Position numbers and translations under genes: made by a program | Notes under the pieces: generated by a model | What the model was told of the DNA's origin: nothing | The model's input: the letters and a program-made list of their open reading frames with translations, nothing else | Databases searched by the model: none | Shown: positions 1 through 64,000 of the stretch, piece after piece | Numbering within the stretch: position 1 is the first letter of the stretch | Layout of the letters: the number at the start of each line of letters is the position of its first letter | NCBI RefSeq assembly: GCF_000264945.2 | Contig: NZ_CP013070.1 | Location: 3,038,001-3,102,000, forward strand | Source of the DNA: Sphingobium indicum B90A | GTDB taxonomy: Bacteria > Pseudomonadota > Alphaproteobacteria > Sphingomonadales > Sphingomonadaceae | Reading direction: 5' to 3' | DNA: 64,000 nucleotides

Positions 1-324
1 GCTGTCGGTCAGGATATGCTGGTGGTCGCGGGTGGTGTTGGTGGTGTAGGTCGGCACCGTGACGCAGCCCGCCGCCATGATGGCAAGGTCCGCGATGCAG
101 AATTCCGGCCGGTTCTCGCTGACCAGCATCACCGGATCGCCCGGCTTCAATCCCTGCGCCTGCAATGCGCTGGCCAGCGAGGCGACCTCCAGAGCGACTT
201 CGGTCCAGCTGAGCGATTGCCATTCCCCCGCCGCCTTGCGCCACAGGAAGGGGGCGTCGCCCATCGCCCTGGCGCGGTCGAAGAACATGGTCACCAGATT
301 GGGAAAACGCTCCATCGCGCTCAA
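1..324 (-). CDS. AMP-dependent acyl-CoA synthetase, N-terminal part (cut by window edge)
   Basis: The minus strand encodes about 108 residues of an adenylate-forming enzyme that activates a fatty or other carboxylic acid to its CoA thioester. Visible are the N-terminal MERFPNLVTMFFDRA, FLWRKAAGEWQSLSW and the conserved VMLVSENRPEFCIADLAIM and GCVTVPTYTT segments typical of long-chain acyl-CoA synthetases. The chosen start is TTG at 324, nine bases after AGGAG; ATG at 315 is the alternative. The AMP-binding core and C-terminal domain lie outside the window, so substrate cannot be judged. Confidence 0.8.
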   Translation of the reverse strand, partial: MSAMERFPNLVTMFFDRARAMGDAPFLWRKAAGEWQSLSWTEVALEVASLASALQAQGLKPGDPVMLVSENRPEFCIADLAIMAAGCVTVPTYTTNTTRDHQHILTDS

Positions 325-527
325 AACGGCATCTCCTCGCTAGCGGCGCGTCTTTTTGGCGCGCTTTACTGCCTCCCAGGCTATAACCGCGCCATGCCGT
401 AACGGCCATGATTTTTCGCGGATTTCCCGGAAACGCCTGCATGGCCCCCGTTAAAGCGCCCGTGGCAGGAGCGCGCTATATTCCGGGGCGGCCGCCGACG
501 TCCGCTAGCCGTGAAATAATTAGCGGG

Positions 528-1313
528 CTAATGATCCTCATGCCCCTCGGCCAGCGCCTCCAGCACATCGTCCAGCCGCGCCGCGTCGCCAAGCGCGATT
601 ACCTGGCCGTCGCTGTCATGGGTGAGCGGTTCGCCGGCCCAGTCGCACATCCGCCCGCCCGCGCCCTCGACCACCGGCACCAGCGCCGCCAGATCGTGCA
701 GCTTCAGCCCTGCCTCGACCACGATGTCGACATGGCCGGACGCGACCAGCCCGTAATTATAGCAGTCGCCGCCCCAGACGGTGTCGCGGCACTGCCCCGC
801 AAGGCGCGAGAAATGCTCGGCGGTGCAGCCGGGGAAAAGCTGCGGCGCGGTGGAGGCCAGGATCGCCTGGTCCAGGGCGCGGCAGGCGCGGGTCGTCACC
901 GGCCTGCCGTTGAAGGTCGTCGGTTGCCCCATCATCCCCGCCCAGCGTTCGTCCGCTATGGGCTGGTCGATGATCCCGATGGTGGGCCAACCCGCCTGCG
1001 TCAGCGCGATCAGCGTGCCGAAGATCGGCCGCCCGGCGATGAAGCTGCGCGTGCCGTCGATGGGATCGAGGATCCATACCCGCTCCGCATCCTCGCGGGC
1101 CGCGCCATATTCCTCCCCGATGATGCCGTCCTGCGGCCGTTCCTTTTCCAGGATCGCGCGGATCGCCGCTTCCGCCGCCCGGTCCGCCTCCGTCACGGGG
1201 GACTGGTCGGATTTGAATTCCATGTCGTAGCGCGCGCGGAAAAAGGGGCGGATCGCCGCGCGGGCGGCGTCGGCAAGGCGGTTGGCAAGGGCCAGGTCGT
1301 CGCGGGTCGTCAT
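528..1313 (-). CDS. hisN: histidinol-phosphatase, inositol monophosphatase family
   Basis: A 261-residue Mg2+-dependent phosphatase of the inositol monophosphatase fold. GEEYG (residues 66-70) and DPIDGT (83-88) supply metal ligands, and LHDLAALVPVVEGAGG near residue 205 is the C-terminal motif. The WILDPIDGTRSFIAG segment and length fit the HisN-type histidinol-phosphatase that removes phosphate from L-histidinol phosphate in histidine synthesis; general inositol-phosphatase activity cannot be excluded. hisG and hisD lie about 45 kb away in the same window. A CTAGAGC-type motif lies 10 bases upstream of the start. Confidence 0.8.
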   Translation of the reverse strand: MTTRDDLALANRLADAARAAIRPFFRARYDMEFKSDQSPVTEADRAAEAAIRAILEKERPQDGIIGEEYGAAREDAERVWILDPIDGTRSFIAGRPIFGTLIALTQAGWPTIGIIDQPIADERWAGMMGQPTTFNGRPVTTRACRALDQAILASTAPQLFPGCTAEHFSRLAGQCRDTVWGGDCYNYGLVASGHVDIVVEAGLKLHDLAALVPVVEGAGGRMCDWAGEPLTHDSDGQVIALGDAARLDDVLEALAEGHEDH

Positions 1314-1322
1314 GCCGCCGGC

Positions 1323-1338
1323 CTAGAGCATTTTGTGG
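1323..1338 (-). repeat. solo CTAGAGCATTTTG motif upstream of hisN
   Basis: CTAGAGCATTTTGTGG on the plus strand, ending 10 bases before the hisN ATG. An almost identical copy (3295-3310) lies in the same position and orientation relative to nadE. It resembles one end of the TAGAGC-bounded repeats at 24021, 33529 and 62651. It could be a remnant of such an element or a leader or promoter element. Confidence 0.45.
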
Positions 1339-1438
1339 CCGGGCGGAACGGTCGACGACCGGAAAATGCACAAACAGATGTCGCGGCGATCGCATGCAAG
1401 GGATAGGCTGGACTTCGCCGATTCCCTGAAGGAGGGAC

Positions 1439-1870
1439 ATGATGCCCGGTTCTCCCGTCATCCCAGCGCTGCGCTATGCCGACGCGCCCGCCGCCATCCG
1501 GTTTCTCTGCCAGGCCTTCGGATTCGAAGTGCAGGCCAGTTACGAGGACGCGGACGATCCGCATATCATCCACCATGCCCAACTCGTGCTGGGGGAAGGC
1601 ATGGTCATGCTGGGCAGCGCCCGCGACGGCGAGGCGGAGTCGCTCTACAGCTGGACCACGCCCCGCGAACTGGGCGGCGTCACCGCCTGCATCTATGTGG
1701 TCGTGCCCGATGCCGACGCCCATTGCCTCCATGCCCGGAACGAAGGCGCCGTGGTGGTCAGCGAGCCGCATGACAATGACGGCTATCCCGGACGCGGCTA
1801 TGAGGCGCTGGACCCGGAAGGCAATGTCTGGAGCTTCGGCACTTACGATCCCTGGGCTCATTTCGCCTAA
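1439..1870 (+). CDS. VOC-family (glyoxalase/bleomycin-resistance fold) protein
   Basis: A 143-residue single vicinal-oxygen-chelate domain. Signs are the opening VIPALRYADAPAAIRFLCQ with FGFEV, the central LVLGEGMVMLGSARDGE, and the C-terminal GYPGRGYEALDPEGNVWSFGTY in which the Glu of DPEGN is a usual metal ligand. A GGAGGG sequence sits just before the ATG. Members range from lyases to binding proteins; the sequence does not identify the ligand. The next gene starts 55 bases downstream on the same strand. Confidence 0.75.
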   Translation: MMPGSPVIPALRYADAPAAIRFLCQAFGFEVQASYEDADDPHIIHHAQLVLGEGMVMLGSARDGEAESLYSWTTPRELGGVTACIYVVVPDADAHCLHARNEGAVVVSEPHDNDGYPGRGYEALDPEGNVWSFGTYDPWAHFA

Positions 1871-1925
1871 AGTTCCGCCGCTTCGGGTCGTCCTACTCCT
1901 TCGGCATGTCTTGAAGGAGTTGCTG

Positions 1926-2162
1926 GTGGCGCTGATCGGCTGGATTGCGAGTTTCATGGCCCTGTTCGGGGGGTTGGCGCTGTGGCAGGATATGCCGTCC
2001 GACGGCTCGCCCGCATTGGCGAACATCCTGTTCATGCTGGCCCTGCTGACCTGCCCCTGGCTGTGGCGCGACAAGCCGCTGGGCATATCGCTCAGCCAGC
2101 GCATCTTCCTGGCCATGGCGCTGCTATGCAGCCTGCCGCTGCTGCTGTTTCCGCGCAACTGA
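1926..2162 (+). CDS. small inner-membrane protein of unknown function
   Basis: A 78-residue protein starting at GTG 1926, six bases after AAGGAG (1914-1919). Three hydrophobic stretches are visible: LIGWIASFMALFGGLAL, LANILFMLALLTCPWLW and IFLAMALLCSLPLLLF, joined by short polar turns. It follows the VOC gene closely and may be co-transcribed. I do not recognise a family. The ribosome binding site and clean hydrophobic pattern favour a real gene. Confidence 0.55.
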   Translation: MALIGWIASFMALFGGLALWQDMPSDGSPALANILFMLALLTCPWLWRDKPLGISLSQRIFLAMALLCSLPLLLFPRN

Positions 2163-2199
2163 GCAAAGTCGCGCCGCGCAACTTTGTCGAACGGACATG

Positions 2200-2235
2200 A
2201 AAAACGCTGCCGACGATCACGCCGGCAGCGTTTTT
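2200..2235. terminator. bidirectional intrinsic terminator before prs 3' end
   Basis: A perfect 13-base-pair inverted repeat, AAAAACGCTGCCG and CGGCAGCGTTTTT, around a 10-base loop. The A-run and T-run make it work in both directions, ending the membrane-protein gene on the plus strand and prs on the minus strand. Confidence 0.85.
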
Positions 2236-2254
2236 CATGTCCCTCAAGGCGATC

Positions 2255-3196
2255 TCAGTCGAACAGGCTGGAGACCGAGCTTTCGTCCGCGATGCGCTTG
2301 ATCGCCTCGCCCAGCAGGGGTGCGATCGGCAGGTGACGGATGCTGCTCGCGCCGCACACCGCGTCGGTGCCCTGGATCGAATCGGTGATGACCAGTTCCT
2401 TGAGTTCCGACGCCTCGACCCGCGCCACCGCGCCGCCCGACAGCACGCCATGGCTGACATAGGCGACCACTTCCTCGGCCCCGGCCGCCTTGAGCGCGTC
2501 CGCGGCATTGCAGAGCGTGCCCGCCGAATCGACGATGTCGTCGATCAGCACGCAGAAGCGGCCCTTCACGTCGCCGATGATGTTCATGACTTCCGATTCG
2601 CCGGCGCGCTCCCGCCGCTTGTCGACGATGGCGAGCGGGGCGTTGTCCAGCCGCTTGGCAAGGGCGCGGGCGCGCACCACGCCGCCCACGTCGGGCGACA
2701 CGACCATCAGGTTGCGGTCGCCAAAGCGCGCCTGGATGTCGGCCGACATCACCGGCGCGCCGAACAGATTGTCGGTCGGAATGTCGAAGAAGCCCTGGAT
2801 CTGCCCGGCATGCAGGTCGACCGACAGCACGCGGTTGGCGCCCGCCGTGGTGATCAGGTTGGCGACCAGCTTGGCCGAGATCGGCGTGCGGGGGCCGGGC
2901 TTCCGGTCCTGCCGGGCATAGCCGAAATAGGGGACGACTGCCGTGATTCGCTTGGCCGAGGCGCGTTTCAGCGCATCGATCATGATCAGCAATTCCATCA
3001 GATTGTCGTTCGTCGGATAGCTGGTCGACTGGATCACGAACACGTCCTCGCCGCGGACATTTTCGTGAATTTCCACGAAAACCTCTTCGTCGGCGAAGCG
3101 GCGGACGCTCGCGTCGGTCAGGGGAATCTCGATATAGTCGGCGATGGCGGCCGCGAGCGGCTTGTTGGAATTGCCGGTCATGAGCTTCATGGCCAA
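2255..3196 (-). CDS. prs: ribose-phosphate pyrophosphokinase (PRPP synthetase)
   Basis: A 313-residue class I PRPP synthetase that transfers pyrophosphate from ATP to ribose 5-phosphate, feeding purine, pyrimidine, histidine and NAD synthesis. The flexible loop [10 protein letters not shown] (98-107), [11 protein letters not shown] (127-137) and the PRPP-binding loop DDIVDSAGT (219-227) are intact, and length matches the family. The start MAMKLMTGN has a second ATG two codons in. nadE, an enzyme of a PRPP-dependent pathway, is divergent on the other side of a 125-base gap. Confidence 0.95.
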
Positions 3197-3294
3197 ACCC
3201 CTAAAAGTAAATGGCGTGACATATTGATGACGCTGTCGGAACGCGGCCCCTTTAGCGGCGGAGGCCCTTCCTGAAAAGGCGCTTTTGCGCGCTG

Positions 3295-3310
3295 CCGCAA
3301 AATGCTCTAG
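3295..3310 (+). repeat. solo CTAGAGCATTTTG motif upstream of nadE
   Basis: CCGCAAAATGCTCTAG, the reverse complement of CTAGAGCATTTTGCGG, ends 11 bases before the nadE ATG. It matches the copy before hisN at 15 of 16 positions and has the same orientation relative to the downstream gene. Confidence 0.45.
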
Positions 3311-3321
3311 GGGCGCGGACC

Positions 3322-4983
3322 ATGACCGACAAACTCGTGATAGCCCTGGCCCAGATGACGCAGTCGGTGGGTGACCTTGCCGCCAATGCCGACGCGATGC
3401 TGGAATGGCGCGCGCGGGCGATGGAGGCGGACCTCATCGTCTATCCCGAACTGCAACTGATCGGCTATCCGCCTGAGGATCTGGTGCTGAAGCCCGCCCT
3501 GGTCGACCGCGCCAACCATGAACTGGACCGGCTGGCGCAGGCGACGGCGGATGGCGGCCCGGCCATGCTGGTCGGCACCGTCGTCGCGTCGCAGGGCGTG
3601 CTCTTCAACGTCGTCGCCCTGCTGGAGGACGGCGCGGTCACCGCCATCCGGCAGAAGCGCGAACTGCCCAATTACGGGACGTTCGATGAAAAGCGCCTGT
3701 TCGCCCCCGGCCCGCTGCCCGCGCCCATCGATTTTCGGGGCGTGAAGATCGGCGTGCCGATCTGCGAGGACATCTGGTTCCCCTTCGTCACCGCCCATCT
3801 GCGGGCGGAGGGCGCGGAAATCCTGATCAGCCCCAACGGCTCCCCGTTCGAGGTGGACAAGGACGACCGCCGCATCAACGCCGTCGCCGGAACCCGCGTC
3901 CGCGAAACCGGCCTGCCGCTCGTCTATCTGAACCGCGTCGGCGGGCAGGACGAGCTGGTGTTCGACGGCGCGTCCTTCGTGATGAACGGCGACCTCAGCA
4001 TCGCCCGGCAGTTTCCCGACTGGGAAGAGGCGCTGGTCCTCACGACCTGGGAGAAATGGGAAGGCCAGTGGGTCTGCCTGCCCGGCGAGCGCCATGTCCT
4101 GGATGAGCGCCCGGCCGACATCTACAACGCCATGGTCCTCGGCCTGCGCGACTATGTGAACAAGAACCGCTTTCCCGGCGTGGTGCTGGGCCTGTCGGGC
4201 GGCATCGATTCCGCCCTGTCCGCCGCCGTCGCCGTCGACGCGCTGGGCGCCGACCGGGTGTGGTGCGTGATGATGCCGTCCCGCTTCACCAGCCGGGAAA
4301 GCCTGGACGACGCGGTCGAATGCGCCCGGATGCTGGGTGTCCGTTACGACAGCATCCCCATCGAACCGGCGGTGGAAGCCTTCGACGCGATGCTGGCGGA
4401 CGTCTTCACCGGCCGCCAGCGCGACCTGACCGAGGAGAATATCCAGTCCCGCATCCGGGGCGTGACGCTGATGGGCCTGTCCAACAAATTTGGCCATATG
4501 CTGCTGACCACCGGCAACAAGAGCGAGATGTCGGTCGGTTACGCCACCATCTATGGCGACATGGCGGGCGGCTATTCGGTGCTGAAGGACGCCTACAAGA
4601 CCACGGTGTTCGACCTCTGCCGCTGGCGGAACGAGAATGTGCCGTCGCTGGGCGAGGCCTTCGGTCCCAGGGGGCCGGTCATGCCCGACCGCGTCATCAC
4701 CAAGCCGCCCAGCGCCGAACTGCGCGACAATCAGAAGGACGAGGACAGCCTGCCCCCCTATGAGGTGCTGGACCCGATCCTCTACGGCTTGGTGGAGGAG
4801 GAATTGTCGGTGGAGCAACTGGTCGCGCGCGGCTTCGACAAGGACACCGTCGCCCGCATCGAGCGCCTGCTCTACGTCGCCGAATATAAGCGCCGCCAGT
4901 CGCCCCCCGGCGTGAAGCTGGGCATGCGCAATTTCGGCCGCGACCGGCGCTATCCGATCACCAACGCCTTCCGCACGCTCTAG
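3322..4983 (+). CDS. nadE: glutamine-dependent NAD+ synthetase
   Basis: A 553-residue two-domain enzyme that amidates deamido-NAD+ using ammonia channelled from glutamine. The N-terminal nitrilase-type glutaminase domain shows the Glu43 (YPELQ), Lys112 ([13 protein letters not shown]) and Cys148 (VPICEDIW) triad. The C-terminal synthetase has the pyrophosphatase loop SGGIDS near residue 292 and [18 protein letters not shown]. Length fits the bacterial two-domain form. The gene is monocistronic as far as visible, followed by a palindromic repeat. Confidence 0.95.
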
Positions 4984-4995
4984 CCATGAAAAAGG

Positions 4996-5097
4996 CCGTT
5001 CGTCCTGAGTAGCCATTGAGCGAAGTCGAAATGGCGTATCGAAGGATGCTTCGATACGGGTCTTCGACAAGCTCAGCCCCCTACTCAGCGCGAACGG
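4996..5097. repeat. palindromic intergenic repeat, CTTCGACAAGCTCAG type (copy 1)
   Basis: A 102-base imperfect palindrome with ends CCGTTCG and CGAACGG. It contains TCCTGAGTAG with CTACTCAG and the inner CTTCGACAAGCTCAGC core. A second copy lies at 55930-56009, and the core alone recurs inside the repeat at 26094-26207. It ends 12 bases before gltX and may fold strongly in the nadE transcript. Confidence 0.8.
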
Positions 5098-5109
5098 GTT
5101 GCATATGAT

Positions 5110-6441
5110 ATGACCGTCATCACCCGCTTCGCCCCCTCGCCCACCGGCAACCTGCATGTCGGCAATATCCGCGCCGCGCTCCACAACTGGCTGTGGGCGC
5201 GCAAGAGCGGCGGCCGGTTCCTGCTGCGGCTGGACGACACCGACCTCGAACGCTCCCGCCCGGAATATGCGCAAGCCATCAAGGCCGACCTCCGCTGGCT
5301 GGGCCTGCACTGGGACGGGGAGGAGAAACAGTCCGACCGCTTCGCCCTGTATGAGGAAAGATTCGAGGCGCTCAAGGCCTCAGGCCATGTCTACCCCGCC
5401 TATGAAACGGCGCAGGAACTGGACCTGCGCCGCAAGATATTGCTGGGCCGGGGCCTGCCCCCGGTCTACGACCGCGCCGCCCTGTCCCTGACCCCTGACC
5501 AGATCGCCGCTTATAAGGCCGAAGGCCGCCAGCCCCATTGGCGTTTCAAGCTCGATCATGGCCAGCCCATCGGCTGGACCGACCTCATCCGCGGCGAGCA
5601 GCGCTTCGATCCGAAGCTGCTGTCCGACCCGGTGATCCGCCGCGCCGACGGAAGTTGGCTCTACATGCTCCCCTCGGTGATCGACGATATCGCCATGGGC
5701 GTGACCCATGTGCTGCGCGGCGAAGACCATGTGTCCAACACCGCCACCCAGATCCAGATGTTCGCGGCGCTGGGGGCGAGCCTGCCTGCCTTCGCCCATG
5801 AGGCGCTGCTGACGGGCAGCGAAGGCAAGCTTTCCAAGCGTCTCGGCTCGCTGGGCGTCGCCCATTTTCGCGAGATCGGGCTGGAGCCTGCCGCCATCGC
5901 CTCTTTGCTGGCGCGGCTCGGCAGTTCGATGCCGGTCGAGCCGTTCGCGGACATGCAGCCGCTGATCGACAGCTTCGACTTCGCCCATTTCGGCCGCGCC
6001 CCGGCCCGCTTCGACGAGGCGGAACTGGCGACCCTCAACCAGAAGATCGTCCACCTGCTGCCCTATGCCGCCGTCGCGGACCGCCTGCCCCAGGACATGG
6101 ACGAGGTGGCGTGGGACGCCATCCGCCCCAATCTGGAAACCGTGAGTGACGCGGCCGACTGGTGGCGGATCGTCACCGGCCCGATCGATGCGCCAGTTCC
6201 AGCGGAGGAAGACCGCGACTTCCTGGCTCTTGCGCACGACATTCTGACGGAAACGGCCTTCGACGGCGCCGTCTGGCGCACCCTCACCGAAGCGTTGAAA
6301 GCGGAGACAGGCCGCAAGGGCAAGGCGCTGTTCCTGCCCCTGCGCCGCGCTCTGACAGGCATGGATCACGGCCCCGACATGGGTCAGATGCTGCCATTGA
6401 TCGGCAGGGACGAAGCGCTGAGCCGGCTGAAATCCTCATAG
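5110..6441 (+). CDS. gltX: glutamate--tRNA ligase
   Basis: A 443-residue class I synthetase. It has the HIGH-type motif in FAPSPTGNLHVGN (residues 7-19), the KMSKS-type KLSKR (240-244), VLRGEDHVSNTATQ, and a C-terminal alpha-helical anticodon-binding region, so it is longer than GluQ (YadB) proteins, which stop before this domain. Alphaproteobacteria often carry two GltX copies, one of which may charge tRNA(Gln) for later transamidation; which copy this is cannot be told here. The ATG at 5110 leads directly into TVITRFAPSPTG. Confidence 0.92.
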   Translation: MTVITRFAPSPTGNLHVGNIRAALHNWLWARKSGGRFLLRLDDTDLERSRPEYAQAIKADLRWLGLHWDGEEKQSDRFALYEERFEALKASGHVYPAYETAQELDLRRKILLGRGLPPVYDRAALSLTPDQIAAYKAEGRQPHWRFKLDHGQPIGWTDLIRGEQRFDPKLLSDPVIRRADGSWLYMLPSVIDDIAMGVTHVLRGEDHVSNTATQIQMFAALGASLPAFAHEALLTGSEGKLSKRLGSLGVAHFREIGLEPAAIASLLARLGSSMPVEPFADMQPLIDSFDFAHFGRAPARFDEAELATLNQKIVHLLPYAAVADRLPQDMDEVAWDAIRPNLETVSDAADWWRIVTGPIDAPVPAEEDRDFLALAHDILTETAFDGAVWRTLTEALKAETGRKGKALFLPLRRALTGMDHGPDMGQMLPLIGRDEALSRLKSS

Positions 6442-6444
6442 GCG

Positions 6445-6580
6445 AATCCTCCCTACGCGAAGCGTGGGGACCGCCGCTGAAAGCGGTGGAGGGGAATTTT
6501 GGAGGTGTGCCCCGTTCCCCTCCGTCAGCGCTTAGCGCTGCCACCTCCCCATCTCCGATGGGGAGGAATAGGATAGGTCC
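6445..6580. repeat. GGGGAGGAATAGGAT palindromic repeat, copy 1
   Basis: Starts AATCCTCCCTACGCGAAGCG and ends GGGGAGGAATAGGATAGG. Internal inverted repeats include CCGCTGAAAGCGG and GCGCTTAGCGC. Related copies are at 36042-36187, 37699-37840, 53947-54117 and 58805-58948. The two ends are complementary, so the whole element can form a long hairpin. It fills the gap between convergent gltX and the hydrolase gene. Confidence 0.85.
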
Positions 6581-6594
6581 ACAGACCCAGCACC

Positions 6595-7344
6595 TCAGCC
6601 CCGCATGGCCTCCAGCGCCTCGCCCACCGCCAAAATACCCTCCGGTGCTGCGGCGAAGCCCATATGCGTGCAGTCGACCTCGATAGCCCGGTCGCGCTCC
6701 CCGGCGCGTCCCTTGGCGCAGCGGGGCAGGATCACGCCGTCCCGCCGCGACCAGAGCGCGACCGTCGGCACCGGCGGCTTTTCCTCGCGCCGGCAGGTGA
6801 AGGGCGGCCGGTCGACGGGAAATCCGGAAACGAGCTGATAGAGCCGCCAGGCATGGTTGGCGCGCGGATCGCCGGAAAAGGGCGTGCCCATCGTCACCAC
6901 TCCGCCGACCTTGCGCGTGGCGAATTTGGCATATTCGCGCGCGAACAGCCCGCCCAGGCTCCATCCCACCAGGGTCACGGGCGCTCCGGTCTCCCGCCTT
7001 ATGGCGTCCACCCGGCGGTCGATCTGCTCCAGGCTGTCGGGCCTGGGTCCGAAATTCCGGCCCATGCCCCAGCCATGCGCCTCATATCCCGCCGCATTGA
7101 GCACGGCGCGCAGAGGCTCCATCCGATGCTCGCTTGCCAGCAGGCCGGGAATCAGCAGTATCCGCCGCCCATCGCCGCGGATCGCCTGCGCCAGTTGAGG
7201 CGCCCGCGCCCGCGTCCGCGCCAGATCGAAGGGCAAGGACGCATTGCCCAACAGGTGCTGGAGCGACGGCCGCTCGGCTGCACGGGGGCCGCTGGCCAAA
7301 CGGGCCTTCCAGAAACTGGCGATGGCGTCGGCATAGGGGGGCAC
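6595..7344 (-). CDS. alpha/beta hydrolase (lipase/esterase-like)
   Basis: A 249-residue protein if it starts at GTG 7344, eight bases after GAAGGAAAG. The nucleophile elbow GWSLGG (Ser130) is followed by FAREYAKFA; Asp202 (SRRDGV) and His227 (CTHMGF) complete a likely triad. The oxyanion region is ILLIPGLLASE, and TMGTPFSGDP is common in lipase-like proteins. No signal peptide is evident. The substrate is unknown. The frame stays open upstream to 7509, but the extra residues are basic and low quality. Confidence 0.75.
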   Translation of the reverse strand: MPPYADAIASFWKARLASGPRAAERPSLQHLLGNASLPFDLARTRARAPQLAQAIRGDGRRILLIPGLLASEHRMEPLRAVLNAAGYEAHGWGMGRNFGPRPDSLEQIDRRVDAIRRETGAPVTLVGWSLGGLFAREYAKFATRKVGGVVTMGTPFSGDPRANHAWRLYQLVSGFPVDRPPFTCRREEKPPVPTVALWSRRDGVILPRCAKGRAGERDRAIEVDCTHMGFAAAPEGILAVGEALEAMRG

Positions 7345-7468
7345 GAAAATGTCTTTCCTTCTTCCCGCGGGAAAAATGACATTCTCATGACGCAGGCTCC
7401 CAAGTCCATGGAGATTTATCCGCGGGCATGAACGGTTCGCCGTTTGTGACAATGGCCGGGGGGCAGGA

Positions 7469-8335
7469 TCAGGGCGCCAGCGGAGAGGTCTGCGCGACCG
7501 CAGCGCCATCGGCCGCCCGCAACTGGCGCGGCTCCAATATCGCAGCCGTCTCGATCAGGTCCAGCGCCCGCCGCGCCTCCATGTAGCGCCGCGCATATTG
7601 CATCCAGCGGTCGGCGGCGGCGCGCCCCGGCATCTGCTCCACCTCCGCCAGCGCCGCGCCGACCCGCGATCCGTCCAGATAGCGCAGCGCCCGGTCCAGC
7701 GCCGCCTGCGGCCGGGGAGAGGGGGTGGACGCCCGGTGGATGGTAATGATCTCCCGCGCCTCATGCTCCAGCGCTTCCCACCAGCTTGCATTGGCGGGGG
7801 GAACGGTGACCTGATCGGCGAGCGCCGTCAGCCCGGCGCGCAGGTCGGGCAGCGTCACCGGCTCCCGCGCGGCGTTGATGATCGTCGCCACCGCGCGCGG
7901 CTGCGCCTGGCCGAAACGCAGGCGCAACTGGCCCTCTATATAGCCGAGCGGCGCCCCGCTATCGAGCGCCCGCCGCGCCGCGAAGGCGACCAGCAGGCCT
8001 TCCGCCCGCGCCGCATTGCCCGACGCCGCCTGCGCCTCCACCGTGATGCGGTTCAGCCGTTCCTCCAGTTGCACGACCCGCGCGTCCAGCATCTGCCCGG
8101 CATCGGCGGAAAGCGGACGCATCGGCACGCCCGGCGCGACGGCATTCAGCAGCGGATCGCTCAGCACCGATGGCCGTTGCGGCGCATTCCACCGCTGGAT
8201 GCGCGGCAAGGCGAGGACGGTCAGCACGACCCCGACCGCAAAGGCGAGCAAGACCAGCAGGGCCAGCAGCCAGGGTCCGCGCCGCGCCGGGAGGGGCGCC
8301 GTCGCGCCGCTCGCCGGGGCGTCCATATCGCTCAT
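7469..8335 (-). CDS. mitofilin-like (Mic60/IMMP) inner-membrane protein
   Basis: A 288-residue protein from ATG 8335, about ten bases after GGAAGA; ATG 8353 is an alternative. One transmembrane segment (about residues 20-43, LLALLVLLAFAVGVVLTVLAL) is followed by a coiled-coil stretch with VVQLEERLNRITVEAQAA and an alpha-helical C-terminus. In alphaproteobacteria the gene after hemC-hemD usually encodes the bacterial mitofilin relative, and this fits in topology and position. The primary sequence is weakly conserved, so the family call rests on context. It is the third gene of the hemC operon. Confidence 0.6.
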   Translation of the reverse strand: MSDMDAPASGATAPLPARRGPWLLALLVLLAFAVGVVLTVLALPRIQRWNAPQRPSVLSDPLLNAVAPGVPMRPLSADAGQMLDARVVQLEERLNRITVEAQAASGNAARAEGLLVAFAARRALDSGAPLGYIEGQLRLRFGQAQPRAVATIINAAREPVTLPDLRAGLTALADQVTVPPANASWWEALEHEAREIITIHRASTPSPRPQAALDRALRYLDGSRVGAALAEVEQMPGRAAADRWMQYARRYMEARRALDLIETAAILEPRQLRAADGAAVAQTSPLAP

Positions 8336-8363
8336 CAAGGGCTTTTCTTCCATATGAGGCGAA

Positions 8364-9032
8364 TCATTCGCATAATCGGACGGCAAGGGCCAGCATCCTC
8401 TCATCATCGGGCTTGTCGGGCGCCTGGGCGCTGGCCCATCCGGCGCCGCAGGCGGCCAGAGCGGCGGGGCTGATCGCGATCAGGTGGAACGAACTCCGCC
8501 GTTCCGGGCCCACATGGCGCGCCAGCAATTCGCCGGCGCGCGGGGAGTGGACCAGAAGGACGCTGCCGGCCTCCAGCCGCTCCGCCCATCCCTCCTCGCC
8601 GGTCCGCAGCATTTCATAGACGGCGATCCGATCGATCCGCAGCGCGCCCGCGTCGATCGGCGCCACCGTCCGCCCCGCCAGGTGCAGCACATGGCCATGC
8701 CCGTCCGCCGCGATCCGCCGCGCAACGGCGGTGCCGTCGCCATCTCCGACGACGACATCCGCGAATCCGGCTTCCTCCAGCGCCTTCGCCGTCGCCCGTC
8801 CGACCGCATAGGCGGGCAGCTTTCGATAGCGGGCCAGCCCTTCGCCCGCCAGTCGGGCGGCATTGGCGCTGGTCAGCAACAGGGCGTCGAACCTTTCCGG
8901 GGCGGGCGCGTGCCACTCCAGCGCCCGAGGCGCGAACAGCGGAAAGACCCGCGCTTCCAGCCCCCGTTCCGCCGCCCGCGCCGCCGTCTTGCCCGCCCCC
9001 GGTTCGGGCCGCAGGATGACGACGGGCCTCAC
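8364..9032 (-). CDS. hemD: uroporphyrinogen-III synthase
   Basis: A 222-residue enzyme that closes and inverts ring D of hydroxymethylbilane to give uroporphyrinogen III for haem. The start is GTG 9032, whose GTGA overlaps the hemC stop by four bases, showing translational coupling. Typical features are the opening VVILRPEPGAGKTAA, LLLTSANAARLA, AYAVGRATAKALEEAGF and FHLIAISPAALAA. The family is poorly conserved, but position after hemC supports the call. Confidence 0.88.
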   Translation of the reverse strand: MRPVVILRPEPGAGKTAARAAERGLEARVFPLFAPRALEWHAPAPERFDALLLTSANAARLAGEGLARYRKLPAYAVGRATAKALEEAGFADVVVGDGDGTAVARRIAADGHGHVLHLAGRTVAPIDAGALRIDRIAVYEMLRTGEEGWAERLEAGSVLLVHSPRAGELLARHVGPERRSSFHLIAISPAALAACGAGWASAQAPDKPDDERMLALAVRLCE

Positions 9033-9955
9033 GCTTCGAACAGAAGCCGCAACGCCGGGCTGGCTCGGTCCAGCAGGCCACGCCCCATCGCTTCGGCGGC
9101 GGCGGCATCGCCCCGTTCGATCCGCGCCGTTTCGCCGACCGTCTCCTGCCCGTCGGGGCTGATGATCTCGGCCCGCAGGCGGACCTGCCCATCCTCCAGC
9201 CGGGCGAACGCCGCGATGGGCGAATGGCAGGTTCCGCCCAGCCCCGCCAGCACCGCCCGCTCCGCCATCACGCAATCGAAGGTGTCGGCGTCGCTGATCG
9301 CCGCCAGCAGGTCCAGCATCGCTTCATCGCCGCTCAGCGTCTCGATGCCCACGGCCCCCTGGGACGGCGCGGGAAGCATGACGTCCACGGGGATGGCGAC
9401 GCCCACATCGCCCTGGCCCAGCCGGTCCAGCCCGGCCGCCGCCAGCAGGGTCGCATGCGCCTCTCCCCTGTCCAGCCTGGCGAGCCGCGTCGCGACATTG
9501 CCGCGGAACAGGACGACCTGCGCGTCGGGCCGAAGCCGCCTGACCTGCGCCGCCCGGCGCGGCGAGCTGGTGCCCACCACCGGCCTTTCGGGCAGCGCCG
9601 CGAAACCGTCCGCGCCGACCAGCCGGTCGCGCACATCGGCGCGGGGCAGCATGGCGGCGATGCGGATTTCGGCGGGGCGGATCGTCTCCACATCCTTCAT
9701 CGAATGCACGGCGAAATCGATCTCGCCGCTGGCCAGCGCACGGTCCAGCTCCTTGGTCCAGAGCGCCTTGCCGCCGATGTCCGCGAGCGCCCTGTCCTGA
9801 ATCCGGTCGCCGCTGGTCTGCACCACGACGATCTCGACCGCGCCTTCATCCCAGCCATGGCGCGCCCGCAGCGCAGCCACCGTCATATGCGCCTGCGCCA
9901 GCGCGAGCGGGGAGCCACGGGTACCAAGGCGGAGCGGTCGGGAAGGCTTTTGCAT
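9029..9955 (-). CDS. hemC: hydroxymethylbilane synthase (porphobilinogen deaminase)
   Basis: A 308-residue enzyme from ATG 9955 that polymerises four porphobilinogens. RLGTRGSPLALAQ opens the protein, HSMKDV carries the catalytic Asp (about residue 88), GTSSPRRAAQ is the phosphate/porphobilinogen site, and Cys243 in LGGTCHSP should hold the dipyrromethane cofactor. An upstream ATG at 9985 exists but adds residues outside the family. hemD overlaps downstream; tsaD is divergent with only 45 bases between starts. Confidence 0.94.
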   Translation of the reverse strand: MQKPSRPLRLGTRGSPLALAQAHMTVAALRARHGWDEGAVEIVVVQTSGDRIQDRALADIGGKALWTKELDRALASGEIDFAVHSMKDVETIRPAEIRIAAMLPRADVRDRLVGADGFAALPERPVVGTSSPRRAAQVRRLRPDAQVVLFRGNVATRLARLDRGEAHATLLAAAGLDRLGQGDVGVAIPVDVMLPAPSQGAVGIETLSGDEAMLDLLAAISDADTFDCVMAERAVLAGLGGTCHSPIAAFARLEDGQVRLRAEIISPDGQETVGETARIERGDAAAAEAMGRGLLDRASPALRLLFEA

Positions 9956-10000
9956 GATCCCGCTTGCTCTAATGGTCGCGGGCATTAGATGGAAGCGGCA

Positions 10001-11035
10001 ATGACGATCATCCTCGGCCTGGAATCAAGCTGCGACGAAACCGCGGCGGCGCTGGTGACGGCGGACGGCAGGATCCTCGCCCACCGCCTCGCCACGCAGG
10101 AGGAGGCGCATCGCCCCTATGGCGGCGTCGTCCCGGAAATCGCCGCCCGCGCCCATGTCGAGGCGCTTGCGCCCCTGATAGAGGCGGCGCTCAAGGACGC
10201 CGACCTCACGCTCGATGATGTGGACGTGATCGCCGCCACCGCCGGTCCCGGCCTGATCGGCGGGGTTATGGTCGGCCTCGTCACCGGCAAGGCGCTTGCC
10301 CATGCCGCGAACAAGCCGTTGATCGCGGTCAACCACCTCGAAGGCCATGCCCTCTCGCCGCGCCTGGCCGATCCGACGCTGCAATTCCCCTATCTGCTGC
10401 TGCTGGTGTCGGGGGGCCATTGCCAGTTGCTGCATGTGCGGGGGCCGGGCGACTATGCGCGCCTGGCCACCACCATCGACGACGCCAGCGGCGAGGCCTT
10501 CGACAAGACGGCGAAGCTGCTCGGCCTGGGCTATCCCGGCGGACCGGCGGTCGAGAAGGCGGCGGCCAAGGGCGATCCGAAGGCCGTCCCGCTGCCGCGC
10601 CCGCTGGTCGGCACGGCGGAACCCCATTTCTCCTTCGCGGGCCTCAAAAGCGCGGTCATGCGCGCCGCCCAGTCCGGCCGATATTCGACCCAGGACATCG
10701 CCGCCAGCTTCCAGCAGGCCGTCATCGACTGCCTGATCGACCGCACCGAGCGGCAACTGGCGGGCCTTCAGGACATCACCGCCCTCGTCGTCGCAGGAGG
10801 CGTCGCCGCCAACCAGTCGATCCGCGCCGCGCTGGAGGCGCTCGCCGCGAAGCACGACCTGCCCTTCGTCGCGCCGCCGCTCTGGCTGTGCACGGACAAT
10901 GCGGCGATGATCGCCTGGGCAGGGGCGGAACGCCATGCGGCCGGCCTGATCGACGATCTGACGGTCCCGGCCCGCCCGCGCTGGCCGCTCGACCCCAGCG
11001 CGGAAAAGGCGCGCGGAGCAGGAGTGAAAGCATGA
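10001..11035 (+). CDS. tsaD: tRNA threonylcarbamoyladenosine transferase TsaD
   Basis: A 344-residue ASKHA-fold protein that transfers threonylcarbamoyl to A37 of ANN-decoding tRNAs with TsaB and TsaE. The family signature HLEGH (His112 and His116) binds metal, with [14 protein letters not shown] at the start and [10 protein letters not shown] in the middle. ATG 10001 is chosen because GGAAG sits four bases before it; ATG 9989 is in frame but poorly placed. Its stop overlaps the gpsA start as ATGA. Confidence 0.95.
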
Positions 11036-12003
11036 AGGCCGGTATTATAGGCGCAGGCGCATGGGGCACGGCGCTGGCCCAGACGCTCGCCGCGGATGGC
11101 CAGCATGTCCGCCTCTGGGCGCTGGAGCCGGAGGTGGTGGAAGCGGTCAATAACGACCGCCAGAACCCGCTCTACTTGCCGCGAATTCCGCTCAGCCCCT
11201 CGATCGAAGCGACCGGCGACATCGCCGCCATGGCCGACCGCGACATGCTGCTGATCGTCAGCCCGGCCCAGCATCTTCGCAAGGTCGTCGCGCAGGCGCC
11301 TGCGGGCACCCCGCTCATCCTCTGTTCCAAGGGCATAGAGGCGGGCACCGGCCTGCTCATGTCCGAAGTGGCGGCGCAGGCCCAGCCCGCCTCGCCCATC
11401 GCCGTCCTTTCCGGGCCGACCTTCGCCCATGAGGTGGCGAAGGGCCTGCCCACCGCGATCACGCTCGCCTGCACCGACGCGGACCTTGCCGCGAAGATCG
11501 CCGCCCGGATCGCGCGGCCTGCCTTCCGCCCCTATCTGTCCGACGATGTCGTCGGCGCGGAGATCGGCGGCGCGGTCAAGAATGTCCTCGCCATCGCCTG
11601 CGGCGTCGCGGAGGGCGCGGGCTTGGGCCTCAATGCCCGCGCTTCGCTGATCAGCCGGGGCTTTGCCGAAATGACCCGCTTCGGGCTGGCCAGGGGCGCC
11701 CGCGCCGAAACGCTGGCGGGCCTTTCCGGGCTGGGCGACCTCGTCCTTACCTGTTCCTCGACCGACAGCCGCAACTTCTCCCTTGGCAAGGGACTGGGCG
11801 AGGGGCGGGCGGCTCGCGACCTGCTCACCAACCGCCGGACCGTGGCGGAAGGCGCCTTCACCGCGCCCGTGCTGCGCGAGGCCGCCCGCGCCGCCAGGGT
11901 GGAAATGCCCGTGGTCGAGGCGGTCTGCGCCCTTCTGGAGGACGCCGCGCCGCTGGCCCAGGTGATGGACGCGCTGCTCGCCCGTCCGCTGCGCGCCGAA
12001 TAA
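11032..12003 (+). CDS. gpsA: NAD(P)-dependent glycerol-3-phosphate dehydrogenase
   Basis: A 323-residue enzyme that reduces dihydroxyacetone phosphate to sn-glycerol 3-phosphate for phospholipid synthesis. It shows the nucleotide-binding GAGAWG (7-12), [17 protein letters not shown], the catalytic Lys183 in [11 protein letters not shown], and [10 protein letters not shown]. The four-base ATGA overlap with tsaD indicates coupled translation, an arrangement seen in other alphaproteobacteria. Confidence 0.95.
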
Positions 12004-12067
12004 ATTTCATCGCCCCGTCCCCATTTGTTGCTACAGTCCGGCTTCACAAAATGACGCGACAGCATTG

Positions 12068-13588
12068 ATGTCACAGGGGGATCGTAATTCTTTGGCGGCT
12101 GAAGGGGCCTCTCCCGCGCAGCAGGACGATATTGCGGCGCTCGCCAAGGGTGGACGGACCAATGTGTTCGGTTTCCTGCTCCGCCTGGCGGCGCGCCTGC
12201 CGTTCCTGTTCATCGCCGGCCGCTGGTATGGCGCCGACGCGCTGGGCCGCTTCGCCTATGCGGTGCTGGTGGTGGAGTTCGTCGCGCAGCTTGCGACGCT
12301 GGGCCTGAAGCGCGGCCTGGCGGGCGCGCTCGCCCAGACGGAGCGGCCGCACAGCCATGTCGTCACCGACGCCATGGTGGTGACGCTGATCGCCTCCCTG
12401 ATCGGCAGCGCGCTCCTGGTCGCCTTCCCCCAGGCCATGTTCCCCAACAGCGGCATCAACGGCCTCGACCGCCTGCTCGCCCTGATCGTGATCGCGGTCG
12501 CGGGGTCCGACGTGGCGCTGGCCGCCTGCGCCTATCGCTTCGACATCGGCGCCACAGTGCGGGCGCGGTCCATCATCGAACCCTGGGCGATCAGCATCGG
12601 CGCCTTCGGCTTCGCTTATTATTCGACCCGCGACGGGCTGATCCTCTCCTATGTGGTCTCGATGATCGCCGCGCTGGTCGCCTCGATCATTCCGATGACC
12701 CGCCATTACGGCATTCCCTATGGCTGGCGCCCGGATTTCGGGCGGCTGTGGCGGCTGGCGCGCCGCAACCTGCCGCTGGCGGCGGCGGACGGCGTGGAAT
12801 GGGGGTCGCGCCGGCTGGACATGGCGATCCTCGGCCTGTTCGTCAGCCCGGCTGTGGTCGGCATCTATTATGTGGCGCAGCAGGTCGCCTCCCTGCCCCA
12901 GAAATTGAAGACCAGCTTCGACCCGATCCTGGGCCCGGTCATCACCCGCAATCTTTCGGAGGGCAATCTCACCGCCATAGCCCGGCAGGTGAGCCAGGTC
13001 GGCTTCTGGATCATCGCGGCGCAGGCGGGCATCGCGCTCGCGCTCGGCATTCCGGGCGAGGCGGTGATGGGCCTGGTCGGCCCCCATTTCGTCGGCGGAA
13101 CGGGCGCGCTCGCCTTCCTGTTGCTGGCCGAAGTCGTGGCGGCGACCGCCGTGGTCAGCGAATCGGCGCTGGTCTATATCGCCCGGCACCGCAATCTGAT
13201 GATCTCGCTGCTGATGATCGGGCTTCAGGCCGCGCTCAGCTTCCTGCTGATCTTCGCGGCGCGGCGCCTGGGCCTGCGCGACATGGCGGTCGCCGCCGCG
13301 CCCGCGCTGGCGCTCAGCATCGCGCTCGGCGTCAGCGCGCTGGTCAAGGCGCGCCTGCTTTCCACCCTGCTCGGCGCCAGGGTCAACGCCTGGCGCTGGC
13401 CACTGCTCAGCGCTTCCGGCGTCGCCTGCATCGTCGGCGCGGCGTTCGTCGCGCTGCCGCCCGATTTCGAATGGGTGGAACTGGTCTTCGGCGTGTTCAC
13501 CATCCTTGGCGTCTATGGCTTCGTCATCTGGCGCTGGGGGTTCGGCCCGGACGACCGCGCGCTGTTCCGGAAGCAGAAGGCGGCCTGA
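12068..13588 (+). CDS. polysaccharide biosynthesis flippase (Wzx/MATE-like)
   Basis: About 506 residues with an N-terminal polar stretch and 12-14 hydrophobic helices, for example AVLVVEFVAQLATLGLKRGL, AALVASIIPM, AIAQ-type loops and the C-terminal VFTILGVYGFVIW. The motif GRFAYAVLVVEF near the first helices is typical of oligosaccharide flippases of the polysaccharide-transport family, which move lipid-linked sugars across the inner membrane. Start is uncertain: ATG 12068 lacks a good ribosome site, and a TTG downstream of AGGGGG is possible. No glycosyltransferases adjoin it. Confidence 0.75.
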   Translation: MSQGDRNSLAAEGASPAQQDDIAALAKGGRTNVFGFLLRLAARLPFLFIAGRWYGADALGRFAYAVLVVEFVAQLATLGLKRGLAGALAQTERPHSHVVTDAMVVTLIASLIGSALLVAFPQAMFPNSGINGLDRLLALIVIAVAGSDVALAACAYRFDIGATVRARSIIEPWAISIGAFGFAYYSTRDGLILSYVVSMIAALVASIIPMTRHYGIPYGWRPDFGRLWRLARRNLPLAAADGVEWGSRRLDMAILGLFVSPAVVGIYYVAQQVASLPQKLKTSFDPILGPVITRNLSEGNLTAIARQVSQVGFWIIAAQAGIALALGIPGEAVMGLVGPHFVGGTGALAFLLLAEVVAATAVVSESALVYIARHRNLMISLLMIGLQAALSFLLIFAARRLGLRDMAVAAAPALALSIALGVSALVKARLLSTLLGARVNAWRWPLLSASGVACIVGAAFVALPPDFEWVELVFGVFTILGVYGFVIWRWGFGPDDRALFRKQKAA

Positions 13589-13599
13589 CGCAGAGGAAA

Positions 13600-13621
13600 A
13601 GGCCGGACCTTCGCCCGGCCT
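13600..13621. terminator. shared terminator between convergent flippase and adenosine kinase genes
   Basis: AGGCCGG and CCGGCCT with an 8-base loop, preceded by AAAA and followed by TCTCATCTT. It lies between the two stop codons and could end both transcripts. Confidence 0.65.
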
Positions 13622-13627
13622 CTCATC

Positions 13628-14629
13628 TTATCCCAGCGTCTTCGCCCGGATCGCCTTCAAGTCCTCCTCCGGCCGCGCGCCCCAGTGGGAGATCACTTCG
13701 GCCGCCGCCGCCGCGCCCAGTTTCAGGCACTTGTCGACCTCCAGCCCCTCCAGATGACCGGCCAGGAATCCCGCCGCGAACAGGTCGCCCGCCCCGGTCG
13801 TGTCGATCACTTCGGCCACCGGGGCAGCGTGCGCTTCGTACCGCAGGCCCTCTACCACGGCGATCGCCCCCTTCTCGCTGCGGGTGGAGACCAGCACCGG
13901 CACCTTCGGGGCGATGGCGGCCACGGCGGCGTCGAAATCATGCGCCCCGGCCAGCGACTGGATTTCGCCTTCATTGGAGAAGAGGATGTCGATCAGCCCC
14001 TGGTCGATCAGGTCGATGAAGTCGGCGCGATGGCGGTCGATCACGAAATTGTCCGACAGGGTGAAGGCGACCTTCCGCCCCGCGCCCCGCGCCGCGTCGA
14101 TCGCGGCGCGCATCGCCGCGCGCGGCTGCTCCGGATCCCAGAGATAGCCTTCCAGATAGAGGATCGAGGCGGAACGGATAAGGTCCAGGTCCAGCGCGGC
14201 CTCCGGCAGGAATTGCGACGCGCCCAAAAAGGTGTTCATCGTCCGCTGCGCGTCGGGCGTCACCAGGATCAGGCAGCGCGCCGTCGGCACGTCGCCCCGC
14301 ATCGCCGGCGTATCGTAGCGGATGCCGAGCGCGCGCACGTCATGGGCGAAGACGGCGCCGAGCTGGTCGTCATTGACCTGCCCGATGAAACCGCATTTCT
14401 TGCCGAGCGCGGCCAGCCCTGCCAGCGTGTTCGCCGCCGATCCGCCGCTGATCTCCTTGCCCGCGCCCATGTCGGCATAGAGGCTTTCGGCGGTTTCCGC
14501 GTCGATCAACTGCATGCCGCCCTTGGTCAGCGCATGTTCGGCCAGGAAAGCGTCGTCGCTCCGGGCGAGCACGTCGACAATGGCGTTGCCGATGGCGACA
14601 ACATCAAGCGTGGGGGCAGCAGCGATCAC
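13628..14629 (-). CDS. adenosine kinase / PfkB-family sugar kinase
   Basis: A 333-residue ribokinase-fold enzyme starting at GTG 14629, after AAGGA with a six-base spacer. Ends match the family: VVAIGNAIVDVLA and GGSAANTLAGLA in the substrate lid region, and the anion hole/catalytic base DTTGAGD ending at Asp282. The insert of ISGGSAANT and the overall form resemble alphaproteobacterial adenosine kinases, which recycle adenosine to AMP; another nucleoside or sugar remains possible. Confidence 0.8.
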   Translation of the reverse strand: MIAAAPTLDVVAIGNAIVDVLARSDDAFLAEHALTKGGMQLIDAETAESLYADMGAGKEISGGSAANTLAGLAALGKKCGFIGQVNDDQLGAVFAHDVRALGIRYDTPAMRGDVPTARCLILVTPDAQRTMNTFLGASQFLPEAALDLDLIRSASILYLEGYLWDPEQPRAAMRAAIDAARGAGRKVAFTLSDNFVIDRHRADFIDLIDQGLIDILFSNEGEIQSLAGAHDFDAAVAAIAPKVPVLVSTRSEKGAIAVVEGLRYEAHAAPVAEVIDTTGAGDLFAAGFLAGHLEGLEVDKCLKLGAAAAAEVISHWGARPEEDLKAIRAKTLG

Positions 14630-14739
14630 GCAAAATCCTTCGTGAATAAGGGAGAAAATCCCGCCGTCTCTACCGATGCGGGGCGCGGCGCGCAACGGCG
14701 CTGATTGACGCTGCGCGCCAAGGCGGGAATAGCTGAGCC

Positions 14740-15420
14740 ATGGTCTTTGCCGCCGCCCTTCGCGCCTTTCCCTCCATCTTCCATGGCGCCGCGCTGCGGC
14801 TGCTGGTCAAGACGCTGCTGCTGACCCTGCTCGCCTTCGCGCTCCTCGCCGCCGCCTTGTGGACCGGCATCCACGCCGCCCGACTGCATTTCGGCTGGGC
14901 GACGGGCGCGGGCTGGGGCGGGCTGGCGGAGGCGACCGCGACCGCCATCGCCGTGATCGCCGTCGGCTGGCTGCTGTTCCGCGCCACCGCCATGGCGATC
15001 ATGAGCCTCTTTGCCGACGACATCATCGTCGCCGTCGAGCGGGACAGCTATCCCGCGGCGGCGGCCCGCGCTCGGCCGGTCGGCTGGGCGCGCAGCCTTG
15101 GTTTCGCGCTGCGCTCCGTCCTGCGGACCTTGGGCTGGAACCTGCTCGCCCTGCCGGTCTATCTGCTGCTGCTGGTGACGGGGATCGGCACGCTGGGCCT
15201 GTTCCTGATCCTGAACGCCGCCCTGCTCGGCCGCGACATGGCCGACATGGTCGAGCCGCGCCATCCCGACCTGCCGCCGATCCCGCGCGGCGGCCGGTGG
15301 CTCATGGGCCTCGCTTCGGCGCTGATCTTCCTGGTGCCGGGCCTCAACCTGCTTGCGCCGATCTGGAGCGCGGCTATGGCGGTCCACATGCTGCACGGTG
15401 CCCGAAGGAACATGCCATGA
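14740..15420 (+). CDS. EI24/CysZ-like polytopic membrane protein
   Basis: 226 residues with about four to six hydrophobic segments: LLVKTLLLTLLAFALLAAALW, ATAIAVIAVGWLLF, LGWNLLALPVYLLLLVTGIG and LIFLVPGLNLLAPIWSAAMA. The FPSIFHGAALRLLVKT start and the LFLILNAALLGRDMADMV and LVPGLNLLAPI motifs are typical of EI24-domain proteins, related to the CysZ sulfate permease. No substrate is inferred. Its stop overlaps the lipoprotein start by ATGA, so the two are coupled. Confidence 0.75.
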   Translation: MVFAAALRAFPSIFHGAALRLLVKTLLLTLLAFALLAAALWTGIHAARLHFGWATGAGWGGLAEATATAIAVIAVGWLLFRATAMAIMSLFADDIIVAVERDSYPAAAARARPVGWARSLGFALRSVLRTLGWNLLALPVYLLLLVTGIGTLGLFLILNAALLGRDMADMVEPRHPDLPPIPRGGRWLMGLASALIFLVPGLNLLAPIWSAAMAVHMLHGARRNMP

Positions 15421-15791
15421 CCCGTCCCCATCCGGCGCTCGTCCTGGCTTCGCTCTTGACCCTGGCCGCTTGCGGAGGCGTCGTGCCGCCGCCCGCGACC
15501 CAGATCGCCCGGCCGCCCGCCGGTCCTCCGGCCAGCGCCTTCACCCGCCCAGGCCCCCTGATCGGGTCGGACGCGAAGCAGCTCATGCGCCTGTTCGGCC
15601 AGCCCCGGCTCGACATTCGCGAAAGCGCCATGCGCAAGCTGCAATTCGCCAATGGCCGCTGCGTGCTGGACGCCTATCTCTACCTGCCGCCGCAGGGGAA
15701 GGAGCCGCTCGTCACCCATGTCGATGCGCGCACGCCCACGGGCACGGATGTCGACGCGGCGAGCTGCTCGGCGGCGTTGCAGGCGAAGTGA
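15417..15791 (+). CDS. small lipoprotein of unknown function
   Basis: 124 residues with a lipoprotein signal: a short basic start, ALVLASLLTL and the lipobox LTLAAC, giving an acylated Cys near residue 19. A Pro/Ala linker leads to a compact domain with LMRLFGQPRLDIRESAM, GRCVLDAYLYLPP and two further Cys (in GRCV and SCSA) that could form a disulfide. The layout GSDAKQLMRLFGQP resembles SmpA/BamE-like lipoproteins, a weak likeness. Coupled to the EI24 gene. Confidence 0.7.
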   Translation: MTRPHPALVLASLLTLAACGGVVPPPATQIARPPAGPPASAFTRPGPLIGSDAKQLMRLFGQPRLDIRESAMRKLQFANGRCVLDAYLYLPPQGKEPLVTHVDARTPTGTDVDAASCSAALQAK

Positions 15792-15811
15792 TGATGGTGG
15801 GATGAAGCATG

Positions 15812-15839
15812 CCGTGCTCCTGCGAAGGCAGGAGCACGG
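15812..15839. repeat. short palindromic repeat, CCGTGCTCCTGC type
   Basis: CCGTGCTCCTGC and GCAGGAGCACGG pair perfectly over 12 bases around GAAG. It is a short relative of the 26-base-pair hairpin at 47761-47826. Located between the convergent lipoprotein gene and queG, it can also act as a terminator-like hairpin, though no T-run follows. Confidence 0.7.
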
Positions 15840-15857
15840 TGTATTGGGCGGCAAGTG

Positions 15858-16901
15858 CTAGCCCAACCGCTCCAGCGCCCAGCGAGCCGCCTCCGCCACC
15901 ACTGGATCGTCGTCCGCCGCCAGCGCCTGCAACCGGCCCACCAACCGCCTGTCGCCGCTGTTCCCCGCGGCGATGGCGGCATTGCGCACCATCCGGTTCC
16001 GCCCGATCCGCTTGATGGGGGAGCCTGCGAAAATCTCGCGAAAGCCCGCATCGTCCAGCGCCAGCAGGTCGCCCAGTTCCGGCGCCGCCAGTTCCGCCCG
16101 CCCGACAAAGGCCCTGTTCGCCGCCGCCGCATCCGCAAACTTGTTCCACGGGCACACCGCCAGGCAATCGTCGCAGCCATAGACGCGATTGCCGATCCCG
16201 GCGCGCAACTCCTCCGGAATCGGCCCCTTATGCTCTATGGTGAGGTAGGAGATGCACCGCCGCGCATCGACCATATAGGGCGCGGGAAAGGCGTCGGTCG
16301 GGCAGGCGGTCTGGCAGGCGGTGCAACTGCCGCAATGGTCATCCTCCGGCGCGTCGGGGACCAGCGCGATCTCGCTGTAGATCGCGCCCAGGAACAGCCA
16401 GCTTCCATGCGTCCGGCTGACGAGGTTGCTGTGCTTCCCCTGCCAGCCGAGGCCCGCGGCCTGCGCCAGCGGCTTTTCCATCACCGGGGCGGTATCGACG
16501 AAGACCTTGAGCGCGCCGGGATGCTGCTCCACCAGCCAGCGGGCGAGGGCCTTCAACCCCTTCTTGACCACGTCATGATAGTCGCGCCCCTGCGCATAGA
16601 CCGAAATCCGGCCCCGGTCGCGCGCGTCCGCCAGCGCCAGCGGATCGCGCCCCGGCGCATAGCTCATCCCCAGCATGACGACGCTGCGCACGTCCGGCCA
16701 GAGCCCTTGCGGCGATCCGCGCTGCCCGGCGCGTTCCTCCATCCACAGCATCTCGCCATGATGGCCCGCATCCAGCCATTGCCGCAGCCTTTCGGCCGAA
16801 CGCGGCGCGGCGTCGGCCGGCGCGATGGCGCAGGCGGCAAAGCCCAGCCGCCACGCTTCGGCCTTAAGCCGCTGTTCCAATGTTTCGTTTTGCGTTGGCA
16901 T
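15858..16901 (-). CDS. queG: epoxyqueuosine reductase
   Basis: A 347-residue cobalamin- and Fe-S-dependent enzyme that makes queuosine in tRNA from epoxyqueuosine. Two [4Fe-4S] motifs are complete: [11 protein letters not shown] (Cys190, 193, 196, 200) and [10 protein letters not shown] (Cys243, 246, 250). [10 protein letters not shown] contains the conserved Asp136 used as general acid. A HEAT-like C-terminus with [15 protein letters not shown] follows. It is divergent from the ABC transporter genes with 22 bases between start codons. Confidence 0.94.
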
Positions 16902-16923
16902 GCGATGCGACTATCAGAGGCCG

Positions 16924-17880
16924 ATGATCGGGGCTTCTCAACCGACCTATGCCGTCGAAGGCCGTGGTCTTGTCAAGACATTCGGCGATTTCCGGGCGGT
17001 GGACGGCATCGACGTCGCGGTGCCCGCCGGGTCGATCTACGGCATTCTCGGCCCCAATGGCGCGGGCAAGACGACGATGCTGCGCACGCTGCTGGGCATC
17101 ATCGATCCCGATGAGGGGCACCGCAGCCTGCTGGGCGACCCCGCGCCGCTGCGCCAGGCGCGCAATGTCGGCTATCTGCCGGAGGAACGCGGCCTCTACC
17201 CGTCGATGAAGGCGTTTGAGGCCGTCGCCTTCATGGGCGCGCTGCGCGGCCTGCCGCTCAGGATCGGGCGGGAACGCGCCCGCGCCATGCTGGCGGACTA
17301 CGGCATGGGCGCCTCCGCCGAAAAGCCGATCCGCCAATTGTCGAAGGGCATGGCCCAGACAGTCCAGCTTTTCGGCACCATCGTCCACGAACCGCGCCTG
17401 ATCGTGCTGGACGAGCCCTTTTCCGGCCTGGACGCCTTCAACCAGGGCAAGCTGGAGGTGCTGATCCGGGACCAGGCCCGGCGCGGCGTCACGGTGCTGT
17501 TCTCCACCCATGTGATCGCCCATGCCGAACGGCTGTGCGAGCGCGTCGCCATCGTCGCGGGCGGCCGCGTCCGCTTCGAAGGCACGGTGGATGACGCCCG
17601 CAACCGGCTGCGCCCGCAGGTGCGTCTGCGCACCCGCGCCAGCGACGGCGGCTGGCGCCGCGCCTTGCCCGCCGAAACCCTGGCGGAGGACGGAACCTGG
17701 CATTTCCCCCTGCCGCAGGAGGGCATAGAGCCGCTGCTTCGCGCCCTGCTGGACGGCAATGCCGGGATAGAAAGCCTCTCGATCGAGCGCCCCGGCCTGC
17801 ACGACGCCTTCGTCGCCATAGCGGGCGAGGCGGCCGCCCGGCAGATGCAGGACGACCAGCAGCGGGAGGAAGCGGCATGA
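16924..17880 (+). CDS. ABC transporter ATP-binding protein (NatA-like)
   Basis: 318 residues from ATG 16924. Walker A GPNGAGKT (43-50), signature QLSKGM, Walker B LIVLDEP with Asp163/Glu164, D-loop GLD and H-loop STHV are all present, followed by a C-terminal regulatory region that ends AGEAAARQM. Together with the overlapping permease gene this forms a NatAB-type ABC-2 exporter; in Bacillus NatAB expels Na+, but substrate here is not shown. Stop overlaps the next ATG. Confidence 0.88.
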   Translation: MIGASQPTYAVEGRGLVKTFGDFRAVDGIDVAVPAGSIYGILGPNGAGKTTMLRTLLGIIDPDEGHRSLLGDPAPLRQARNVGYLPEERGLYPSMKAFEAVAFMGALRGLPLRIGRERARAMLADYGMGASAEKPIRQLSKGMAQTVQLFGTIVHEPRLIVLDEPFSGLDAFNQGKLEVLIRDQARRGVTVLFSTHVIAHAERLCERVAIVAGGRVRFEGTVDDARNRLRPQVRLRTRASDGGWRRALPAETLAEDGTWHFPLPQEGIEPLLRALLDGNAGIESLSIERPGLHDAFVAIAGEAAARQMQDDQQREEAA

Positions 17881-19067
17881 GCGAACTGATGCGCGCCGCC
17901 TTCGTCATCGCCCGGCGGGATTTCACCGCCGTGGTGCTGTCCCGCACCTTCATCTTCTTCCTGCTGGGTCCGCTGTTCCCCATCGTCATCGGCATGGCCT
18001 TCGGTGGGCTGGGCGACAAGATTTCGACCACCGACCTGCGCCCGGTCGTCGGCATCGCCATGTCCCCGGCCGATGCGGCGCGGATGGAGCGCGCCCATGC
18101 CCGGCTGGCGGAACGCATGGGGCCGCAAGCGCTGCCGGCGCTGCGCCGCGTGCCGCTGTCCCCCGCGCCCCGCGTCCAACTGGCCAGGGCGAATGCCGAC
18201 GTCATGGTCATCGTGTCGGGATCGCCCGCCCGGCCGGTGATGACGGGCCAGCCGCAGGACATCCGGCGGCTGGAAGGGGACATCAGCCTGCTCGCCAGCG
18301 CCGCCATGGCCGAAAAGTCGCTGCGCATGGTCCAGGTCGAGGCGCAGCAGGTCGCCACCAGCGTCGGCGCGCAGACCCAGGGCAGGCTGGTGATCGGCCG
18401 GATCGCGCAGATCGTCGTCTTCTTCCTCACCATCCTGCTCGCGGGCATGATCCTGTCCAATCTGGTCGAGGAAAAGACCAACAAGATCATAGAGATACTG
18501 GCTGCCGCCGTGCCGGTCGACGCGATCTTCCTGGGCAAGCTGATGGCGATGCTGGCGATGAGCTTCGTGGGCATCCTTTTCTGGGGCGGGACCGCCTTCT
18601 GCGTGTTCCTGGCGTTGAAGACGCCGGGCGTCAGCCTGCCCGAACCCGCCATCGGCTGGCCCCTCTTCCTGATGCTGGCCGTCGTCTATTTCGCCATGGC
18701 CTATACGCTGCTCGGTTCCCTGTTCCTGGGCATCGGCGCGCAGGCGGCGACCGTGCGGGAAGTGCAGACGCTCAACATGCCCGTGACCATGGGGCAGATG
18801 CTGATCTTCTTCTTCGCCACCTATGCCGTCGACAAGATGGGATCGCCGCCGGAGGTCGCGGCGGTGATCCTGCCCTTCTCCTCCCCCTTCGCCATGATCG
18901 CCCGCGCGGCGCAGGTGGACACGCTCTGGCCTCATCTCCTCGCCATCGCCTGGCAGATGCTCTGGGTGGGCCTCATCATCCGCATCGGCGTGCTGCTGTT
19001 CCGCCGCCATGTGCTGAAATCGGGCGGCGGCTGGTGGAAGCAGTTGTTCAGAAGCGCGACAGGCTGA
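17877..19067 (+). CDS. ABC-2 type permease (NatB-like)
   Basis: 396 residues with an N-terminal helix (TFIFFLLGPLFPIVIGMAF), a large extracytoplasmic domain to about residue 175, then five or six helices including IAQIVVFFLTILLAGMILSNLVEEKTNKIIEIL-like sequence, the ABC-2 hallmark coupling region. The C-terminal VLLFRRHVLKSG matches NatB/YhaP proteins. ATGA overlap with the ATPase gene indicates one transport complex. Confidence 0.86.
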   Translation: MSELMRAAFVIARRDFTAVVLSRTFIFFLLGPLFPIVIGMAFGGLGDKISTTDLRPVVGIAMSPADAARMERAHARLAERMGPQALPALRRVPLSPAPRVQLARANADVMVIVSGSPARPVMTGQPQDIRRLEGDISLLASAAMAEKSLRMVQVEAQQVATSVGAQTQGRLVIGRIAQIVVFFLTILLAGMILSNLVEEKTNKIIEILAAAVPVDAIFLGKLMAMLAMSFVGILFWGGTAFCVFLALKTPGVSLPEPAIGWPLFLMLAVVYFAMAYTLLGSLFLGIGAQAATVREVQTLNMPVTMGQMLIFFFATYAVDKMGSPPEVAAVILPFSSPFAMIARAAQVDTLWPHLLAIAWQMLWVGLIIRIGVLLFRRHVLKSGGGWWKQLFRSATG

Positions 19068-19074
19068 CCCTGCT

Positions 19075-19560
19075 ATGGCGGACCCCATGAACCGGCGGCG
19101 ATTCCTGGGCATGGGCGGCTGCGCCGCGACGATGATCGTCCTCTGGCAGGCCGGGCTGGGCAGGGCCGCCGCCTATCCCTTCACGCTCAGCGATGCGGAG
19201 TGGCGCCGGCGCCTCAGCCCGCTCGCCTATCAGGTGCTGCGCAAGCGATCGACTGAATATCCCTTCACCAGTCCCCTCAACAAGGAACATCGCACCGGTA
19301 TCTTCGCCTGCGCCGGTTGCGGGCAACGGCTTTTCAGTTCGAAGACCAAGTTCGACAGCGGCACGGGCTGGCCCAGCTTCTGGGCGCCGCTGCCCCGCGC
19401 CGTCGGCACCTCGCGCGATTTCGAACTGGGCTATCCGCGAACGGAGGTGCATTGCGCCCGCTGCGGCGGGCATCTGGGCCATGTGTTCGATGACGGGCCG
19501 AAGCCCACCGGCAAGCGTTACTGCATGAACGGCGTCGCGCTGGCCTTTGTCGCCGGCTGA
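19075..19560 (+). CDS. msrB: peptide-methionine (R)-S-oxide reductase, Tat-exported
   Basis: 161 residues. NRRRFLGMGG followed by AATMIVLWQAGLGRAAA is a twin-arginine signal, so this MsrB should act in the periplasm. The catalytic domain has the zinc pairs CAGC and CARC, GTGWPSFW, and the resolving/catalytic RYCMN Cys near the end. Repair of oxidised methionine in exported proteins is the expected role. ATG 19075 or ATG 19087 may start the gene. Its last 43 bases overlap the 3' end of the convergent membrane-protein gene. Confidence 0.92.
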   Translation: MADPMNRRRFLGMGGCAATMIVLWQAGLGRAAAYPFTLSDAEWRRRLSPLAYQVLRKRSTEYPFTSPLNKEHRTGIFACAGCGQRLFSSKTKFDSGTGWPSFWAPLPRAVGTSRDFELGYPRTEVHCARCGGHLGHVFDDGPKPTGKRYCMNGVALAFVAG

Positions 19561-21368
19561 GCGATCACCTTGTAGATGCGGAGCGGCCCCTTGCTGGGGA
19601 CCGGCCGCAACCAGCGCGGCGGCTTGTCGCGCTTCAATGCCGCGGCCAGCCCTTGCGGGAAATCGGCGCGATAATGCTTGATCTCGTTCATATCGTTGCA
19701 GGTCAGCAGGTAATCCGGACCCTTGCCGCCGTTCAGGCGCATGATGGTCGTCAAAGCCTTGACTGGCGGCTGCGTGAAACCGTCTATGACCGCGTTGATG
19801 CCCGTCGCGTTGCGGTGATGGGCCGTGCCGATCACGTTGTGCCCGGTCCGCACGAGGATGTCCGGCCCCAGATCGAGCGGCGCGAACAGGGTCGATCGGG
19901 GCAGCGCCCGCAGGGGGGCCAGCAGCGCCGCCGTCCGGCAATTGACGGTTTCGGGCTGCTCCTTTTCCGCCGCGCCGCTCGCGATCAATATCCAGGCGCC
20001 GCACAGGCCCGCCGGGGTGAGCAATATGGCGACGCTCGCCGTCACCAATATGCGCGCCACCGCCCTGCTCCAGCCCTGGATATGCTGAAACGTCGCCAGC
20101 AGCAGCCAGGCCGTGCCGGGCAGCGCCAGGACATGCGCCACCGACATGGCGCGCAGCACGAGGATCGCGACCGCCAGCGCTCCGGCCAGCAGCAGGGCGA
20201 TGACGATCCAGCGGTCCCGCGCCTCCCGTTCCGGGGCGCGCCAGGCTGCGACAATCGTGCTGGCCAGCCCCATGACCGCCGGCAACAGGATGATCCCGGC
20301 CATCAACAGGCCCTGCTCCCAGATCGGGCGGCCTTCCTTCACCTGGAGATACCATAGGCGATAGGCGACCGGGCCGAGCGCCTTGAACGGGTCGCCGGAC
20401 AGGCAGGCCCCGCCGCTCAGCAGGAACACGCCCGCCGCCGCGCCGCCTGCCGCCGCCGTCGCCATGAAGCGCCGCCGAACGGTCGTCGCGCCGATCAGGC
20501 GCAGCGCCAGCGGCATCGCCAGCGCGAAGGCCAGGAGCGGCCAGATATAGGCCGCCGAAAGCCCGTCGCAATATCGGGCCAGCACCGCGCCGGAGCCGCG
20601 CAGCAGCAGCAGGAGCAGGAGCGCGCCGCCGCCCAGCGTGACGGCATAGGCGGCGATGCGCGCCGCCTCCCGCCGGTCGAACCAGCTCCGCAGCGCTAAG
20701 GCGCCGGCGAACAGGGCCGCATAGGGCAGCGCCTCGCTGGAAATCTGAAGCCACACCGCCAGCGCGAGGCCGGCCGTGACGCCCCCCCTCAGGCAGCGGG
20801 CATCCAGCGCGCCGCACAGCGCCACGGCCGCCATCCATATCTGCCACCCGTGATGGTCGATCCGGAACGGCGTGAACTGGACCAGGATGGTCGGCGTGGT
20901 CAGCAGCAGCACGACCGCCAGCATCGGGACGAAGAGGCCGCCGGCAGCGCGCCGCGCCGCCAGGAAGACCGTGGCCGTCAATCCCCCCAGCAACAGCAGC
21001 GGTACCAGCGCGCAGGCCGCCAGTTCGGCGCGCACAGGCCCCAGCAGCGGTTGCAGCATCAGGATCAGGGCGGCGATCGGCATGTCGACGATGCGCGACC
21101 AGTGCATCGGCCCGCCCGCCGGGGGGTTCACCCGGTGCTGGCTGACGTCCCGGAAATCCTGGCCGTGCAGCCAGTCGCGGACCTGTTGCAGCCGCATGGC
21201 GTCATCGGGATCGCGGAATTCGAGCGTGGTCAGCCCGTTGCGGAACAGCCAGAGCATGACGGCGCAGCACAAGGCCCATAGCAGCAGCGCCGCGACGCAA
21301 ATCTGCCAGCGGGCGAGGGATGCCGTCCTGGAAGGGGAGCCGCCGTCAGGCGCGGGCGAAGATGCCAT
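19518..21368 (-). CDS. GT-C-type polytopic membrane protein, STT3/AglB-like
   Basis: About 616 residues. One N-terminal helix precedes a large loop with DPDDAMRLQQVRDWL and HRVNPPAGGPMHWSRIVD, then 10-12 helices, then a soluble C-terminal domain with TGHNVIGTAHHRN and PDYLLTCND. The acidic first-loop motif and FRIDHHGWQIW resemble GT-C transferases of the STT3/oligosaccharyltransferase type, which use lipid-linked sugars outside the membrane. Function is inferred from topology and motifs only. The start is uncertain (21383 or 21368); it overlaps the GtrA gene, which precedes it in the operon. Confidence 0.55.
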   Translation of the reverse strand: MASSPAPDGGSPSRTASLARWQICVAALLLWALCCAVMLWLFRNGLTTLEFRDPDDAMRLQQVRDWLHGQDFRDVSQHRVNPPAGGPMHWSRIVDMPIAALILMLQPLLGPVRAELAACALVPLLLLGGLTATVFLAARRAAGGLFVPMLAVVLLLTTPTILVQFTPFRIDHHGWQIWMAAVALCGALDARCLRGGVTAGLALAVWLQISSEALPYAALFAGALALRSWFDRREAARIAAYAVTLGGGALLLLLLLRGSGAVLARYCDGLSAAYIWPLLAFALAMPLALRLIGATTVRRRFMATAAAGGAAAGVFLLSGGACLSGDPFKALGPVAYRLWYLQVKEGRPIWEQGLLMAGIILLPAVMGLASTIVAAWRAPEREARDRWIVIALLLAGALAVAILVLRAMSVAHVLALPGTAWLLLATFQHIQGWSRAVARILVTASVAILLTPAGLCGAWILIASGAAEKEQPETVNCRTAALLAPLRALPRSTLFAPLDLGPDILVRTGHNVIGTAHHRNATGINAVIDGFTQPPVKALTTIMRLNGGKGPDYLLTCNDMNEIKHYRADFPQGLAAALKRDKPPRWLRPVPSKGPLRIYKVIAQPATKASATPFMQ

Positions 21369-21765
21369 ATTTCCGGATCGCATAGACCGACAGGAAGCTG
21401 ACCGGCACGGCCGCCAGCTTGGCCATGGCGGGCGGAAGCCCCAGGCCGCTCAGCCCGCCCACCAGCCCCATGGTGATCGCCATGCCGATCAGGGCGCTCA
21501 GGATGAAGGCGATGCGCTGCCCATGGGTGGGGGGCTTGCGCATCTCGAACACGAACTGCGTGCTGATCATCCAGTGGAGGACAAGACCGCCCGAATAGCC
21601 GCCCAATGCCGCGAGGGCAGGCGACGCGCCCAGCCGGTGAAGCAGCATGAACAGCGCGAAATCGGCCGACAGCGCGCAGATGCTGGCCAGCAGATAGCGC
21701 GTGAAGGTGAAACGGCCGAAGACGGCGTTGAACGGCCCGGCCATGTTCCGCACCCAATAAGGCAT
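21346..21765 (-). CDS. GtrA-family membrane protein
   Basis: 139 residues with four hydrophobic helices: LLASICALSADFALFMLLHRL, ALAALGGYSGGLVLHWMIST, IAFILSALIGMAITMGLVGG and LAAVPVSFLSVYAIRKY. The FTRYLLAS start and FVFEMRK after helix two are typical of GtrA, thought to flip or present polyprenyl-linked sugars. It sits six bases after the flavoprotein gene and overlaps the GT-C-like gene, which supports a joint role in surface glycosylation. Confidence 0.82.
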   Translation of the reverse strand: MPYWVRNMAGPFNAVFGRFTFTRYLLASICALSADFALFMLLHRLGASPALAALGGYSGGLVLHWMISTQFVFEMRKPPTHGQRIAFILSALIGMAITMGLVGGLSGLGLPPAMAKLAAVPVSFLSVYAIRKYGIFARA

Positions 21766-21770
21766 GGGGG

Positions 21771-23297
21771 TCAGGCCGCCTTCAGGCGATTGGGCACCAG
21801 CCTTTCGCTGGCGAGCGCGGCGCGCCGGCCGGCCGCGTCCTGCCCTTCCTCGCCCGCTTCATGATATTCGGCATCCTCGTTGACCGCCCATATGTCGTAG
21901 AGCTGTTCGCCCGCCTCGATATTGCGGACGGTCAGCATCGCCGTCATCATCGCATGATCCTGGTTGTTGTAGCGGTGCATGCCGTTGCGGCCGACCAGGT
22001 GCAGCGTGGGATAGAGCCGCTGCAATTCGGTGCGCATGGCCAGGACATTGTCGGCATAGCCGTCGTCATAGACCGGATAGGCCTTTTCCTGCCGCACCAC
22101 CGCGCCGCCGACGACATCGTCGGGATCGCACAGGCCCAGGGCGGCCATTTCCTTCTTCGCCAGTTCGATCAGATCGGCGTCGCTGGACGACCAGAGGCCG
22201 TCGCCTTCGAAGCAGAAATATTCCAGGCCCACGCAGGCCAGATCGGGGTCCGGCACCATTTCGGGCGACCAGCTCCTAAAATTCTGGATGCGGCCGACCT
22301 GCACCTTGGGATCGTGGATGTAGATCCAGTTGTCGGGGAAGATGTCCTCGCCCTTCACCATCAGCGCCACGGTCAGGAAATCGCGATATTTAAGGTCCAT
22401 CGCCTGGCCCAGCGTCGCGGGCAGGGGACGGATGCGCCCCGCCAGTTCGCGCATCGGCGCGGAACTGATGACATGGCGGGCGGCGATGGCGACTTCGCCG
22501 TCCGGACCCTGCGCCACCATGCGCCAGCCGCCGCTCGCCTGGTCCTGCGACAACTGGTCCAGGCTGTGCGCCATCAGCACGCGGTTGCCCCGCGCGATCA
22601 CGAAGTCGCGGGCCGCTTCCCACATCATGCCGGGGCCGAGGCGCGGATAGCGGAAGCTCTCCAGCAGCGTCTTGGTCGCCATGCCGTCATTGGGTTTCCT
22701 GTTGAGGCCCAGCGACCGCTTGAGACCGTCGGTCACGGCCCCCCACAGCGACAGGCCCTTGATGCGCTGCGCCGCCCAGTCCGCCGACATCTCGTCGCAG
22801 GGCATGCCCCAGACCTTTTCCGTATAGGTCTTGAAGAAGATCGAGAACAGCTTGTGGCCGAAGGCGTTGACGGTCCAGTCCTGGAAGGAACGGACGTCGC
22901 GCCGGGGAAACAGCCTGGCCTTGGCGAAGCTCGCCATGCAAAGCGTCGAGCGCCACAGCCCCAGATTGCCCAGCGCTTCGAAGGCGCGCAGCGGATAGCT
23001 GTAGAATTTGCCCTCATAATAGATGCGGCTCATCCGCGGGCGCTGGATGAAGTCATGCGGAAGGATCTCGTTCCAGAGGTCGACGACCTCCTGCGACTTT
23101 GAAAAGAAACGATGGCCGCCAATGTCGAAACGAAAGCCGTTCAGTTCCACCGTCCGGCTGATGCCGCCGACATAGACGGGATCCTTTTCGATGACGCTGA
23201 CCGAATAGCCCTTCCTGGTGAGCAGATAGGCGGCGGTCAGGCCGGCCGGACCCGCGCCGATAATGGCGACATCCACATTGTGGTCGTTCTGCGGCAT
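21771..23297 (-). CDS. FAD-dependent oxidoreductase, UDP-galactopyranose mutase-like
   Basis: 508 residues. A Rossmann FAD site opens the protein (VAIIGAGPAGLTAAYLL), followed by GGISRTV and FDIGGHRFFSK, the last typical of a UDP-galactopyranose-mutase-like/amine-oxidase family found next to sugar transferases. YPVYDDGYADNVLAMR and NGMHRYNNQDHAM are the C-terminal cofactor-closing motifs. It may isomerise a sugar nucleotide or oxidise a lipid-linked precursor; the true substrate is unknown. First gene of a three-gene operon with GtrA and the GT-C-like protein. Confidence 0.75.
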   Translation of the reverse strand: MPQNDHNVDVAIIGAGPAGLTAAYLLTRKGYSVSVIEKDPVYVGGISRTVELNGFRFDIGGHRFFSKSQEVVDLWNEILPHDFIQRPRMSRIYYEGKFYSYPLRAFEALGNLGLWRSTLCMASFAKARLFPRRDVRSFQDWTVNAFGHKLFSIFFKTYTEKVWGMPCDEMSADWAAQRIKGLSLWGAVTDGLKRSLGLNRKPNDGMATKTLLESFRYPRLGPGMMWEAARDFVIARGNRVLMAHSLDQLSQDQASGGWRMVAQGPDGEVAIAARHVISSAPMRELAGRIRPLPATLGQAMDLKYRDFLTVALMVKGEDIFPDNWIYIHDPKVQVGRIQNFRSWSPEMVPDPDLACVGLEYFCFEGDGLWSSSDADLIELAKKEMAALGLCDPDDVVGGAVVRQEKAYPVYDDGYADNVLAMRTELQRLYPTLHLVGRNGMHRYNNQDHAMMTAMLTVRNIEAGEQLYDIWAVNEDAEYHEAGEEGQDAAGRRAALASERLVPNRLKAA

Positions 23298-23386
23298 CCA
23301 GGGCCCCCCGATGAAATCCTTTGCCGATTTAGGTGAAGGAAATCTTCTAAGGAGTAGTTAATGGACGGTAACAATGCAAGGAAAGG

Positions 23387-23420
23387 CAAGGCCGGCGGCC
23401 ATGGTGAGCCGCCGGCCTTG
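23387..23420 (-). terminator. hairpin terminator after the UrcA gene
   Basis: CAAGGCCGGCGGC and GCCGCCGGCCTTG form a perfect 13-base-pair stem around an 8-base loop. On the minus strand it is followed by CCTTTCC, a weak pyrimidine tract, and lies 23 bases after the gene's stop. Confidence 0.65.
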
Positions 23421-23442
23421 CGTTCGTTTCAAGCGGGCGGGA

Positions 23443-23784
23443 TCAGCCCTGGCGCTGGGCCTGGATCAGCGTGTTGAGGTCCGAGCGGGCGCCGTCCAGC
23501 GCTTCGCCGAAGCAGGCGCGATAGTCGGGCGTGGCGGGCAGGATCGATCCGCTCATCCAGCCGCAGACCTTCTTGGCGGCCTTGGTGATGCGGGAATCGG
23601 CCATGCGCGCGCCATGGGTGCTGGCAAGGTTCAGGTCAGCCATCGACACGGCGATGCTGCGGGTTTCCATCCCGGTGCGGCCGTCGACCACCACGTCCAT
23701 ATCGTTGATGCCGGCAAAGGCATTCGCTGCGGGCAAGGCAAGGGTAATCGCGGCGGTCAGCGCCACCAACGTCTTTCTGGTCAT
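23443..23784 (-). CDS. UrcA-family exported protein
   Basis: 113 residues with a clear signal peptide (MTRKTLVALTAAITLALPAANAFA). The mature part has SIAVSMADLNLASTHGARM and the two Cys spaced as in KKVCGW and YRACFGEAL, the usual pattern of UrcA proteins of sphingomonads and caulobacters. Their function is unknown. AGGAGA sits eight bases before ATG. The upstream 560 bases hold only repeats, so it has its own promoter. Confidence 0.8.
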   Translation of the reverse strand: MTRKTLVALTAAITLALPAANAFAGINDMDVVVDGRTGMETRSIAVSMADLNLASTHGARMADSRITKAAKKVCGWMSGSILPATPDYRACFGEALDGARSDLNTLIQAQRQG

Positions 23785-24020
23785 CCTGTATCTCCTGTCG
23801 AACTCTTATCGGGTCTGCCCAACGCCTGACGTGGGAGAAGGGTCCGCATCTAGATAGGCTTTATGGAGCCATATGAAAAGGGCCACTTGGCAAAAAGTGG
23901 CTGAAAACCGTTATTTTTGCGGATGCGAAAGGATCACCCGCCCCTTTGCATCCGCATCAATCGCCATGAAGCGCGCTGCGTTGAAGCCCATGCAGGCCGC
24001 GCGCGCTTTTCCACGCGACG

Positions 24021-24118
24021 GTTTCGGTTCGATTGAATCAGATTGCCGCTCAGGATTCCTTGTTTTCCGCGATGTCCTAATCAGGGATCGGTTCCGATCG
24101 CTTGGAAATCGCCCTAGG
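24021..24118 (-). repeat. TAGAGC-type miniature element, copy 1 (degenerate)
   Basis: Read on the minus strand it aligns without gaps to 33529-33626: about 84 of 98 bases are identical in my hand alignment. Shared features are GCGATTTCCAAGCGATCGG, the palindrome CGATCGGAACCGATC, ATCGCGG and ATCTGATTCAATC. One end has decayed to CCTAGGGCG. Confidence 0.75.
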
Positions 24119-24204
24119 CAGCGTGGATAAATTCAAGACTTGCCGGACTGAGTGATTTGGGTGGGAAGCCGTCATTCCCCCTATTCGTCACCGCTCCCCC
24201 TATT

Positions 24205-24296
24205 CGTCACCCCGGACTTGATCCGGGGTCCCGCTGCCTTGGGCTGGGCGCGGACTCAGAAAGAAAGCGGGACCCCGGATCAAGTCCGGGGTGACG
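24205..24296. repeat. 31-bp-stem palindrome, CGTCACCCCGGACTTG type (copy 1)
   Basis: The left arm 24205-24235 and right arm 24266-24296 are perfect reverse complements over 31 bases, ending CGTCACC and GGTGACG, with a 30-base loop. A truncated extra start CGTCACCGCTCCCCCTATT lies just before. A related copy with an insertion is at 26094-26207. Confidence 0.88.
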
Positions 24297-24352
24297 GTAA
24301 ATGATGACGGGAAGCGGCCATTTCACCACATTTTCGAATTTGTCCACGCTGC

Positions 24353-25942
24353 CTAATGGCGGAAGTGGCGCATGCCGGTAAACACCATCGCCAGGCCGGC
24401 TTCGTCGGCGGCGGCGATAACCTCCTCGTCGCGGATGGAGCCGCCGGGCTGGATCACCGCCGTCGCGCCCGCCTCGACCGCCGCCAGCAGGCCGTCGGCA
24501 AAGGGGAAGAAGGCGTCCGACGCGACCGCCGCACCGAGTGTGCGCGCCTCCGCCCAGCCCGCCTTTTCAGCGGCGTCCTTCGCCTTCCACGCGGCGATGC
24601 GGGCGGATTCCAGGCGGTTCATCTGCCCCGCGCCGATGCCCGCGGTGCTGCCCGCCTTGGCATAGACGATGGCGTTGGACTTGACATGCTTGGCGACGGT
24701 CCAGGCGAACAGGCAATCGTTCAGTTCCTGCTCGGTAGGGGCGCGCTTCGTCACCACCTTCAACTGATCGCGGGTGATCCGCCCATTGTCGCGGCCCTGC
24801 ACCAGCAGCCCGCCGGCAATGCTCTTGATCTGGAGGCCGGGGCGCGCCGGATCGGGCAGGTCGCCGGTCAGCAGCAGGCGGAGGTTCTTCTTCTTCGCGA
24901 AGATCGCCTTCGCATCCTCGTCCGCGTCCGGGGCGGCGACGACTTCGGTGAAGATGCCGCTGATCGCTTCGGCGGTCGGGCCGTCGAGCGGACGGTTGAC
25001 CGCGATGATGCCGCCGAAGGCCGAAACGCTGTCGCAGGCGAGCGCGGCTTCATAGGCCTCTATCAGCGTGGCGCCGGTGGCGACGCCGCAGGGATTGGCA
25101 TGCTTGACGATCACGACGGTCGGCGGACCGTCGCGGAATTCGCTGACCAGTTCCAGCGCGGCGTCGGCGTCGTTGTAATTATTGTAGCTGAGTTCCTTGC
25201 CCTGGACCTGCCGCGCCTGGGCGATGCCGTTGGCGGACGGGCCGACCGGCAGGTAGAGCGCGGCCGACTGGTGCGGGTTTTCGCCATAGCGAAGGGTCGA
25301 ACCCAGCCTGCTGGAGACCGAGAGGCTTTCGGGGAACTGCGCGCCCTGGTCGGCGAAGGCGAACCAGCTCGCGATCATCGAATCATAGGCGGCGGTGGCG
25401 GCATAGGCCTTGGCCGCGAGCATGCGGCGGAAGTCGTAGCTGGTCGCGCCGCCCTTCTCCTCCATCTCCGCGACCAGCCGGGCATAGTCGGCCGGGTCGG
25501 TGACGATGGCCACGCTTTCATGGTTTTTCGCGGCGGAGCGGACCATGGACGGGCCGCCAATGTCGATATTCTCGATGATCTCCTCGCGATCCGCCCCTTT
25601 CGCAACCGTGGCGGCGAAGGGGTAGAGGTTGACGACGACCAGGTCGATCGCGCCGATGTCATGCGCCTGCATGGCGGCGACATGCTCTGCATTGCCGCGC
25701 ACGGCGAGCAGGCCGCCATGCACCTTGGGGTGCAAAGTCTTGACGCGGCCGTCCATCATTTCGGGAAAGCCGGTGAGGTCGGAAATATCCTTCACGGCCA
25801 GGCCCGCCTCGCGCAGCGCCTTGGCCGTGCCGCCGGTCGACACCAGTTCGACCCCATGCCTGCCCAGCGCCTGGCCCAGCTCGATAAGGCCGGACTTGTC
25901 CGACACGGAAAGAAGGGCGCGCTTGATGGTGACGTCTGACAT
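24353..25942 (-). CDS. purH: bifunctional AICAR transformylase / IMP cyclohydrolase
   Basis: 529 residues carrying out the last two steps of IMP synthesis. The N-terminal cyclohydrolase has [30 protein letters not shown] and [13 protein letters not shown]; the C-terminal transformylase has [11 protein letters not shown] and ends FTGMRHFRH. Length is normal. It stands alone, with long repeat-bearing gaps on both sides. Confidence 0.96.
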
Positions 25943-26093
25943 GGGAGGTGCTTCCTGCTGCTGTTCGGGTGCCGCTCAGGCTTGCCGCAGGCCTCTAGAG
26001 CGATTTCGCGTGGAAGGGAACATCCGCCGAGCCGGAAATCGGGCCGCCGGCGCGAGGATGCGCGTTCCGGTCGGATACCCCTCATCAGTTTTC

Positions 26094-26207
26094 CGTCACC
26101 CGGGACCCTTCGACAAGCTCAGGACAGGCTTGATCCGGGATCCCGCTACCTTCTCCAAGCGGGCACTCAGAAAGAAAGCGGGACCCCGGGTCAAGCCCGG
26201 GGTGACG
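26094..26207. repeat. CGTCACCC-type palindrome with an inserted second repeat core (copy 2)
   Basis: The ends CGTCACC and GGTGACG and the arms GATCCGGGATCCCGCT and AGCGGGACCCCGGG match the palindrome at 24205-24296. The left arm is interrupted by about 22 bases containing CTTCGACAAGCTCAGGAC, the core of the repeat family at 4996 and 55930. Confidence 0.8.
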
Positions 26208-26246
26208 AATAGGGGAAGGTCCGTTCCCCCCCGACGACCAAAAGGA

Positions 26247-26280
26247 AAAAGCGCCCCATCCTTTCGGCTGGGGCGCTTTT
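26247..26280 (-). terminator. ssb intrinsic terminator
   Basis: AAAAGCGCCCCA and TGGGGCGCTTTT form a 12-base-pair stem around a 10-base loop, 21 bases after the ssb stop. A-run and T-run on the two sides make it potentially bidirectional. Confidence 0.85.
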
Positions 26281-26300
26281 CTTCCGTCCGGGACAGGCGC

Positions 26301-26858
26301 TCAGAACGGCACTTCATCGTCCAGGTCATTGTCGAAATTCGGCCCGCCCGCGCTGCCGCGCCCGCCGCCGGAGGAGCGGCCGGAACCGCCGCCGAAGCCG
26401 CCGCCGCCGAAATCGTCATAATCGCCGCCGCCAAAGCCGCTCGACCCGCCGCTCCAGTCGCCGCCGCCCTGGGAGCGGCCACCGCCGCCCTGGCCGCCGC
26501 CGCCCGGCGCGCCGTCAAGCATGGTCAGCACAGCGCCCGGACCCTGCAGCACCACTTCGGTGGTGTAGCGGTCATTGCCCGACTGGTCCTGCCATTTGCG
26601 GGTGCGGAGCTGGCCCTCCAGATAGACTTTCGACCCCTTGCGCAGGAAGCGTTCGGCCACGCCCGCCAGCCCTTCGGAGAAGATCGCCACGCTGTGCCAT
26701 TCGGTGCGCTCCTTGCGCTCGCCCGACATGCGGTCCTTCCAGCTTTCGGAGGTCGCGATCCGCAGGTTGCACACCTTCCCGCCATTCTGAAAGCTCTTGA
26801 CCTCCGGGTCGGCGCCCAGATTGCCGACCAGAATGACCTTGTTGACCGAACCCGCCAT
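26301..26858 (-). CDS. ssb: single-stranded DNA-binding protein
   Basis: 185 residues. The N-terminal OB fold has [24 protein letters not shown] and [17 protein letters not shown]. From about residue 115 a Gly/Ser-rich disordered linker leads to the acidic tip DDEVPF that recruits replication and repair partners. Length is typical of alphaproteobacterial SSB. Located between purH and feoB. Confidence 0.96.
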
Positions 26859-26884
26859 GTTTCCTCCGATGCTTTAGCTGGCCC

Positions 26885-28744
26885 TTATAGCCCCGCTGCG
26901 GTGGCGGTCCAGTAGGTAAGGCCGGCCGCGGCATAGGCCAGCGCGAACAGATAGCCGATCATGAACAGCGGCCACTTCCACCCGTTGGTCTCGCGCCGCG
27001 TCACCGCGATGGTGGAGATGCACTGCGGCGCGAAGACGAACCAGGCGAGGAAGGCGAGCGCCGTGGGCAGCGGCCAATTGTCCTTCAGCCGGTCGCCCAG
27101 GCTGCGCTCCAGCCTCGCTTCATCCTCGTCGGCGTCGAGCGAATAGACGGTGGCGAGCGCGGATACCGCCACTTCGCGCGCCGCCATGGCGGGGATCAGC
27201 GCGAGCGAGATGTCGCGGTTGAAGCCGATCGGGGCCAGCACCAGGTTGAGGCCGTTGGCGACGCGGCCCGCGATGGAATAGTTGACCTGGCTGACCGCGC
27301 CATCCTCCGGCGCCTTGGGGAAGCTGAGCAGCACCCAGAGGATCACGGTCGAGGTGAAGATGATCGTGCCTGCGCGCTTGAGGAAGATCACCGCCCGCTG
27401 CCACAGGCCCAGCACTATGTCCTGCGGGCGCGGCCACTGATATTTCGGCATCTCCATCAGGAAACCGCCGCTCGCGCCCCTGGTGACGGTGCGGCGCAGG
27501 ACCAGCGCCGCCAGCATCGCGCCGACGATGCCGGATATATAGAGGCAGAAGAGGACCAGCCCCTGAAGGCCGATGCCGAGCGCGACCGTGCGCGCCGGGA
27601 TGAAGGCGCCGATGATCACGGCATAGACCGGCAGCCGGGCGGAGCAGGTCATCAGCGGCGCGATCAATATGGTGGTCAGCCGGTCCTTCGGGTCCGCGAT
27701 GGTGCGCGTCGCCATGATCCCCGGCACCGCGCAGGCGAAGGAGGACAGCAGCGGGATGAAGGCCCGCCCCGACAGGCCCACCCGCGCCATCAGCCCGTCC
27801 ATCAGGAAGGCGGCGCGGACCATATAGCCGGTCGCCTCCAGCATCAGGATGAAGAAGAAGAGGATCAGGATCTGCGGCAGGAACACGATGACCGAGCCGA
27901 CGCCGTTCAGCACTCCGTCGACCAGGAAGGATCGCAGCAGTCCATCGGGCAGCGCGGCCGTCACGGCGTCGCCGGCGCTGGCGACAAAGCCCTCGATCAT
28001 GGCGATGGGCGCTTCGGACCAGGCATAGACCGCCTGGAACATGATGAAGAGAAGCGCGAGCAGCAGGACCAGCCCCGCGACGGGATGCAGCGCCACCCGG
28101 TCGACAGCCGCGGTCAGGCGGCGGGACGGGGTTTCGCGCACGACGGCGGCGCGGGCGATGCGGCGCGCCTCCCGGCGCAATCCTTCGAAATCGCTCTGTT
28201 CGCCTGGAGCGCGGGCCTTGCCGGCGCTGCCGTCCAGCATGGTTTCCAGCTCGCCGCGCAGATGATCCAGGCCGCGCTTGCGCACCGCCACGGTGGAGAT
28301 CACCGGCACGCCCAGTTCGCGGGACAGGATATGGGCGTCCAGTTCCAGCCCGTCGCGGGTGGCGAGGTCGACCATGTTGAGCGCGACGACGGTCGGCAGG
28401 CCCAGCGCGATCAGTTCCAGCGCGAAGCGGAGATGATTGTCGAGATTGGAGGCGTCGACCACCACGACCAGCGCGTCGGGCAGGCGCTCGCCCGCCTGCC
28501 TGCCCAATATGACGTCGCGCGTCACCTGCTCGTCGGGGCTGGTGGGGCTGAGGCTGTAGGTGCCGGGCAGGTCGACCAGTTCGATCGGGCGGCCGTCCGA
28601 GAGGGAAAAGCGGCCCGCCTTGCGCTCCACGGTGACGCCGGGATAATTGCCCAGCTTCTGCCGCGCCCCGGTCAGGGCGTTGAACAGGGCGCTCTTGCCG
28701 GCATTGGGATTGCCGACCAGCGCGATCAGCGGCAGGTTCGTCAC
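26885..28744 (-). CDS. feoB: ferrous iron transporter FeoB
   Basis: 619 residues, inner-membrane Fe2+ uptake. The N-terminal G domain shows GNPNAGKS (G1), LVDLPGTYSL (G3) and NMVD (G4), followed by a helical spacer and about eight helices with two Gate/nucleoside-recognition segments (FACAVPGIMATRTI and AAREVAVSALATVYS). The start GTG 28744 overlaps the feoA stop by four bases. It is shorter than E. coli FeoB (773 residues), and there is no separate feoC. Confidence 0.93.
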   Translation of the reverse strand: MTNLPLIALVGNPNAGKSALFNALTGARQKLGNYPGVTVERKAGRFSLSDGRPIELVDLPGTYSLSPTSPDEQVTRDVILGRQAGERLPDALVVVVDASNLDNHLRFALELIALGLPTVVALNMVDLATRDGLELDAHILSRELGVPVISTVAVRKRGLDHLRGELETMLDGSAGKARAPGEQSDFEGLRREARRIARAAVVRETPSRRLTAAVDRVALHPVAGLVLLLALLFIMFQAVYAWSEAPIAMIEGFVASAGDAVTAALPDGLLRSFLVDGVLNGVGSVIVFLPQILILFFFILMLEATGYMVRAAFLMDGLMARVGLSGRAFIPLLSSFACAVPGIMATRTIADPKDRLTTILIAPLMTCSARLPVYAVIIGAFIPARTVALGIGLQGLVLFCLYISGIVGAMLAALVLRRTVTRGASGGFLMEMPKYQWPRPQDIVLGLWQRAVIFLKRAGTIIFTSTVILWVLLSFPKAPEDGAVSQVNYSIAGRVANGLNLVLAPIGFNRDISLALIPAMAAREVAVSALATVYSLDADEDEARLERSLGDRLKDNWPLPTALAFLAWFVFAPQCISTIAVTRRETNGWKWPLFMIGYLFALAYAAAGLTYWTATAAGL

Positions 28745-29016
28745 AGGTCGCCGTCCGAAGGGCCGGTGCGGACGGTGATGGCGGCGGCATGGCTGCGGCG
28801 CATGGCAATGGTCATGCGGCCGACCTTGCAGGCTATGGGTCCGCGCCCCAGCAGCCCGCCATGGTGCAGCGCCTCGACGCTCGCGCCCTCGCACAGGCCG
28901 AATTCGCGCAGCCTTTGGCCGTCGGACGCGGACAGCGCGTTCCAGTCGATCAGGTCCACATAAGCGGGTTGGCGCAACGGCAGGTCGGTCAGGCGCAAGG
29001 GTAAGGCACTCGTCAT
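28741..29016 (-). CDS. feoA: ferrous iron transport protein A
   Basis: 91 residues forming an SH3-like beta-barrel that helps FeoB. LRLTDLPLRQPAYV, QRLREFGLCEGASVEALH and GRGPIACKVGRMTIAMRRSHAAAI match the family. It overlaps feoB by GTGA. AGAAG three bases before ATG serves as ribosome site, and a Fur-like box lies right upstream. Confidence 0.9.
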   Translation of the reverse strand: MTSALPLRLTDLPLRQPAYVDLIDWNALSASDGQRLREFGLCEGASVEALHHGGLLGRGPIACKVGRMTIAMRRSHAAAITVRTGPSDGDL

Positions 29017-29023
29017 CTACTTC

Positions 29024-29041
29024 TGCGAGTGACTATCAATA
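29024..29041 (-). promoter_or_regulatory. Fur-like box upstream of feoAB
   Basis: TGCGAGTGACTATCAATA matches an alphaproteobacterial Fur-type sequence (TGCAAATGATTATCATTT) at 13 of 18 positions. It ends 8 bases before the feoA start, where a bound repressor would block transcription under iron-rich conditions. Inferred from sequence likeness only. Confidence 0.5.
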
Positions 29042-29086
29042 CCGATTGGAAAAGGCCAGCGCGAATCGGCGCACCGGCGCCGCGGA

Positions 29087-29752
29087 TCATATGGCGGGGT
29101 AGCGCAGCCGTCCGATGAAGCGCGCGAAGCTCAGCCTCTCGCCCCCGCCAACGCCCTTCCACCGGGCCTTGGCGCGCTCGAACCGCATCACGCCTTCGAT
29201 CCGGCGGGCCAGGAAAGCGCGGGTCTCCGCCCAGTGATCGCTCTCGTCATCGACGAAAACCAGCAGGGTCGCGGCATAGACCCCCGCCAGCGTCAGCCGC
29301 TTGCTGTAATGATTGAGGTCCGTCGCCGCGTCGCCCGCGGCGCGCCACATGACGTCCGCCGCCCGCCAGCCGAGCCTGGCGGCCCGCGCCGCGTTGCGCG
29401 GCATGGCCATGACCGCCTGCGCCCGGCGCAGCGCCTCCCGATCCCGCGCCAGCAGGGTCAGGCGGGTTTCGACCAAGGCCGTTATGCGCTGGCGGATCGG
29501 CAGGGCGGCCAGCTTTTCCGGCGGCAGCGCGTCCAGCATCCGCGAATCGACGCTTGCGAACCAGGCGTCGATCATGTCCATCGCGCCGCCCGGAAAGGCG
29601 AGCGCGGCGATGTCGGCGTCGATGCCGCATTGTTCCGCCGCCATGGCCACGGCTTCCCCGCGCCACCCGTCGAAGGCGGCGTGGCGCGGCAGGATGGGCG
29701 CGAGCGCGGCGCGCACTTCGTCTAGCGTCATGTCTGGGTGCGTCGGGGTCAT
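29087..29752 (-). CDS. COQ9-family ubiquinone biosynthesis protein
   Basis: 221 residues, mostly alpha-helical. TetR-like helices at the start (LDEVRAALAPILPRHAAFDGW) and the C-terminal lipid-binding COQ9 domain with WRAAGDAATDLNHYSKR and LTLAGVYAATLLVFVDDE match bacterial COQ9, which supports the COQ7 hydroxylation step. The motif DLNHYSKR is strongly conserved in the family. No other ubi gene is nearby. Confidence 0.88.
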   Translation of the reverse strand: MTPTHPDMTLDEVRAALAPILPRHAAFDGWRGEAVAMAAEQCGIDADIAALAFPGGAMDMIDAWFASVDSRMLDALPPEKLAALPIRQRITALVETRLTLLARDREALRRAQAVMAMPRNAARAARLGWRAADVMWRAAGDAATDLNHYSKRLTLAGVYAATLLVFVDDESDHWAETRAFLARRIEGVMRFERAKARWKGVGGGERLSFARFIGRLRYPAI

Positions 29753-29934
29753 GATCCGCTATTACGCCCGGCCGGGCGGGCATACAAGCGCGGGCGGGAT
29801 TAGCGGGGATGTTTGCCGGCAAAGCAAAACTTGGCGACATGGCGCCGGGGCGGGGCTTGAAGCAGCCCCGCAGGCACCTTAGCTGGCGTGGGCAAGTTCC
29901 GTTGCAATCTGCAACTTTGAAGAGGGAATATTTC

Positions 29935-31017
29935 ATGGCCAATCTGTTCGAGCCGGTGCAGCTTGGGGCGATCCATGCCCCCAATCGCGTGCTGATGGCG
30001 CCGCTCACCCGCGCCCGCGCGACCCGCGACCATGTGCCGACGCCGATCATGGCGGACTATTATCGCCAGCGCGCTTCGGCGGGCCTCATCATCAGCGAGG
30101 GCATCGGCGTGTCGCGGCAGGGCCTGGGCTGGCCCTATGCGGCGGGCCTGTGGTCCGCCGAACAGGTCGAAGGCTGGAAGCCCGTGACGGCGGCGGTGCA
30201 TGAAGCGGGCGGACGGATCTTCGCCCAGCTTTGGCACATGGGGCGGCTGGTGCACAGCAGCATGACCGGCGAACAGCCAATATCCTCCAGCCCCGTCACC
30301 GCGCCCGGCCATGCGCACAGCTATGACGGCAACAAACCCTATGAGCAGCCGCGGGCGCTGGGCATCGAGGAGATTCCGGCCCTTGTCCAAACCTATGTGA
30401 CCGCCGCCCGCAATGCCATCGAGGCGGGGTTCGACGGCGTGCAGATCCACGGCGCCAATGGCTATCTGATCGACGAGTTCCTGCGCGACGGCGTCAACAG
30501 GCGCGAGGACGCCTATGGCGGTCCGCCGGAGAACCGCGTCCGCCTGTTGCGGGAGATCACGCAGGCCGTCGCCGACGCGATCGGCGCGGACCGCACGGCC
30601 GTCCGCCTGTCGCTGAACGGCGATTCGCAGGGCACCGACGACAGCGATCCCGCCAGCCTGTCGCTTGCTGTGGCGCAAGCGCTGGACCCGATCGGCCTCG
30701 CCTTCCTGGAGCTGCGCGAATTGCGGTCAGACGGCACGCGCGGCGCCAGCGACGTGCCGCGCCAATCGCCGCTTATCCGCCAGCATTATCGCGGGCCGCT
30801 GGTCCTCAACAGCGACTATGACGCGGCGCGCGCCCAGGCCGATCTGGACAGCGGGCTGGCGCAGGCGATCAGCTTCGGCCGACCCTTCATTTCCAATCCC
30901 GACCTGCCGGAACGGCTGTCGACCGGCGCGCCGCTCAATCCCCTGCGGCAGGAGACGCTCTATACGCAGGGCGCGGAAGGCTATGTCGATTATCCGGCGC
31001 TGGAAAAGGTTGCCTGA
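29935..31017 (+). CDS. alkene reductase, Old Yellow Enzyme family
   Basis: 360 residues from ATG 29935 after GAGGG. An FMN-dependent TIM barrel reducing activated C=C bonds with NAD(P)H. Motifs are NRVLMAPLTRARA at the start, QLWHMGRL, HGANGYLIDEF with His172, Asn175 and Tyr177 for substrate binding and protonation, AYGGPPENR, and the C-terminal SFGRPFISNPDL. The His/Asn pair fits the classical OYE group including NemA. Monocistronic and ended by a strong hairpin. Confidence 0.9.
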   Translation: MANLFEPVQLGAIHAPNRVLMAPLTRARATRDHVPTPIMADYYRQRASAGLIISEGIGVSRQGLGWPYAAGLWSAEQVEGWKPVTAAVHEAGGRIFAQLWHMGRLVHSSMTGEQPISSSPVTAPGHAHSYDGNKPYEQPRALGIEEIPALVQTYVTAARNAIEAGFDGVQIHGANGYLIDEFLRDGVNRREDAYGGPPENRVRLLREITQAVADAIGADRTAVRLSLNGDSQGTDDSDPASLSLAVAQALDPIGLAFLELRELRSDGTRGASDVPRQSPLIRQHYRGPLVLNSDYDAARAQADLDSGLAQAISFGRPFISNPDLPERLSTGAPLNPLRQETLYTQGAEGYVDYPALEKVA

Positions 31018-31022
31018 ACGAA

Positions 31023-31052
31023 AAAGGGGCCGCTCTATCGGGCGGCCCCTTT
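31023..31052. terminator. bidirectional terminator between the alkene reductase and ribH
   Basis: AAAGGGGCCGC and GCGGCCCCTTT form an 11-base-pair stem around 8 bases, flanked by an A-run on one side and T on the other. It separates convergent transcripts. Confidence 0.85.
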
Positions 31053-31071
31053 CCGGTTCGCGATCCTGCTG

Positions 31072-31494
31072 TCAGGCGCCGAATTTCTCGCGCAGGGCGA
31101 GCATGGCCATGGCCGCCTTGGCCGCTTCGCCGCCCTTGTCCTTTTCCTGCTTTTTCGCCCGGGTCAGCGCCTGGGCCTCGTTCTCCACCGTCAATATGCC
31201 GTTGCCGATGGGGATGCCGTCCATGCTGAGCGCCATCAGGCCCCGCGCGCTTTCGTTCGACACCACTTCGAAATGATAGGTTTCGCCGCGGATCACCACG
31301 CCGATGGCGATGAAGCCGTCATAGCGGCCGGTTTCCGCCGCCAGCGCCACCGCGCCGGGGATTTCCAGCGCGCCGGGAACCGTCACCACTTCATATTTAT
31401 GCCCCTCATCCTCCAGCGCGGCGACGGCGCCTTCGATCAGCAGGTCGTTGAGATGCTCGTAGAAGCGCGCTTCGACGATCAGGAATTTTGCCAT
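31072..31494 (-). CDS. ribH: 6,7-dimethyl-8-ribityllumazine synthase
   Basis: 140 residues, the step before riboflavin synthase. [15 protein letters not shown] opens the protein, [18 protein letters not shown] binds phosphate/substrate, [16 protein letters not shown] includes the catalytic His region, and [25 protein letters not shown] completes the site. Last gene of the ribD-ribE-ribB-ribH operon, 12 bases after ribB. Confidence 0.95.
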
Positions 31495-31506
31495 GGATAG
31501 GGTTCC

Positions 31507-32790
31507 TTAAAGCTCGATCGGCCGCTGCCCAACCACGGCCAGGTCATAGCCGTCAAGCGCGATCAGGCTGTGATGGGTGTTGCTGAGCAGGATCATGTCA
31601 TGAACGCCCAGTTCCGCCAGGATCTGCGCCCCCACGCCATAGTCGCGCAGTTCGTCCATGCCCGTATCGGGCTGGCCGGCATGGTGGCGCAGGCTGCGGC
31701 TGACGAAATCGCTCGGCACCGGAACGGTGAGCACGACGATGATCCCGGCGCCTTCGCGGGCGATGATGTCCATCGACCTGGCAAGCAGGCCGTTGCGCGG
31801 CCCGGTCGAACCATAGACGTCGTCCAGCAATGACAGTTGATGCATGCGGACCAGCGTGGGCTCGTCGGGCACGACATGGCCCTTTTGCAGCACGAGCTGC
31901 TCGGTCTGGGTCGCCTTGTTGTAGAAGCTGATCGCCTTCCAGTCGCCGCCCCACTGGCTGTTGAAGACGGTTTCGGCGCGGCGCTCCACCATATGGTCGT
32001 GGCGGCGGCGATAGGCGATGAGGTCGCGGATCGTGCCGATCTTCATCCTGTGCTTCTGCGCGAAGGGGATCAGGTCGTCCAGCCGCGCCATGGTGCCGTC
32101 GTCCTTCATCACCTCGCAGATGACGCCGGACGGGTTGAGCCCGGCCAGCCGGGCGACGTCCACCGCCGCCTCCGTATGGCCGGTGCGGACCAGCACGCCA
32201 CCGTCCTTCGCCACCAGCGGGAAGACATGGCCCGGCGTCACGATGTCGTCGCGCCCCTTCGACCCGTCGATGGCGACGGATATGGTGCGGGCGCGGTCGG
32301 CGGCGCTGATGCCGGTGGTGACGCCCTCGCGCGCCTCTATCGACACGGTGAAGGCGGTTTCGTGGCGGGTGCCGTTGTTGCGGCTCATCAGGCCCAGGCC
32401 CAGATGGTCGACCCGTTCCTTGCTGAGCGCGAGGCAGATGAGGCCGCGGCCATGGGTCGCCATGAAGTTGATCGCGTCGGGCGTCGCCATCTGCGCCGGG
32501 ATGACCAGGTCGCCCTCATTTTCCCGGTCTTCGTCGTCGACCAGGATGAACATGCGGCCGTTGCGCGCCTCGTTGATGATCTCTTCGGGGCTGGCGAGCG
32601 CGGTGCCGCCCTCGCGCCGGGCGAGATAGCCTTCCAGCTTGCCGAGCGTTTCGGCGGTGGGGTTCCAGTCCGCCTCGCCCAGCCTGCGCAGCGAATTGGC
32701 GTGAAGGCCCGCCGCGCGCGCCAGGCCGGATCGGGACATGCCGCCCTCCGTGACCAGCGAACGGACGGTATCGATAAGGGCTGACGACAT
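31507..32790 (-). CDS. ribB: 3,4-dihydroxy-2-butanone 4-phosphate synthase with N-terminal HTH and degenerate GTP cyclohydrolase II domain
   Basis: 427 residues in three parts. Residues about 1-60 form an XRE-like helix-turn-helix (SRSGLARAAGLHANSLRRL, then NPTAETLGKLEGYL). Residues about 66-275 are the synthase, with DDEDRENEGD (85-94) and RTGHTEA. The remainder resembles GTP cyclohydrolase II, but the zinc-binding three-Cys segment is replaced by LSLLDDVYGSTGPRNG, so this half is likely inactive (RibBX-type). ATG 32790 follows GGAAGGAG by 8 bases. A separate ribA is expected elsewhere. Three palindromic half-sites lie just upstream. Confidence 0.9.
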   Translation of the reverse strand: MSSALIDTVRSLVTEGGMSRSGLARAAGLHANSLRRLGEADWNPTAETLGKLEGYLARREGGTALASPEEIINEARNGRMFILVDDEDRENEGDLVIPAQMATPDAINFMATHGRGLICLALSKERVDHLGLGLMSRNNGTRHETAFTVSIEAREGVTTGISAADRARTISVAIDGSKGRDDIVTPGHVFPLVAKDGGVLVRTGHTEAAVDVARLAGLNPSGVICEVMKDDGTMARLDDLIPFAQKHRMKIGTIRDLIAYRRRHDHMVERRAETVFNSQWGGDWKAISFYNKATQTEQLVLQKGHVVPDEPTLVRMHQLSLLDDVYGSTGPRNGLLARSMDIIAREGAGIIVVLTVPVPSDFVSRSLRHHAGQPDTGMDELRDYGVGAQILAELGVHDMILLSNTHHSLIALDGYDLAVVGQRPIEL

Positions 32791-32825
32791 GCTAACGACT
32801 CCTTCCCCAGGACGGGTGGAGCGGC

Positions 32826-32867
32826 ATATCACATCAAGATGTGATTATGGCAAGCGATAATCACATT
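32826..32867 (-). promoter_or_regulatory. triple half-site operator candidate upstream of ribB
   Basis: Three copies of a half-site: ATATCACATC (32826-32835), its inverse GATGTGATTAT (32838-32848) and ATAATCACATT (32857-32867). The first pair makes the palindrome TCACATCAAGATGTGA; the second pair makes ATGTGATTAT with ATAATCACAT, spaced by 8. The right end overlaps the ribE stop. On the minus strand TTGCCA, 17 bases, GATATG could be a promoter within it. The HTH domain encoded just downstream is an obvious candidate binder (inference). Confidence 0.55.
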
Positions 32868-33475
32868 GAGGCTGCGCGAAGGCTCTGCATCCGGTCCAGA
32901 TAGCGCGCCAGCACGTCGATCTCCAGGTTGAAGGCGCGGCCGGGCGTCAAGCTGTCGAGCGTGGTCGCGGCGGCGGTATGCGGGATGATGTTGAGGCCGA
33001 AATGCACGGAGCCGTCCGCCTGGTCCTCGACCGTGTTGACGGTCAGCGAGATGCCGTCGACCGTGATCGATCCCTTGGCCGCCAGCGCGGGCGCCAGTGC
33101 GGCGGGCGCGGAGATGATGAGGCGTGTGGAATCGCCTTCATGCGCGGCGGACACCAGGGTGCCGATGCCGTCGACATGGCCGGTGACGATATGGCCGCCC
33201 AGTTCGTCGCCAACCTTCAATGCGCGCTCCAGATTGAGTCGGCCGCCCAATTCCCAGAGGCCCGGCGCGGTGCGGGCGACGGTTTCGGCCGACAGGTCGA
33301 CCGCGAACCAGTCCGCGCCCTTTTCCACCACCGTCAGGCAGGCGCCCGAACAGGCGATGGACGCGCCGATGGCGACCGTTTCCATGTCATAGGCGCAACC
33401 GATCACCAGGCGCAGGTCGCCGCGCTGTTCATGGGTGTGGATGGTGCCGATGTCGGTGATGATGCCGGTGAACAT
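32861..33475 (-). CDS. ribE: riboflavin synthase alpha chain
   Basis: 204 residues with two tandem lumazine-binding repeats: the first opens MFTGIITDIGTIHTHE, with GASIACSGACLTVVE and FAVDLSAETVART, the second has GGHIVTGHVDGIGTLV and KGSITVDGISLTVN. It converts two dimethylribityllumazines into riboflavin. It sits between a miniature repeat (upstream, toward ribD) and the palindromic operator candidate (downstream, toward ribB). Confidence 0.95.
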   Translation of the reverse strand: MFTGIITDIGTIHTHEQRGDLRLVIGCAYDMETVAIGASIACSGACLTVVEKGADWFAVDLSAETVARTAPGLWELGGRLNLERALKVGDELGGHIVTGHVDGIGTLVSAAHEGDSTRLIISAPAALAPALAAKGSITVDGISLTVNTVEDQADGSVHFGLNIIPHTAAATTLDSLTPGRAFNLEIDVLARYLDRMQSLRAASM

Positions 33476-33528
33476 GAAGAGCGCCTGTTATTTGTGGTGC
33501 CCCTGAAGGGCGATGCTTTCGGGGTGAT

Positions 33529-33634
33529 CTAGAGCGATTTCCAAGCGATCGGAACCGATCGCTGGTTAAGAAATCGCGGCAAACAAAGAATCTAGAGCGG
33601 CGATCTGATTCAATCAGATCGAAACCCGCTCTAG
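33529..33634 (-). repeat. TAGAGC-bounded miniature element inside the rib operon (copy 2)
   Basis: 106 bases between ribD and ribE, beginning CTAGAGCGATTTCC and ending GAAACCCGCTCTAG, so both ends read inward as CTAGAGCG. Inside are the palindromes AGCGATCGGAACCGATCGCT and GATCTGATTCAATCAGATC and a third CTAGAGCGG. TA at each end suggests IS630-type TA insertion. The ribD stop codon TAG (33633-33631) is part of this element. Copy 1 is at 24021-24118. Confidence 0.8.
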
Positions 33635-34620
33635 GCGTTCCGGCTGCGCAGGTAAACCTCCAGCCGATCATTGCCCAGCCGCCGTTCGTCGTCGAGCCGC
33701 CAGCGGCCATGCGCCCCGGCCAGATCGGTCAGGCCGATGTCGCCCACGCCCGCCAGCCCCGCGCCGATCAGGATCGGGGCGCGATAGAGCAGCAGCCGGT
33801 CGACCAGATCGGCGCGCAGGAAGGCGGCGGCGGCCTGCGCGCCGCCCTCCACCAGCAGATGGTCGACCTGCGGCAGGGCGGCGATGTCCTCCGGCGCGGC
33901 GATCACTTCCCAGCCGTCGGGCGCGTCGCCATGGCTGAGCAGCACGCGCCGGGGCGAGCGGTCCTCCAGCCCCGGCAGCCGCACGTCCAGCCGGGGCGCG
34001 TCGGCGCGCAGCGTGCCGCCGCCCACCAATATGGCGTCATGCCGCGCCCGCTCCATATGGGCATGGGCGCGGGCTTCGGGGCCGGTGATCCAGCGGCTGC
34101 TGCCGTCGGCCAGCGCGATCCGGCCGTCGAGCGACAGGCCGAGCTTCAGCGTCACCGCCGGGCGGCCCAGGGTCTGGCGCAGCACGAAACCGCGCATCGC
34201 GGCGGCGGCCTCCTCCTCCATCAGCCCCATGTCGACGGCGACGCCGTGCTGGCGCAGCCATGCGGCGCCCTGCCCGTCGGTGCGCGGATCGGGATCGCGC
34301 AGGGCGATCACCACCCGCCGCACCCCGGCGCGGGCCATCAGGTCGGCGCAGCGCGGGCCGCGCGGGGAAAGGTGGAAGCATGGCTCCAGCGTCACATAGG
34401 CGGTGGCGCCGCGGGCGCGGTCCAGCGCCTCGTCCAGCGCCTGCGCCTCCGCATGGGGGCGGCCGCCCCTCTGCGTCCAGCCGCGCCCGACGACATGGCC
34501 GTCCTTCACGATCAGGCAGCCGACATTGGGATTGGGCGTGGAAAGCCCCCGCCCGCGTTCCGAAAGGGCGATGGCGGCGGCCATGTAACGCCGGTCCTGC
34601 GCGGGATCGGCGGGGGCCAA
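33631..34620 (-). CDS. ribD: bifunctional diaminohydroxyphosphoribosylaminopyrimidine deaminase / reductase
   Basis: 329 residues. The deaminase half has the zinc site HAEAQAL and the PCFHLSPRGPRCADL region; the reductase half has RPAVTLKLGLSLDGRIA and LLVEGGAQAAAAFL. The likely start is TTG 34620, since the conserved DRRYMAAAIALSERGRG must be included; ATG 34584 would cut it. The stop TAG lies in the miniature element that follows. First enzyme gene of the rib operon; no FMN riboswitch is seen upstream. Confidence 0.93.
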   Translation of the reverse strand: MAPADPAQDRRYMAAAIALSERGRGLSTPNPNVGCLIVKDGHVVGRGWTQRGGRPHAEAQALDEALDRARGATAYVTLEPCFHLSPRGPRCADLMARAGVRRVVIALRDPDPRTDGQGAAWLRQHGVAVDMGLMEEEAAAAMRGFVLRQTLGRPAVTLKLGLSLDGRIALADGSSRWITGPEARAHAHMERARHDAILVGGGTLRADAPRLDVRLPGLEDRSPRRVLLSHGDAPDGWEVIAAPEDIAALPQVDHLLVEGGAQAAAAFLRADLVDRLLLYRAPILIGAGLAGVGDIGLTDLAGAHGRWRLDDERRLGNDRLEVYLRSRNA

Positions 34621-34655
34621 TATGGGTTCAGATCGGACGGTTTTGGATCGGGCGC

Positions 34656-35183
34656 TCAGGGCTGGGCCGCTCCGCTCTGGGTGGGGGCGGGGGCGGATTT
34701 TTCCGTGGCTTCAGCCTTGGCCAGACGCCGGTCGAGTTGCGCGTTGATCTGCTTCAGCGCTTCCTTGCGGCGGGCGGTGTTGCGCGCCTCGTCCTTCTTC
34801 CAGTCGATGCCGAAAATATCGGCCACGCCCTGCATTTCCCTCTGCCGCTTCTGGATCGCCGCCTCGCGCTTGGCGAGGTCGATCTTCTGCTGCAGGATGA
34901 TCGCCGCGTCGGTCCGGTTGGCGTCCCAGCTCTGCACATAGAAGATCTGGTTGCGGGTCGGCATGGTGTTGGTGTTCGCGTCGACGATGAAGGCCCAGAT
35001 GATGACCCAGGTGAACGCGACGGACAGGCCGAGCAGCGGCCATTTATGGGGCCGGTTCTCGCGAAAATAGCTCCACAGGTCGCTCATCGCGCTCTTGGGA
35101 GACACCGGACGGGGAAAGATCGCCATGCCGCCGATATAGGGGAAGGCGGGGCCGGATGCAAAAGCGCTGTCGCCTGCGGTCAT
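34656..35183 (-). CDS. single-pass membrane protein of unknown function
   Basis: 175 residues from ATG 35183. A polar N-terminus with SDLWSYFRENRPHKWPLLG precedes one transmembrane helix (LSVAFTWVIIWAFIV), then a periplasmic charged, probably coiled-coil part rich in Lys/Arg/Gln and a Pro/Ala/Gln tail. I do not recognise the family. It lies 23 bases after the TonB gene and 35 bases before ribD on the same strand, so all may be co-transcribed. Confidence 0.65.
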   Translation of the reverse strand: MTAGDSAFASGPAFPYIGGMAIFPRPVSPKSAMSDLWSYFRENRPHKWPLLGLSVAFTWVIIWAFIVDANTNTMPTRNQIFYVQSWDANRTDAAIILQQKIDLAKREAAIQKRQREMQGVADIFGIDWKKDEARNTARRKEALKQINAQLDRRLAKAEATEKSAPAPTQSGAAQP

Positions 35184-35206
35184 GTTCCGGCCCCTTTCCT
35201 TCGATT

Positions 35207-35896
35207 TCAGACGTCCGCCAGCCGGAAGTGGACGGTCAGCACCTTGGTCGAACTGACCGGCACGCCGTCCCGAGTCGCCGGACGGAAGCGCCATTTGCGC
35301 AGGGCATGGCGCTGCGTGGCGATCCAGAAGGCCTCGTCGACCGCCGACAGCCGCTCTATGTCGATGACGCGCCCGTCGGGGCCGATGGTGACGCGGACCA
35401 CGACCTTGCCCTCCATCCCCTGCCGGATCATTGCGCCGGGATAGTCGGGCTGGAACGCCGCCAGGGCGCGGGGATCGATGCTGGCCTCCGCCAGGACCGG
35501 TTCGGGAACCGGCGGGATGATGGGCGGAGTGATCGTGCCCGTGCCGGAATCTCCGGTGGGATGATCGTCGGTCTTCGCCGTGAAGCCGCCCTTGATGACC
35601 GTGTCGACGATGGGGTCGGAGACGGTGGTCGGTTGCGAACGGGCCTTGGGCTGGATTTTGCTGTCCGTTCCCGGGGCCGCTTCTTCGGGCGGCGGCGGGG
35701 GCGTTTCAGGAACGGCATAGGTCGTGAACGGAGAGCTGTGGAAGGTGTCGATCACCTCCTTGGGCATCAGCAGATAGGCGCCAAACACCAGCGCATGCAC
35801 GGCCACCGCGCCGCCTATGCCGATGGGGGAACGCCTGCCGCCGCTATAGCCGGAAATGGTCTCGCCGCCTGCCGCACCCGTGCTGATCCACTGCAT
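35207..35896 (-). CDS. TonB-family energy-transducing protein
   Basis: 229 residues. One N-terminal helix (VAVHALVFGAYLLM), a Pro-rich periplasmic spacer (ETPPPPPEEAA, ITPPIIPPVPEPV), and a C-terminal TonB domain with YPGAMIRQGMEGKVVVRVTIGPDGRV and ALRKWRFRPATRDGVPV. It would couple the proton motive force to outer-membrane receptors. AGGAGGG lies six bases before ATG. No exbBD or receptor is in the window. Confidence 0.9.
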   Translation of the reverse strand: MQWISTGAAGGETISGYSGGRRSPIGIGGAVAVHALVFGAYLLMPKEVIDTFHSSPFTTYAVPETPPPPPEEAAPGTDSKIQPKARSQPTTVSDPIVDTVIKGGFTAKTDDHPTGDSGTGTITPPIIPPVPEPVLAEASIDPRALAAFQPDYPGAMIRQGMEGKVVVRVTIGPDGRVIDIERLSAVDEAFWIATQRHALRKWRFRPATRDGVPVSSTKVLTVHFRLADV

Positions 35897-35937
35897 ATCT
35901 GCCCTCCTGTGGTTCGCTTCCTCTTCGAAAACTGATG

Positions 35938-35974
35938 TGTAACGTTACAACATATTTCTATGATATGTTGCAAC
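35938..35974 (-). promoter_or_regulatory. overlapping dyads upstream of the TonB gene (operator candidate)
   Basis: TGTAACGTTACA (35938-35949) is a perfect 12-base palindrome. It overlaps a second dyad, GTTACAACATAT (35944-35955) with ATATGTTGCAAC (35963-35974), 11 of 12 paired across 7 bases. The AT-rich block is unusual here and lies 42-78 bases before the TonB ATG, where a repressor or activator could act. Confidence 0.5.
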
Positions 35975-36041
35975 ATTAAATTTAAGGCGCGGGGAGAGAC
36001 GTGCTGCGGGATGTTGCTGGCCGTTTAGGTGGAAAGCTGAC

Positions 36042-36187
36042 CCATCCTATTCCTCCCCATCGGGAGATGGGGAGGGGGACCGGCCGAAGGCTGGTGGAGG
36101 GGAATGGGGCACGACCTCCGAATTTCCCCTCCACCACTCGCTTCGCGAGCGGTCCCCCTCCCCACGCTTCGCGTAGGGAGGAATTAA
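36042..36187. repeat. GGGGAGGAATAGGAT palindromic repeat, copy 2 (inverted)
   Basis: Runs CCATCCTATTCCTCCCC to CGCTTCGCGTAGGGAGGAATT, so it is opposite in orientation to the copy at 6445. Inner hairpins include CCATCGGGAGATGG and CTCGCTTCGCGAG. Confidence 0.85.
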
Positions 36188-36217
36188 TGCCCGCTCATGG
36201 CCCAATCCCGCTTATCC

Positions 36218-36362
36218 TAGGGTGTGTGGGGATTCAGTTCAGGGCGCGGCGAAAATAGTGGATTTCGAGAACCGGCGCGCAGCGTACTTCAGTACGTGAG
36301 CACCGAAAGCGGAGAAAGCCGCTATTTGCAGCCCGCCATGGGCTGAATCCCCACACGCCCTA
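36218..36362. mobile_element. 145-bp MITE-like element with 20-bp terminal inverted repeats and TA ends
   Basis: TAGGGTGTGTGGGGATTCAG (36218-36237) and CTGAATCCCCACACGCCCTA (36343-36362) pair at 19 of 20 positions. TA at both outer ends fits a TA target duplication as made by IS630-family transposases. The interior encodes nothing, and contains the hairpin GCGTACTTCAGTACGTG. Its right TA gives the stop codon of the DUF445 gene. Confidence 0.75.
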
Positions 36363-37622
36363 AAGCAGCGTATCCACCGCATGGATGGCGAGCCCCACCA
36401 GCCCGCCCACCAGCGTCCCGTTGACGCGGATATATTGCAGGTCGCGCCCGACCGCATGTTCCAGCCGGCTGGTGACGGTGCCCGCATCCCATCCGCGCAC
36501 CGTCTCGCTGACCAGCTTGACGATGGAATCGCCATAGGCCGCCGTCGCCCCGACTGCGGCGCGGCGCGCGAAGCGGTTGATGAGGAAACGCAGCCGGGCG
36601 TCCCACTGCAGGGTCGCGCCAAGCTGGTGCAGCGCTTCCCCCAGCCGCCCCGCCATCGCCTTGCCGGGATCGCGCACAGCCCGCAGCAGGCCGCTCCGCG
36701 CCTGCTCCCACAGGCCGTCGATCCAGCGCTGCATCGCCGGATTGTCGACGATCTCGTCGCGGATGCGCGCCACGCGGGCCTGCATCTCCAGGTCGAATTG
36801 CAGGTCGGCGGCGAGCTTCGCCAGCCCCTCCTCCGCCTTCAGACGCAGGCTGTGGCCGGGGTCCTGCGCCATGTCCGCCAGCAGCTTGCGCAGCCCATCG
36901 ATGATCGCGTTGGACAGATTCTCGTCCAGGCCGGTCCAGCGCAAAATCTTGCCGGAACGGTCGTGCACCATCTGGCGGATCAGATGGTCGTTAGCCTCCA
37001 ATGTCCGGTCCGCCCACAGGATGATGCCGTCCATCACCGGCGCATGGCGGCCGTCGCGCATCGCCGCCTCCAGCGCCTGGCCGATCAGCGGGGCGAGGTT
37101 CATGGCGCGCAGCCTTTGCGCGATGGCGCCCTTCACCATGCCACCCAGCCGTTCCTGGTCCAGCGCCTCCAATATGTCGGCGGCCAGGCGGGACGCGCCC
37201 TCCCGCAGCCGCCCGTCGCCGCCGGAGGGGCTGGCGAGGAAGCGCCCGGCCGCCGCCGCCATGTCCAGCCGCTGCATCCGCCGCGCCACCACGGCGGGGG
37301 TCAGGAAATTGTCGCGCAGGAACAGGGCGAGCGTGTCGCCGATCCGGTCCTTGTTGCGCGGGATGATCGCCGTGTGCGGGATGGGCAGGCCCAGCGGATG
37401 GCGGAACAGGGCGGTGACGGCGAACCAGTCGGCCAGCCCGCCGACCATCGCTGCCTCGGCAAAGGCCTGGACGAAGCCGATGACGGGGTGGAGGTGAACC
37501 GTCGCCCGCGCCGCCAGGAACAGCGCCGCCATGGCGATCAGCATGCCCGTCGCCGCGATCCGCATGCGCCGCGCCGGATGGACGGGGCTGGCGGCGGGAC
37601 GGGGCGGGGCGAGCATCTTCAT
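36360..37622 (-). CDS. DUF445 (YjiN-like) membrane protein
   Basis: 420 residues. Two N-terminal hydrophobic stretches (IAATGMLIAMAALFLAARATV and FVQAFAEAAMVGGLADWFAVTALF), the family hallmark ALFRHPLGLPIPHTAIIPRNKDRIG, a long helical middle, and a C-terminal helix (YIRVNGTLVGGLVGLAIHAV). Function is unknown; related proteins are inner-membrane anchored. The stop TAG is formed by the end of a miniature element, so the original C-terminus may have differed. Confidence 0.88.
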   Translation of the reverse strand: MKMLAPPRPAASPVHPARRMRIAATGMLIAMAALFLAARATVHLHPVIGFVQAFAEAAMVGGLADWFAVTALFRHPLGLPIPHTAIIPRNKDRIGDTLALFLRDNFLTPAVVARRMQRLDMAAAAGRFLASPSGGDGRLREGASRLAADILEALDQERLGGMVKGAIAQRLRAMNLAPLIGQALEAAMRDGRHAPVMDGIILWADRTLEANDHLIRQMVHDRSGKILRWTGLDENLSNAIIDGLRKLLADMAQDPGHSLRLKAEEGLAKLAADLQFDLEMQARVARIRDEIVDNPAMQRWIDGLWEQARSGLLRAVRDPGKAMAGRLGEALHQLGATLQWDARLRFLINRFARRAAVGATAAYGDSIVKLVSETVRGWDAGTVTSRLEHAVGRDLQYIRVNGTLVGGLVGLAIHAVDTLL

Positions 37623-37698
37623 GACCAGCCAACGGTTACGCCGCCGTTTCGTTCAGGCAAGCGCTTCTTTTCGGTGGGGTGCGGCGGGATGGCTTTCA

Positions 37699-37840
37699 AA
37701 ATCCTCCCTGCGCGAAGCGTGGGGAGGGGGACCGCGCGAAGCGTGGTGGAGGGGAAATACGCAGGTTGCGCGCCCTTCCCTCCACCATGCTTCGCATGGT
37801 CCCCCTCCCCATCTCTCGATGGGGAGGAATCGGATAGGTC
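37699..37840. repeat. GGGGAGGAATAGGAT palindromic repeat, copy 3
   Basis: Starts AATCCTCCCTGCGCGAAGCG, ends GGGGAGGAATCGGATAGG. Inner hairpins are GCGCGAAGCGTGG and CCATGCTTCGCATGG. It lies 7 bases from the stop of the RND permease gene. Confidence 0.85.
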
Positions 37841-37847
37841 CGCCTTC

Positions 37848-40800
37848 CTATTCCGCCGGTTGCGCGGCTCCGGCGCGGTCGTCCCCCGGCTTGTAGGTCA
37901 GCAGGCGGCGGCCAAGGCGCGGGCCGACCCATTCCTCTATCCCCAGCGCTAGGCTGAAGGTCGCGGGCACGATCACCAGCGTCAGCACGGTCGACAGGAT
38001 CAGGCCGCCGATCACGGTGATGCCCATCGGGGCCCGCCATGCGCCGTCGCCGCCCAGCGACAGGGCCGTCGGCACCATGCCCGCCACCATCGCCACGGTG
38101 GTCATGACGATGGGCTGGGCGCGCTTGTGCCCGGCGTCGATGATCGCCTCCAGCTTCGGCACGCCCTTGCCCATCTCCTCCAGCGCGAAGTCGATGACGA
38201 GGATGGAGTTCTTGGCGACGATGCCCAGCAGCATCAGCAGCCCGATCAGCACCGGCATCGACACCGGATTGCCGGTCAGGTGCAGCGCCAGCGCCCCGCC
38301 CAGCGGCGCCAGCAGCAGCGACCCCAGGTTGACGAAGGGCGGCATCAGCCGCTTGTAGAGCAGCGTCAGCACCGCCAGCACCAGCATGATGCCGGAAATG
38401 ACGGCGATGACGAAATTCTGGATCATCTCCGCCTGCCACTTGCTGTCGCCGGTGTTCAGCTTCTGCACGCCCGGTATCTTGCCGGCGGCGATGGCCTTCA
38501 TGGTCGGCAGGGCGTCGATCTTGGCCATGGCCTGGCTGGTGACGATGCCCGGCGCCAGGTCCGCGCCCACGACGATGCGGCGGATCTGGTTGTAACGGCG
38601 GATCTGCGTCGGCCCGGCGCCGAATTCGATGTCGGCCACGACCTTCAGCGGCACGGAACCGCCGTTGACCGTGGGCACCGGCATGTTCTGGATCGTCGCC
38701 AGGTCGCGCCGGCTGTTTTCCGCCACCGCCACGCGGATCGGGATCTGCCGGTCGGACAGGGAGAATTTGGCGCTGTTCTGGTCGATGTCGCCGATGGTCG
38801 CGACGCGGATCGTCTGGCTGAGCGCGGCGGTGGTGACGCCCAGGCTGGCGGCCAGGTCGAAGCGCGGCTTGATGACGATTTCCGGCCGGTTCATGTCGCC
38901 CGCGACCCGCGGCGCGCGGATTTCATGGATGCCGGCCATTTCCGCCACCAGCTTGTTGGCGGTCTGTTCCAGCTTCGCCGGATCGTCGCTGCCGAACATG
39001 ATGATGATGTCGCGGCCGAAGCCGCCGCCCGACTGCGACTGGAAATTGACGCGGGCGTCGGCCACCTGCTGGAATTGGGGCGCGATCTTGCGCTCCCACT
39101 GGACGGAGGAGATCGGCCGGTCCTTCTTGAGCGTCAGGAAGATGTCGGCCCCTGTGGTCTGGATGTCGGCAAAGGCGGCCTCCACCATGTCCTTGTCGGC
39201 GGCCAGCATGTCGGCGACCTTGCGCGTGATCGCCGTCGTCTGCTGCAACGTGCTGCCGGGCACGGTTTCGATCTTCACTTGGCTGAAATCGGTGTCGATC
39301 GTCGGCTGGAACGACATGGGCAGCGTGCCGAAGGCGAAGATCGTGGCGACGAAGGCCAGGAAGCCCATGCCCATCGTCCAGATGCGATGGTCGCGCAGCC
39401 AGGCGGTGAAGCGGGCCATGCCGCCCCGCGCGCGATGGGCGATGGCCTTGCGCTCGTCCAGCGACCAGCGCAGCACCGCCATATAGGCGTCCATCAGCCA
39501 ACCCTCGCCATGGCTTTCCTGGCCATGCGCCTTCAGGAAATAGGCCGCGATCATCGGCGTGATCAGGCGCGCCACGGCCAGGCTGAGCAGCACGGCGACC
39601 ACCACGGTCATGCCGAACTGGATGAAGAACTGGCCCGAAATGCCCGGCATCAGCGCGACGGGCAGGAACACCGCGACGATCGCCATGGTGGTCGCCAGCA
39701 CGGCGAGGCCGATCTCGTCGGCGGCGTCGATGGAGGCCTGATAGGCGCTTTTGCCCATGCGCATGTGGCGCACGATATTCTCGATCTCCACGATGGCGTC
39801 GTCGACCAGCACGCCCGCGACCAGGCTCAATGCCAGCAGCGAGATGCCGTTCAGCGTGAAACCCATCATGTCCATGAACCAGAAGGCGGGAATCGCGGAC
39901 AGCGGAATGGCCAGCGCGGAAATCATGGTCGCGCGCCAGTCGCGCAGGAACAGGAAGACGACGACCACGGCCAGCACCGCGCCCTCGATCATCGCCTGCA
40001 TGGCGCTGTGATATTGGCCCTTGGTATATTCGACGCTGGTGTAGAGCTGCTTGTACTGGACCTTCGGATTTTCCTTCCGAAGCTGGTCCAGCACCTTCAT
40101 CGCCTCGTCGAACACGGTGACGTCGGACGACCCCTTGGCCTTTTCCATGCTGAAACTGGTCACCTGCCGCCCGTTCATCAGGGACAGCGAACGCTGTTCG
40201 GCATACATGTCGCGCACGTCGGCCAGGTCGGCCAGCTTGACGGTGCGGCCGCCGGAAATGGCGATCTGGGTCTGGCCCAGCGCATAGGCGTCGCGGGCGT
40301 TGCCGAGCACCCGGATCGCCTGTTCGGCGCCGGCGATCTCGGTCCGGCCGCCCGCCGCGTTTAGGTTCACCTGCTGGAGCTGCTGGTTGACCTGGCTAGC
40401 GGTGATGCCGTGCGATTGCAGCTTGGTGGGGTCCAGGATGACGCGGATCTCGCGGGAAACGCCGCCGCCGCGCTTGACCGCCGCCATGCCCGGCACGGCC
40501 AGCAGCCGCTTCGCCACCGTATTGTCGACATACCAGGACAGCTCCTCCAGCGTCATGTCGGTCGCTTCGGCGCTGAAATAGGCGATCGGCCCGCCGTCGA
40601 TGTCGACGCGGCTGACCTGCGGCTCCAATATTCCCTCTGGCAGGTCGCTGCGGATCTGGTCGACGGCGTTCTTCACATCGTTGACGGCGCGGTCGACGGG
40701 CGTTCCGATCTGGAACTGCACATTGGTGTTGGACTGGCCTTCCGATACCCAGGACGTGATCTCGTCCACGCCGCTGATGCCGCGCACGGCGGCTTCGACG

Positions 40801-41006
40801 CGTTGCGTCACCTGCGTTTCCAGCTCGGTCGGCGCGGCGCCGGGCTGGCGCACGACGACGCTGGCCATGGGGAAGCTGACGTCGGGATTCTGGTTGACGT
40901 CCATCCGGCTGAAGCTGACCAGCCCGGCCAGCAGCAGCGCGACGAACAGCACGATCGGCGGCACCGGGTTGCGGATGGCCCAGGCGGAGATATTGCGAAA
41001 ACTCAT
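37848..41006 (-). CDS. RND-family efflux pump permease (HAE1-type)
   Basis: 1052 residues. [30 protein letters not shown] opens the protein, the proton-relay Asp pair appears in [17 protein letters not shown] (about residue 400), and the matching Lys is in [17 protein letters not shown]. Twelve helices and two large periplasmic loops are evident, as in AcrB/MexB-type multidrug exporters. The adaptor gene lies 52 bases upstream on the same strand; no outer-membrane channel gene is present. Confidence 0.93.
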
Positions 41007-41058
41007 GACGGCTTCCTCGCCTGCCGGTGGAAGCGCCGGATGGGCGCGTTCCGCGGCT

Positions 41059-42231
41059 TCATTTCGACTTGCCGGCTTCCGGCTTCACCTTCTGCCCCGG
41101 CGTCAGGAAGGCGCCGGCCGAAGCCACGATGCGTTCATCGCCGTTGAGGCCGTTCAGGATCGACACGCCCGCATCGGTCACCTGGCCGATCTTGACGTCG
41201 CGCCGCTGCACTTCGTCCCGGCCGTTGACGACATAGACGAAATTGCCCTTCTCGTCGCTCTGCACCGCCGATTCCGGCAGCATCGGCGCGGAGCCGCTGC
41301 CGCTGACGATCGCGGCGGAGGCGAAGCCGCCCGGACGGATCGCCGGATCATAGGGGATGGCGATGCGGGCTATGCCCTGGCGGGTCTGGTTGTCGACCAC
41401 CGGCGACACCTGCCAGATGCGTCCGGCAAATTGCGCCGTGCCGCCGACCGGGGTCACGGTGGCGCTGTTGCCCGGACGGATCGCGGCCAGGTCGCCCTCG
41501 CTGACCTGGGCCAGCATCTCCATCTCCCCGCCCTTGGCCATGCGGAACAGCACGGCGCTGCCCGCGCTCACGATCTGGCCGGGTTCCACGGCGCGGGTCA
41601 GCACCAGCCCGGCGGCAGGGGCGCGGATGTCGAGTCGGCCGGTGCGGGCGCGCTGCTCGGCCAGTTGCGCGGCGGCCACGTTGACGCGCGCATTGGCCGC
41701 GTCGCGGGTGGCGGTGCGCTGGTCGATGTCGGCCTGGCTGATGAAGCCGCGCGAGACCAGCGACTTGGCGCGGTCGAGCTGGGCCTGCGCCAGCTTGGCG
41801 TCGGCGCGCGCGACCTCCACCTGCGCGGCGAGGGAGCGGATCTGCTCGGTCTGGACGGAACGCTCGACGGTCGCCAGCACCTGCCCGGCGCGCACCCAGT
41901 CGCCCGGCTGCACCAGCACCCGCGTCACCGCGCCGCCTTCGCCGACCACGCCCACCGGCATCTCCACCCGCGCCGCGAGCGACCCGGTGGCGCTGACGGT
42001 GTTCGACACGGTCGACCGGCCGGGGCTGATCACCGTCACGACCGGCGCCTGCGCCGCATTGGCGGGCGCGTCGGCGCCGTTGCCGCGCATCCCGACCCAG
42101 GTGGCGACGGCGATCAGCACGATCGCGACCACGGCGCCGATCGTCAGCCGGCGGCGCCAGACGGAGCGCTCCTCCTGCTCGCCAAGGACATTTGCCGGAG
42201 CATCGCCGACCAACGAAGTTTCGTAATTCAT
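41059..42231 (-). CDS. RND efflux periplasmic adaptor (membrane-fusion protein)
   Basis: 390 residues. An N-terminal anchor helix (LTIGAVVAIVLIAVATWVG), then a lipoyl half (VGVVGEGGAVTRVLVQPGDWV), a hairpin with QIRSLAAQVEVARADAKLAQAQLD, the second lipoyl half (LDIRAPAAGLVL), a barrel and a C-terminal domain. It should bridge the permease and an outer-membrane channel encoded elsewhere. First gene of the pair; an operator-like dyad sits 41 bases upstream. Confidence 0.92.
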   Translation of the reverse strand: MNYETSLVGDAPANVLGEQEERSVWRRRLTIGAVVAIVLIAVATWVGMRGNGADAPANAAQAPVVTVISPGRSTVSNTVSATGSLAARVEMPVGVVGEGGAVTRVLVQPGDWVRAGQVLATVERSVQTEQIRSLAAQVEVARADAKLAQAQLDRAKSLVSRGFISQADIDQRTATRDAANARVNVAAAQLAEQRARTGRLDIRAPAAGLVLTRAVEPGQIVSAGSAVLFRMAKGGEMEMLAQVSEGDLAAIRPGNSATVTPVGGTAQFAGRIWQVSPVVDNQTRQGIARIAIPYDPAIRPGGFASAAIVSGSGSAPMLPESAVQSDEKGNFVYVVNGRDEVQRRDVKIGQVTDAGVSILNGLNGDERIVASAGAFLTPGQKVKPEAGKSK

Positions 42232-42271
42232 CCTGAACCCATCTTTCGGCCATAGGCGCCGTTCGGGTTGC

Positions 42272-42288
42272 TGTATTATATGAATACA
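42272..42288 (-). promoter_or_regulatory. dyad upstream of the RND adaptor gene (operator candidate)
   Basis: TGTATT and AATACA pair perfectly around ATATG. The AT-rich dyad lies 41 bases before the adaptor ATG in the divergent gap with the GlsB gene. TetR- or MarR-type repressors often bind such sites before RND genes, but no regulator gene adjoins, so this is a guess. Confidence 0.4.
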
Positions 42289-42418
42289 TCACCCGGCTCA
42301 AGCCCCCTTCGTCACGGCGGCGCGGAGGGACGCAAAGCCCTTGCCCCCGCCGATGCGGGCCCTTGCCAAAACGGCCCGACTATGGCGCTATGGCCGGTAT
42401 AGCGGGCGGAGGGCGGCG

Positions 42419-42667
42419 ATGGAATTGCTCGGATGGATAATGGTCGGCCTGTTCGCGGGCGCCATCGCGCGGCTGGTCATGCCCGGGCGCGATCCGGGAG
42501 GCTGCGTCCTCACCATATTGCTGGGCATCGCCGGCGCGCTGCTGGCGGGCTATGTCGGGCGGCTGCTGGGCGTCTATGCGCCCGGAGAGCGGGCGAGCTT
42601 CATCGCGGCAGTGCTGGGGTCGATCGGCGTTCTGGCGCTGTACCGCTTCTTCGCCCGGCGCGGCTGA
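42419..42667 (+). CDS. GlsB/YeaQ/YmgE-family small membrane protein
   Basis: 82 residues from ATG 42419, five bases after GGAGGG. Helices LLGWIMVGLFAGAIARLVM, GGCVLTILLGIAGALLAGYVGRLLG and FIAAVLGSIGVLALYRFFA match the stress-associated GlsB/YeaQ transglycosylase-associated family, including the PGRDPGG turn after helix one. Convergent with a paralogue at 42728-42982. Confidence 0.85.
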   Translation: MELLGWIMVGLFAGAIARLVMPGRDPGGCVLTILLGIAGALLAGYVGRLLGVYAPGERASFIAAVLGSIGVLALYRFFARRG

Positions 42668-42674
42668 GGCATGA

Positions 42675-42709
42675 AAAAGGGCCGCGCCCTTACCGGGCGC
42701 GGCCCTTTT
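42675..42709. terminator. shared bidirectional terminator between two GlsB-family genes
   Basis: AAAAGGGCCGCGCCC and GGGCGCGGCCCTTTT form a perfect 15-base-pair stem around TTACC, with A and T runs on the two sides. Confidence 0.9.
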
Positions 42710-42727
42710 GCTCGTCCATGCTGCTGC

Positions 42728-42982
42728 TTAGCGGACCGAACCGCGCCGAACCAGGTTGACGATCGCCAGCAATATGATGGCGCCGACCAGCGACACCAGG
42801 AAGCTGTAGAGCGTCAGGCCATCATTGATCGAACCGCCGCTGAAGATCAGGCCGCCGACGAACGCGCCGACAATGCCGACGACGATGTTGAGCAGGATTC
42901 CCTGCTGTGCGTCGGTCCGCATGACCATGCTGGCGAGCCAGCCGATGATGCCGCCGACGACGAGCCACAAGATGATGCCCAT
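42728..42982 (-). CDS. GlsB/YeaQ/YmgE-family small membrane protein (second copy)
   Basis: 84 residues: MGIILWLVVGGIIGWLASMVM, then DAQQGILLNIVVGIVGAFVGGLI and LVSLVGAIILLAIVNLVRRG. The QQGILLNIVVGIVGA block is typical of the family. It differs substantially from the neighbour at 42419-42667, so the pair is old rather than a recent duplication. An AGGAGA motif lies close before ATG. Confidence 0.87.
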   Translation of the reverse strand: MGIILWLVVGGIIGWLASMVMRTDAQQGILLNIVVGIVGAFVGGLIFSGGSINDGLTLYSFLVSLVGAIILLAIVNLVRRGSVR

Positions 42983-43079
42983 TTCTTACTCTCCTTGGAC
43001 CATAGCCCCTTTCGGGTGGGCTGATCTGTTCAACGGAGAAGTCGGCGTTACGTTCCCTTTCGCTCTTGACAAAGAAGAG

Positions 43080-43105
43080 AGCCGCCGGACGTCATGTCCG
43101 GCGGC
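43080..43105 (-). terminator. terminator after sciP
   Basis: GCCGCCGGAC and GTCCGGCGGC pair over 10 bases around GTCAT. On the minus strand a pyrimidine-rich tail (TCTCTTCTTTGTC) follows, ending the sciP transcript. Confidence 0.75.
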
Positions 43106-43140
43106 CCTCCTGTGCGACCCTTCATTGCTGAAACGGTTGA

Positions 43141-43440
43141 TCAGTATTTCTGCTGCCGTTCGTAGAGGGACTTGTAATATTGGATGCGCGTCACGCGCAG
43201 GCCATGCATGCCCGAACGGTCGACGGCGCGCTGCCAGCTCGCAAATTCCTCGAGCGTCAGCGAATAGCGGGCGCAGGCTTCGTCCACGGTCAGCAGGCCG
43301 CCATTCACGGCCGCCACGACCTCCGCCTTGCGACGCACGACCCAGCGCGTGGTGTCGACAGGCGGCAGGCTTTCCAGAGTCAGGGGTTCTCCTAGCGGCC
43401 CGACGACCTGTGCAGGTCTGATTTTCTGGTTTTCGATCAT
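43141..43440 (-). CDS. sciP: SciP-like CtrA inhibitor (DUF1153)
   Basis: 99 residues from ATG 43440, after GAGG with six bases spacing. [20 protein letters not shown] and [27 protein letters not shown] followed by [10 protein letters not shown] match SciP, which in Caulobacter binds the master regulator CtrA and limits its promoter activation. The high conservation fits a core cell-cycle role. An in-frame upstream ATG at 43503 exists, but the family starts at MIENQKIRP. Confidence 0.88.
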
Positions 43441-43967
43441 TATCACCCTCAATAGCGGCACTGGCGTTGCCGATTTCAGCAGTGTTCCCTGTTTGCGCTT
43501 CAAGCCCTGAACAGGCCCTAAAGCGCCACGGTAAACGCCCCCTTCATCATCCTTGTCCCACTTTTAAAAGGTTCGCGATCAACGGGTTGAAGCTGCCCGC
43601 GAGCCCCACGGCCTCGATATTGCCGCCGGAACGTGGCGCGAGGATATCGGCCAGTTCCTGGACCCAGTCCCCTTCGATTTCCTGCCCCCGCAGGACGCCC
43701 GCGACCGCCAGCGCGGTGGGGCTGGCCGCCTGCGCCGCCGCCGAAGCGGCCCGCAAGGACGGCCAGACCGGCACGCGCCGCCGGCCCGAAGGCTTGACGA
43801 AGCCGGCCTTGAGCCCGCTCGTCCGAAGGAATCCCAGATCCATGGGAGGAGGGTTTACGGAGCAAAGGATAAGGTCCGGTAAATTTGGACCCCGAAATGG
43901 CGGAGGGATGCGACAAAGCGTTGAATCCGTCTGGTGGACGGGGATCGGGACGACTATATGCGCGCCC
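43441..43967. other. gap between sciP and mnmA
   Basis: About 527 bases between divergent start codons. Apart from a doubtful small ORF (43547-43843, minus) it holds no repeat, hairpin or promoter that I can support. Confidence 0.5.
43547..43843 (-). CDS. possible small protein of unknown function
   Basis: 98 codons if started at ATG 43843. The central part [23 protein letters not shown] is Ala-rich and [19 protein letters not shown] looks helical and protein-like. There is no ribosome binding site before the ATG (CTCCTCCC is the opposite), and no family is recognised. The frame is open to 43969 across the mnmA leader. A real gene is possible but unproven. Confidence 0.35.
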
Positions 43968-45089
43968 ATGCAGACCCCTTTTCAGCCTGCCCAGTTCGAT
44001 CTGAAGGCTCCGCCCGATGCGCGGCGCATCGTCGTCGCCATGTCCGGCGGCGTGGATTCCAGCGTCGTCGCCGCGCTCGCGGCGCGCACCGGGGCGGAAA
44101 CCATCGGCGTGACGCTCCAGCTTTACGATCATGGCGCGGCGGTGGGCCGCACGGGAAGCTGCTGCGCGGGGCAGGACATACGCGATGCGCGGGCGGTCGC
44201 CGACCGCATCGGCATCGCCCATTATGTCTTCGATTATGAAAGCCGGTTCCGGGATTCGGTGATCGCCGACTTCGCCGACGAATATATGGCCGGGCGCACG
44301 CCCATTCCCTGCGTGAAATGCAATATGGGGGTGAAGTTCACCGACCTGTTCCAGATCGCGCGCGACCTGGGGGCCGACTGCCTGGCCACCGGCCATTATG
44401 TCCGCCGGGTGGAAGGGCCGCAGGGCGCCGAACTACATCGCGCCGCCGACCCGGCGCGGGACCAGAGCTATTTCCTCTTCGCCACGACTCAGGCGCAGCT
44501 CGATTATCTGCGCTTCCCCCTGGGCGGCCTGCCCAAGCCGCAGGTGCGGGAGATCGCGGCGGAACTGGGCCTGTCGGTCGCCTTGAAGCCGGACAGCCAG
44601 GACATCTGCTTCGTGCCCGACGGCGACTATGCGAAGATCGTGCGCAAGCTGCGCCCCGACGCGGACGAGGGCGGCGACATCGTCCATATCGACGGCCGCC
44701 TGATGGGCACCCACAAGGGGATGATCCACTACACCGTCGGCCAGCGCAAGGGGCTGGAGATCGGCGGCCAGGCCGAGCCGCTCTATGTCGTGCGGCTGGA
44801 CGCGGAGGCGCGGCGCGTGATCGTCGGGCCGAAGGCGGCGCTGGCGGTGTCGGCGGCGCGACTGAGCGACATCAACTGGCTGGGCGGGGATTTTGCCGGA
44901 CCCTTGACGGCCAAGGTCCGCTCCATGGCGAAACCCGTGCCCGCGCGGCTGGAGGGAGACCGGCTGGTCTTCGACGCGCCCGAATATGGCGTCGCGCCGG
45001 GGCAGGCGGCGGTGCTCTATGCGGGCGACCGGGTGCTGGGCGGCGGCTGGATCGCGGCGACCGAGGCGGCGCTGGCGGAGGCGGCCTGA
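43968..45089 (+). CDS. mnmA: tRNA 2-thiouridylase MnmA
   Basis: 373 residues adding sulfur at U34 of Glu, Gln and Lys tRNAs. The ATP-pyrophosphatase loop SGGVDS is at 26-31, PIPCVKCN holds the catalytic Cys115, and [10 protein letters not shown] holds the persulfide Cys. HTVGQR-type motif [10 protein letters not shown] is present. ATG 43968 is followed by [12 protein letters not shown], normal for alphaproteobacteria. A GC-rich hairpin (45095-45116) closes the gene. Confidence 0.95.
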
Positions 45090-45094
45090 AAACT

Positions 45095-45116
45095 CCCCTC
45101 CCGCAGGCGGGAGGGG
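45095..45116 (+). terminator. hairpin after mnmA
   Basis: CCCCTCCCGC and GCGGGAGGGG pair perfectly around AG, 5 bases after the stop. TTGGGGGTGGG follows rather than a T-run, so it may be a repeat of the CCTCCC type as well as a terminator. Confidence 0.5.
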
Positions 45117-45176
45117 TTGGGGGTGGGCCAGCGCGACCTTGCCCTTTCCCGCCCCGCCAAGTAAGGCCCGCGCGTC

Positions 45177-45839
45177 ATGACTCGTCCGCTCACCTTCGCC
45201 ATTCCCAAGGGGCGCATCCTCGATGAGGCGCTGCCCCTGCTCGCCCAGGCCGGTATCGAGCCGGAGGCGGAGTTCCATGAGAAGAAGAGCCGCGCCCTTC
45301 GCTTCGCCACCAACCGGCCGGACGTGTCGATCATCCGCGTGCGCGCCTTCGACGTGGCGACCTTCGTGGCGCATGGCGCGGCGCAGATCGGCATCGTGGG
45401 ATCGGACGTGCTGGAAGAGTTCGATTATTCCGAAATCTACGCGCCGGTGGACCTCGACATGGGCCATTGCCGCCTGTCGGTCGCCGAACCCGAAGGCCTG
45501 GCGGATGAGGATGAGGCGGCCATGAGCCATGTCCGGGTCGCGACCAAATATCCCTACCTTACCCGCAAATATTATGAGGCGCGGGGCATCCAGGCCGAAT
45601 GCGTGAAGCTGAACGGCGCGATGGAACTGGCGCCGTCGCTGGGCCTGTCGCGGCGGATCGTGGACCTTGTGTCCTCCGGCGCGACGCTGAAGGCCAACGG
45701 GCTGGTGGAGACGAACGTCATCATGGCTGTGTCGGCGCGGCTGATCGTCAATCGCGCCGCCTACAAGATGCGCTCGGCCGAACTGGTGCCGCTGGTGGAG
45801 GCCTTCCGCAAGGCCGTGGGAGGCAAGGATGCGGCGTAA
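45177..45839 (+). CDS. hisG: ATP phosphoribosyltransferase, short form
   Basis: 220 residues, first enzyme of histidine synthesis. [18 protein letters not shown] and the PRPP-loop region [22 protein letters not shown] are clear. It lacks the C-terminal allosteric domain of long HisG, so it should need the HisZ partner, which is not in the window. hisD follows after a palindromic repeat, then nusB and thiL. Confidence 0.94.
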
Positions 45840-45852
45840 TCCCCGCATCGTC

Positions 45853-45935
45853 GTTCCCGCGCAGGCGGGAACCCATCTCCAGAGCGTCATGCCTGACGCT
45901 TCTTATGGGAGATGGATCCCCGCCTCCGCGGGGAT
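45853..45935. repeat. triple-hairpin repeat between hisG and hisD
   Basis: Three hairpins in a row. GTTCCCGC/GCGGGAAC (45853-45872), then CCATCTCC/GGAGATGG (45873-45915) enclosing AGCGTCA/TGACGCT, then ATCCCCGC/GCGGGGAT (45916-45935). It sits inside the hisG-hisD operon, 25 bases before hisD. Confidence 0.75.
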
Positions 45936-45959
45936 GACGGAAAAAGAAGGAAAGGGCCG

Positions 45960-47249
45960 ATGACCTTCCGCCTTTCCACCACCGACAGCGACTTCGCCGC
46001 AGCCTTCGCCGCCCTGGTCGACGCCCGGCGCGAAGCCGATGAGGATGTATCCCGCGACGTCGCCGCGATCCTGAAGCGCGTCCGCGCAGAGGGCGACGCG
46101 GCGCTGGCGGACTATACCAGCCGCTTCGACCGGCACGACCTGGACGTCAGCGGCTGGGCGGTGGAGCCTGCCCAATGCCGCAAGGCGCTGGAGAGCATTT
46201 CCACCGAATTGCGCGACGCTCTGGAACTCGCGGCGGCGCGCATCGCGGCCTATCATGAAAAGCAGAAGCCGCAGGACAGCGACAGCGTCGACGCGGCGGG
46301 CGCGCGCCTCGGCGCCCGCTGGAGCGCGGTGGACGCGGCGGGGCTGTACGTGCCCGGCGGCCGCGCCGCCTATCCCAGTTCGCTGCTGATGAACGTCATC
46401 CCCGCCAGGGTCGCGGGCGTCCGGCGCATCGCCATGGTCACGCCGACCCCCGATGGCGAGATCAACCCGCTGGTGCTCGCTGCCGCCGCCATCGCGGGGA
46501 TCGAGGAAATCTGGCGCGTCGGCGGGGCGCAGGCGGTGGCCGCGCTCGCCTATGGCACGGACCGGATCAGGCCGGTCGACGTCATCACCGGCCCCGGCAA
46601 CGCCTGGGTGGCGGAGGCGAAGCGCCAGCTTTACGGCGTGGTCGGCATCGACATGGTGGCGGGCCCGTCGGAGATCGTCGTGGTCGCGGACGCGAAGAAC
46701 GATCCCGACTGGATCGCCGCCGACCTGCTCAGCCAGTCGGAACATGACCCGACCAGCCAGTCCATCCTCTTCACCGACGACGCGGCCTTCGCCGATGCGG
46801 TCGCGGCGGCGGTGGACCGGCGCCTGCCGCTGCTGTCGACGCAGGCGGTGGCGACGACGAGCTGGACCGCCAACGGCGCGATCATCGTCGTGCGCGACCT
46901 GGACGAGGCCATGCCGCTGGTCGACCGCCTGGCCGCCGAGCATCTGGAACTGGCCGTGGACGACCCCGACGCCCTGTTCGCGCAGGTGCGCCACGCCGGG
47001 TCCGTCTTCCTGGGCCGGATGACGCCGGAGGCGGTGGGCGATTATGTCGCCGGGCCGAACCATGTGCTGCCGACCGGCCGCCGGGCGCGCTTCTCTTCGG
47101 GCCTGTCGGTGCTGGACTTCATGAAGCGCACCAGCTTCCTCAGCCTCGACCGGCGCGCCATTGACGCCATCGGCCCCGCCGCCGTCGCGCTGGCGGAGGC
47201 GGAGGGGCTTCCTGCCCATGCGGCTTCGGTGGCCTTGAGATTGAAATGA
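45960..47249 (+). CDS. hisD: histidinol dehydrogenase
   Basis: 429 residues catalysing the last two oxidations to histidine. GLYVPGGRAAYPSSLLMN, VGGAQAVAALAYGT, VDVITGPGNAWVAEAKRQLYG and the catalytic AAEHLEL (Glu/His pair) are intact, together with the zinc ligands in LSQSEHDP. ATG 45960 follows GAAGGAAAGGG. Its downstream neighbour nusB starts 37 bases later. Confidence 0.96.
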   Translation: MTFRLSTTDSDFAAAFAALVDARREADEDVSRDVAAILKRVRAEGDAALADYTSRFDRHDLDVSGWAVEPAQCRKALESISTELRDALELAAARIAAYHEKQKPQDSDSVDAAGARLGARWSAVDAAGLYVPGGRAAYPSSLLMNVIPARVAGVRRIAMVTPTPDGEINPLVLAAAAIAGIEEIWRVGGAQAVAALAYGTDRIRPVDVITGPGNAWVAEAKRQLYGVVGIDMVAGPSEIVVVADAKNDPDWIAADLLSQSEHDPTSQSILFTDDAAFADAVAAAVDRRLPLLSTQAVATTSWTANGAIIVVRDLDEAMPLVDRLAAEHLELAVDDPDALFAQVRHAGSVFLGRMTPEAVGDYVAGPNHVLPTGRRARFSSGLSVLDFMKRTSFLSLDRRAIDAIGPAAVALAEAEGLPAHAASVALRLK

Positions 47250-47286
47250 CTCGTTCAAACCGCCCGAACGGCTATAGGGAATCCCG

Positions 47287-47733
47287 ATGAACGACCGCTC
47301 CAAATCCCGCTCCGCCGCGCGCCTTGCCGCGGTCCAGGCGCTGTACCAGCTGGAGATGGAGGGCACGCCGCTCCACCTGCTGCTGCATGAATTCCACCAG
47401 CACCGCCTGGGCGCCACCATCGAAGACGTGACCTACGCGCAGGCGGAGGAGAGCTTCTTCGACGATGTCGTGCAGGGCGTGGACCGCCGCCGCGAGGAGA
47501 TCGACGCGCTGATCGTGGCGCGCCTTTCCAAGGGCTGGAGCCTGGAACGGCTCGACAAGCCGATGCGGCAGATTTTGCGCGCCGGCACCTATGAACTGCT
47601 CGCCCGCAAGGATGTGGCGACCGGCACCGCGATCAGCGAATATGTCGACGTCGCCCACGCCTTCTACGACAAGCGCGAGGCGGGCTTCGTCAACGGCCTG
47701 CTGGACGCGGTGGCGAAGGATGTGCGGAAATAG
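47287..47733 (+). CDS. nusB: transcription antitermination factor NusB
   Basis: 148 residues, all helical. ARLAAVQALYQLEME opens the protein, and WSLERLDKPMRQILRAGTYELL and SEYVDVAHAFYDKREAGFVNGLLDAVAK mark the conserved core that binds boxA RNA with NusE. The hisD-nusB-thiL order is a local arrangement; nusB beside thiL is common in proteobacteria. Confidence 0.95.
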   Translation: MNDRSKSRSAARLAAVQALYQLEMEGTPLHLLLHEFHQHRLGATIEDVTYAQAEESFFDDVVQGVDRRREEIDALIVARLSKGWSLERLDKPMRQILRAGTYELLARKDVATGTAISEYVDVAHAFYDKREAGFVNGLLDAVAKDVRK

Positions 47734-47760
47734 GGGCTGTTCTATCCTCGACAGAACAAT

Positions 47761-47826
47761 GTGCTCCTGCGCAGGCAGGAGCCCAGTTCAGACGGTGGGC
47801 CTGGGCTCCTGCCTGCGCAGGAGCAC
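47761..47826. repeat. 26-bp-stem palindromic repeat between nusB and thiL
   Basis: The left arm (47761-47786) and right arm (47801-47826) are perfect reverse complements over 26 bases, starting GTGCTCCTGCGCAGGCAGG, around a 14-base loop. Each arm contains its own smaller palindrome CTCCTGCGCAGGCAGG. A 12-bp relative is at 15812-15839. It ends 27 bases before thiL. Confidence 0.88.
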
Positions 47827-47853
47827 GGAACGCTAAAGAGGGGCGGTGGCACC

Positions 47854-48768
47854 ATGTCCGCTGAATCCCGTTTCCTGACCCTGCTCCGCCTGCTGGCGAA
47901 CGATCCGGCCGCTCAGGGCCTGCGGGACGATGTGGCGGTGCTGGAGGTCGGCGGCGCCCGGCTGATCCTGACCAGCGACACGATGGTGGAGGGGGTGCAT
48001 CATCTCCCCGCCGATCCGCCCGCCGACATCGGCTGGAAGCTCGCCGCCGTGAACCTTTCCGATCTCGCCGCCAAGGGCGCGAAGCCGCTCGGCTGCCTGC
48101 TCAACTATGCGCTGTCCGGCGATGAATCCTGGGACGCCGCCTTTCTGGAAGGGCTGGGCGAGGCGCTGGCGCGTCACGCCATGCCTTTGCTGGGCGGCGA
48201 CACGGTGCAGATGCCGCGTGGCGCGCCGCGCAGCTACAGCCTGACCGCGCTGGGCCAAGCGACCGGCCCCGTCCCCCTGCGCGGCGGCGCGAAGGCGGGG
48301 GACAGGCTCTATCTGACCGGCCCGGTGGGCGATGCGGGCATCGGCCTGGAACTGCTGCAAACCGTGAAGGGGGCGTCCGGCCCGCTGGTGGACGCCTATC
48401 GCCGCCCGCGCCCGCGCCTGGCCGAAGGGGCGCTGCTCGCGCCGCACGTCCATGCGATGATGGACGTGTCGGACGGCCTGCTGATCGACGCCGCCCGCAT
48501 GGCGGAGGCAAGCGGGCTGGCGGTCACCATCGACCATATCCCCCTCTCCCCCGCGCTGGAGGCCACGCGGGGCGCCAGCAACGCGGTCCAGATCGCGGCG
48601 GCGCGGGCCGGGGACGATTATGAACTGCTCTTCGCCCTGCCCGCCGCGGTCAAGCCGCCCGTGCGCGCCATACCCATCGGCCGCTTCGCCAAGGGCAGGG
48701 GGCTGACGCTGAAGATCGACGGCGTGGCGATCCCGCTGCCGGACCGGCTCGGCTGGGAACATGGCTGA
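47854..48768 (+). CDS. thiL: thiamine-monophosphate kinase
   Basis: 304 residues making thiamine diphosphate from the monophosphate. LRDDVAVLEVGG, LTSDTMVEGVHH, NLSDLAAKGAKPLG, GGDTVQ, MMDVSDGLLIDA and RAGDDYELLF are the metal and nucleotide motifs. ATG 47854 gives a start slightly shorter than in enterics, but nothing essential is missing. Confidence 0.94.
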   Translation: MSAESRFLTLLRLLANDPAAQGLRDDVAVLEVGGARLILTSDTMVEGVHHLPADPPADIGWKLAAVNLSDLAAKGAKPLGCLLNYALSGDESWDAAFLEGLGEALARHAMPLLGGDTVQMPRGAPRSYSLTALGQATGPVPLRGGAKAGDRLYLTGPVGDAGIGLELLQTVKGASGPLVDAYRRPRPRLAEGALLAPHVHAMMDVSDGLLIDAARMAEASGLAVTIDHIPLSPALEATRGASNAVQIAAARAGDDYELLFALPAAVKPPVRAIPIGRFAKGRGLTLKIDGVAIPLPDRLGWEHG

Positions 48769-48894
48769 TTTGGCTTAATATCGTAACGGGTTGACGCAGC
48801 CCGTCCGCCCTGTAGCTTCACCCCCGACCTTTCTCAGCCCGGTAGGACCGCATGACATGCGTGAGCTACGATGCTGATCGACGCGGTGCCCGAA

Positions 48895-48915
48895 GCCGGA
48901 AGCGCATGTTCCGGC
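48895..48915 (+). other. hairpin in the hppA leader
   Basis: GCCGGAA and TTCCGGC pair around GCGCATG, 82 bases before the hppA start. It lies in the 229-base gap after thiL, with no clear terminator or promoter around it. It could be a thiL hairpin or a leader structure. Confidence 0.35.
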
Positions 48916-48997
48916 CGCCCGCCCCTATGCCCTTCGCCCGCCCGTCATTCCCTGCGGAGCGGCCGATGACAGACATGACAGGGGGAGAGGAACATCC

Positions 48998-51121
48998 ATG
49001 CAGATTGTCACGATTGCCATAGGGTGCGGCCTGCTGGCCGTGCTCTACGGCCTGTTCACCAGTCGACAGGTGCTGGCGGCGTCCGCCGGCAATGAAACCA
49101 TGCAGCAGATAGCAGGCGCGATACAGGAGGGGGCAAAGGCCTATCTCAGCCGCCAATATGCCACCATCGCCGTGGTCGGCGTCGTCGTCGCGGCGCTGGT
49201 CTTCTTCTTCCTGGGCGCGACGTCGGCGGTCGGCTTCCTGATCGGGGCGATCCTTTCGGGCGCGGCGGGCTTCATCGGCATGAACATCTCCGTGCGCGCG
49301 AACGTCCGCACGGCGGAGGCCGCGCGCGGCACGCTGCAAAGCGGGCTGACCGTCGCCTTCCGGGCGGGCGCGATCACCGGCATGCTGGTGGCGGGGCTGG
49401 CCCTGCTCGCGATCAGCGTCTTCTTCTGGTATCTGACCGGACCGGCGGGCCATGCGCCCGACGACCGGATCGTGATCGACTCCCTCGTCGCGCTGGCCTT
49501 CGGCGCCAGCCTCATCTCCATCTTCGCCCGTCTGGGCGGCGGCATCTTCACCAAGGCGGCCGACGTCGGCGCGGACCTGGTCGGCAAGGTGGAGGCGGGC
49601 ATTCCGGAGGATGATCCCCGCAACCCCGCCGTCATCGCGGACAATGTCGGCGACAATGTCGGCGACTGCGCGGGCATGGCGGCCGACCTGTTCGAAACCT
49701 ATGTGGTGACGGTGGGCGCGACCATGGTGCTGACCGCGCTGCTGGTGACGGGCGTCGACAACGCCTTCCTGATGCGCCTGATGTCGCTGCCGCTGATCGT
49801 CGGCGGCGTGTGCATCATCACCTCCATCATCGGCACCTATATGGTGCGGCTGGGCGCGAGCCAGTCGATCATGGGCGCGCTCTACAAGGGCTTCTGGACC
49901 ACCGCGATCCTGTCGATCCCGGCCCTCTATGCCGTGACCCGCTTCGCGCTGGGCGACCTCGACGCCCGTTTCGGCGCCGATCTGGACGGGGCGGGCGGCT
50001 ATACCGGCATGGCGCTGTTCTGGGCTATGATGGTCGGCCTGGCGGTCACGGGCCTGATCGTCTGGATCACCGAATATTATACCGGCACCAACTACCGCCC
50101 GGTGCGCAGCATCGCCCGCGCTTCGGAAACCGGCCATGGCACCAACGTCATCCAGGGGCTGGCCGTCAGCCTGGAGGCCACCGCTTTGCCGACGCTGGTG
50201 ATCGTGGCGGGCATCATCGTCGCCCATCAGCTTGCGGGCCTGATCGGCATCGCCTTCGCCGCGACCGCCATGCTGGCGCTGGCGGGCATGGTCGTGGCGC
50301 TGGACGCATACGGCCCCGTCACCGACAATGCGGGCGGCATCGCGGAAATGTCGCATCTGGACGACAGCGTCCGGGTCAAGACCGATGCGCTGGACGCGGT
50401 GGGCAACACCACCAAGGCGGTGACGAAGGGCTATGCCATCGGTTCGGCGGGGCTGGCCGCGCTGGTGCTGTTCGGCGCCTATACGGAGGATCTGAAATTC
50501 TACAACTCGGCTCTCGGCCTGACCGAGCCGGTCGATTTCAGCCTTTCCAACCCCTATGTCATCGTCGGCCTGCTGCTGGGGGCGCTGCTGCCCTATCTGT
50601 TCGGCGCGATGGGCATGACCGCCGTGGGACGAGCAGCCGGTGACGTGGTCAAGGATGTGCGCGAGCAGTTCGCCACCAACAAGGGCATCATGGAGGGCAC
50701 GTCGCGGCCCAACTACGCCCGCACGGTGGACCTGGTCACCCGCGCCGCCATCAAGGAGATGATCGTGCCCAGCCTGCTTCCCGTGCTGGCGCCGATCGTC
50801 GTCTATTTCGCGATCTCCGCGGTGGCGGGCACGCCCAACGGCTTCGCGGCGCTGGGCGCATTGCTGCTGGGCGTCATCGTCTCCGGCCTGTTCGTGGCGC
50901 TGTCCATGACTTCGGGCGGCGGCGCGTGGGACAATGCGAAGAAATATATCGAGGACGGCCATCATGGCGGCAAGGGCAGCGAAGCCCATAAGGCGGCCGT
51001 GACCGGCGACACGGTCGGCGATCCCTACAAGGACACGGCGGGACCGGCGGTGAATCCGATGATCAAGATCACCAACATCGTCGCCCTGCTGCTGCTGGCG
51101 GCTTTGGCGCACGGCGCGTAA
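48998..51121 (+). CDS. hppA: membrane-bound proton-pumping pyrophosphatase
   Basis: 707 residues with about 16 helices. The substrate site [21 protein letters not shown] and [12 protein letters not shown] and the C-terminal [18 protein letters not shown] are intact. In [16 protein letters not shown] the Lys and Thr correspond to the K+-independent type. It uses PPi hydrolysis to pump H+. ATG 48998 follows AGGGGGAGAGGAA. A stem-loop terminator follows the stop. Confidence 0.95.
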
Positions 51122-51150
51122 CGCCCCGGTAAAAAAGGGAAAGACAGGGA

Positions 51151-51183
51151 AATGGCTCCGCCTTATAGAAAGGCGGGGCCATT
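51151..51183 (+). terminator. hppA terminator
   Basis: AATGGCTCCGCC pairs with GGCGGGGCCATT (one T:G pair) around TTATAGAAA, followed by ATTTTAC. Confidence 0.75.
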
Positions 51184-51200
51184 ATTTTACGGGGGAAAGA

Positions 51201-53147
51201 TTGAGGGGGTTTTCTATCGTCGCGGGCATGGCGCTCGCGCAGCTTTGCCTGTCCGCCAGCGCGCAAACGGCGCCCGCGTCCAAGGAATGGCCGATAGAGG
51301 CCTTTGCCGAACTGCCGGCGATGGTGGAACCGCAACTCTCCCCCGATGGGATGCGCGTGGCCGCCAGGGTGGCGCGCAATGGCGAACTGCTGCTGCTGAT
51401 CGCCGCCATCGCGGATGGGCCAGACCGGCTCCATGCCCTGCCATTGGGGGAACATGACCTCAACTGGTGGCGCTGGGTCAATGACGACTGGCTGATCGCG
51501 GGCATCGGCAGCGAGGCCAATGTCCAGGGCATGCCCTGGTCGATCAGCCGGGTCGCCAGCATCAAGCGGGACGGGTCGAAGATCAACATGCTGGCCAAGA
51601 ATGTCGCGGCGCAGAATGGCGACGACGTCATATGGGTCGCCCAGGACGGCAGCCCGCGCATCCTGCTGGCCTATCAGACGTCGATCTACAGCAATGCCGC
51701 CGGCTTCTGGCCTCAGGTGGACGAGGTGGACGTCTCCACCGGCAAGCTGCGCACCGTGGTGCAGCCGCGCCAGAACGTCATGTCCTGGTATGCCGATGCG
51801 GCGGGCATGGTGCGCATGGGGGTGGGCTATGACGATGCGACGCGCACGTCGAAGCTGCTCTATCGCGCCGACGGCCGCTCCGGCTTCCGCATGATCGACC
51901 GGGCAGACCGCCGCCGCGACGAATCCATGGTCGTGCCGCTGCTGTTCACCGCCGATCCGGCCAAGGCCATCGCCAGCGACGATCATGAGGGCACCGACGC
52001 CCTGTACGAATATGACCTGTCCAGGCTGGAACTGGGCAGAAAGATCTTCGCCGCGCCGGGCTTCGACATCGACCGGATCGAACGCGATACCGCCGGCACC
52101 GGCCTTGCGGGCGTGCGCTATACCGCGGACGGGCCGGGCGTGCACTGGTTCGACGAGGGGCTGGCGAAGGTCCAGGCCGACATCGACAAGGCGGTGGGGG
52201 CAGGCCGGCGTGCCCGGATCGTGTCCACCAGCCGGGACCAGCAGCGCATGATCGTGCATGTCGGCGGCGCGGACCAGCCGGGCACCTATTATTATTACGA
52301 CACCGCCGTCGGCGCGATGAGCATGTTGGCGAAGATCAGCGACAAATTCGGTCCCAAGGTCCATCTCTCGCCGGTCAGGACGATCCGCTACAAGGCGCGC
52401 GACGGGCTGGAGATCGCCGCGGTGCTGACCCTGCCGGCGGGCAGGGATGCAAAGGATCTGCCGCTGATCTTGATGCCGCATGGCGGCCCCTTCGCCCGCG
52501 ACAGCGAGGAATGGGACTGGTGGGCGCAGTTCCTGGCCCATCGCGGCTATGCGGTGCTGCAACCCAATTATCGCGGTTCTTCCGGCTACGGCACAGCCTT
52601 CGCGGAAAAGGGCGAGGGGCAATGGGGCCTTGCCATGCAGGACGACCTCAACGACGCGGTTGACTGGGCGGTGAAGGAGGGGATCGCCGACGCGAAGCGG
52701 GTCTGCATCGTCGGCGCCTCCTATGGCGGCTATGCGGCGATGCGCGGCGCGCAACGCGACGGCGCGCGCTATCGCTGCGCCGTGTCCTATGCCGGCGTGT
52801 CGGACCTTTCGGCCATGATGCGCTATGACAGCCGTTTCCTGAATCATGGCGGGCGCAAGGATTGGCTGAAGGAGCAGGCGCCCGATTTCGCCGCCGTTTC
52901 CCCCATCCATTTCGCCGCCCAATTTTCCACCCCCATCCTGCTGATGCACGGCAGGAAGGATCGGCGGGTGCAGGTGAACCAGTCGCGCGAGATGGCGGAA
53001 AAGTTGAAGGCGGCGGGCAAGGTCGCCGGGCGCGACTATATCTATGTCGAACAGCCGCTGGCCGACCATTTCTTCTCCCGCCAGGCCGACCGGCTGGAAT
53101 TCCTCCAGCGCCTCGACGCCTTTCTGAAGGAGCATAATCCCGCCTGA
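51201..53147 (+). CDS. S9-family (prolyl oligopeptidase-like) serine peptidase
   Basis: 648 residues. A likely signal peptide (GMALAQLCLSASAQTA) follows the TTG start at 51201, which has GGGGGAAAGA before it; ATG 51228 is less likely. An N-terminal beta-propeller region precedes the catalytic domain with MPHGGPFARDSEEWDWWAQFLAHRGYAVLQPNYRGS-type oxyanion region, nucleophile Ser507 in GASYGG, Asp in HGRKDRRV and His in LADHFF. It should cleave short peptides in the periplasm. Monocistronic. Confidence 0.88.
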   Translation: MRGFSIVAGMALAQLCLSASAQTAPASKEWPIEAFAELPAMVEPQLSPDGMRVAARVARNGELLLLIAAIADGPDRLHALPLGEHDLNWWRWVNDDWLIAGIGSEANVQGMPWSISRVASIKRDGSKINMLAKNVAAQNGDDVIWVAQDGSPRILLAYQTSIYSNAAGFWPQVDEVDVSTGKLRTVVQPRQNVMSWYADAAGMVRMGVGYDDATRTSKLLYRADGRSGFRMIDRADRRRDESMVVPLLFTADPAKAIASDDHEGTDALYEYDLSRLELGRKIFAAPGFDIDRIERDTAGTGLAGVRYTADGPGVHWFDEGLAKVQADIDKAVGAGRRARIVSTSRDQQRMIVHVGGADQPGTYYYYDTAVGAMSMLAKISDKFGPKVHLSPVRTIRYKARDGLEIAAVLTLPAGRDAKDLPLILMPHGGPFARDSEEWDWWAQFLAHRGYAVLQPNYRGSSGYGTAFAEKGEGQWGLAMQDDLNDAVDWAVKEGIADAKRVCIVGASYGGYAAMRGAQRDGARYRCAVSYAGVSDLSAMMRYDSRFLNHGGRKDWLKEQAPDFAAVSPIHFAAQFSTPILLMHGRKDRRVQVNQSREMAEKLKAAGKVAGRDYIYVEQPLADHFFSRQADRLEFLQRLDAFLKEHNPA

Positions 53148-53258
53148 ACCATGACGGGCAGGGGCGCGTCACAAATAAGAAATGATATAGTCACATGATT
53201 GTAACGCATCGGTCATAGTTCGCGCCCGTCCGCCACCATGGCGAGGGAGAATGACATC

Positions 53259-53939
53259 ATGCGATCGATCCACAAGCTGCTGCCCGCGCTCGCCCTGCTG
53301 GCCGCCGCCACCGCGGCGCATGCCAGCGAGGACGAACAGCTTTGGACCACCGCCAGCGCGACGGTGAAGCTCAGCGATCGCTGGCGCTTTTCGCAAGAGG
53401 TCGTTGCCCGGTTCAGCGACGATCGCGACGGGCTGTACGAGGTCGAGATGAATTCGCTGATCGGCTACAGGATCGGCGGGAAGGTGACGGTCTGGGCGGG
53501 CTACACCCACGATCCCAATTATAATGGCGGGGACTTCGCGGTCATGGAGCATCGCGGGCGCCAGCAGGTGACCTTCGACAATATCGTGAAGGTCGGCCCC
53601 GGCCAGCTCAGCGCCCGACTGCGGCTGGAGGAACGCTGGCGCGAGGGGATCGACGGCACGGCCTGGCGGCTGCGTCCCTATGTCAAATATGTGCTGCCGT
53701 TCCGGGAAGGCGGCAAAACCGCGCTGCTGCTCAGCCATGAGAGCTTCATCGACTTGAACACCACCAATTTCCAGCGGGTGCAGGGCGAGGAGCGGATGCG
53801 CAACCTGATCGCCATCACCACCCCGATCGCGAAGAATGTGAATGCGGAGATCGGCTATCTGCACCAGCACGGCTTTCGGCCGGACGCCGACGACAGCAAC
53901 GACCATGTGGCGTCCTTTTCGCTGGGCTTCAGCTTCTAA
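53259..53939 (+). CDS. DUF2490 outer-membrane beta-barrel protein
   Basis: 226 residues from ATG 53259, nine bases after GAGGGAG. A signal peptide (HKLLPALALLAAATAAHA) leads to alternating hydrophobic beta strands, for example WTTASATVKLSDRWRFSQEVVARF, VTVWAGYTHDPNY and the terminal FSLGFSF ending in an aromatic residue as in outer-membrane barrels. Function of the family is unknown. The leader upstream (53150-53235) is AT-rich compared with its surroundings. Confidence 0.83.
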   Translation: MRSIHKLLPALALLAAATAAHASEDEQLWTTASATVKLSDRWRFSQEVVARFSDDRDGLYEVEMNSLIGYRIGGKVTVWAGYTHDPNYNGGDFAVMEHRGRQQVTFDNIVKVGPGQLSARLRLEERWREGIDGTAWRLRPYVKYVLPFREGGKTALLLSHESFIDLNTTNFQRVQGEERMRNLIAITTPIAKNVNAEIGYLHQHGFRPDADDSNDHVASFSLGFSF

Positions 53940-53946
53940 CGAACCT

Positions 53947-54117
53947 AATCCTCTCTGCGCGCAGCGTGGGGAGGGGGACCATGCGAAGCATGGTGGAGGG
54001 GAAATGCGCAGGTCGTGCCCCTTTCCCCTCCACCACCGCTTTCAGCGGCGTCGAAGAGAGTCACGTGCCTCTCTTCGACCCTCCCCATCTCCCGATGGGG
54101 AGGAATAGGATAGGTCC
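53947..54117. repeat. GGGGAGGAATAGGAT palindromic repeat, copy 4, with an inserted hairpin
   Basis: Starts TAATCCTCTCTGCGCGCAGC, ends GGGGAGGAATAGGATAGG. It is longer than the other copies because GTCGAAGAGAG and CTCTCTTCGAC (54052-54080), an extra perfect 11-bp hairpin, lie inside the right arm. Confidence 0.85.
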
Positions 54118-54177
54118 GCTCTCCCCCCAACCCGCCAGACTTGCCCAGCCCGCCCCCGCCAGCCTATACGCTGCGCC

Positions 54178-55302
54178 ATGACCAGCGAACCCTTCCGCTC
54201 GCAACTGGCGGCGCTAGAGAAGCGCGGCCGCCTGCGCCGCCTGATGCCGCGGGCCGGGCGGGATTTCGCCTCCAACGACTATCTCGGCCTTGCTTCCGAC
54301 CCTATCGTCGCGCAGGCGGTGGCGGACGCGGTGGCGCGGGGCGTGCCGGTGGGTTCGGGCGGATCGCGCCTGCTGCGCGGCAATGCGCCGGAGCATGAGG
54401 GGCTGGAGGCGAAGGCCGCCGACTTCTTCAAGACCCAGGGCGCGCTGTTCATGGCGAACGGCTTCGCCGCCAATCTCGCGCTATTCTCCACCCTGCCGCA
54501 GCGGGGCGACCTGATCGTCGCGGACGAGTTGATCCACGCCAGCGTCCATGACGGCATCCGCATGTCGAAGGCGGCGGCGGTCTTCGCCCGCCATAATGAC
54601 GTGCAGAGCTTCGCCGACCTGATCGTGGCCTGGCGGCAGGAGGGGGGCAAGGGCCGCGTCTGGATCGCGGTGGAAACGCTCTATTCCATGGACGGCGACA
54701 TGGCCCCGCTCGGCGACCTGGCGACGCTGGCGGCCCGGCACGACGCCATGCTGATCCTGGACGAAGCGCATGGCACCGGCGTCTTCGGCCCGTCCGGTCG
54801 CGGCCTGTCGGCGGGTCTCGACGGCCTCCACAATGTCGTGACGCTGCACACCTGCGGCAAGGCGATGGGGGTGGAGGGCGCGCTGATTTGCGGGCCGCGC
54901 CTGCTGATCGACTATCTGATCAACCGGGCGCGGGCCTTCATCTTCTCCACCGCGCCCTCGCCGCTGATGGCGGTCGCGGTGTCCGCCGCGCTCGACCGGA
55001 TCGAACAGGCGAGCGACCTGCGCGCCCGCTTGAAGACCCTGCAGGTCGACGCCGCCGAATCGATCTGCGCCCCGCTTGGCATGCCCGCGCCGCGCAGCCA
55101 GATCATCCCGGTCATATTGGGCGAGGATCGCCGCGCCATGGCCGCCGCCGCCGCCCTGCAGGAGGCAGGGTTCGACGTGCGCGGCATCCGCCCGCCGACC
55201 GTGCCGCCGGGCACCAGCCGCCTGCGCATCTCGCTCACCCTGAATGTCGGCCGCGCCGACATCGCCGCCCTGGGCGAGGCGCTGCGCCGGGTGACGGCAT
55301 GA
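54178..55302 (+). CDS. bioF: 8-amino-7-oxononanoate synthase
   Basis: 374 residues, a PLP enzyme condensing pimeloyl-ACP/CoA with alanine in biotin synthesis. FASNDYLGLASDP, GSGGSRLLRGN, DEAHGTG and the Schiff-base Lys228 in HTCGKAMGVEGA are the marks. The Cys-Gly before Lys is less usual than the common Ser. It overlaps bioD by ATGA. Related CoA-ketolyases are less likely given bioD. Confidence 0.93.
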   Translation: MTSEPFRSQLAALEKRGRLRRLMPRAGRDFASNDYLGLASDPIVAQAVADAVARGVPVGSGGSRLLRGNAPEHEGLEAKAADFFKTQGALFMANGFAANLALFSTLPQRGDLIVADELIHASVHDGIRMSKAAAVFARHNDVQSFADLIVAWRQEGGKGRVWIAVETLYSMDGDMAPLGDLATLAARHDAMLILDEAHGTGVFGPSGRGLSAGLDGLHNVVTLHTCGKAMGVEGALICGPRLLIDYLINRARAFIFSTAPSPLMAVAVSAALDRIEQASDLRARLKTLQVDAAESICAPLGMPAPRSQIIPVILGEDRRAMAAAAALQEAGFDVRGIRPPTVPPGTSRLRISLTLNVGRADIAALGEALRRVTA

Positions 55303-55913
55303 GCGTCTTCATCGTCACCGGCACCGACACGGACATCGGCAAGACGGTGTTCGCCGCAGGCCTGGCCGGAGCGCTGGGCGCTTATTATTGGAAGCCGGTG
55401 CAGGCGGGCGTCGACCCCGAAGGCGACAAGGAAAGGGTGGCCGCCCTCTCCGGCCTTTCCGCCTCGCATATTCTGCCCGAAGCCTATCGCCTGACTACCC
55501 CCGCCTCGCCCCATCTGGCGGCGCGGATCGACGGGGTGGAGATCGACCTCGACCGGCTGGCCCTGCCGCAGGTCGACGGCCCGCTGGTGGTGGAAGGCGC
55601 GGGCGGCCTGATGGTGCCGGTCAGCGAGACGCTGCTGATGATCGACCTGTTCGCATATTGGCGCGCGCCGCTCATCCTCTGCGCCCGGACGGGACTGGGC
55701 ACGATCAACCACAGCCTGCTCAGCCTGGAGGCGCTGCGGGCGCGGGCCATACCCGTCGCCGGGATCGCCTTCATCGGCGAACCGCATGAGGAGAATGAGC
55801 GGATCGTTCCGCTGCTGGGGAAAGTGCCCAGTCTTGGCCGCCTGCCCCATCTCGATCCGCTGGATGCGGAGACTCTGAAAACCGCCTTCAAGACCTCGAT
55901 CCGCCTGCCTTAA
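55299..55913 (+). CDS. bioD: dethiobiotin synthase
   Basis: 204 residues. P-loop GTDTDIGKT at 8-16, the substrate Lys in YYWKPVQAG, and VEGAGGLMVPV as the phosphate/metal motif. It forms the ureido ring of dethiobiotin from DAPA, CO2 and ATP. The four-base overlap with bioF shows translational coupling. Confidence 0.93.
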   Translation: MSVFIVTGTDTDIGKTVFAAGLAGALGAYYWKPVQAGVDPEGDKERVAALSGLSASHILPEAYRLTTPASPHLAARIDGVEIDLDRLALPQVDGPLVVEGAGGLMVPVSETLLMIDLFAYWRAPLILCARTGLGTINHSLLSLEALRARAIPVAGIAFIGEPHEENERIVPLLGKVPSLGRLPHLDPLDAETLKTAFKTSIRLP

Positions 55914-55929
55914 GGCCCCATCCCCACCT

Positions 55930-56009
55930 CCGTTCGCCCTGAGCCTGTCGAAGGGCTCCACTTTCCTTTCAAAAGAAGTGAAGGGCTTCGACAAGCTCAG
56001 CCCGAACGG
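55930..56009. repeat. palindromic intergenic repeat, CTTCGACAAGCTCAG type (copy 2)
   Basis: Ends CCGTTCG and CGAACGG; left arm CCTGAGCCTGTCGAAGGG and right arm AAGGGCTTCGACAAGCTCAG. The TTCGACAAGCTCAG core matches copies at 4996 and, inserted, at 26094. It lies 16 bases after bioD. Confidence 0.85.
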
Positions 56010-56133
56010 AAGTGGGTGACTCGAATCCCTCTCCCGGAAAACCACACCCGCCGATTTTTTCGACCAACGACATGGACATCCCCGCTTCGGGGCGCTCAAT
56101 TCCCCGCATCGCATAAAGCAAGGGAAAGCTTTG

Positions 56134-58143
56134 ATGAAATATCTCCTCCTCGGCGCAGCGGCAGTTGCGCTGGCCGCGGGCGCGTCCGTCGCCCAAGTGG
56201 ATCAGAAGCCGACCTACGGCAGCTACGGCTTCGACAGCGCAGGCATGGACAAGTCGGTAAAGCCCGGCGACGATTTCTACGATTACGCCAACGGCGCCTG
56301 GACAAAGAACACGCCGATCCCCGCCGACAAGTCCAATTACGGCGCCTTCAACACGCTGGACGACCTGTCGCGCGAACGGACCAAGGCCATTCTCGACGCC
56401 GCGCAGGCCGACCCGGACAGCAAGATCGGCAACGCCTATGCCAGCTATCTCGACGCCGCCACGGTGGAGAAGAAGGGCCTGACCCCCGCCCAGCCCTGGC
56501 TCGCGAAGATCAGGGCGGTGAAGGACAAGGCCGCCTACGCCAGACTCGCCGCCGAAGCTGCTCGCGCAGGCATAGACGGTCCCTTCGGCTTCTACGTCAA
56601 TCAGGACGACAAAGACCCCGAAACCTATATCCTCGTCCTGCACCAGTCGGGCCTCGGCCTGCCCGACCGCGACTTCTATCTGGAGCCGGACGCCAAGATG
56701 GCGGCGATCCGCACCGCCTATGTCGCCCATCTGGAAAAGATGCTGACGCTGGCGGGCGAAGCCGACGCCAAGGCGCGCGCCGCCGCGCTGATGGCGTTCG
56801 AAACCGAAGTGGCCAAGGTCCACTGGACCCAGGTCGACAGCCGCGACGCCGACAAGACCTACAACAAGATGACGCTGGCCGACCTGCAAAAGGCCGCGCC
56901 CGGCTTCGACTTCGCCGCTTATTTCGCCGCCAACAAGCTCGCGCCCAAGGATCTGCTGGTGTCGCAGCCCAGCGCCGTCGCCGGGGAAGCCGCGCTGATC
57001 GCCAAGGCCCCGGTCGGCCTGCTCAAGGACGCGCTGCTGCTGCGCACGCTGCACGGCTTTGCCGACACCCTGCCCGACGCCATCGCGAACGAGAATTTCG
57101 CCTTCTACGGCACCACCCTGTCCGGCACGCCGGAACGCGAAGCCCGCTGGAAACGCGCCGTGGACTTCCTCAAATCCTCCATGGGGGAGGAAGTGGGGAA
57201 GGTCTATGTCGCCCAATATTTCCCGCCCGAAACCAAGGCGGCGATGGACCGGCTCGTCAAGAATGTGATCGCCGCCATGGGCCGCCGCATCGACGGCCTC
57301 AGCTGGATGAGCGACCCGGCCAAGGCCCGCGCCCACAAGAAGCTGGCCGCCTTCACGCCCAAGATCGGCTATCCCGACAAATGGCGCGATTATAGCGGCC
57401 TGACAATGAAGCGCGACGACCTGTTCGGCAACGCACTGCGCTCCAACCAGTTCGAATTCGACTATCAGATGGGCAAGCTCGGCAAGCCCATCTATCGCTG
57501 GGAATGGGGCATGACCCCGATGGAGATCAACGCCTACGCCAATTTCGGCATGGTGGAGATCGTCTTCCCCGCCGCCATCCTGCAACCGCCCTTCTTCGAT
57601 CCCCATGCCGATCCGGCGGTCAATTATGGCGGCATCGGCGCGGTGATCGGCCATGAACTCAGCCATCATTTCGACGATCAGGGCGCGAAATATGACGAGA
57701 CGGGCAAGCTCAACCAATGGTGGAGCGATCAGGACGTCGCCAATTTCAAGGCGCTGACCGACAGGCTGGTCAAGCAATATGACGCCTATGAACCCTTCCC
57801 CGGCGCGCATGTGAAGGGCGCCTTCACCTTGGGCGAGAATATCGGCGACCTGGCCGGAGTCGCGGTGGCGCTGGACGCCTATCACGCCTCGCTGGGCGGC
57901 AAGCCCGCGCCGGTGATCGACGGCACCACCGGCGACGAACGCTTCTTCCTGGGCTGGGCGCAGGTGTGGCGGCGCAACTATCGCGAACCCAATCTGCGGC
58001 AGCGACTCGTCACCGATCCGCATTCCCCATCGCAATATCGCGCCGACACCGTGCGGAACTTCGACCAATGGTATTCTGCCTTCAAGCCGGAGGCGGACGG
58101 CAAAATCTATCTTGCGCCGCAAGACCGGGTGAAGATCTGGTAA
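56134..58143 (+). CDS. M13-family (neprilysin/PepO) zinc metallopeptidase
   Basis: 669 residues from ATG 56134 after AAGGGAAAG. A signal peptide (YLLLGAAAVALAAGASVAQ) indicates export. GDDFYDYANGAW is the N-terminal M13 mark, VIGHELSHHFD gives zinc ligands His507 and His511 with catalytic Glu508, and ENIGDLAG supplies the third ligand and Asp. Many sphingomonads carry several M13 genes of unknown substrate. It ends in a strong terminator. Confidence 0.95.
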   Translation: MKYLLLGAAAVALAAGASVAQVDQKPTYGSYGFDSAGMDKSVKPGDDFYDYANGAWTKNTPIPADKSNYGAFNTLDDLSRERTKAILDAAQADPDSKIGNAYASYLDAATVEKKGLTPAQPWLAKIRAVKDKAAYARLAAEAARAGIDGPFGFYVNQDDKDPETYILVLHQSGLGLPDRDFYLEPDAKMAAIRTAYVAHLEKMLTLAGEADAKARAAALMAFETEVAKVHWTQVDSRDADKTYNKMTLADLQKAAPGFDFAAYFAANKLAPKDLLVSQPSAVAGEAALIAKAPVGLLKDALLLRTLHGFADTLPDAIANENFAFYGTTLSGTPEREARWKRAVDFLKSSMGEEVGKVYVAQYFPPETKAAMDRLVKNVIAAMGRRIDGLSWMSDPAKARAHKKLAAFTPKIGYPDKWRDYSGLTMKRDDLFGNALRSNQFEFDYQMGKLGKPIYRWEWGMTPMEINAYANFGMVEIVFPAAILQPPFFDPHADPAVNYGGIGAVIGHELSHHFDDQGAKYDETGKLNQWWSDQDVANFKALTDRLVKQYDAYEPFPGAHVKGAFTLGENIGDLAGVAVALDAYHASLGGKPAPVIDGTTGDERFFLGWAQVWRRNYREPNLRQRLVTDPHSPSQYRADTVRNFDQWYSAFKPEADGKIYLAPQDRVKIW

Positions 58144-58149
58144 GACTCG

Positions 58150-58186
58150 AAAGGGGCCGGATCGGCGCGAATCCGGCCCCTTTTTT
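58150..58186 (+). terminator. terminator after the M13 peptidase gene
   Basis: AAAGGGGCCGGAT and ATCCGGCCCCTTT form a 13-base-pair stem around 8 bases, followed by more T, six bases after the stop. Confidence 0.9.
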
Positions 58187-58362
58187 AGTTCCGCCAACGC
58201 AATGACTTTCCGCAACGGCGAAGCGTTTTGGTCCTGCGATCAACTGCATTTTGCTGGATGACCGTCTCTTAAATGCAACATTTTATCGGATCGCTCTTTA
58301 ATCCCGACAACCTCTTCCACAGCTTGGCGTTCAAACCATGGTTAAGTTTGAGGAGAAGAAAT

Positions 58363-58797
58363 TTGTCGGGTTTTAACACCATCCTTCTGAAGGCCGGGAT
58401 CGCATCGGTCGCGCTGGCCGCCGCCGCCCCGGTCCTTGCCCAGGACGCCGCCGCTCCGGCTCCGTCCACGCCTGCCCAGGCCGCGCCCGCTGCCCCGGCC
58501 GCTGGCGCCAGCAATTTCACCGACGCTGAAATCAAGCAGTTCGCCGCCGCCGCCGTCGAGGTGACGAAGATTCAGCAGGACAGCAGCATCGCCGCCGCCG
58601 ACAAGCAGCCCAAGATGCTGGCGGCGCTCCAGGCGTCGGGCATCCCGCCGGAAAAGTTCAACCAGATCGGCCAGGCCGCCGCCGCTGACCCGGCGCTCCA
58701 GCAGAAGATCCAGGCGGCAGCGCCGACCTCAGCCGCGCCTGCTGCTCCGGCCGCGGGCGCTGCCCCCGCTGCTCCGGCCACCCCGCCCGCCCAATAA
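58363..58797 (+). CDS. exported DUF4168 protein
   Basis: 144 residues from TTG 58363, seven bases after AGGAG. Signal peptide (ILLKAGIASVALAAAAPVLAQ), an Ala/Pro-rich spacer, then a helical domain beginning FTDAEIKQFAAAAVEVTKIQQ and ending FNQIGQAAAADPALQQKI, as in DUF4168 proteins, and a low-complexity Ala/Pro tail. Function unknown; an ATG at 58273 in frame would replace the signal peptide by a non-secretory start, so it is rejected. Confidence 0.8.
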   Translation: MSGFNTILLKAGIASVALAAAAPVLAQDAAAPAPSTPAQAAPAAPAAGASNFTDAEIKQFAAAAVEVTKIQQDSSIAAADKQPKMLAALQASGIPPEKFNQIGQAAAADPALQQKIQAAAPTSAAPAAPAAGAAPAAPATPPAQ

Positions 58798-58804
58798 ACG
58801 CGAC

Positions 58805-58948
58805 AAATTCCTCCCTACGCGAAGCGTGGGGAGGGGGATCGCCGCCGAAGGCGGTGGTGGAGGGGAAATACGCAGGTCGTGCCCCTTTCCCCTCCACCAG
58901 CCTGCGGCTGGTCCCCCTCCCCATCTACCGATGGGGAGGAATAGGATT
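58805..58948. repeat. GGGGAGGAATAGGAT palindromic repeat, copy 5
   Basis: Starts AAATTCCTCCCTACGCGAAG and ends GGGGAGGAATAGGATTC. Inner hairpins are CGCCGCCGAAGGCGGTGG and CCAGCCTGCGGCTGG. It lies between the DUF4168 gene and bioA. Confidence 0.85.
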
Positions 58949-59035
58949 CACAATCCGAAACCCACACCCCCAGCCGATCCCGGCAATTTCCCGTCAGATG
59001 TTCCATCAGAGGGCAAATCCCTCTACGCAACGGCC

Positions 59036-60325
59036 ATGACCTCCCCTGTCTGGCACCCTTTCTTCCAGCACGGCCTGAACGAGCCAATCCCCCATGTCGA
59101 ACGGGCGGAGGGGGCCTTGCTGCATCTGGCGGACGGCGGCACGCTCATCGACTGCATCGCCAGTTGGTGGGTGACGACCCACGGCCATTGCCATCCCCGG
59201 ATCGCGGCGGCCATCGCCGATCAGGCGGGCAAGCTCGACCAGCTCATCTTCGCGGGCTACACCCACGGCCCTGCCGAAGAAGTGGCGCAAGGGCTTGTCG
59301 ACATCGCCCCCCGCGCCGCGAACCGAGACCCGCTCGCCCATGTCTTCTTCTCCGACAGCGGCTCCACGGCGGTCGAGGTCGCGCTGAAAATGGCGCTCGG
59401 CTATTGGCATAATCGGGCGCTGGACGGCCTGTCCGAACCGCGCCACCGCATCCTCGTCCTCCAGCACAGCTATCATGGCGACACCATCGGCGCGATGTCG
59501 GTGGGCGAGCGCGGCGTCTATAACGCCGCCTGGTCGCCCCTGCTGTTCGACGTCGGCACCATCCCCTTCCCCCATGCGGACCAGGAACAGGCGACCCTCG
59601 ACGCGCTGGAGGCCGCCTGCGCGCAAAAGCCAGCCGCCTTCATCGTCGAACCGCTGATCCTGGGGGCGGGGGGGATGCTGATCTATCCGGCGCATGTCCT
59701 GCGGGAGATGGCGGCGATCTGCGCCCGCCACGACGTCCTCTTCATCGCGGACGAGGTGATGACCGGCTGGGGCCGCACCGGCACGCTCTTCGCCTGCGAA
59801 CAGGCGGGCGTCGTCCCGGACATCATGGCGGTGGCGAAGGGCATCACCGGCGGCGCGATCCCGCTCGCCGCGACGCTGGCCAGCCCGCGCATCTTCGAAG
59901 CGCACAGATCCGCCGACCGCGCCCGCCTCTTCTACCATTCGAGCAGCTACACCGCGAACGCCATCGCCTGCGCCGCCGCCGCCGCCAACCTCGCCATCTG
60001 GCGGGAGGAGGATGTGCTGGGCCGCATCGCCGCTCTCGGCCAGGGCATGGCGCAGCGACTCGCAAAACTGGCGCAGCATCCCGCCTTCGCCAACCCCCGC
60101 CAACTGGGCGTCATCGCCGCGATAGACCTGATCGCGCCCGACGCCGGATATCTTTCCGACCTGGCCCCGCGCCTGCGCGCCTTCGCCGAAGAAAGGGGCC
60201 TCTTGCTGCGCCCGCTCGGCAACACCATCTATCTCATGCCGCCCTATTGCCTCGATGCGGATCAACTGGATCGCGTCTTCGCGGTGCTCCAAAAAGCCGG
60301 CGATGCATTCGGCGCGTCAGCCTGA
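59036..60325 (+). CDS. bioA: adenosylmethionine-8-amino-7-oxononanoate aminotransferase
   Basis: 429 residues, a class III PLP aminotransferase using S-adenosylmethionine to make DAPA for biotin. WHPFFQHG and [14 protein letters not shown] at the start, [41 protein letters not shown] and the Schiff-base Lys268 in VAKGITGG fit BioA. It is 3.1 kb from bioF-bioD, split by the M13 and DUF4168 genes; bioB and bioC are not in the window. Confidence 0.94.
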
Positions 60326-60384
60326 CTTTCTTTTTCGGCATTTTGGCGCTATGGCGGCGCGATTTTTCGGTTTCCCAGGATATT

Positions 60385-60603
60385 ATGGCAAAAGAAGAAC
60401 TGCTTGAAATGCGCGGACAGGTTGTGGAGCTTCTCCCCAACGCCATGTTCCGCGTGCGGCTTGAAAATGATCACGAGATCCTCGGCCACACTGCCGGCAA
60501 GATGCGCAAGAACCGCATCCGCGTGCTGGTGGGCGACGAAGTGCTGGTCGAACTCACCCCCTACGACCTGACCAAGGGTCGGATCACCTACCGCTTCAAA
60601 TAA
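60385..60603 (+). CDS. infA: translation initiation factor IF-1
   Basis: 72 residues, an OB-fold factor that blocks the A site of the 30S subunit. [45 protein letters not shown] and [11 protein letters not shown] are conserved throughout. ATG 60385 follows AGGATATT. It leads the infA-maf-RNase E/G-yacG cluster usual in alphaproteobacteria. Confidence 0.96.
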
Positions 60604-60615
60604 GCCGCCTCACGC

Positions 60616-61188
60616 ATGCGGCTCATCCTAGCTTCTGCTTCTCCCAGACGGTGTGAACTTCTGGGTCAGATCGGCGCGTCTCCGGACGCGGTGGACCCGG
60701 CCGACCTCGACGAAACGCCCCTGAAGGGCGAACTTCCCGCCGCCTACGCCGCCCGCGTGGCCGCCGAAAAGGGCGCGTTGGTCGCGGCTCGCCATCCCGG
60801 CGCGCTGGTCCTTTCCGGCGACACGGTGGTCGCCGCGGGCCGCCGCATCCTGCCCAAGACGGAGAGCGAGGCCGAAGCGCGCCAATGCCTCCAGCTCCTT
60901 TCCGGCCGCCGCCACCGCGTGCTGAGCGCGATCACCCTGATCGACGCGGAGGGCAGGGCGCGCCACCGCCTCTCGACCAATATCGTGACCTTCAAACGCC
61001 TGGATCGCGCCGAGATCGACGCCTATCTCGCGTCGCAGGAATGGCAGGGCAAGGCAGGCGGCTATGCGATCCAGGGCCGCGCCGCGGGCCTCATCCGCGC
61101 CATCCAGGGCAGCCACAGCGCCATCATGGGCCTGCCCCTCTACGAAACCCGCGCGCTGCTCCGGGCAGCGGGCTATCCGTTGGATTGA
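60616..61188 (+). CDS. Maf-family nucleoside triphosphate pyrophosphatase
   Basis: 190 residues. LASASPRRCELLGQIG opens the protein, LVLSGDTVVA carries the catalytic Asp, and GKAGGYAIQGRAAGLI is the substrate loop. These enzymes hydrolyse non-canonical or pyrimidine NTPs. It follows infA by 12 bases and precedes the RNase gene by six. Confidence 0.93.
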   Translation: MRLILASASPRRCELLGQIGASPDAVDPADLDETPLKGELPAAYAARVAAEKGALVAARHPGALVLSGDTVVAAGRRILPKTESEAEARQCLQLLSGRRHRVLSAITLIDAEGRARHRLSTNIVTFKRLDRAEIDAYLASQEWQGKAGGYAIQGRAAGLIRAIQGSHSAIMGLPLYETRALLRAAGYPLD

Positions 61189-61194
61189 CCGAAC

Positions 61195-62184
61195 ATGGCC
61201 GAATGGCTCTATGAAGAAGGCATTGGCGAAGCCCGCGCCGCGCTGATCGAAAAGGGCCGCCTGGTCGAAGCACAGATCGAACGCGAAAGCGATGCCGCCC
61301 GCGCAGGCGCGGTCGTCCAGGGCAAACTCGTCCGCACCGTCATCCCGAAGAAGCGCGGCATCGCCCGTCTGATCTCCGGCGAGGAAGTGCTGGTCGAACC
61401 CATCCCGCCGAAAATCGCGGAGGGCGCGACCGTCCTGCTCGAAATCCTGCGCGAGGCGATCCCGGAGGAAGGCCGCGCCAAGCTCGCCAAGGCCCGCATC
61501 GCCCAGCCCGGCTCGAAGGCGCATCCCGCGCCCAGCCTGCTCCAGCGCCTGCGCGCCACCGGCCTGCCCGTCATCCCCTGTCCGGCGCATGAGGAAGACC
61601 GCTTCGAAGCCCATGGCTGGAGCGAATTGATGGAAGAGGCGATTTCCGGCGAGATCGGCACGGAGGAAGCCGCGCTGCGCATCTTTCCCACGCCCGCGAT
61701 GATCCTGATCGACGTCGACGGTTCGCTCCCGCCCGCCAAGCTCGGTCCCAAGGGGGCGAAGCTGGCCGCGCAGGCGATCCGCCGCCTGGGGCTGACCGGC
61801 TCCATCGGCATCGACCTGCCGACGATGAACAACAAGGACGAGCGCGCCGTCGCCTCCGCCCAGATCGACAAATATCTGCCGCTCCCCTTCGAACGCACGG
61901 CGGTCAACGGCTTCGGCTTCGTCCAGATCATCCGCCGCCGGGAACGCATGAACCTCATGGAGCTGCTCCGCGCCGACCCGGTCGAGACGGCGGCGCTCGC
62001 CCTGCTGCGCCGCGCCGAACGCCACGGCAATGGCGGCCCGGCGACGATCGCCGCCGCCCCCGCGATCATCGACCGCCTGCACAAGGCGACCGGCTGGATC
62101 GAAACCCTGGCCCGCCGCCGCGGCGGCGCCATTGGGTTGAAGGCGGACGCGGCGCTGACCATATCGGCGGGCCATGTCTCCTAA
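61195..62184 (+). CDS. short ribonuclease E/G-family protein
   Basis: 329 residues. The N-terminal S1-like part (VVQGKLVRTVIPKKRGIARLIS) and the DNase I-like catalytic part with ILIDVDGSLPPA and GSIGIDLPTMNNKDERA match RNase E/G, the second Asp giving metal binding. It lacks the zinc-link and C-terminal scaffold of RNase E and is shorter than RNase G, as in the maf-linked paralogue of alphaproteobacteria. yacG overlaps its end by 11 bases. Confidence 0.85.
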   Translation: MAEWLYEEGIGEARAALIEKGRLVEAQIERESDAARAGAVVQGKLVRTVIPKKRGIARLISGEEVLVEPIPPKIAEGATVLLEILREAIPEEGRAKLAKARIAQPGSKAHPAPSLLQRLRATGLPVIPCPAHEEDRFEAHGWSELMEEAISGEIGTEEAALRIFPTPAMILIDVDGSLPPAKLGPKGAKLAAQAIRRLGLTGSIGIDLPTMNNKDERAVASAQIDKYLPLPFERTAVNGFGFVQIIRRRERMNLMELLRADPVETAALALLRRAERHGNGGPATIAAAPAIIDRLHKATGWIETLARRRGGAIGLKADAALTISAGHVS

Positions 62185-62368
62185 AGCCACCTCCTGCCCC
62201 GTCTGCGGCCAGCCCTCGGCTCGCGAAACCCGCCCTTTCTGCGGAAAGGCCTGCCGCGACCGCGACCTGCTGCAATGGCTGGGTGAGGGTTATCGCGTCC
62301 CCGGCGCGCCCGCTTCGGACGAGATGAAAAAAAGTGGCGACGATGGGGTAGACAGCACCCCGGCCTGA
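62174..62368 (+). CDS. yacG: zinc-binding DNA gyrase inhibitor YacG
   Basis: 64 residues with a four-Cys zinc site: CPVC near residue 8 and FCGKAC near residue 23, followed by RDRDLLQWLGEGYRVPG, the family mark. YacG binds GyrB and inhibits gyrase. It overlaps the RNase gene by 11 bases. Confidence 0.9.
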   Translation: MSPKATSCPVCGQPSARETRPFCGKACRDRDLLQWLGEGYRVPGAPASDEMKKSGDDGVDSTPA

Positions 62369-62419
62369 TGCCTATAGGCACGCCTCACCAAGCGACCGGT
62401 GGTCCTCGCCGGTGCCCGT

Positions 62420-62495
62420 GCCCGGGTAGCTCAGTTGGTAGAGCATGCGACTGAAAATCGCAGTGTCGGCGGTTCGACTCCGTCCCCGGGCACCA
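62420..62495 (+). tRNA. tRNA-Phe (GAA)
   Basis: 76 bases with CCA encoded. Acceptor GCCCGGG pairs CCCGGGC, D arm GCTC with GAGC, anticodon loop CTGAAAATC with GAA at 62453-62455, T loop GTTCGACTC. Integrases often use the 3' half of tRNA-Phe as attachment site; a mutated integrase gene lies 1.2 kb downstream. Confidence 0.97.
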
Positions 62496-62665
62496 TTTGT
62501 TCTTTTTTCTGCATCCAGCAGCATCTAGAGCCATCCAGAAAACGGCGGAAAACGTGGGTTTTTGAAAAACCCATCGTCCCCCTACATCCCCGGGGGTACG
62601 CTGGCAGCCACCCCTCGGTGACGGTATTTTGATGGTATTCCGAAAAATACTAGAGCAGAATCCGA

Positions 62666-63232
62666 TCACTCTGGTTCATACCCGGTGGCAGTGAAGTAGT
62701 TCGCACATTCTTCCGGAGTGAAGCGTGGCAATGCGTCGCGGATTGCATCCCATAGCTCGGGGACGGTTCGGGCGGCGGCCTTTCGTAGGATGGCCTTGAG
62801 TTTTGAGAAGGCGTTTTCGATTGGATTGAAGTCGGGACTGTATGGCGGAAGGAACAACATACGCGCCCCGGCCGCTTCGATGGCTTCACGTGCTGCCATC
62901 GTCTTATGAGCTGGGAGATTGTCGAGGATGACGATGTCGCCGGGACGCAGCGTTGGCGCCAAAACCTGCGCGGCATAGGCAGCGAACCATTCGCCAGTCA
63001 TGGGACCGTCCAGGACCATTGGCGCGGTCATGCCCGTCAAGCGCAACGCGCCGGTGAAGGTGGTGGTTTTCCAATGGCCGTGCGGGATCGGAGACCGACA
63101 TCGCATGCCGCGCTGGGCCCGTCCCCGCAGACGCGCCATTTTCGTCGATGCGCCGGTTTCATCGATAAATACCAACCGTTCGGGATCGAGATCAGGTTGA
63201 GCCTTGAACCATGCGCGCCGCCGCGCGAGCAC
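62666..63232 (-). CDS. IS630-family transposase, catalytic part (orfB)
   Basis: DDE endonuclease domain: [18 protein letters not shown] has the first Asp, [11 protein letters not shown] the second, and [12 protein letters not shown] the third acidic residue. The same frame continues upstream as [19 protein letters not shown] to the A-run complement at 63265-63272, so the true product is fused to orfA by a frameshift. Confidence 0.88.
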
Positions 63233-63614
63233 GTCGGGCCGATCCTGCTCGCTGGCGTGCGCCGTTTTTTTTCACGGTCATTGAGTGACGATCGAGGAAA
63301 CGCCAGATGGTGCTCGGTGCGAATACGACCCCATGCTCCGATCGAAGCATCTCGGCCAGTTCAACAAGCGTGATGTCCACCTGCTCCTCGATCGCACCTA
63401 GAATGACATCGCGATGGCCTTCAATCCGGCGGGACCGCATGTCGCCGCCTTGGAACTTGGCACGCGTCGATCCGGTCTCCCGCCATTCGCGGACCCATCG
63501 GATCACACTTGCCGCCGCAACTCCAAAACGCTCCGCAGCCGCGCGCCGCGAAAGGCCGCCATCAACCGCTGCAATCACCCGCGTGCGCAGATCCTCTGAA
63601 ATGGACTTCGTCAT
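63192..63614 (-). CDS. IS630-family transposase, DNA-binding part (orfA)
   Basis: From ATG 63614: [37 protein letters not shown] is the helix-turn-helix, followed by [28 protein letters not shown], as in IS630 elements. The frame ends at 63192 after running past the A8 run, where a +1 (or -2) shift would continue into orfB. Confidence 0.85.
63265..63272 (-). other. A8 slippery run joining orfA and orfB
   Basis: GTGAAAAAAAACGGC on the minus strand. Reading seven A instead of eight gives the continuous [14 protein letters not shown] junction seen in IS630 transposases. Programmed frameshifting, transcript slippage or a plain mutation would all fit. Confidence 0.65.
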
Positions 63615-63723
63615 GCCAGGCTGGCCTCCTCGTCCAGCTGACATCTTGAATCAGATTTCCCAACGAAAGGGAATCCTCCCCGATTCAGTCAGGTCCGATT
63701 ATGCTCTATCATGGAGATACCAT

Positions 63724-63996
63724 CATGGCGCTCACCGCAATGGCAATAAATGCGGCAAAACCAAGGGATATCCGCTCATTGGCAGCCGGCCTACCGCAGA
63801 CTTTACTGCACCCGAACTGCTGGAAGTCCTCCGCGCTGTTGAGGTTCGCGGGCGGTATGAGACGGCAAACCGCCTCCGCAGCACCTTCGGCACGATCTTT
63901 CGCTACGCGATCGTCACCGGGCGGGCGCAGCGAGACGTAGCCGTTGATCTTCGCGGTGCGCTGATAATACCGAAGCCGGTCTGCAGAGCTGCATAG
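63724..63996 (+). pseudogene. tyrosine integrase remnant with internal deletion
   Basis: Frame 1 gives MALTAMAINAAKPRD, the usual N-terminus of P4-type integrases. Frame 2, from about 63765, gives YPLIGSRPTADFTAPELLEV, normally found about 120 residues later, then LLEVLRAVEVRGRYETA and FRYAIVTGRAQRDVAVDLRGAL. An out-of-frame deletion joins them, and a further frameshift gives a stop at 63996 near PKPVCRAA. The catalytic Arg and Tyr regions are not seen before the window ends. Confidence 0.75.
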
Positions 63997-64000
63997 ACCA

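Follow-up and report, generated by a model that had tools for sequence, protein, structure and literature searches.

How is ribB controlled in a bacterium in which no FMN riboswitch is seen before the riboflavin genes? The question is raised by ribB of Sphingobium indicum B90A, which lies in a 64,000-nucleotide stretch of contig NZ_CP013070.1 (hereafter, the window; positions are counted from its first letter). A first-pass annotation of this stretch had noted a DNA-binding head on RibB and proposed that the protein may bind sites next to its own start, sense substrate or flavin and so regulate ribB-ribH. Here, we follow the head and the putative operator through the window protein, its upstream region, its counterparts in the sphingomonad family and the related proteins of prophages.

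RibB of the window is an HTH-RibBX fusion

The window ribB gene encodes a single chain in which a helix-turn-helix (HTH) head precedes a full RibB domain and a RibX domain (Table 1), and this fusion is kept across the family. The RibB domain aligns to the PDB entries 6mnz and 1g57, with 6mnz as the best PDB sequence match. The zinc cysteine motif of GTP cyclohydrolase II is C-x10-C-x-C; a motif check found it to be absent from the RibX domain of the window RibB, and a profile search located the true ribA elsewhere in the source genome (C1:3332351, 234 bits, above the cut-off). The enzyme part is therefore of the RibBX kind, in which the domain after RibB resembles RibA but has no zinc cysteines, and ribA is encoded elsewhere. 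No riboflavin kinase domain of the type that defines RbkR was found, the domains being those of a DHBP synthase and a GTP-cyclohydrolase-like protein. A structure model of the full protein reached a mean pLDDT of 72 and was left unused for detail.

Family models see the head only faintly. In isolation (71 aa), it matched Pfam HTH_3 with an E-value of 0.0091 and 16.5 bits against a cut-off of 23, and aMBF1 with an E-value of 0.0089, again below the cut-off. None of the curated HTH models exceeded its own cut-off for the RibB head, and the stand-alone relatives of the head described below also remained under these thresholds. One such relative was modelled with a pLDDT of 87.2; its best PDB fold matches are XRE proteins, including C.AhdI, HipB and, in fourteenth place, P22 c2. 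Their E-values are 0.17 or worse, however, and no PDB fold match at 0.001 or better was obtained. The proposal that residues 1–60 form an XRE-like HTH is borne out as regards the fusion, and we regard the head as a real HTH that is sub-threshold by family models.

Table 1 Features of the ribB locus in the window.
Feature	Position	Strand	Basis or remark
ribB, HTH-RibBX fusion, 427 aa (ATG at 32788–32790)	31507–32790	-	ORF and domain profiles
HTH head, residues 1–60	32611–32790	-	HTH_3/aMBF1 below cut-off; homologous to stand-alone prophage HTHs
Recognition segment GLHANSLR, residues 28–35 of the HTH head			
DHBP synthase (RibB) domain, residues 69–260	32011–32586	-	PF00926, E 1.1e-83
RibX domain, residues 270–424, GTP cyclohydrolase II relative	31519–31983	-	PF00925
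ribH, 12 bases downstream of ribB, presumed co-transcribed target	31072–31494	-	ORF; name by reading
ribE, neighbour upstream of ribB	32861–33475	-	ORF; name by reading
Putative main operator palindrome, TCACAT-N4-ATGTGATA	32827–32845	-	Unique exact match; conserved in HTH-bearing relatives
Putative outer operator half-site, ATGTGATTAT	32857–32866	-	Matching half of the main palindrome lies 32 bp away
Putative promoter, TTGCCA - 17 bp - GATATG	32848–32853 and 32825–32830	-	By eye; straddled by the palindrome

A putative operator precedes ribB

The palindrome upstream of the window ribB is a perfect ATCACAT-N4-ATGTGAT at 32828–32845, which has one exact match in the window and none in 100 shuffles. 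Its only exact occurrence in the 3.95 Mb source genome is this one, and tolerance of up to three mismatches yielded 29 places there as compared with 2 for the control. The word ATAATCACAT is found three times in the source genome, twice at ribB (32839–32848 on the minus strand and 32857–32866 on the plus strand). Three half-sites had been placed 36–78 bases before the ribB ATG, and we indeed find them ~37–76 bases upstream, the outer one overlapping the stop codon of ribE (32861–32863). Their description as a triple site holds as far as the number of half-sites goes; the 31–32 bp spacing is that of a phage operator layout, so they are better read as a complete palindrome accompanied, 31–32 bp upstream, by a second palindrome that is half eroded. 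The gap between palindrome and ATG measures 36–37 nt in the window and contains, by eye, a Shine-Dalgarno-like AAGGAG. The suggested overlap with a promoter fared less evenly: a TTGCCA-17-GATATG element with 8 of 12 consensus bases can be seen by eye under the palindrome, but a strict sigma-70 scan of 32700–33000 found no promoter.

A CRP-like site has the form TGTGA-N6-TCACA, and this identity was rejected at ribB because the half-sites face the opposite way. The third genomic copy of ATAATCACAT (C1:1629435, about position 2436 of locus L002) stands alone, ~150 bp upstream of an open reading frame that resembles a gene for 5-formyltetrahydrofolate cyclo-ligase; being a single half-site, it was rejected as a further operator. 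Between ribE and ribD, at window positions 33525–33640, the word tctagagcg recurs and there is also an inverted gcgatcggaaccgatcgc, perhaps a small repeat element.

Head and putative operator co-occur across the family

The family sample comprised 199 genomes, of which 193 had a RibB match. Starts of ribB were taken from 110 listed genomes and from all 43 whose RibB place was unlisted, while ~40 further listed genomes, whose RibB match extends into the head, are outside the locus set; a RibB locus without the search motif (L282) and a duplicate (L285) were excluded. This gave 157 scored ribB loci in 153 genomes, 118 of them headed and 39 headless. Each locus was scored by the number of TCACAT-N4-ATGTGA bases matched at the best place within a fixed stretch of 370 bases upstream, with a cut-off of at least 10 of 12 bases that was set after the scores were seen.

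At this cut-off, an operator was scored before 115 of the 118 headed ribB genes (61 perfect) and before none of the 39 headless ones (Fisher p 9e-34, a value that ignores kinship). The three remaining headed loci (L065, L097 and L242) scored 9/12, as did 3 of the 39 headless loci; the 13 headless loci chosen first scored at background. Among named genomes, at least one of which was already in the sample, the operator was present in 12 of 12 headed and 0 of 4 headless cases.

A RibB tree was built without the head from 103 proteins (92 from the family and 11 from the outgroup, with 3 incomplete rows skipped); the three weak headed loci all lie outside it. On this tree, the head state changes 8 times (7–9 in bootstrap replicates, with at least 4 changes forced by well-supported branches) and the operator state also changes 8 times, the two agreeing in 92 of 92 rows. 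Independent pairs on supported branches number only four, and all four agree, for which p 0.125 is the least possible value. Genera g91 and g6 each hold both headed and headless ribB, and in genus g81 the headed locus L477, whose gene frame is broken in the assembly and whose two palindromes are spaced by 33 bp, contrasts with the headless G149 and G081. The first-pass annotation had named relatives that keep the HTH without the half-sites, or the reverse, as grounds for abandoning the idea; instead, the two are found and lost together and change together on the tree.

The operator is also nearly unique to ribB. The exact 14-base TCACAT-N4-ATGTGATA occurs in 46 of the 199 family genomes, and a reversed-pattern control in none. 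In 45 of the 46 it lies 11–78 nt before ribB, and at the level of these exact matches the idea that the RibB head controls a larger set of genes was rejected; the 46th match lies in a prophage of genome G017. With the exact operator confined to ribB bar this one prophage, position and gene order make ribB-ribH the probable target, as had been suggested. At 52 of 64 comparable ribB loci, an outer ATGTGA half-site is found at 29–33 bp (mode 31–32 bp), as against 0, 4, 6 and 16 of 64 for control words, and CACA and TGTG are invariant among the 64 aligned ribB sites. The distance from palindrome to ATG is 7–13 nt in 63 of 96 ribB loci (13 nt in phages), and the ribB transcript may be leaderless at such loci.

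Stand-alone relatives of the head occur beside the same operator in prophages

The set of stand-alone heads comprised 17 viral-contig loci together with Pan3 from a phage collection (L406), G021 and G036; the set includes identical or almost identical contigs (L408/L342, L420/L355, L407/L266/L424, L413/L415 and L409/L410, with L424 a second copy of L407). The RibB head and the stand-alone prophage HTHs share 42–53% identity. Genome G017 has two RibB proteins, both headless, and one stand-alone head of 68 aa in its operator-bearing prophage, which the RibB-head profile finds with an E-value of 3.2e-16. This prophage stretch is 100% identical to an IMG/VR viral contig (L407). Palindromes lie at −60 and −29 from the start of the stand-alone head, and a second pair lies further off, the members of each pair being 31 bp apart. 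A blind scan for palindrome pairs in 20 loci (L406–L425) recovered like pairs with 31-bp spacing near the start in L407, L412, L418, L420 and L421, and distally in L406, L407, L408, L411, L412, L418, L420 and L421; pairs listed in L409 and L422 look accidental.

The repressors that adjoin the heads in L342, L355, L266 and L406 matched S24 above the cut-off in all four proteins scanned and HTH models more weakly, with one match over its cut-off. By these profiles, the neighbouring repressors are CI-like, HTH plus S24, in 4 of 4. The palindrome layout and the CI-like neighbour point to the RibB head as a relative of the Cro-like protein of a lambda-style switch. Operator sequence and layout are shared, so that the head belongs with phage Cro proteins; RibB as a whole is no phage protein.

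In the stand-alone loci, the operator letters follow the recognition helix word. Eight loci with HPN have near-start sites that match TCACAT-N4-ATGTGA at 10–11 of 12 bases, and nine loci with HRN or HHN (L455 included) have a perfect GCATAT-N4-ATATGC at about the same place (−60/−29). Two viral heads, L422 (HPG), with TCTCAT-N4-ATGAGG, and L423 (HRN), with only a poor GCATAT match, suggest that more specificities exist in the Cro-like family. RibB heads carry HAN, HPN, HSN or HVN as the helix word, together with TCACAT operators. The comparison, with homologues of the head at the same operators in prophages, strongly supports the earlier proposal that RibB is the cognate binder of the half-sites, and comparative evidence likewise points to a cognate operator at the enzyme's own gene.

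Of at least 120 viral-contig stretches that were picked out by the operator alone, 80 loci were inspected. A motif script made five calls there; two are real stand-alone heads and the rest were rejected as chance frames. Separately, the source of a 64-aa phage-type HTH protein (P0023) gives it the name DHBP synthase/GTP cyclohydrolase II, evidently on account of the head that it shares with RibB.

FMN riboswitches are rare in the family

Neither the window at 25000–40000 nor the source genome yielded an FMN riboswitch, in keeping with the earlier remark that none precedes ribD. Under stricter filters, with which weak ones may be missed, the FMN riboswitch (RF00050) was detected in 1 of 199 family genomes versus 21 of 142 in a class sample. 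The single family case, G164 (L454/L283), has lost the headed RibB; 1.7 kb beyond the riboswitch it encodes a very divergent RibBA that has the zinc motif. In the same genus, G008 and G102 (L047 and L074) have a headed RibB and the operator. G164, with a rib operon that looks foreign, is thus one natural replacement. As a general substitute in HTH-less relatives the riboswitch was rejected, since G164 alone has one. HTH-less relatives live without the head and without an FMN riboswitch, so the predicted head-based control is dispensable.

Reach and origin of the headed RibB

Of 385 class genomes, 283 had a match; among the matches listed, the start of the head was reached in only 4, all from the same family, and the remaining listed matches start no earlier than residue 29. 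A head tree of 62 columns did not reject the RibB heads as one clade (p-AU 0.45) and gives no direction of transfer between RibB and phage. The RibB heads form one clade, or nearly so, with respect to phage heads, which makes one origin likely. An Eremiobacterota metagenome-assembled genome (L220, PMHO01000042.1, 3001–3351) encodes a RibB whose head is clearly of the XRE type but differs from that of the window RibB (40.8 bits with HTH_3, which exceeds the cut-off), possibly an independent HTH-RibB fusion in another phylum.

Proposed mechanism and alternative explanations

Based on these comparisons, we consider it very probable that HTH-RibB binds its own operator as a dimer and represses ribB-ribH, through a head and an operator common to phage immunity regions. 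The head, which is homologous to the small Cro-like regulators of sphingomonad-type prophages, would be a DNA-binding part of the Cro/C1 type. A RibB dimer would present two heads to the TCACAT-N4-ATGTGA palindrome, and the weaker site 31–32 bp upstream would aid binding. Bound RibB would occlude the presumed promoter and thereby lower the expression of ribB and of ribH, which is presumably co-transcribed. Repression would scale with the amount of RibB, which amounts to negative autoregulation by an enzyme-repressor fusion, in a layout of head and operator that is shared with the OR/PR-like phage immunity region. The RibX domain is our best candidate for a ligand sensor, although this is a guess.

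The palindrome might instead be the site of another, unfused host regulator, with the RibB HTH as a leftover or a protein-contact domain. Such a reading draws on the faint match of the head to family models and on the fact that RibB binding to the palindrome is a prediction from sequence, but we judge it very unlikely, given that head and site go missing together throughout the 92 rows of the tree, that its near-restriction to ribB is not required by an independent regulator, and that prophages with the head but without a RibB fusion carry the site. It also seems unlikely that HTH-RibB activates ribB, or merely tunes it by DNA looping between two sites. The spacing of 31–32 bp, about three helical turns, would allow same-face contacts; however, a protein on a palindrome located 7–13 nt before the ATG, as in 63 of 96 loci, would block RNA polymerase, and the phage site has the position of an operator beside a CI-like repressor.

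That the inverted repeat works as RNA, in the form of an attenuator or a riboswitch-like hairpin, has hardly any likelihood in our assessment. No Rfam family was found at window positions 25000–40000, and the search for FMN riboswitches was negative for 198 of 199 family genomes; moreover, although the palindrome could by eye fold with a CTTG loop, the invariant CACA/TGTG of the 64 aligned sites is not replaced by alternative base pairs, and no hairpin would include the outer half-site. Autoregulation by HTH-RibB at a phage-type operator has a possible corollary. HTH-RibB and HPN-type prophages appear to read the same operator, and HTH-RibB may for this reason double as a host-borne immunity repressor against HPN-type phages, while a prophage repressor may throttle ribB. 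We regard this as doubtful. The cases agree with it but are few, three in all: the sole host found with a TCACAT-type prophage, G017, has no headed RibB, and G021 and G036 combine a headed RibB with GCATAT-type prophages.

Relation to known systems and significance

The trigger enzymes PutA, NadR and BirA combine enzyme and repressor in one chain, act on genes of their own pathway and are known to be regulated by ligands; they differ from HTH-RibB in their folds and ligands. In the riboflavin pathway itself, archaeal RbkR is described, in the accessible part of the source, as a riboflavin kinase with an N-terminal HTH that is "bifunctional as gene regulator and enzyme", and its relative MJ0056 as being without the HTH (PMC8305020). 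As far as that text goes, RbkR resembles HTH-RibB in joining a flavin-pathway enzyme to a DNA-binding head and in acting on flavin genes. It differs in being archaeal and a kinase rather than a DHBP synthase, and the RibB head is of the phage Cro type, with its operator.

RibBX of Acinetobacter baumannii (6mnz) has the same two enzyme domains as the window RibB. The X domain of Shewanella RibBX has no cyclohydrolase activity, yet modulates RibB, according to the accessible sections of one report, which do not describe known RibBX with an HTH head such as that of the window RibB (PMC10012899). The Cro/CI regions of sphingomonad-type prophages (L406 and L407–L425) resemble the ribB locus in the homologous head, the palindromes centred on four bases, the 31-bp tandem and the same distance to the start codon, and the prophages' own neighbour is CI-like. 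Unlike RibB, the prophage heads stand alone at 60–120 aa without an enzyme, and operator pairs flank the repressor gene in several loci.

In the literature searched, with subscription papers mostly beyond reach, we found no description of a headed RibB, and a term search of the accessible portions of two reviews returned none (PMC12542839, PMC13028884). Enzyme-repressor fusions are already known, RbkR in the riboflavin pathway included; what appears to be new here is a headed RibB with an unusual, phage-type operator. Novosphingobium panipatense is a strong natural riboflavin producer, with 497.12 in a table of the second review, as far as its accessible part shows (PMC13028884). The present results may help in engineering sphingomonads for riboflavin.

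The stand-alone heads and their sites provide a ready data set on the recognition code, in which each of three operator words goes with one of three types of helix. Two questions become accessible to direct test: is repression set by the level of the enzyme or by flavin, and can an enzyme of metabolism interfere with phage lysogeny? If the proposed mechanism is true, a DHBP synthase would act as its own repressor, giving a large bacterial family a non-riboswitch control of riboflavin synthesis, and the locus would be a clear case of the sharing or domestication of a phage-type operator and head in core metabolism.
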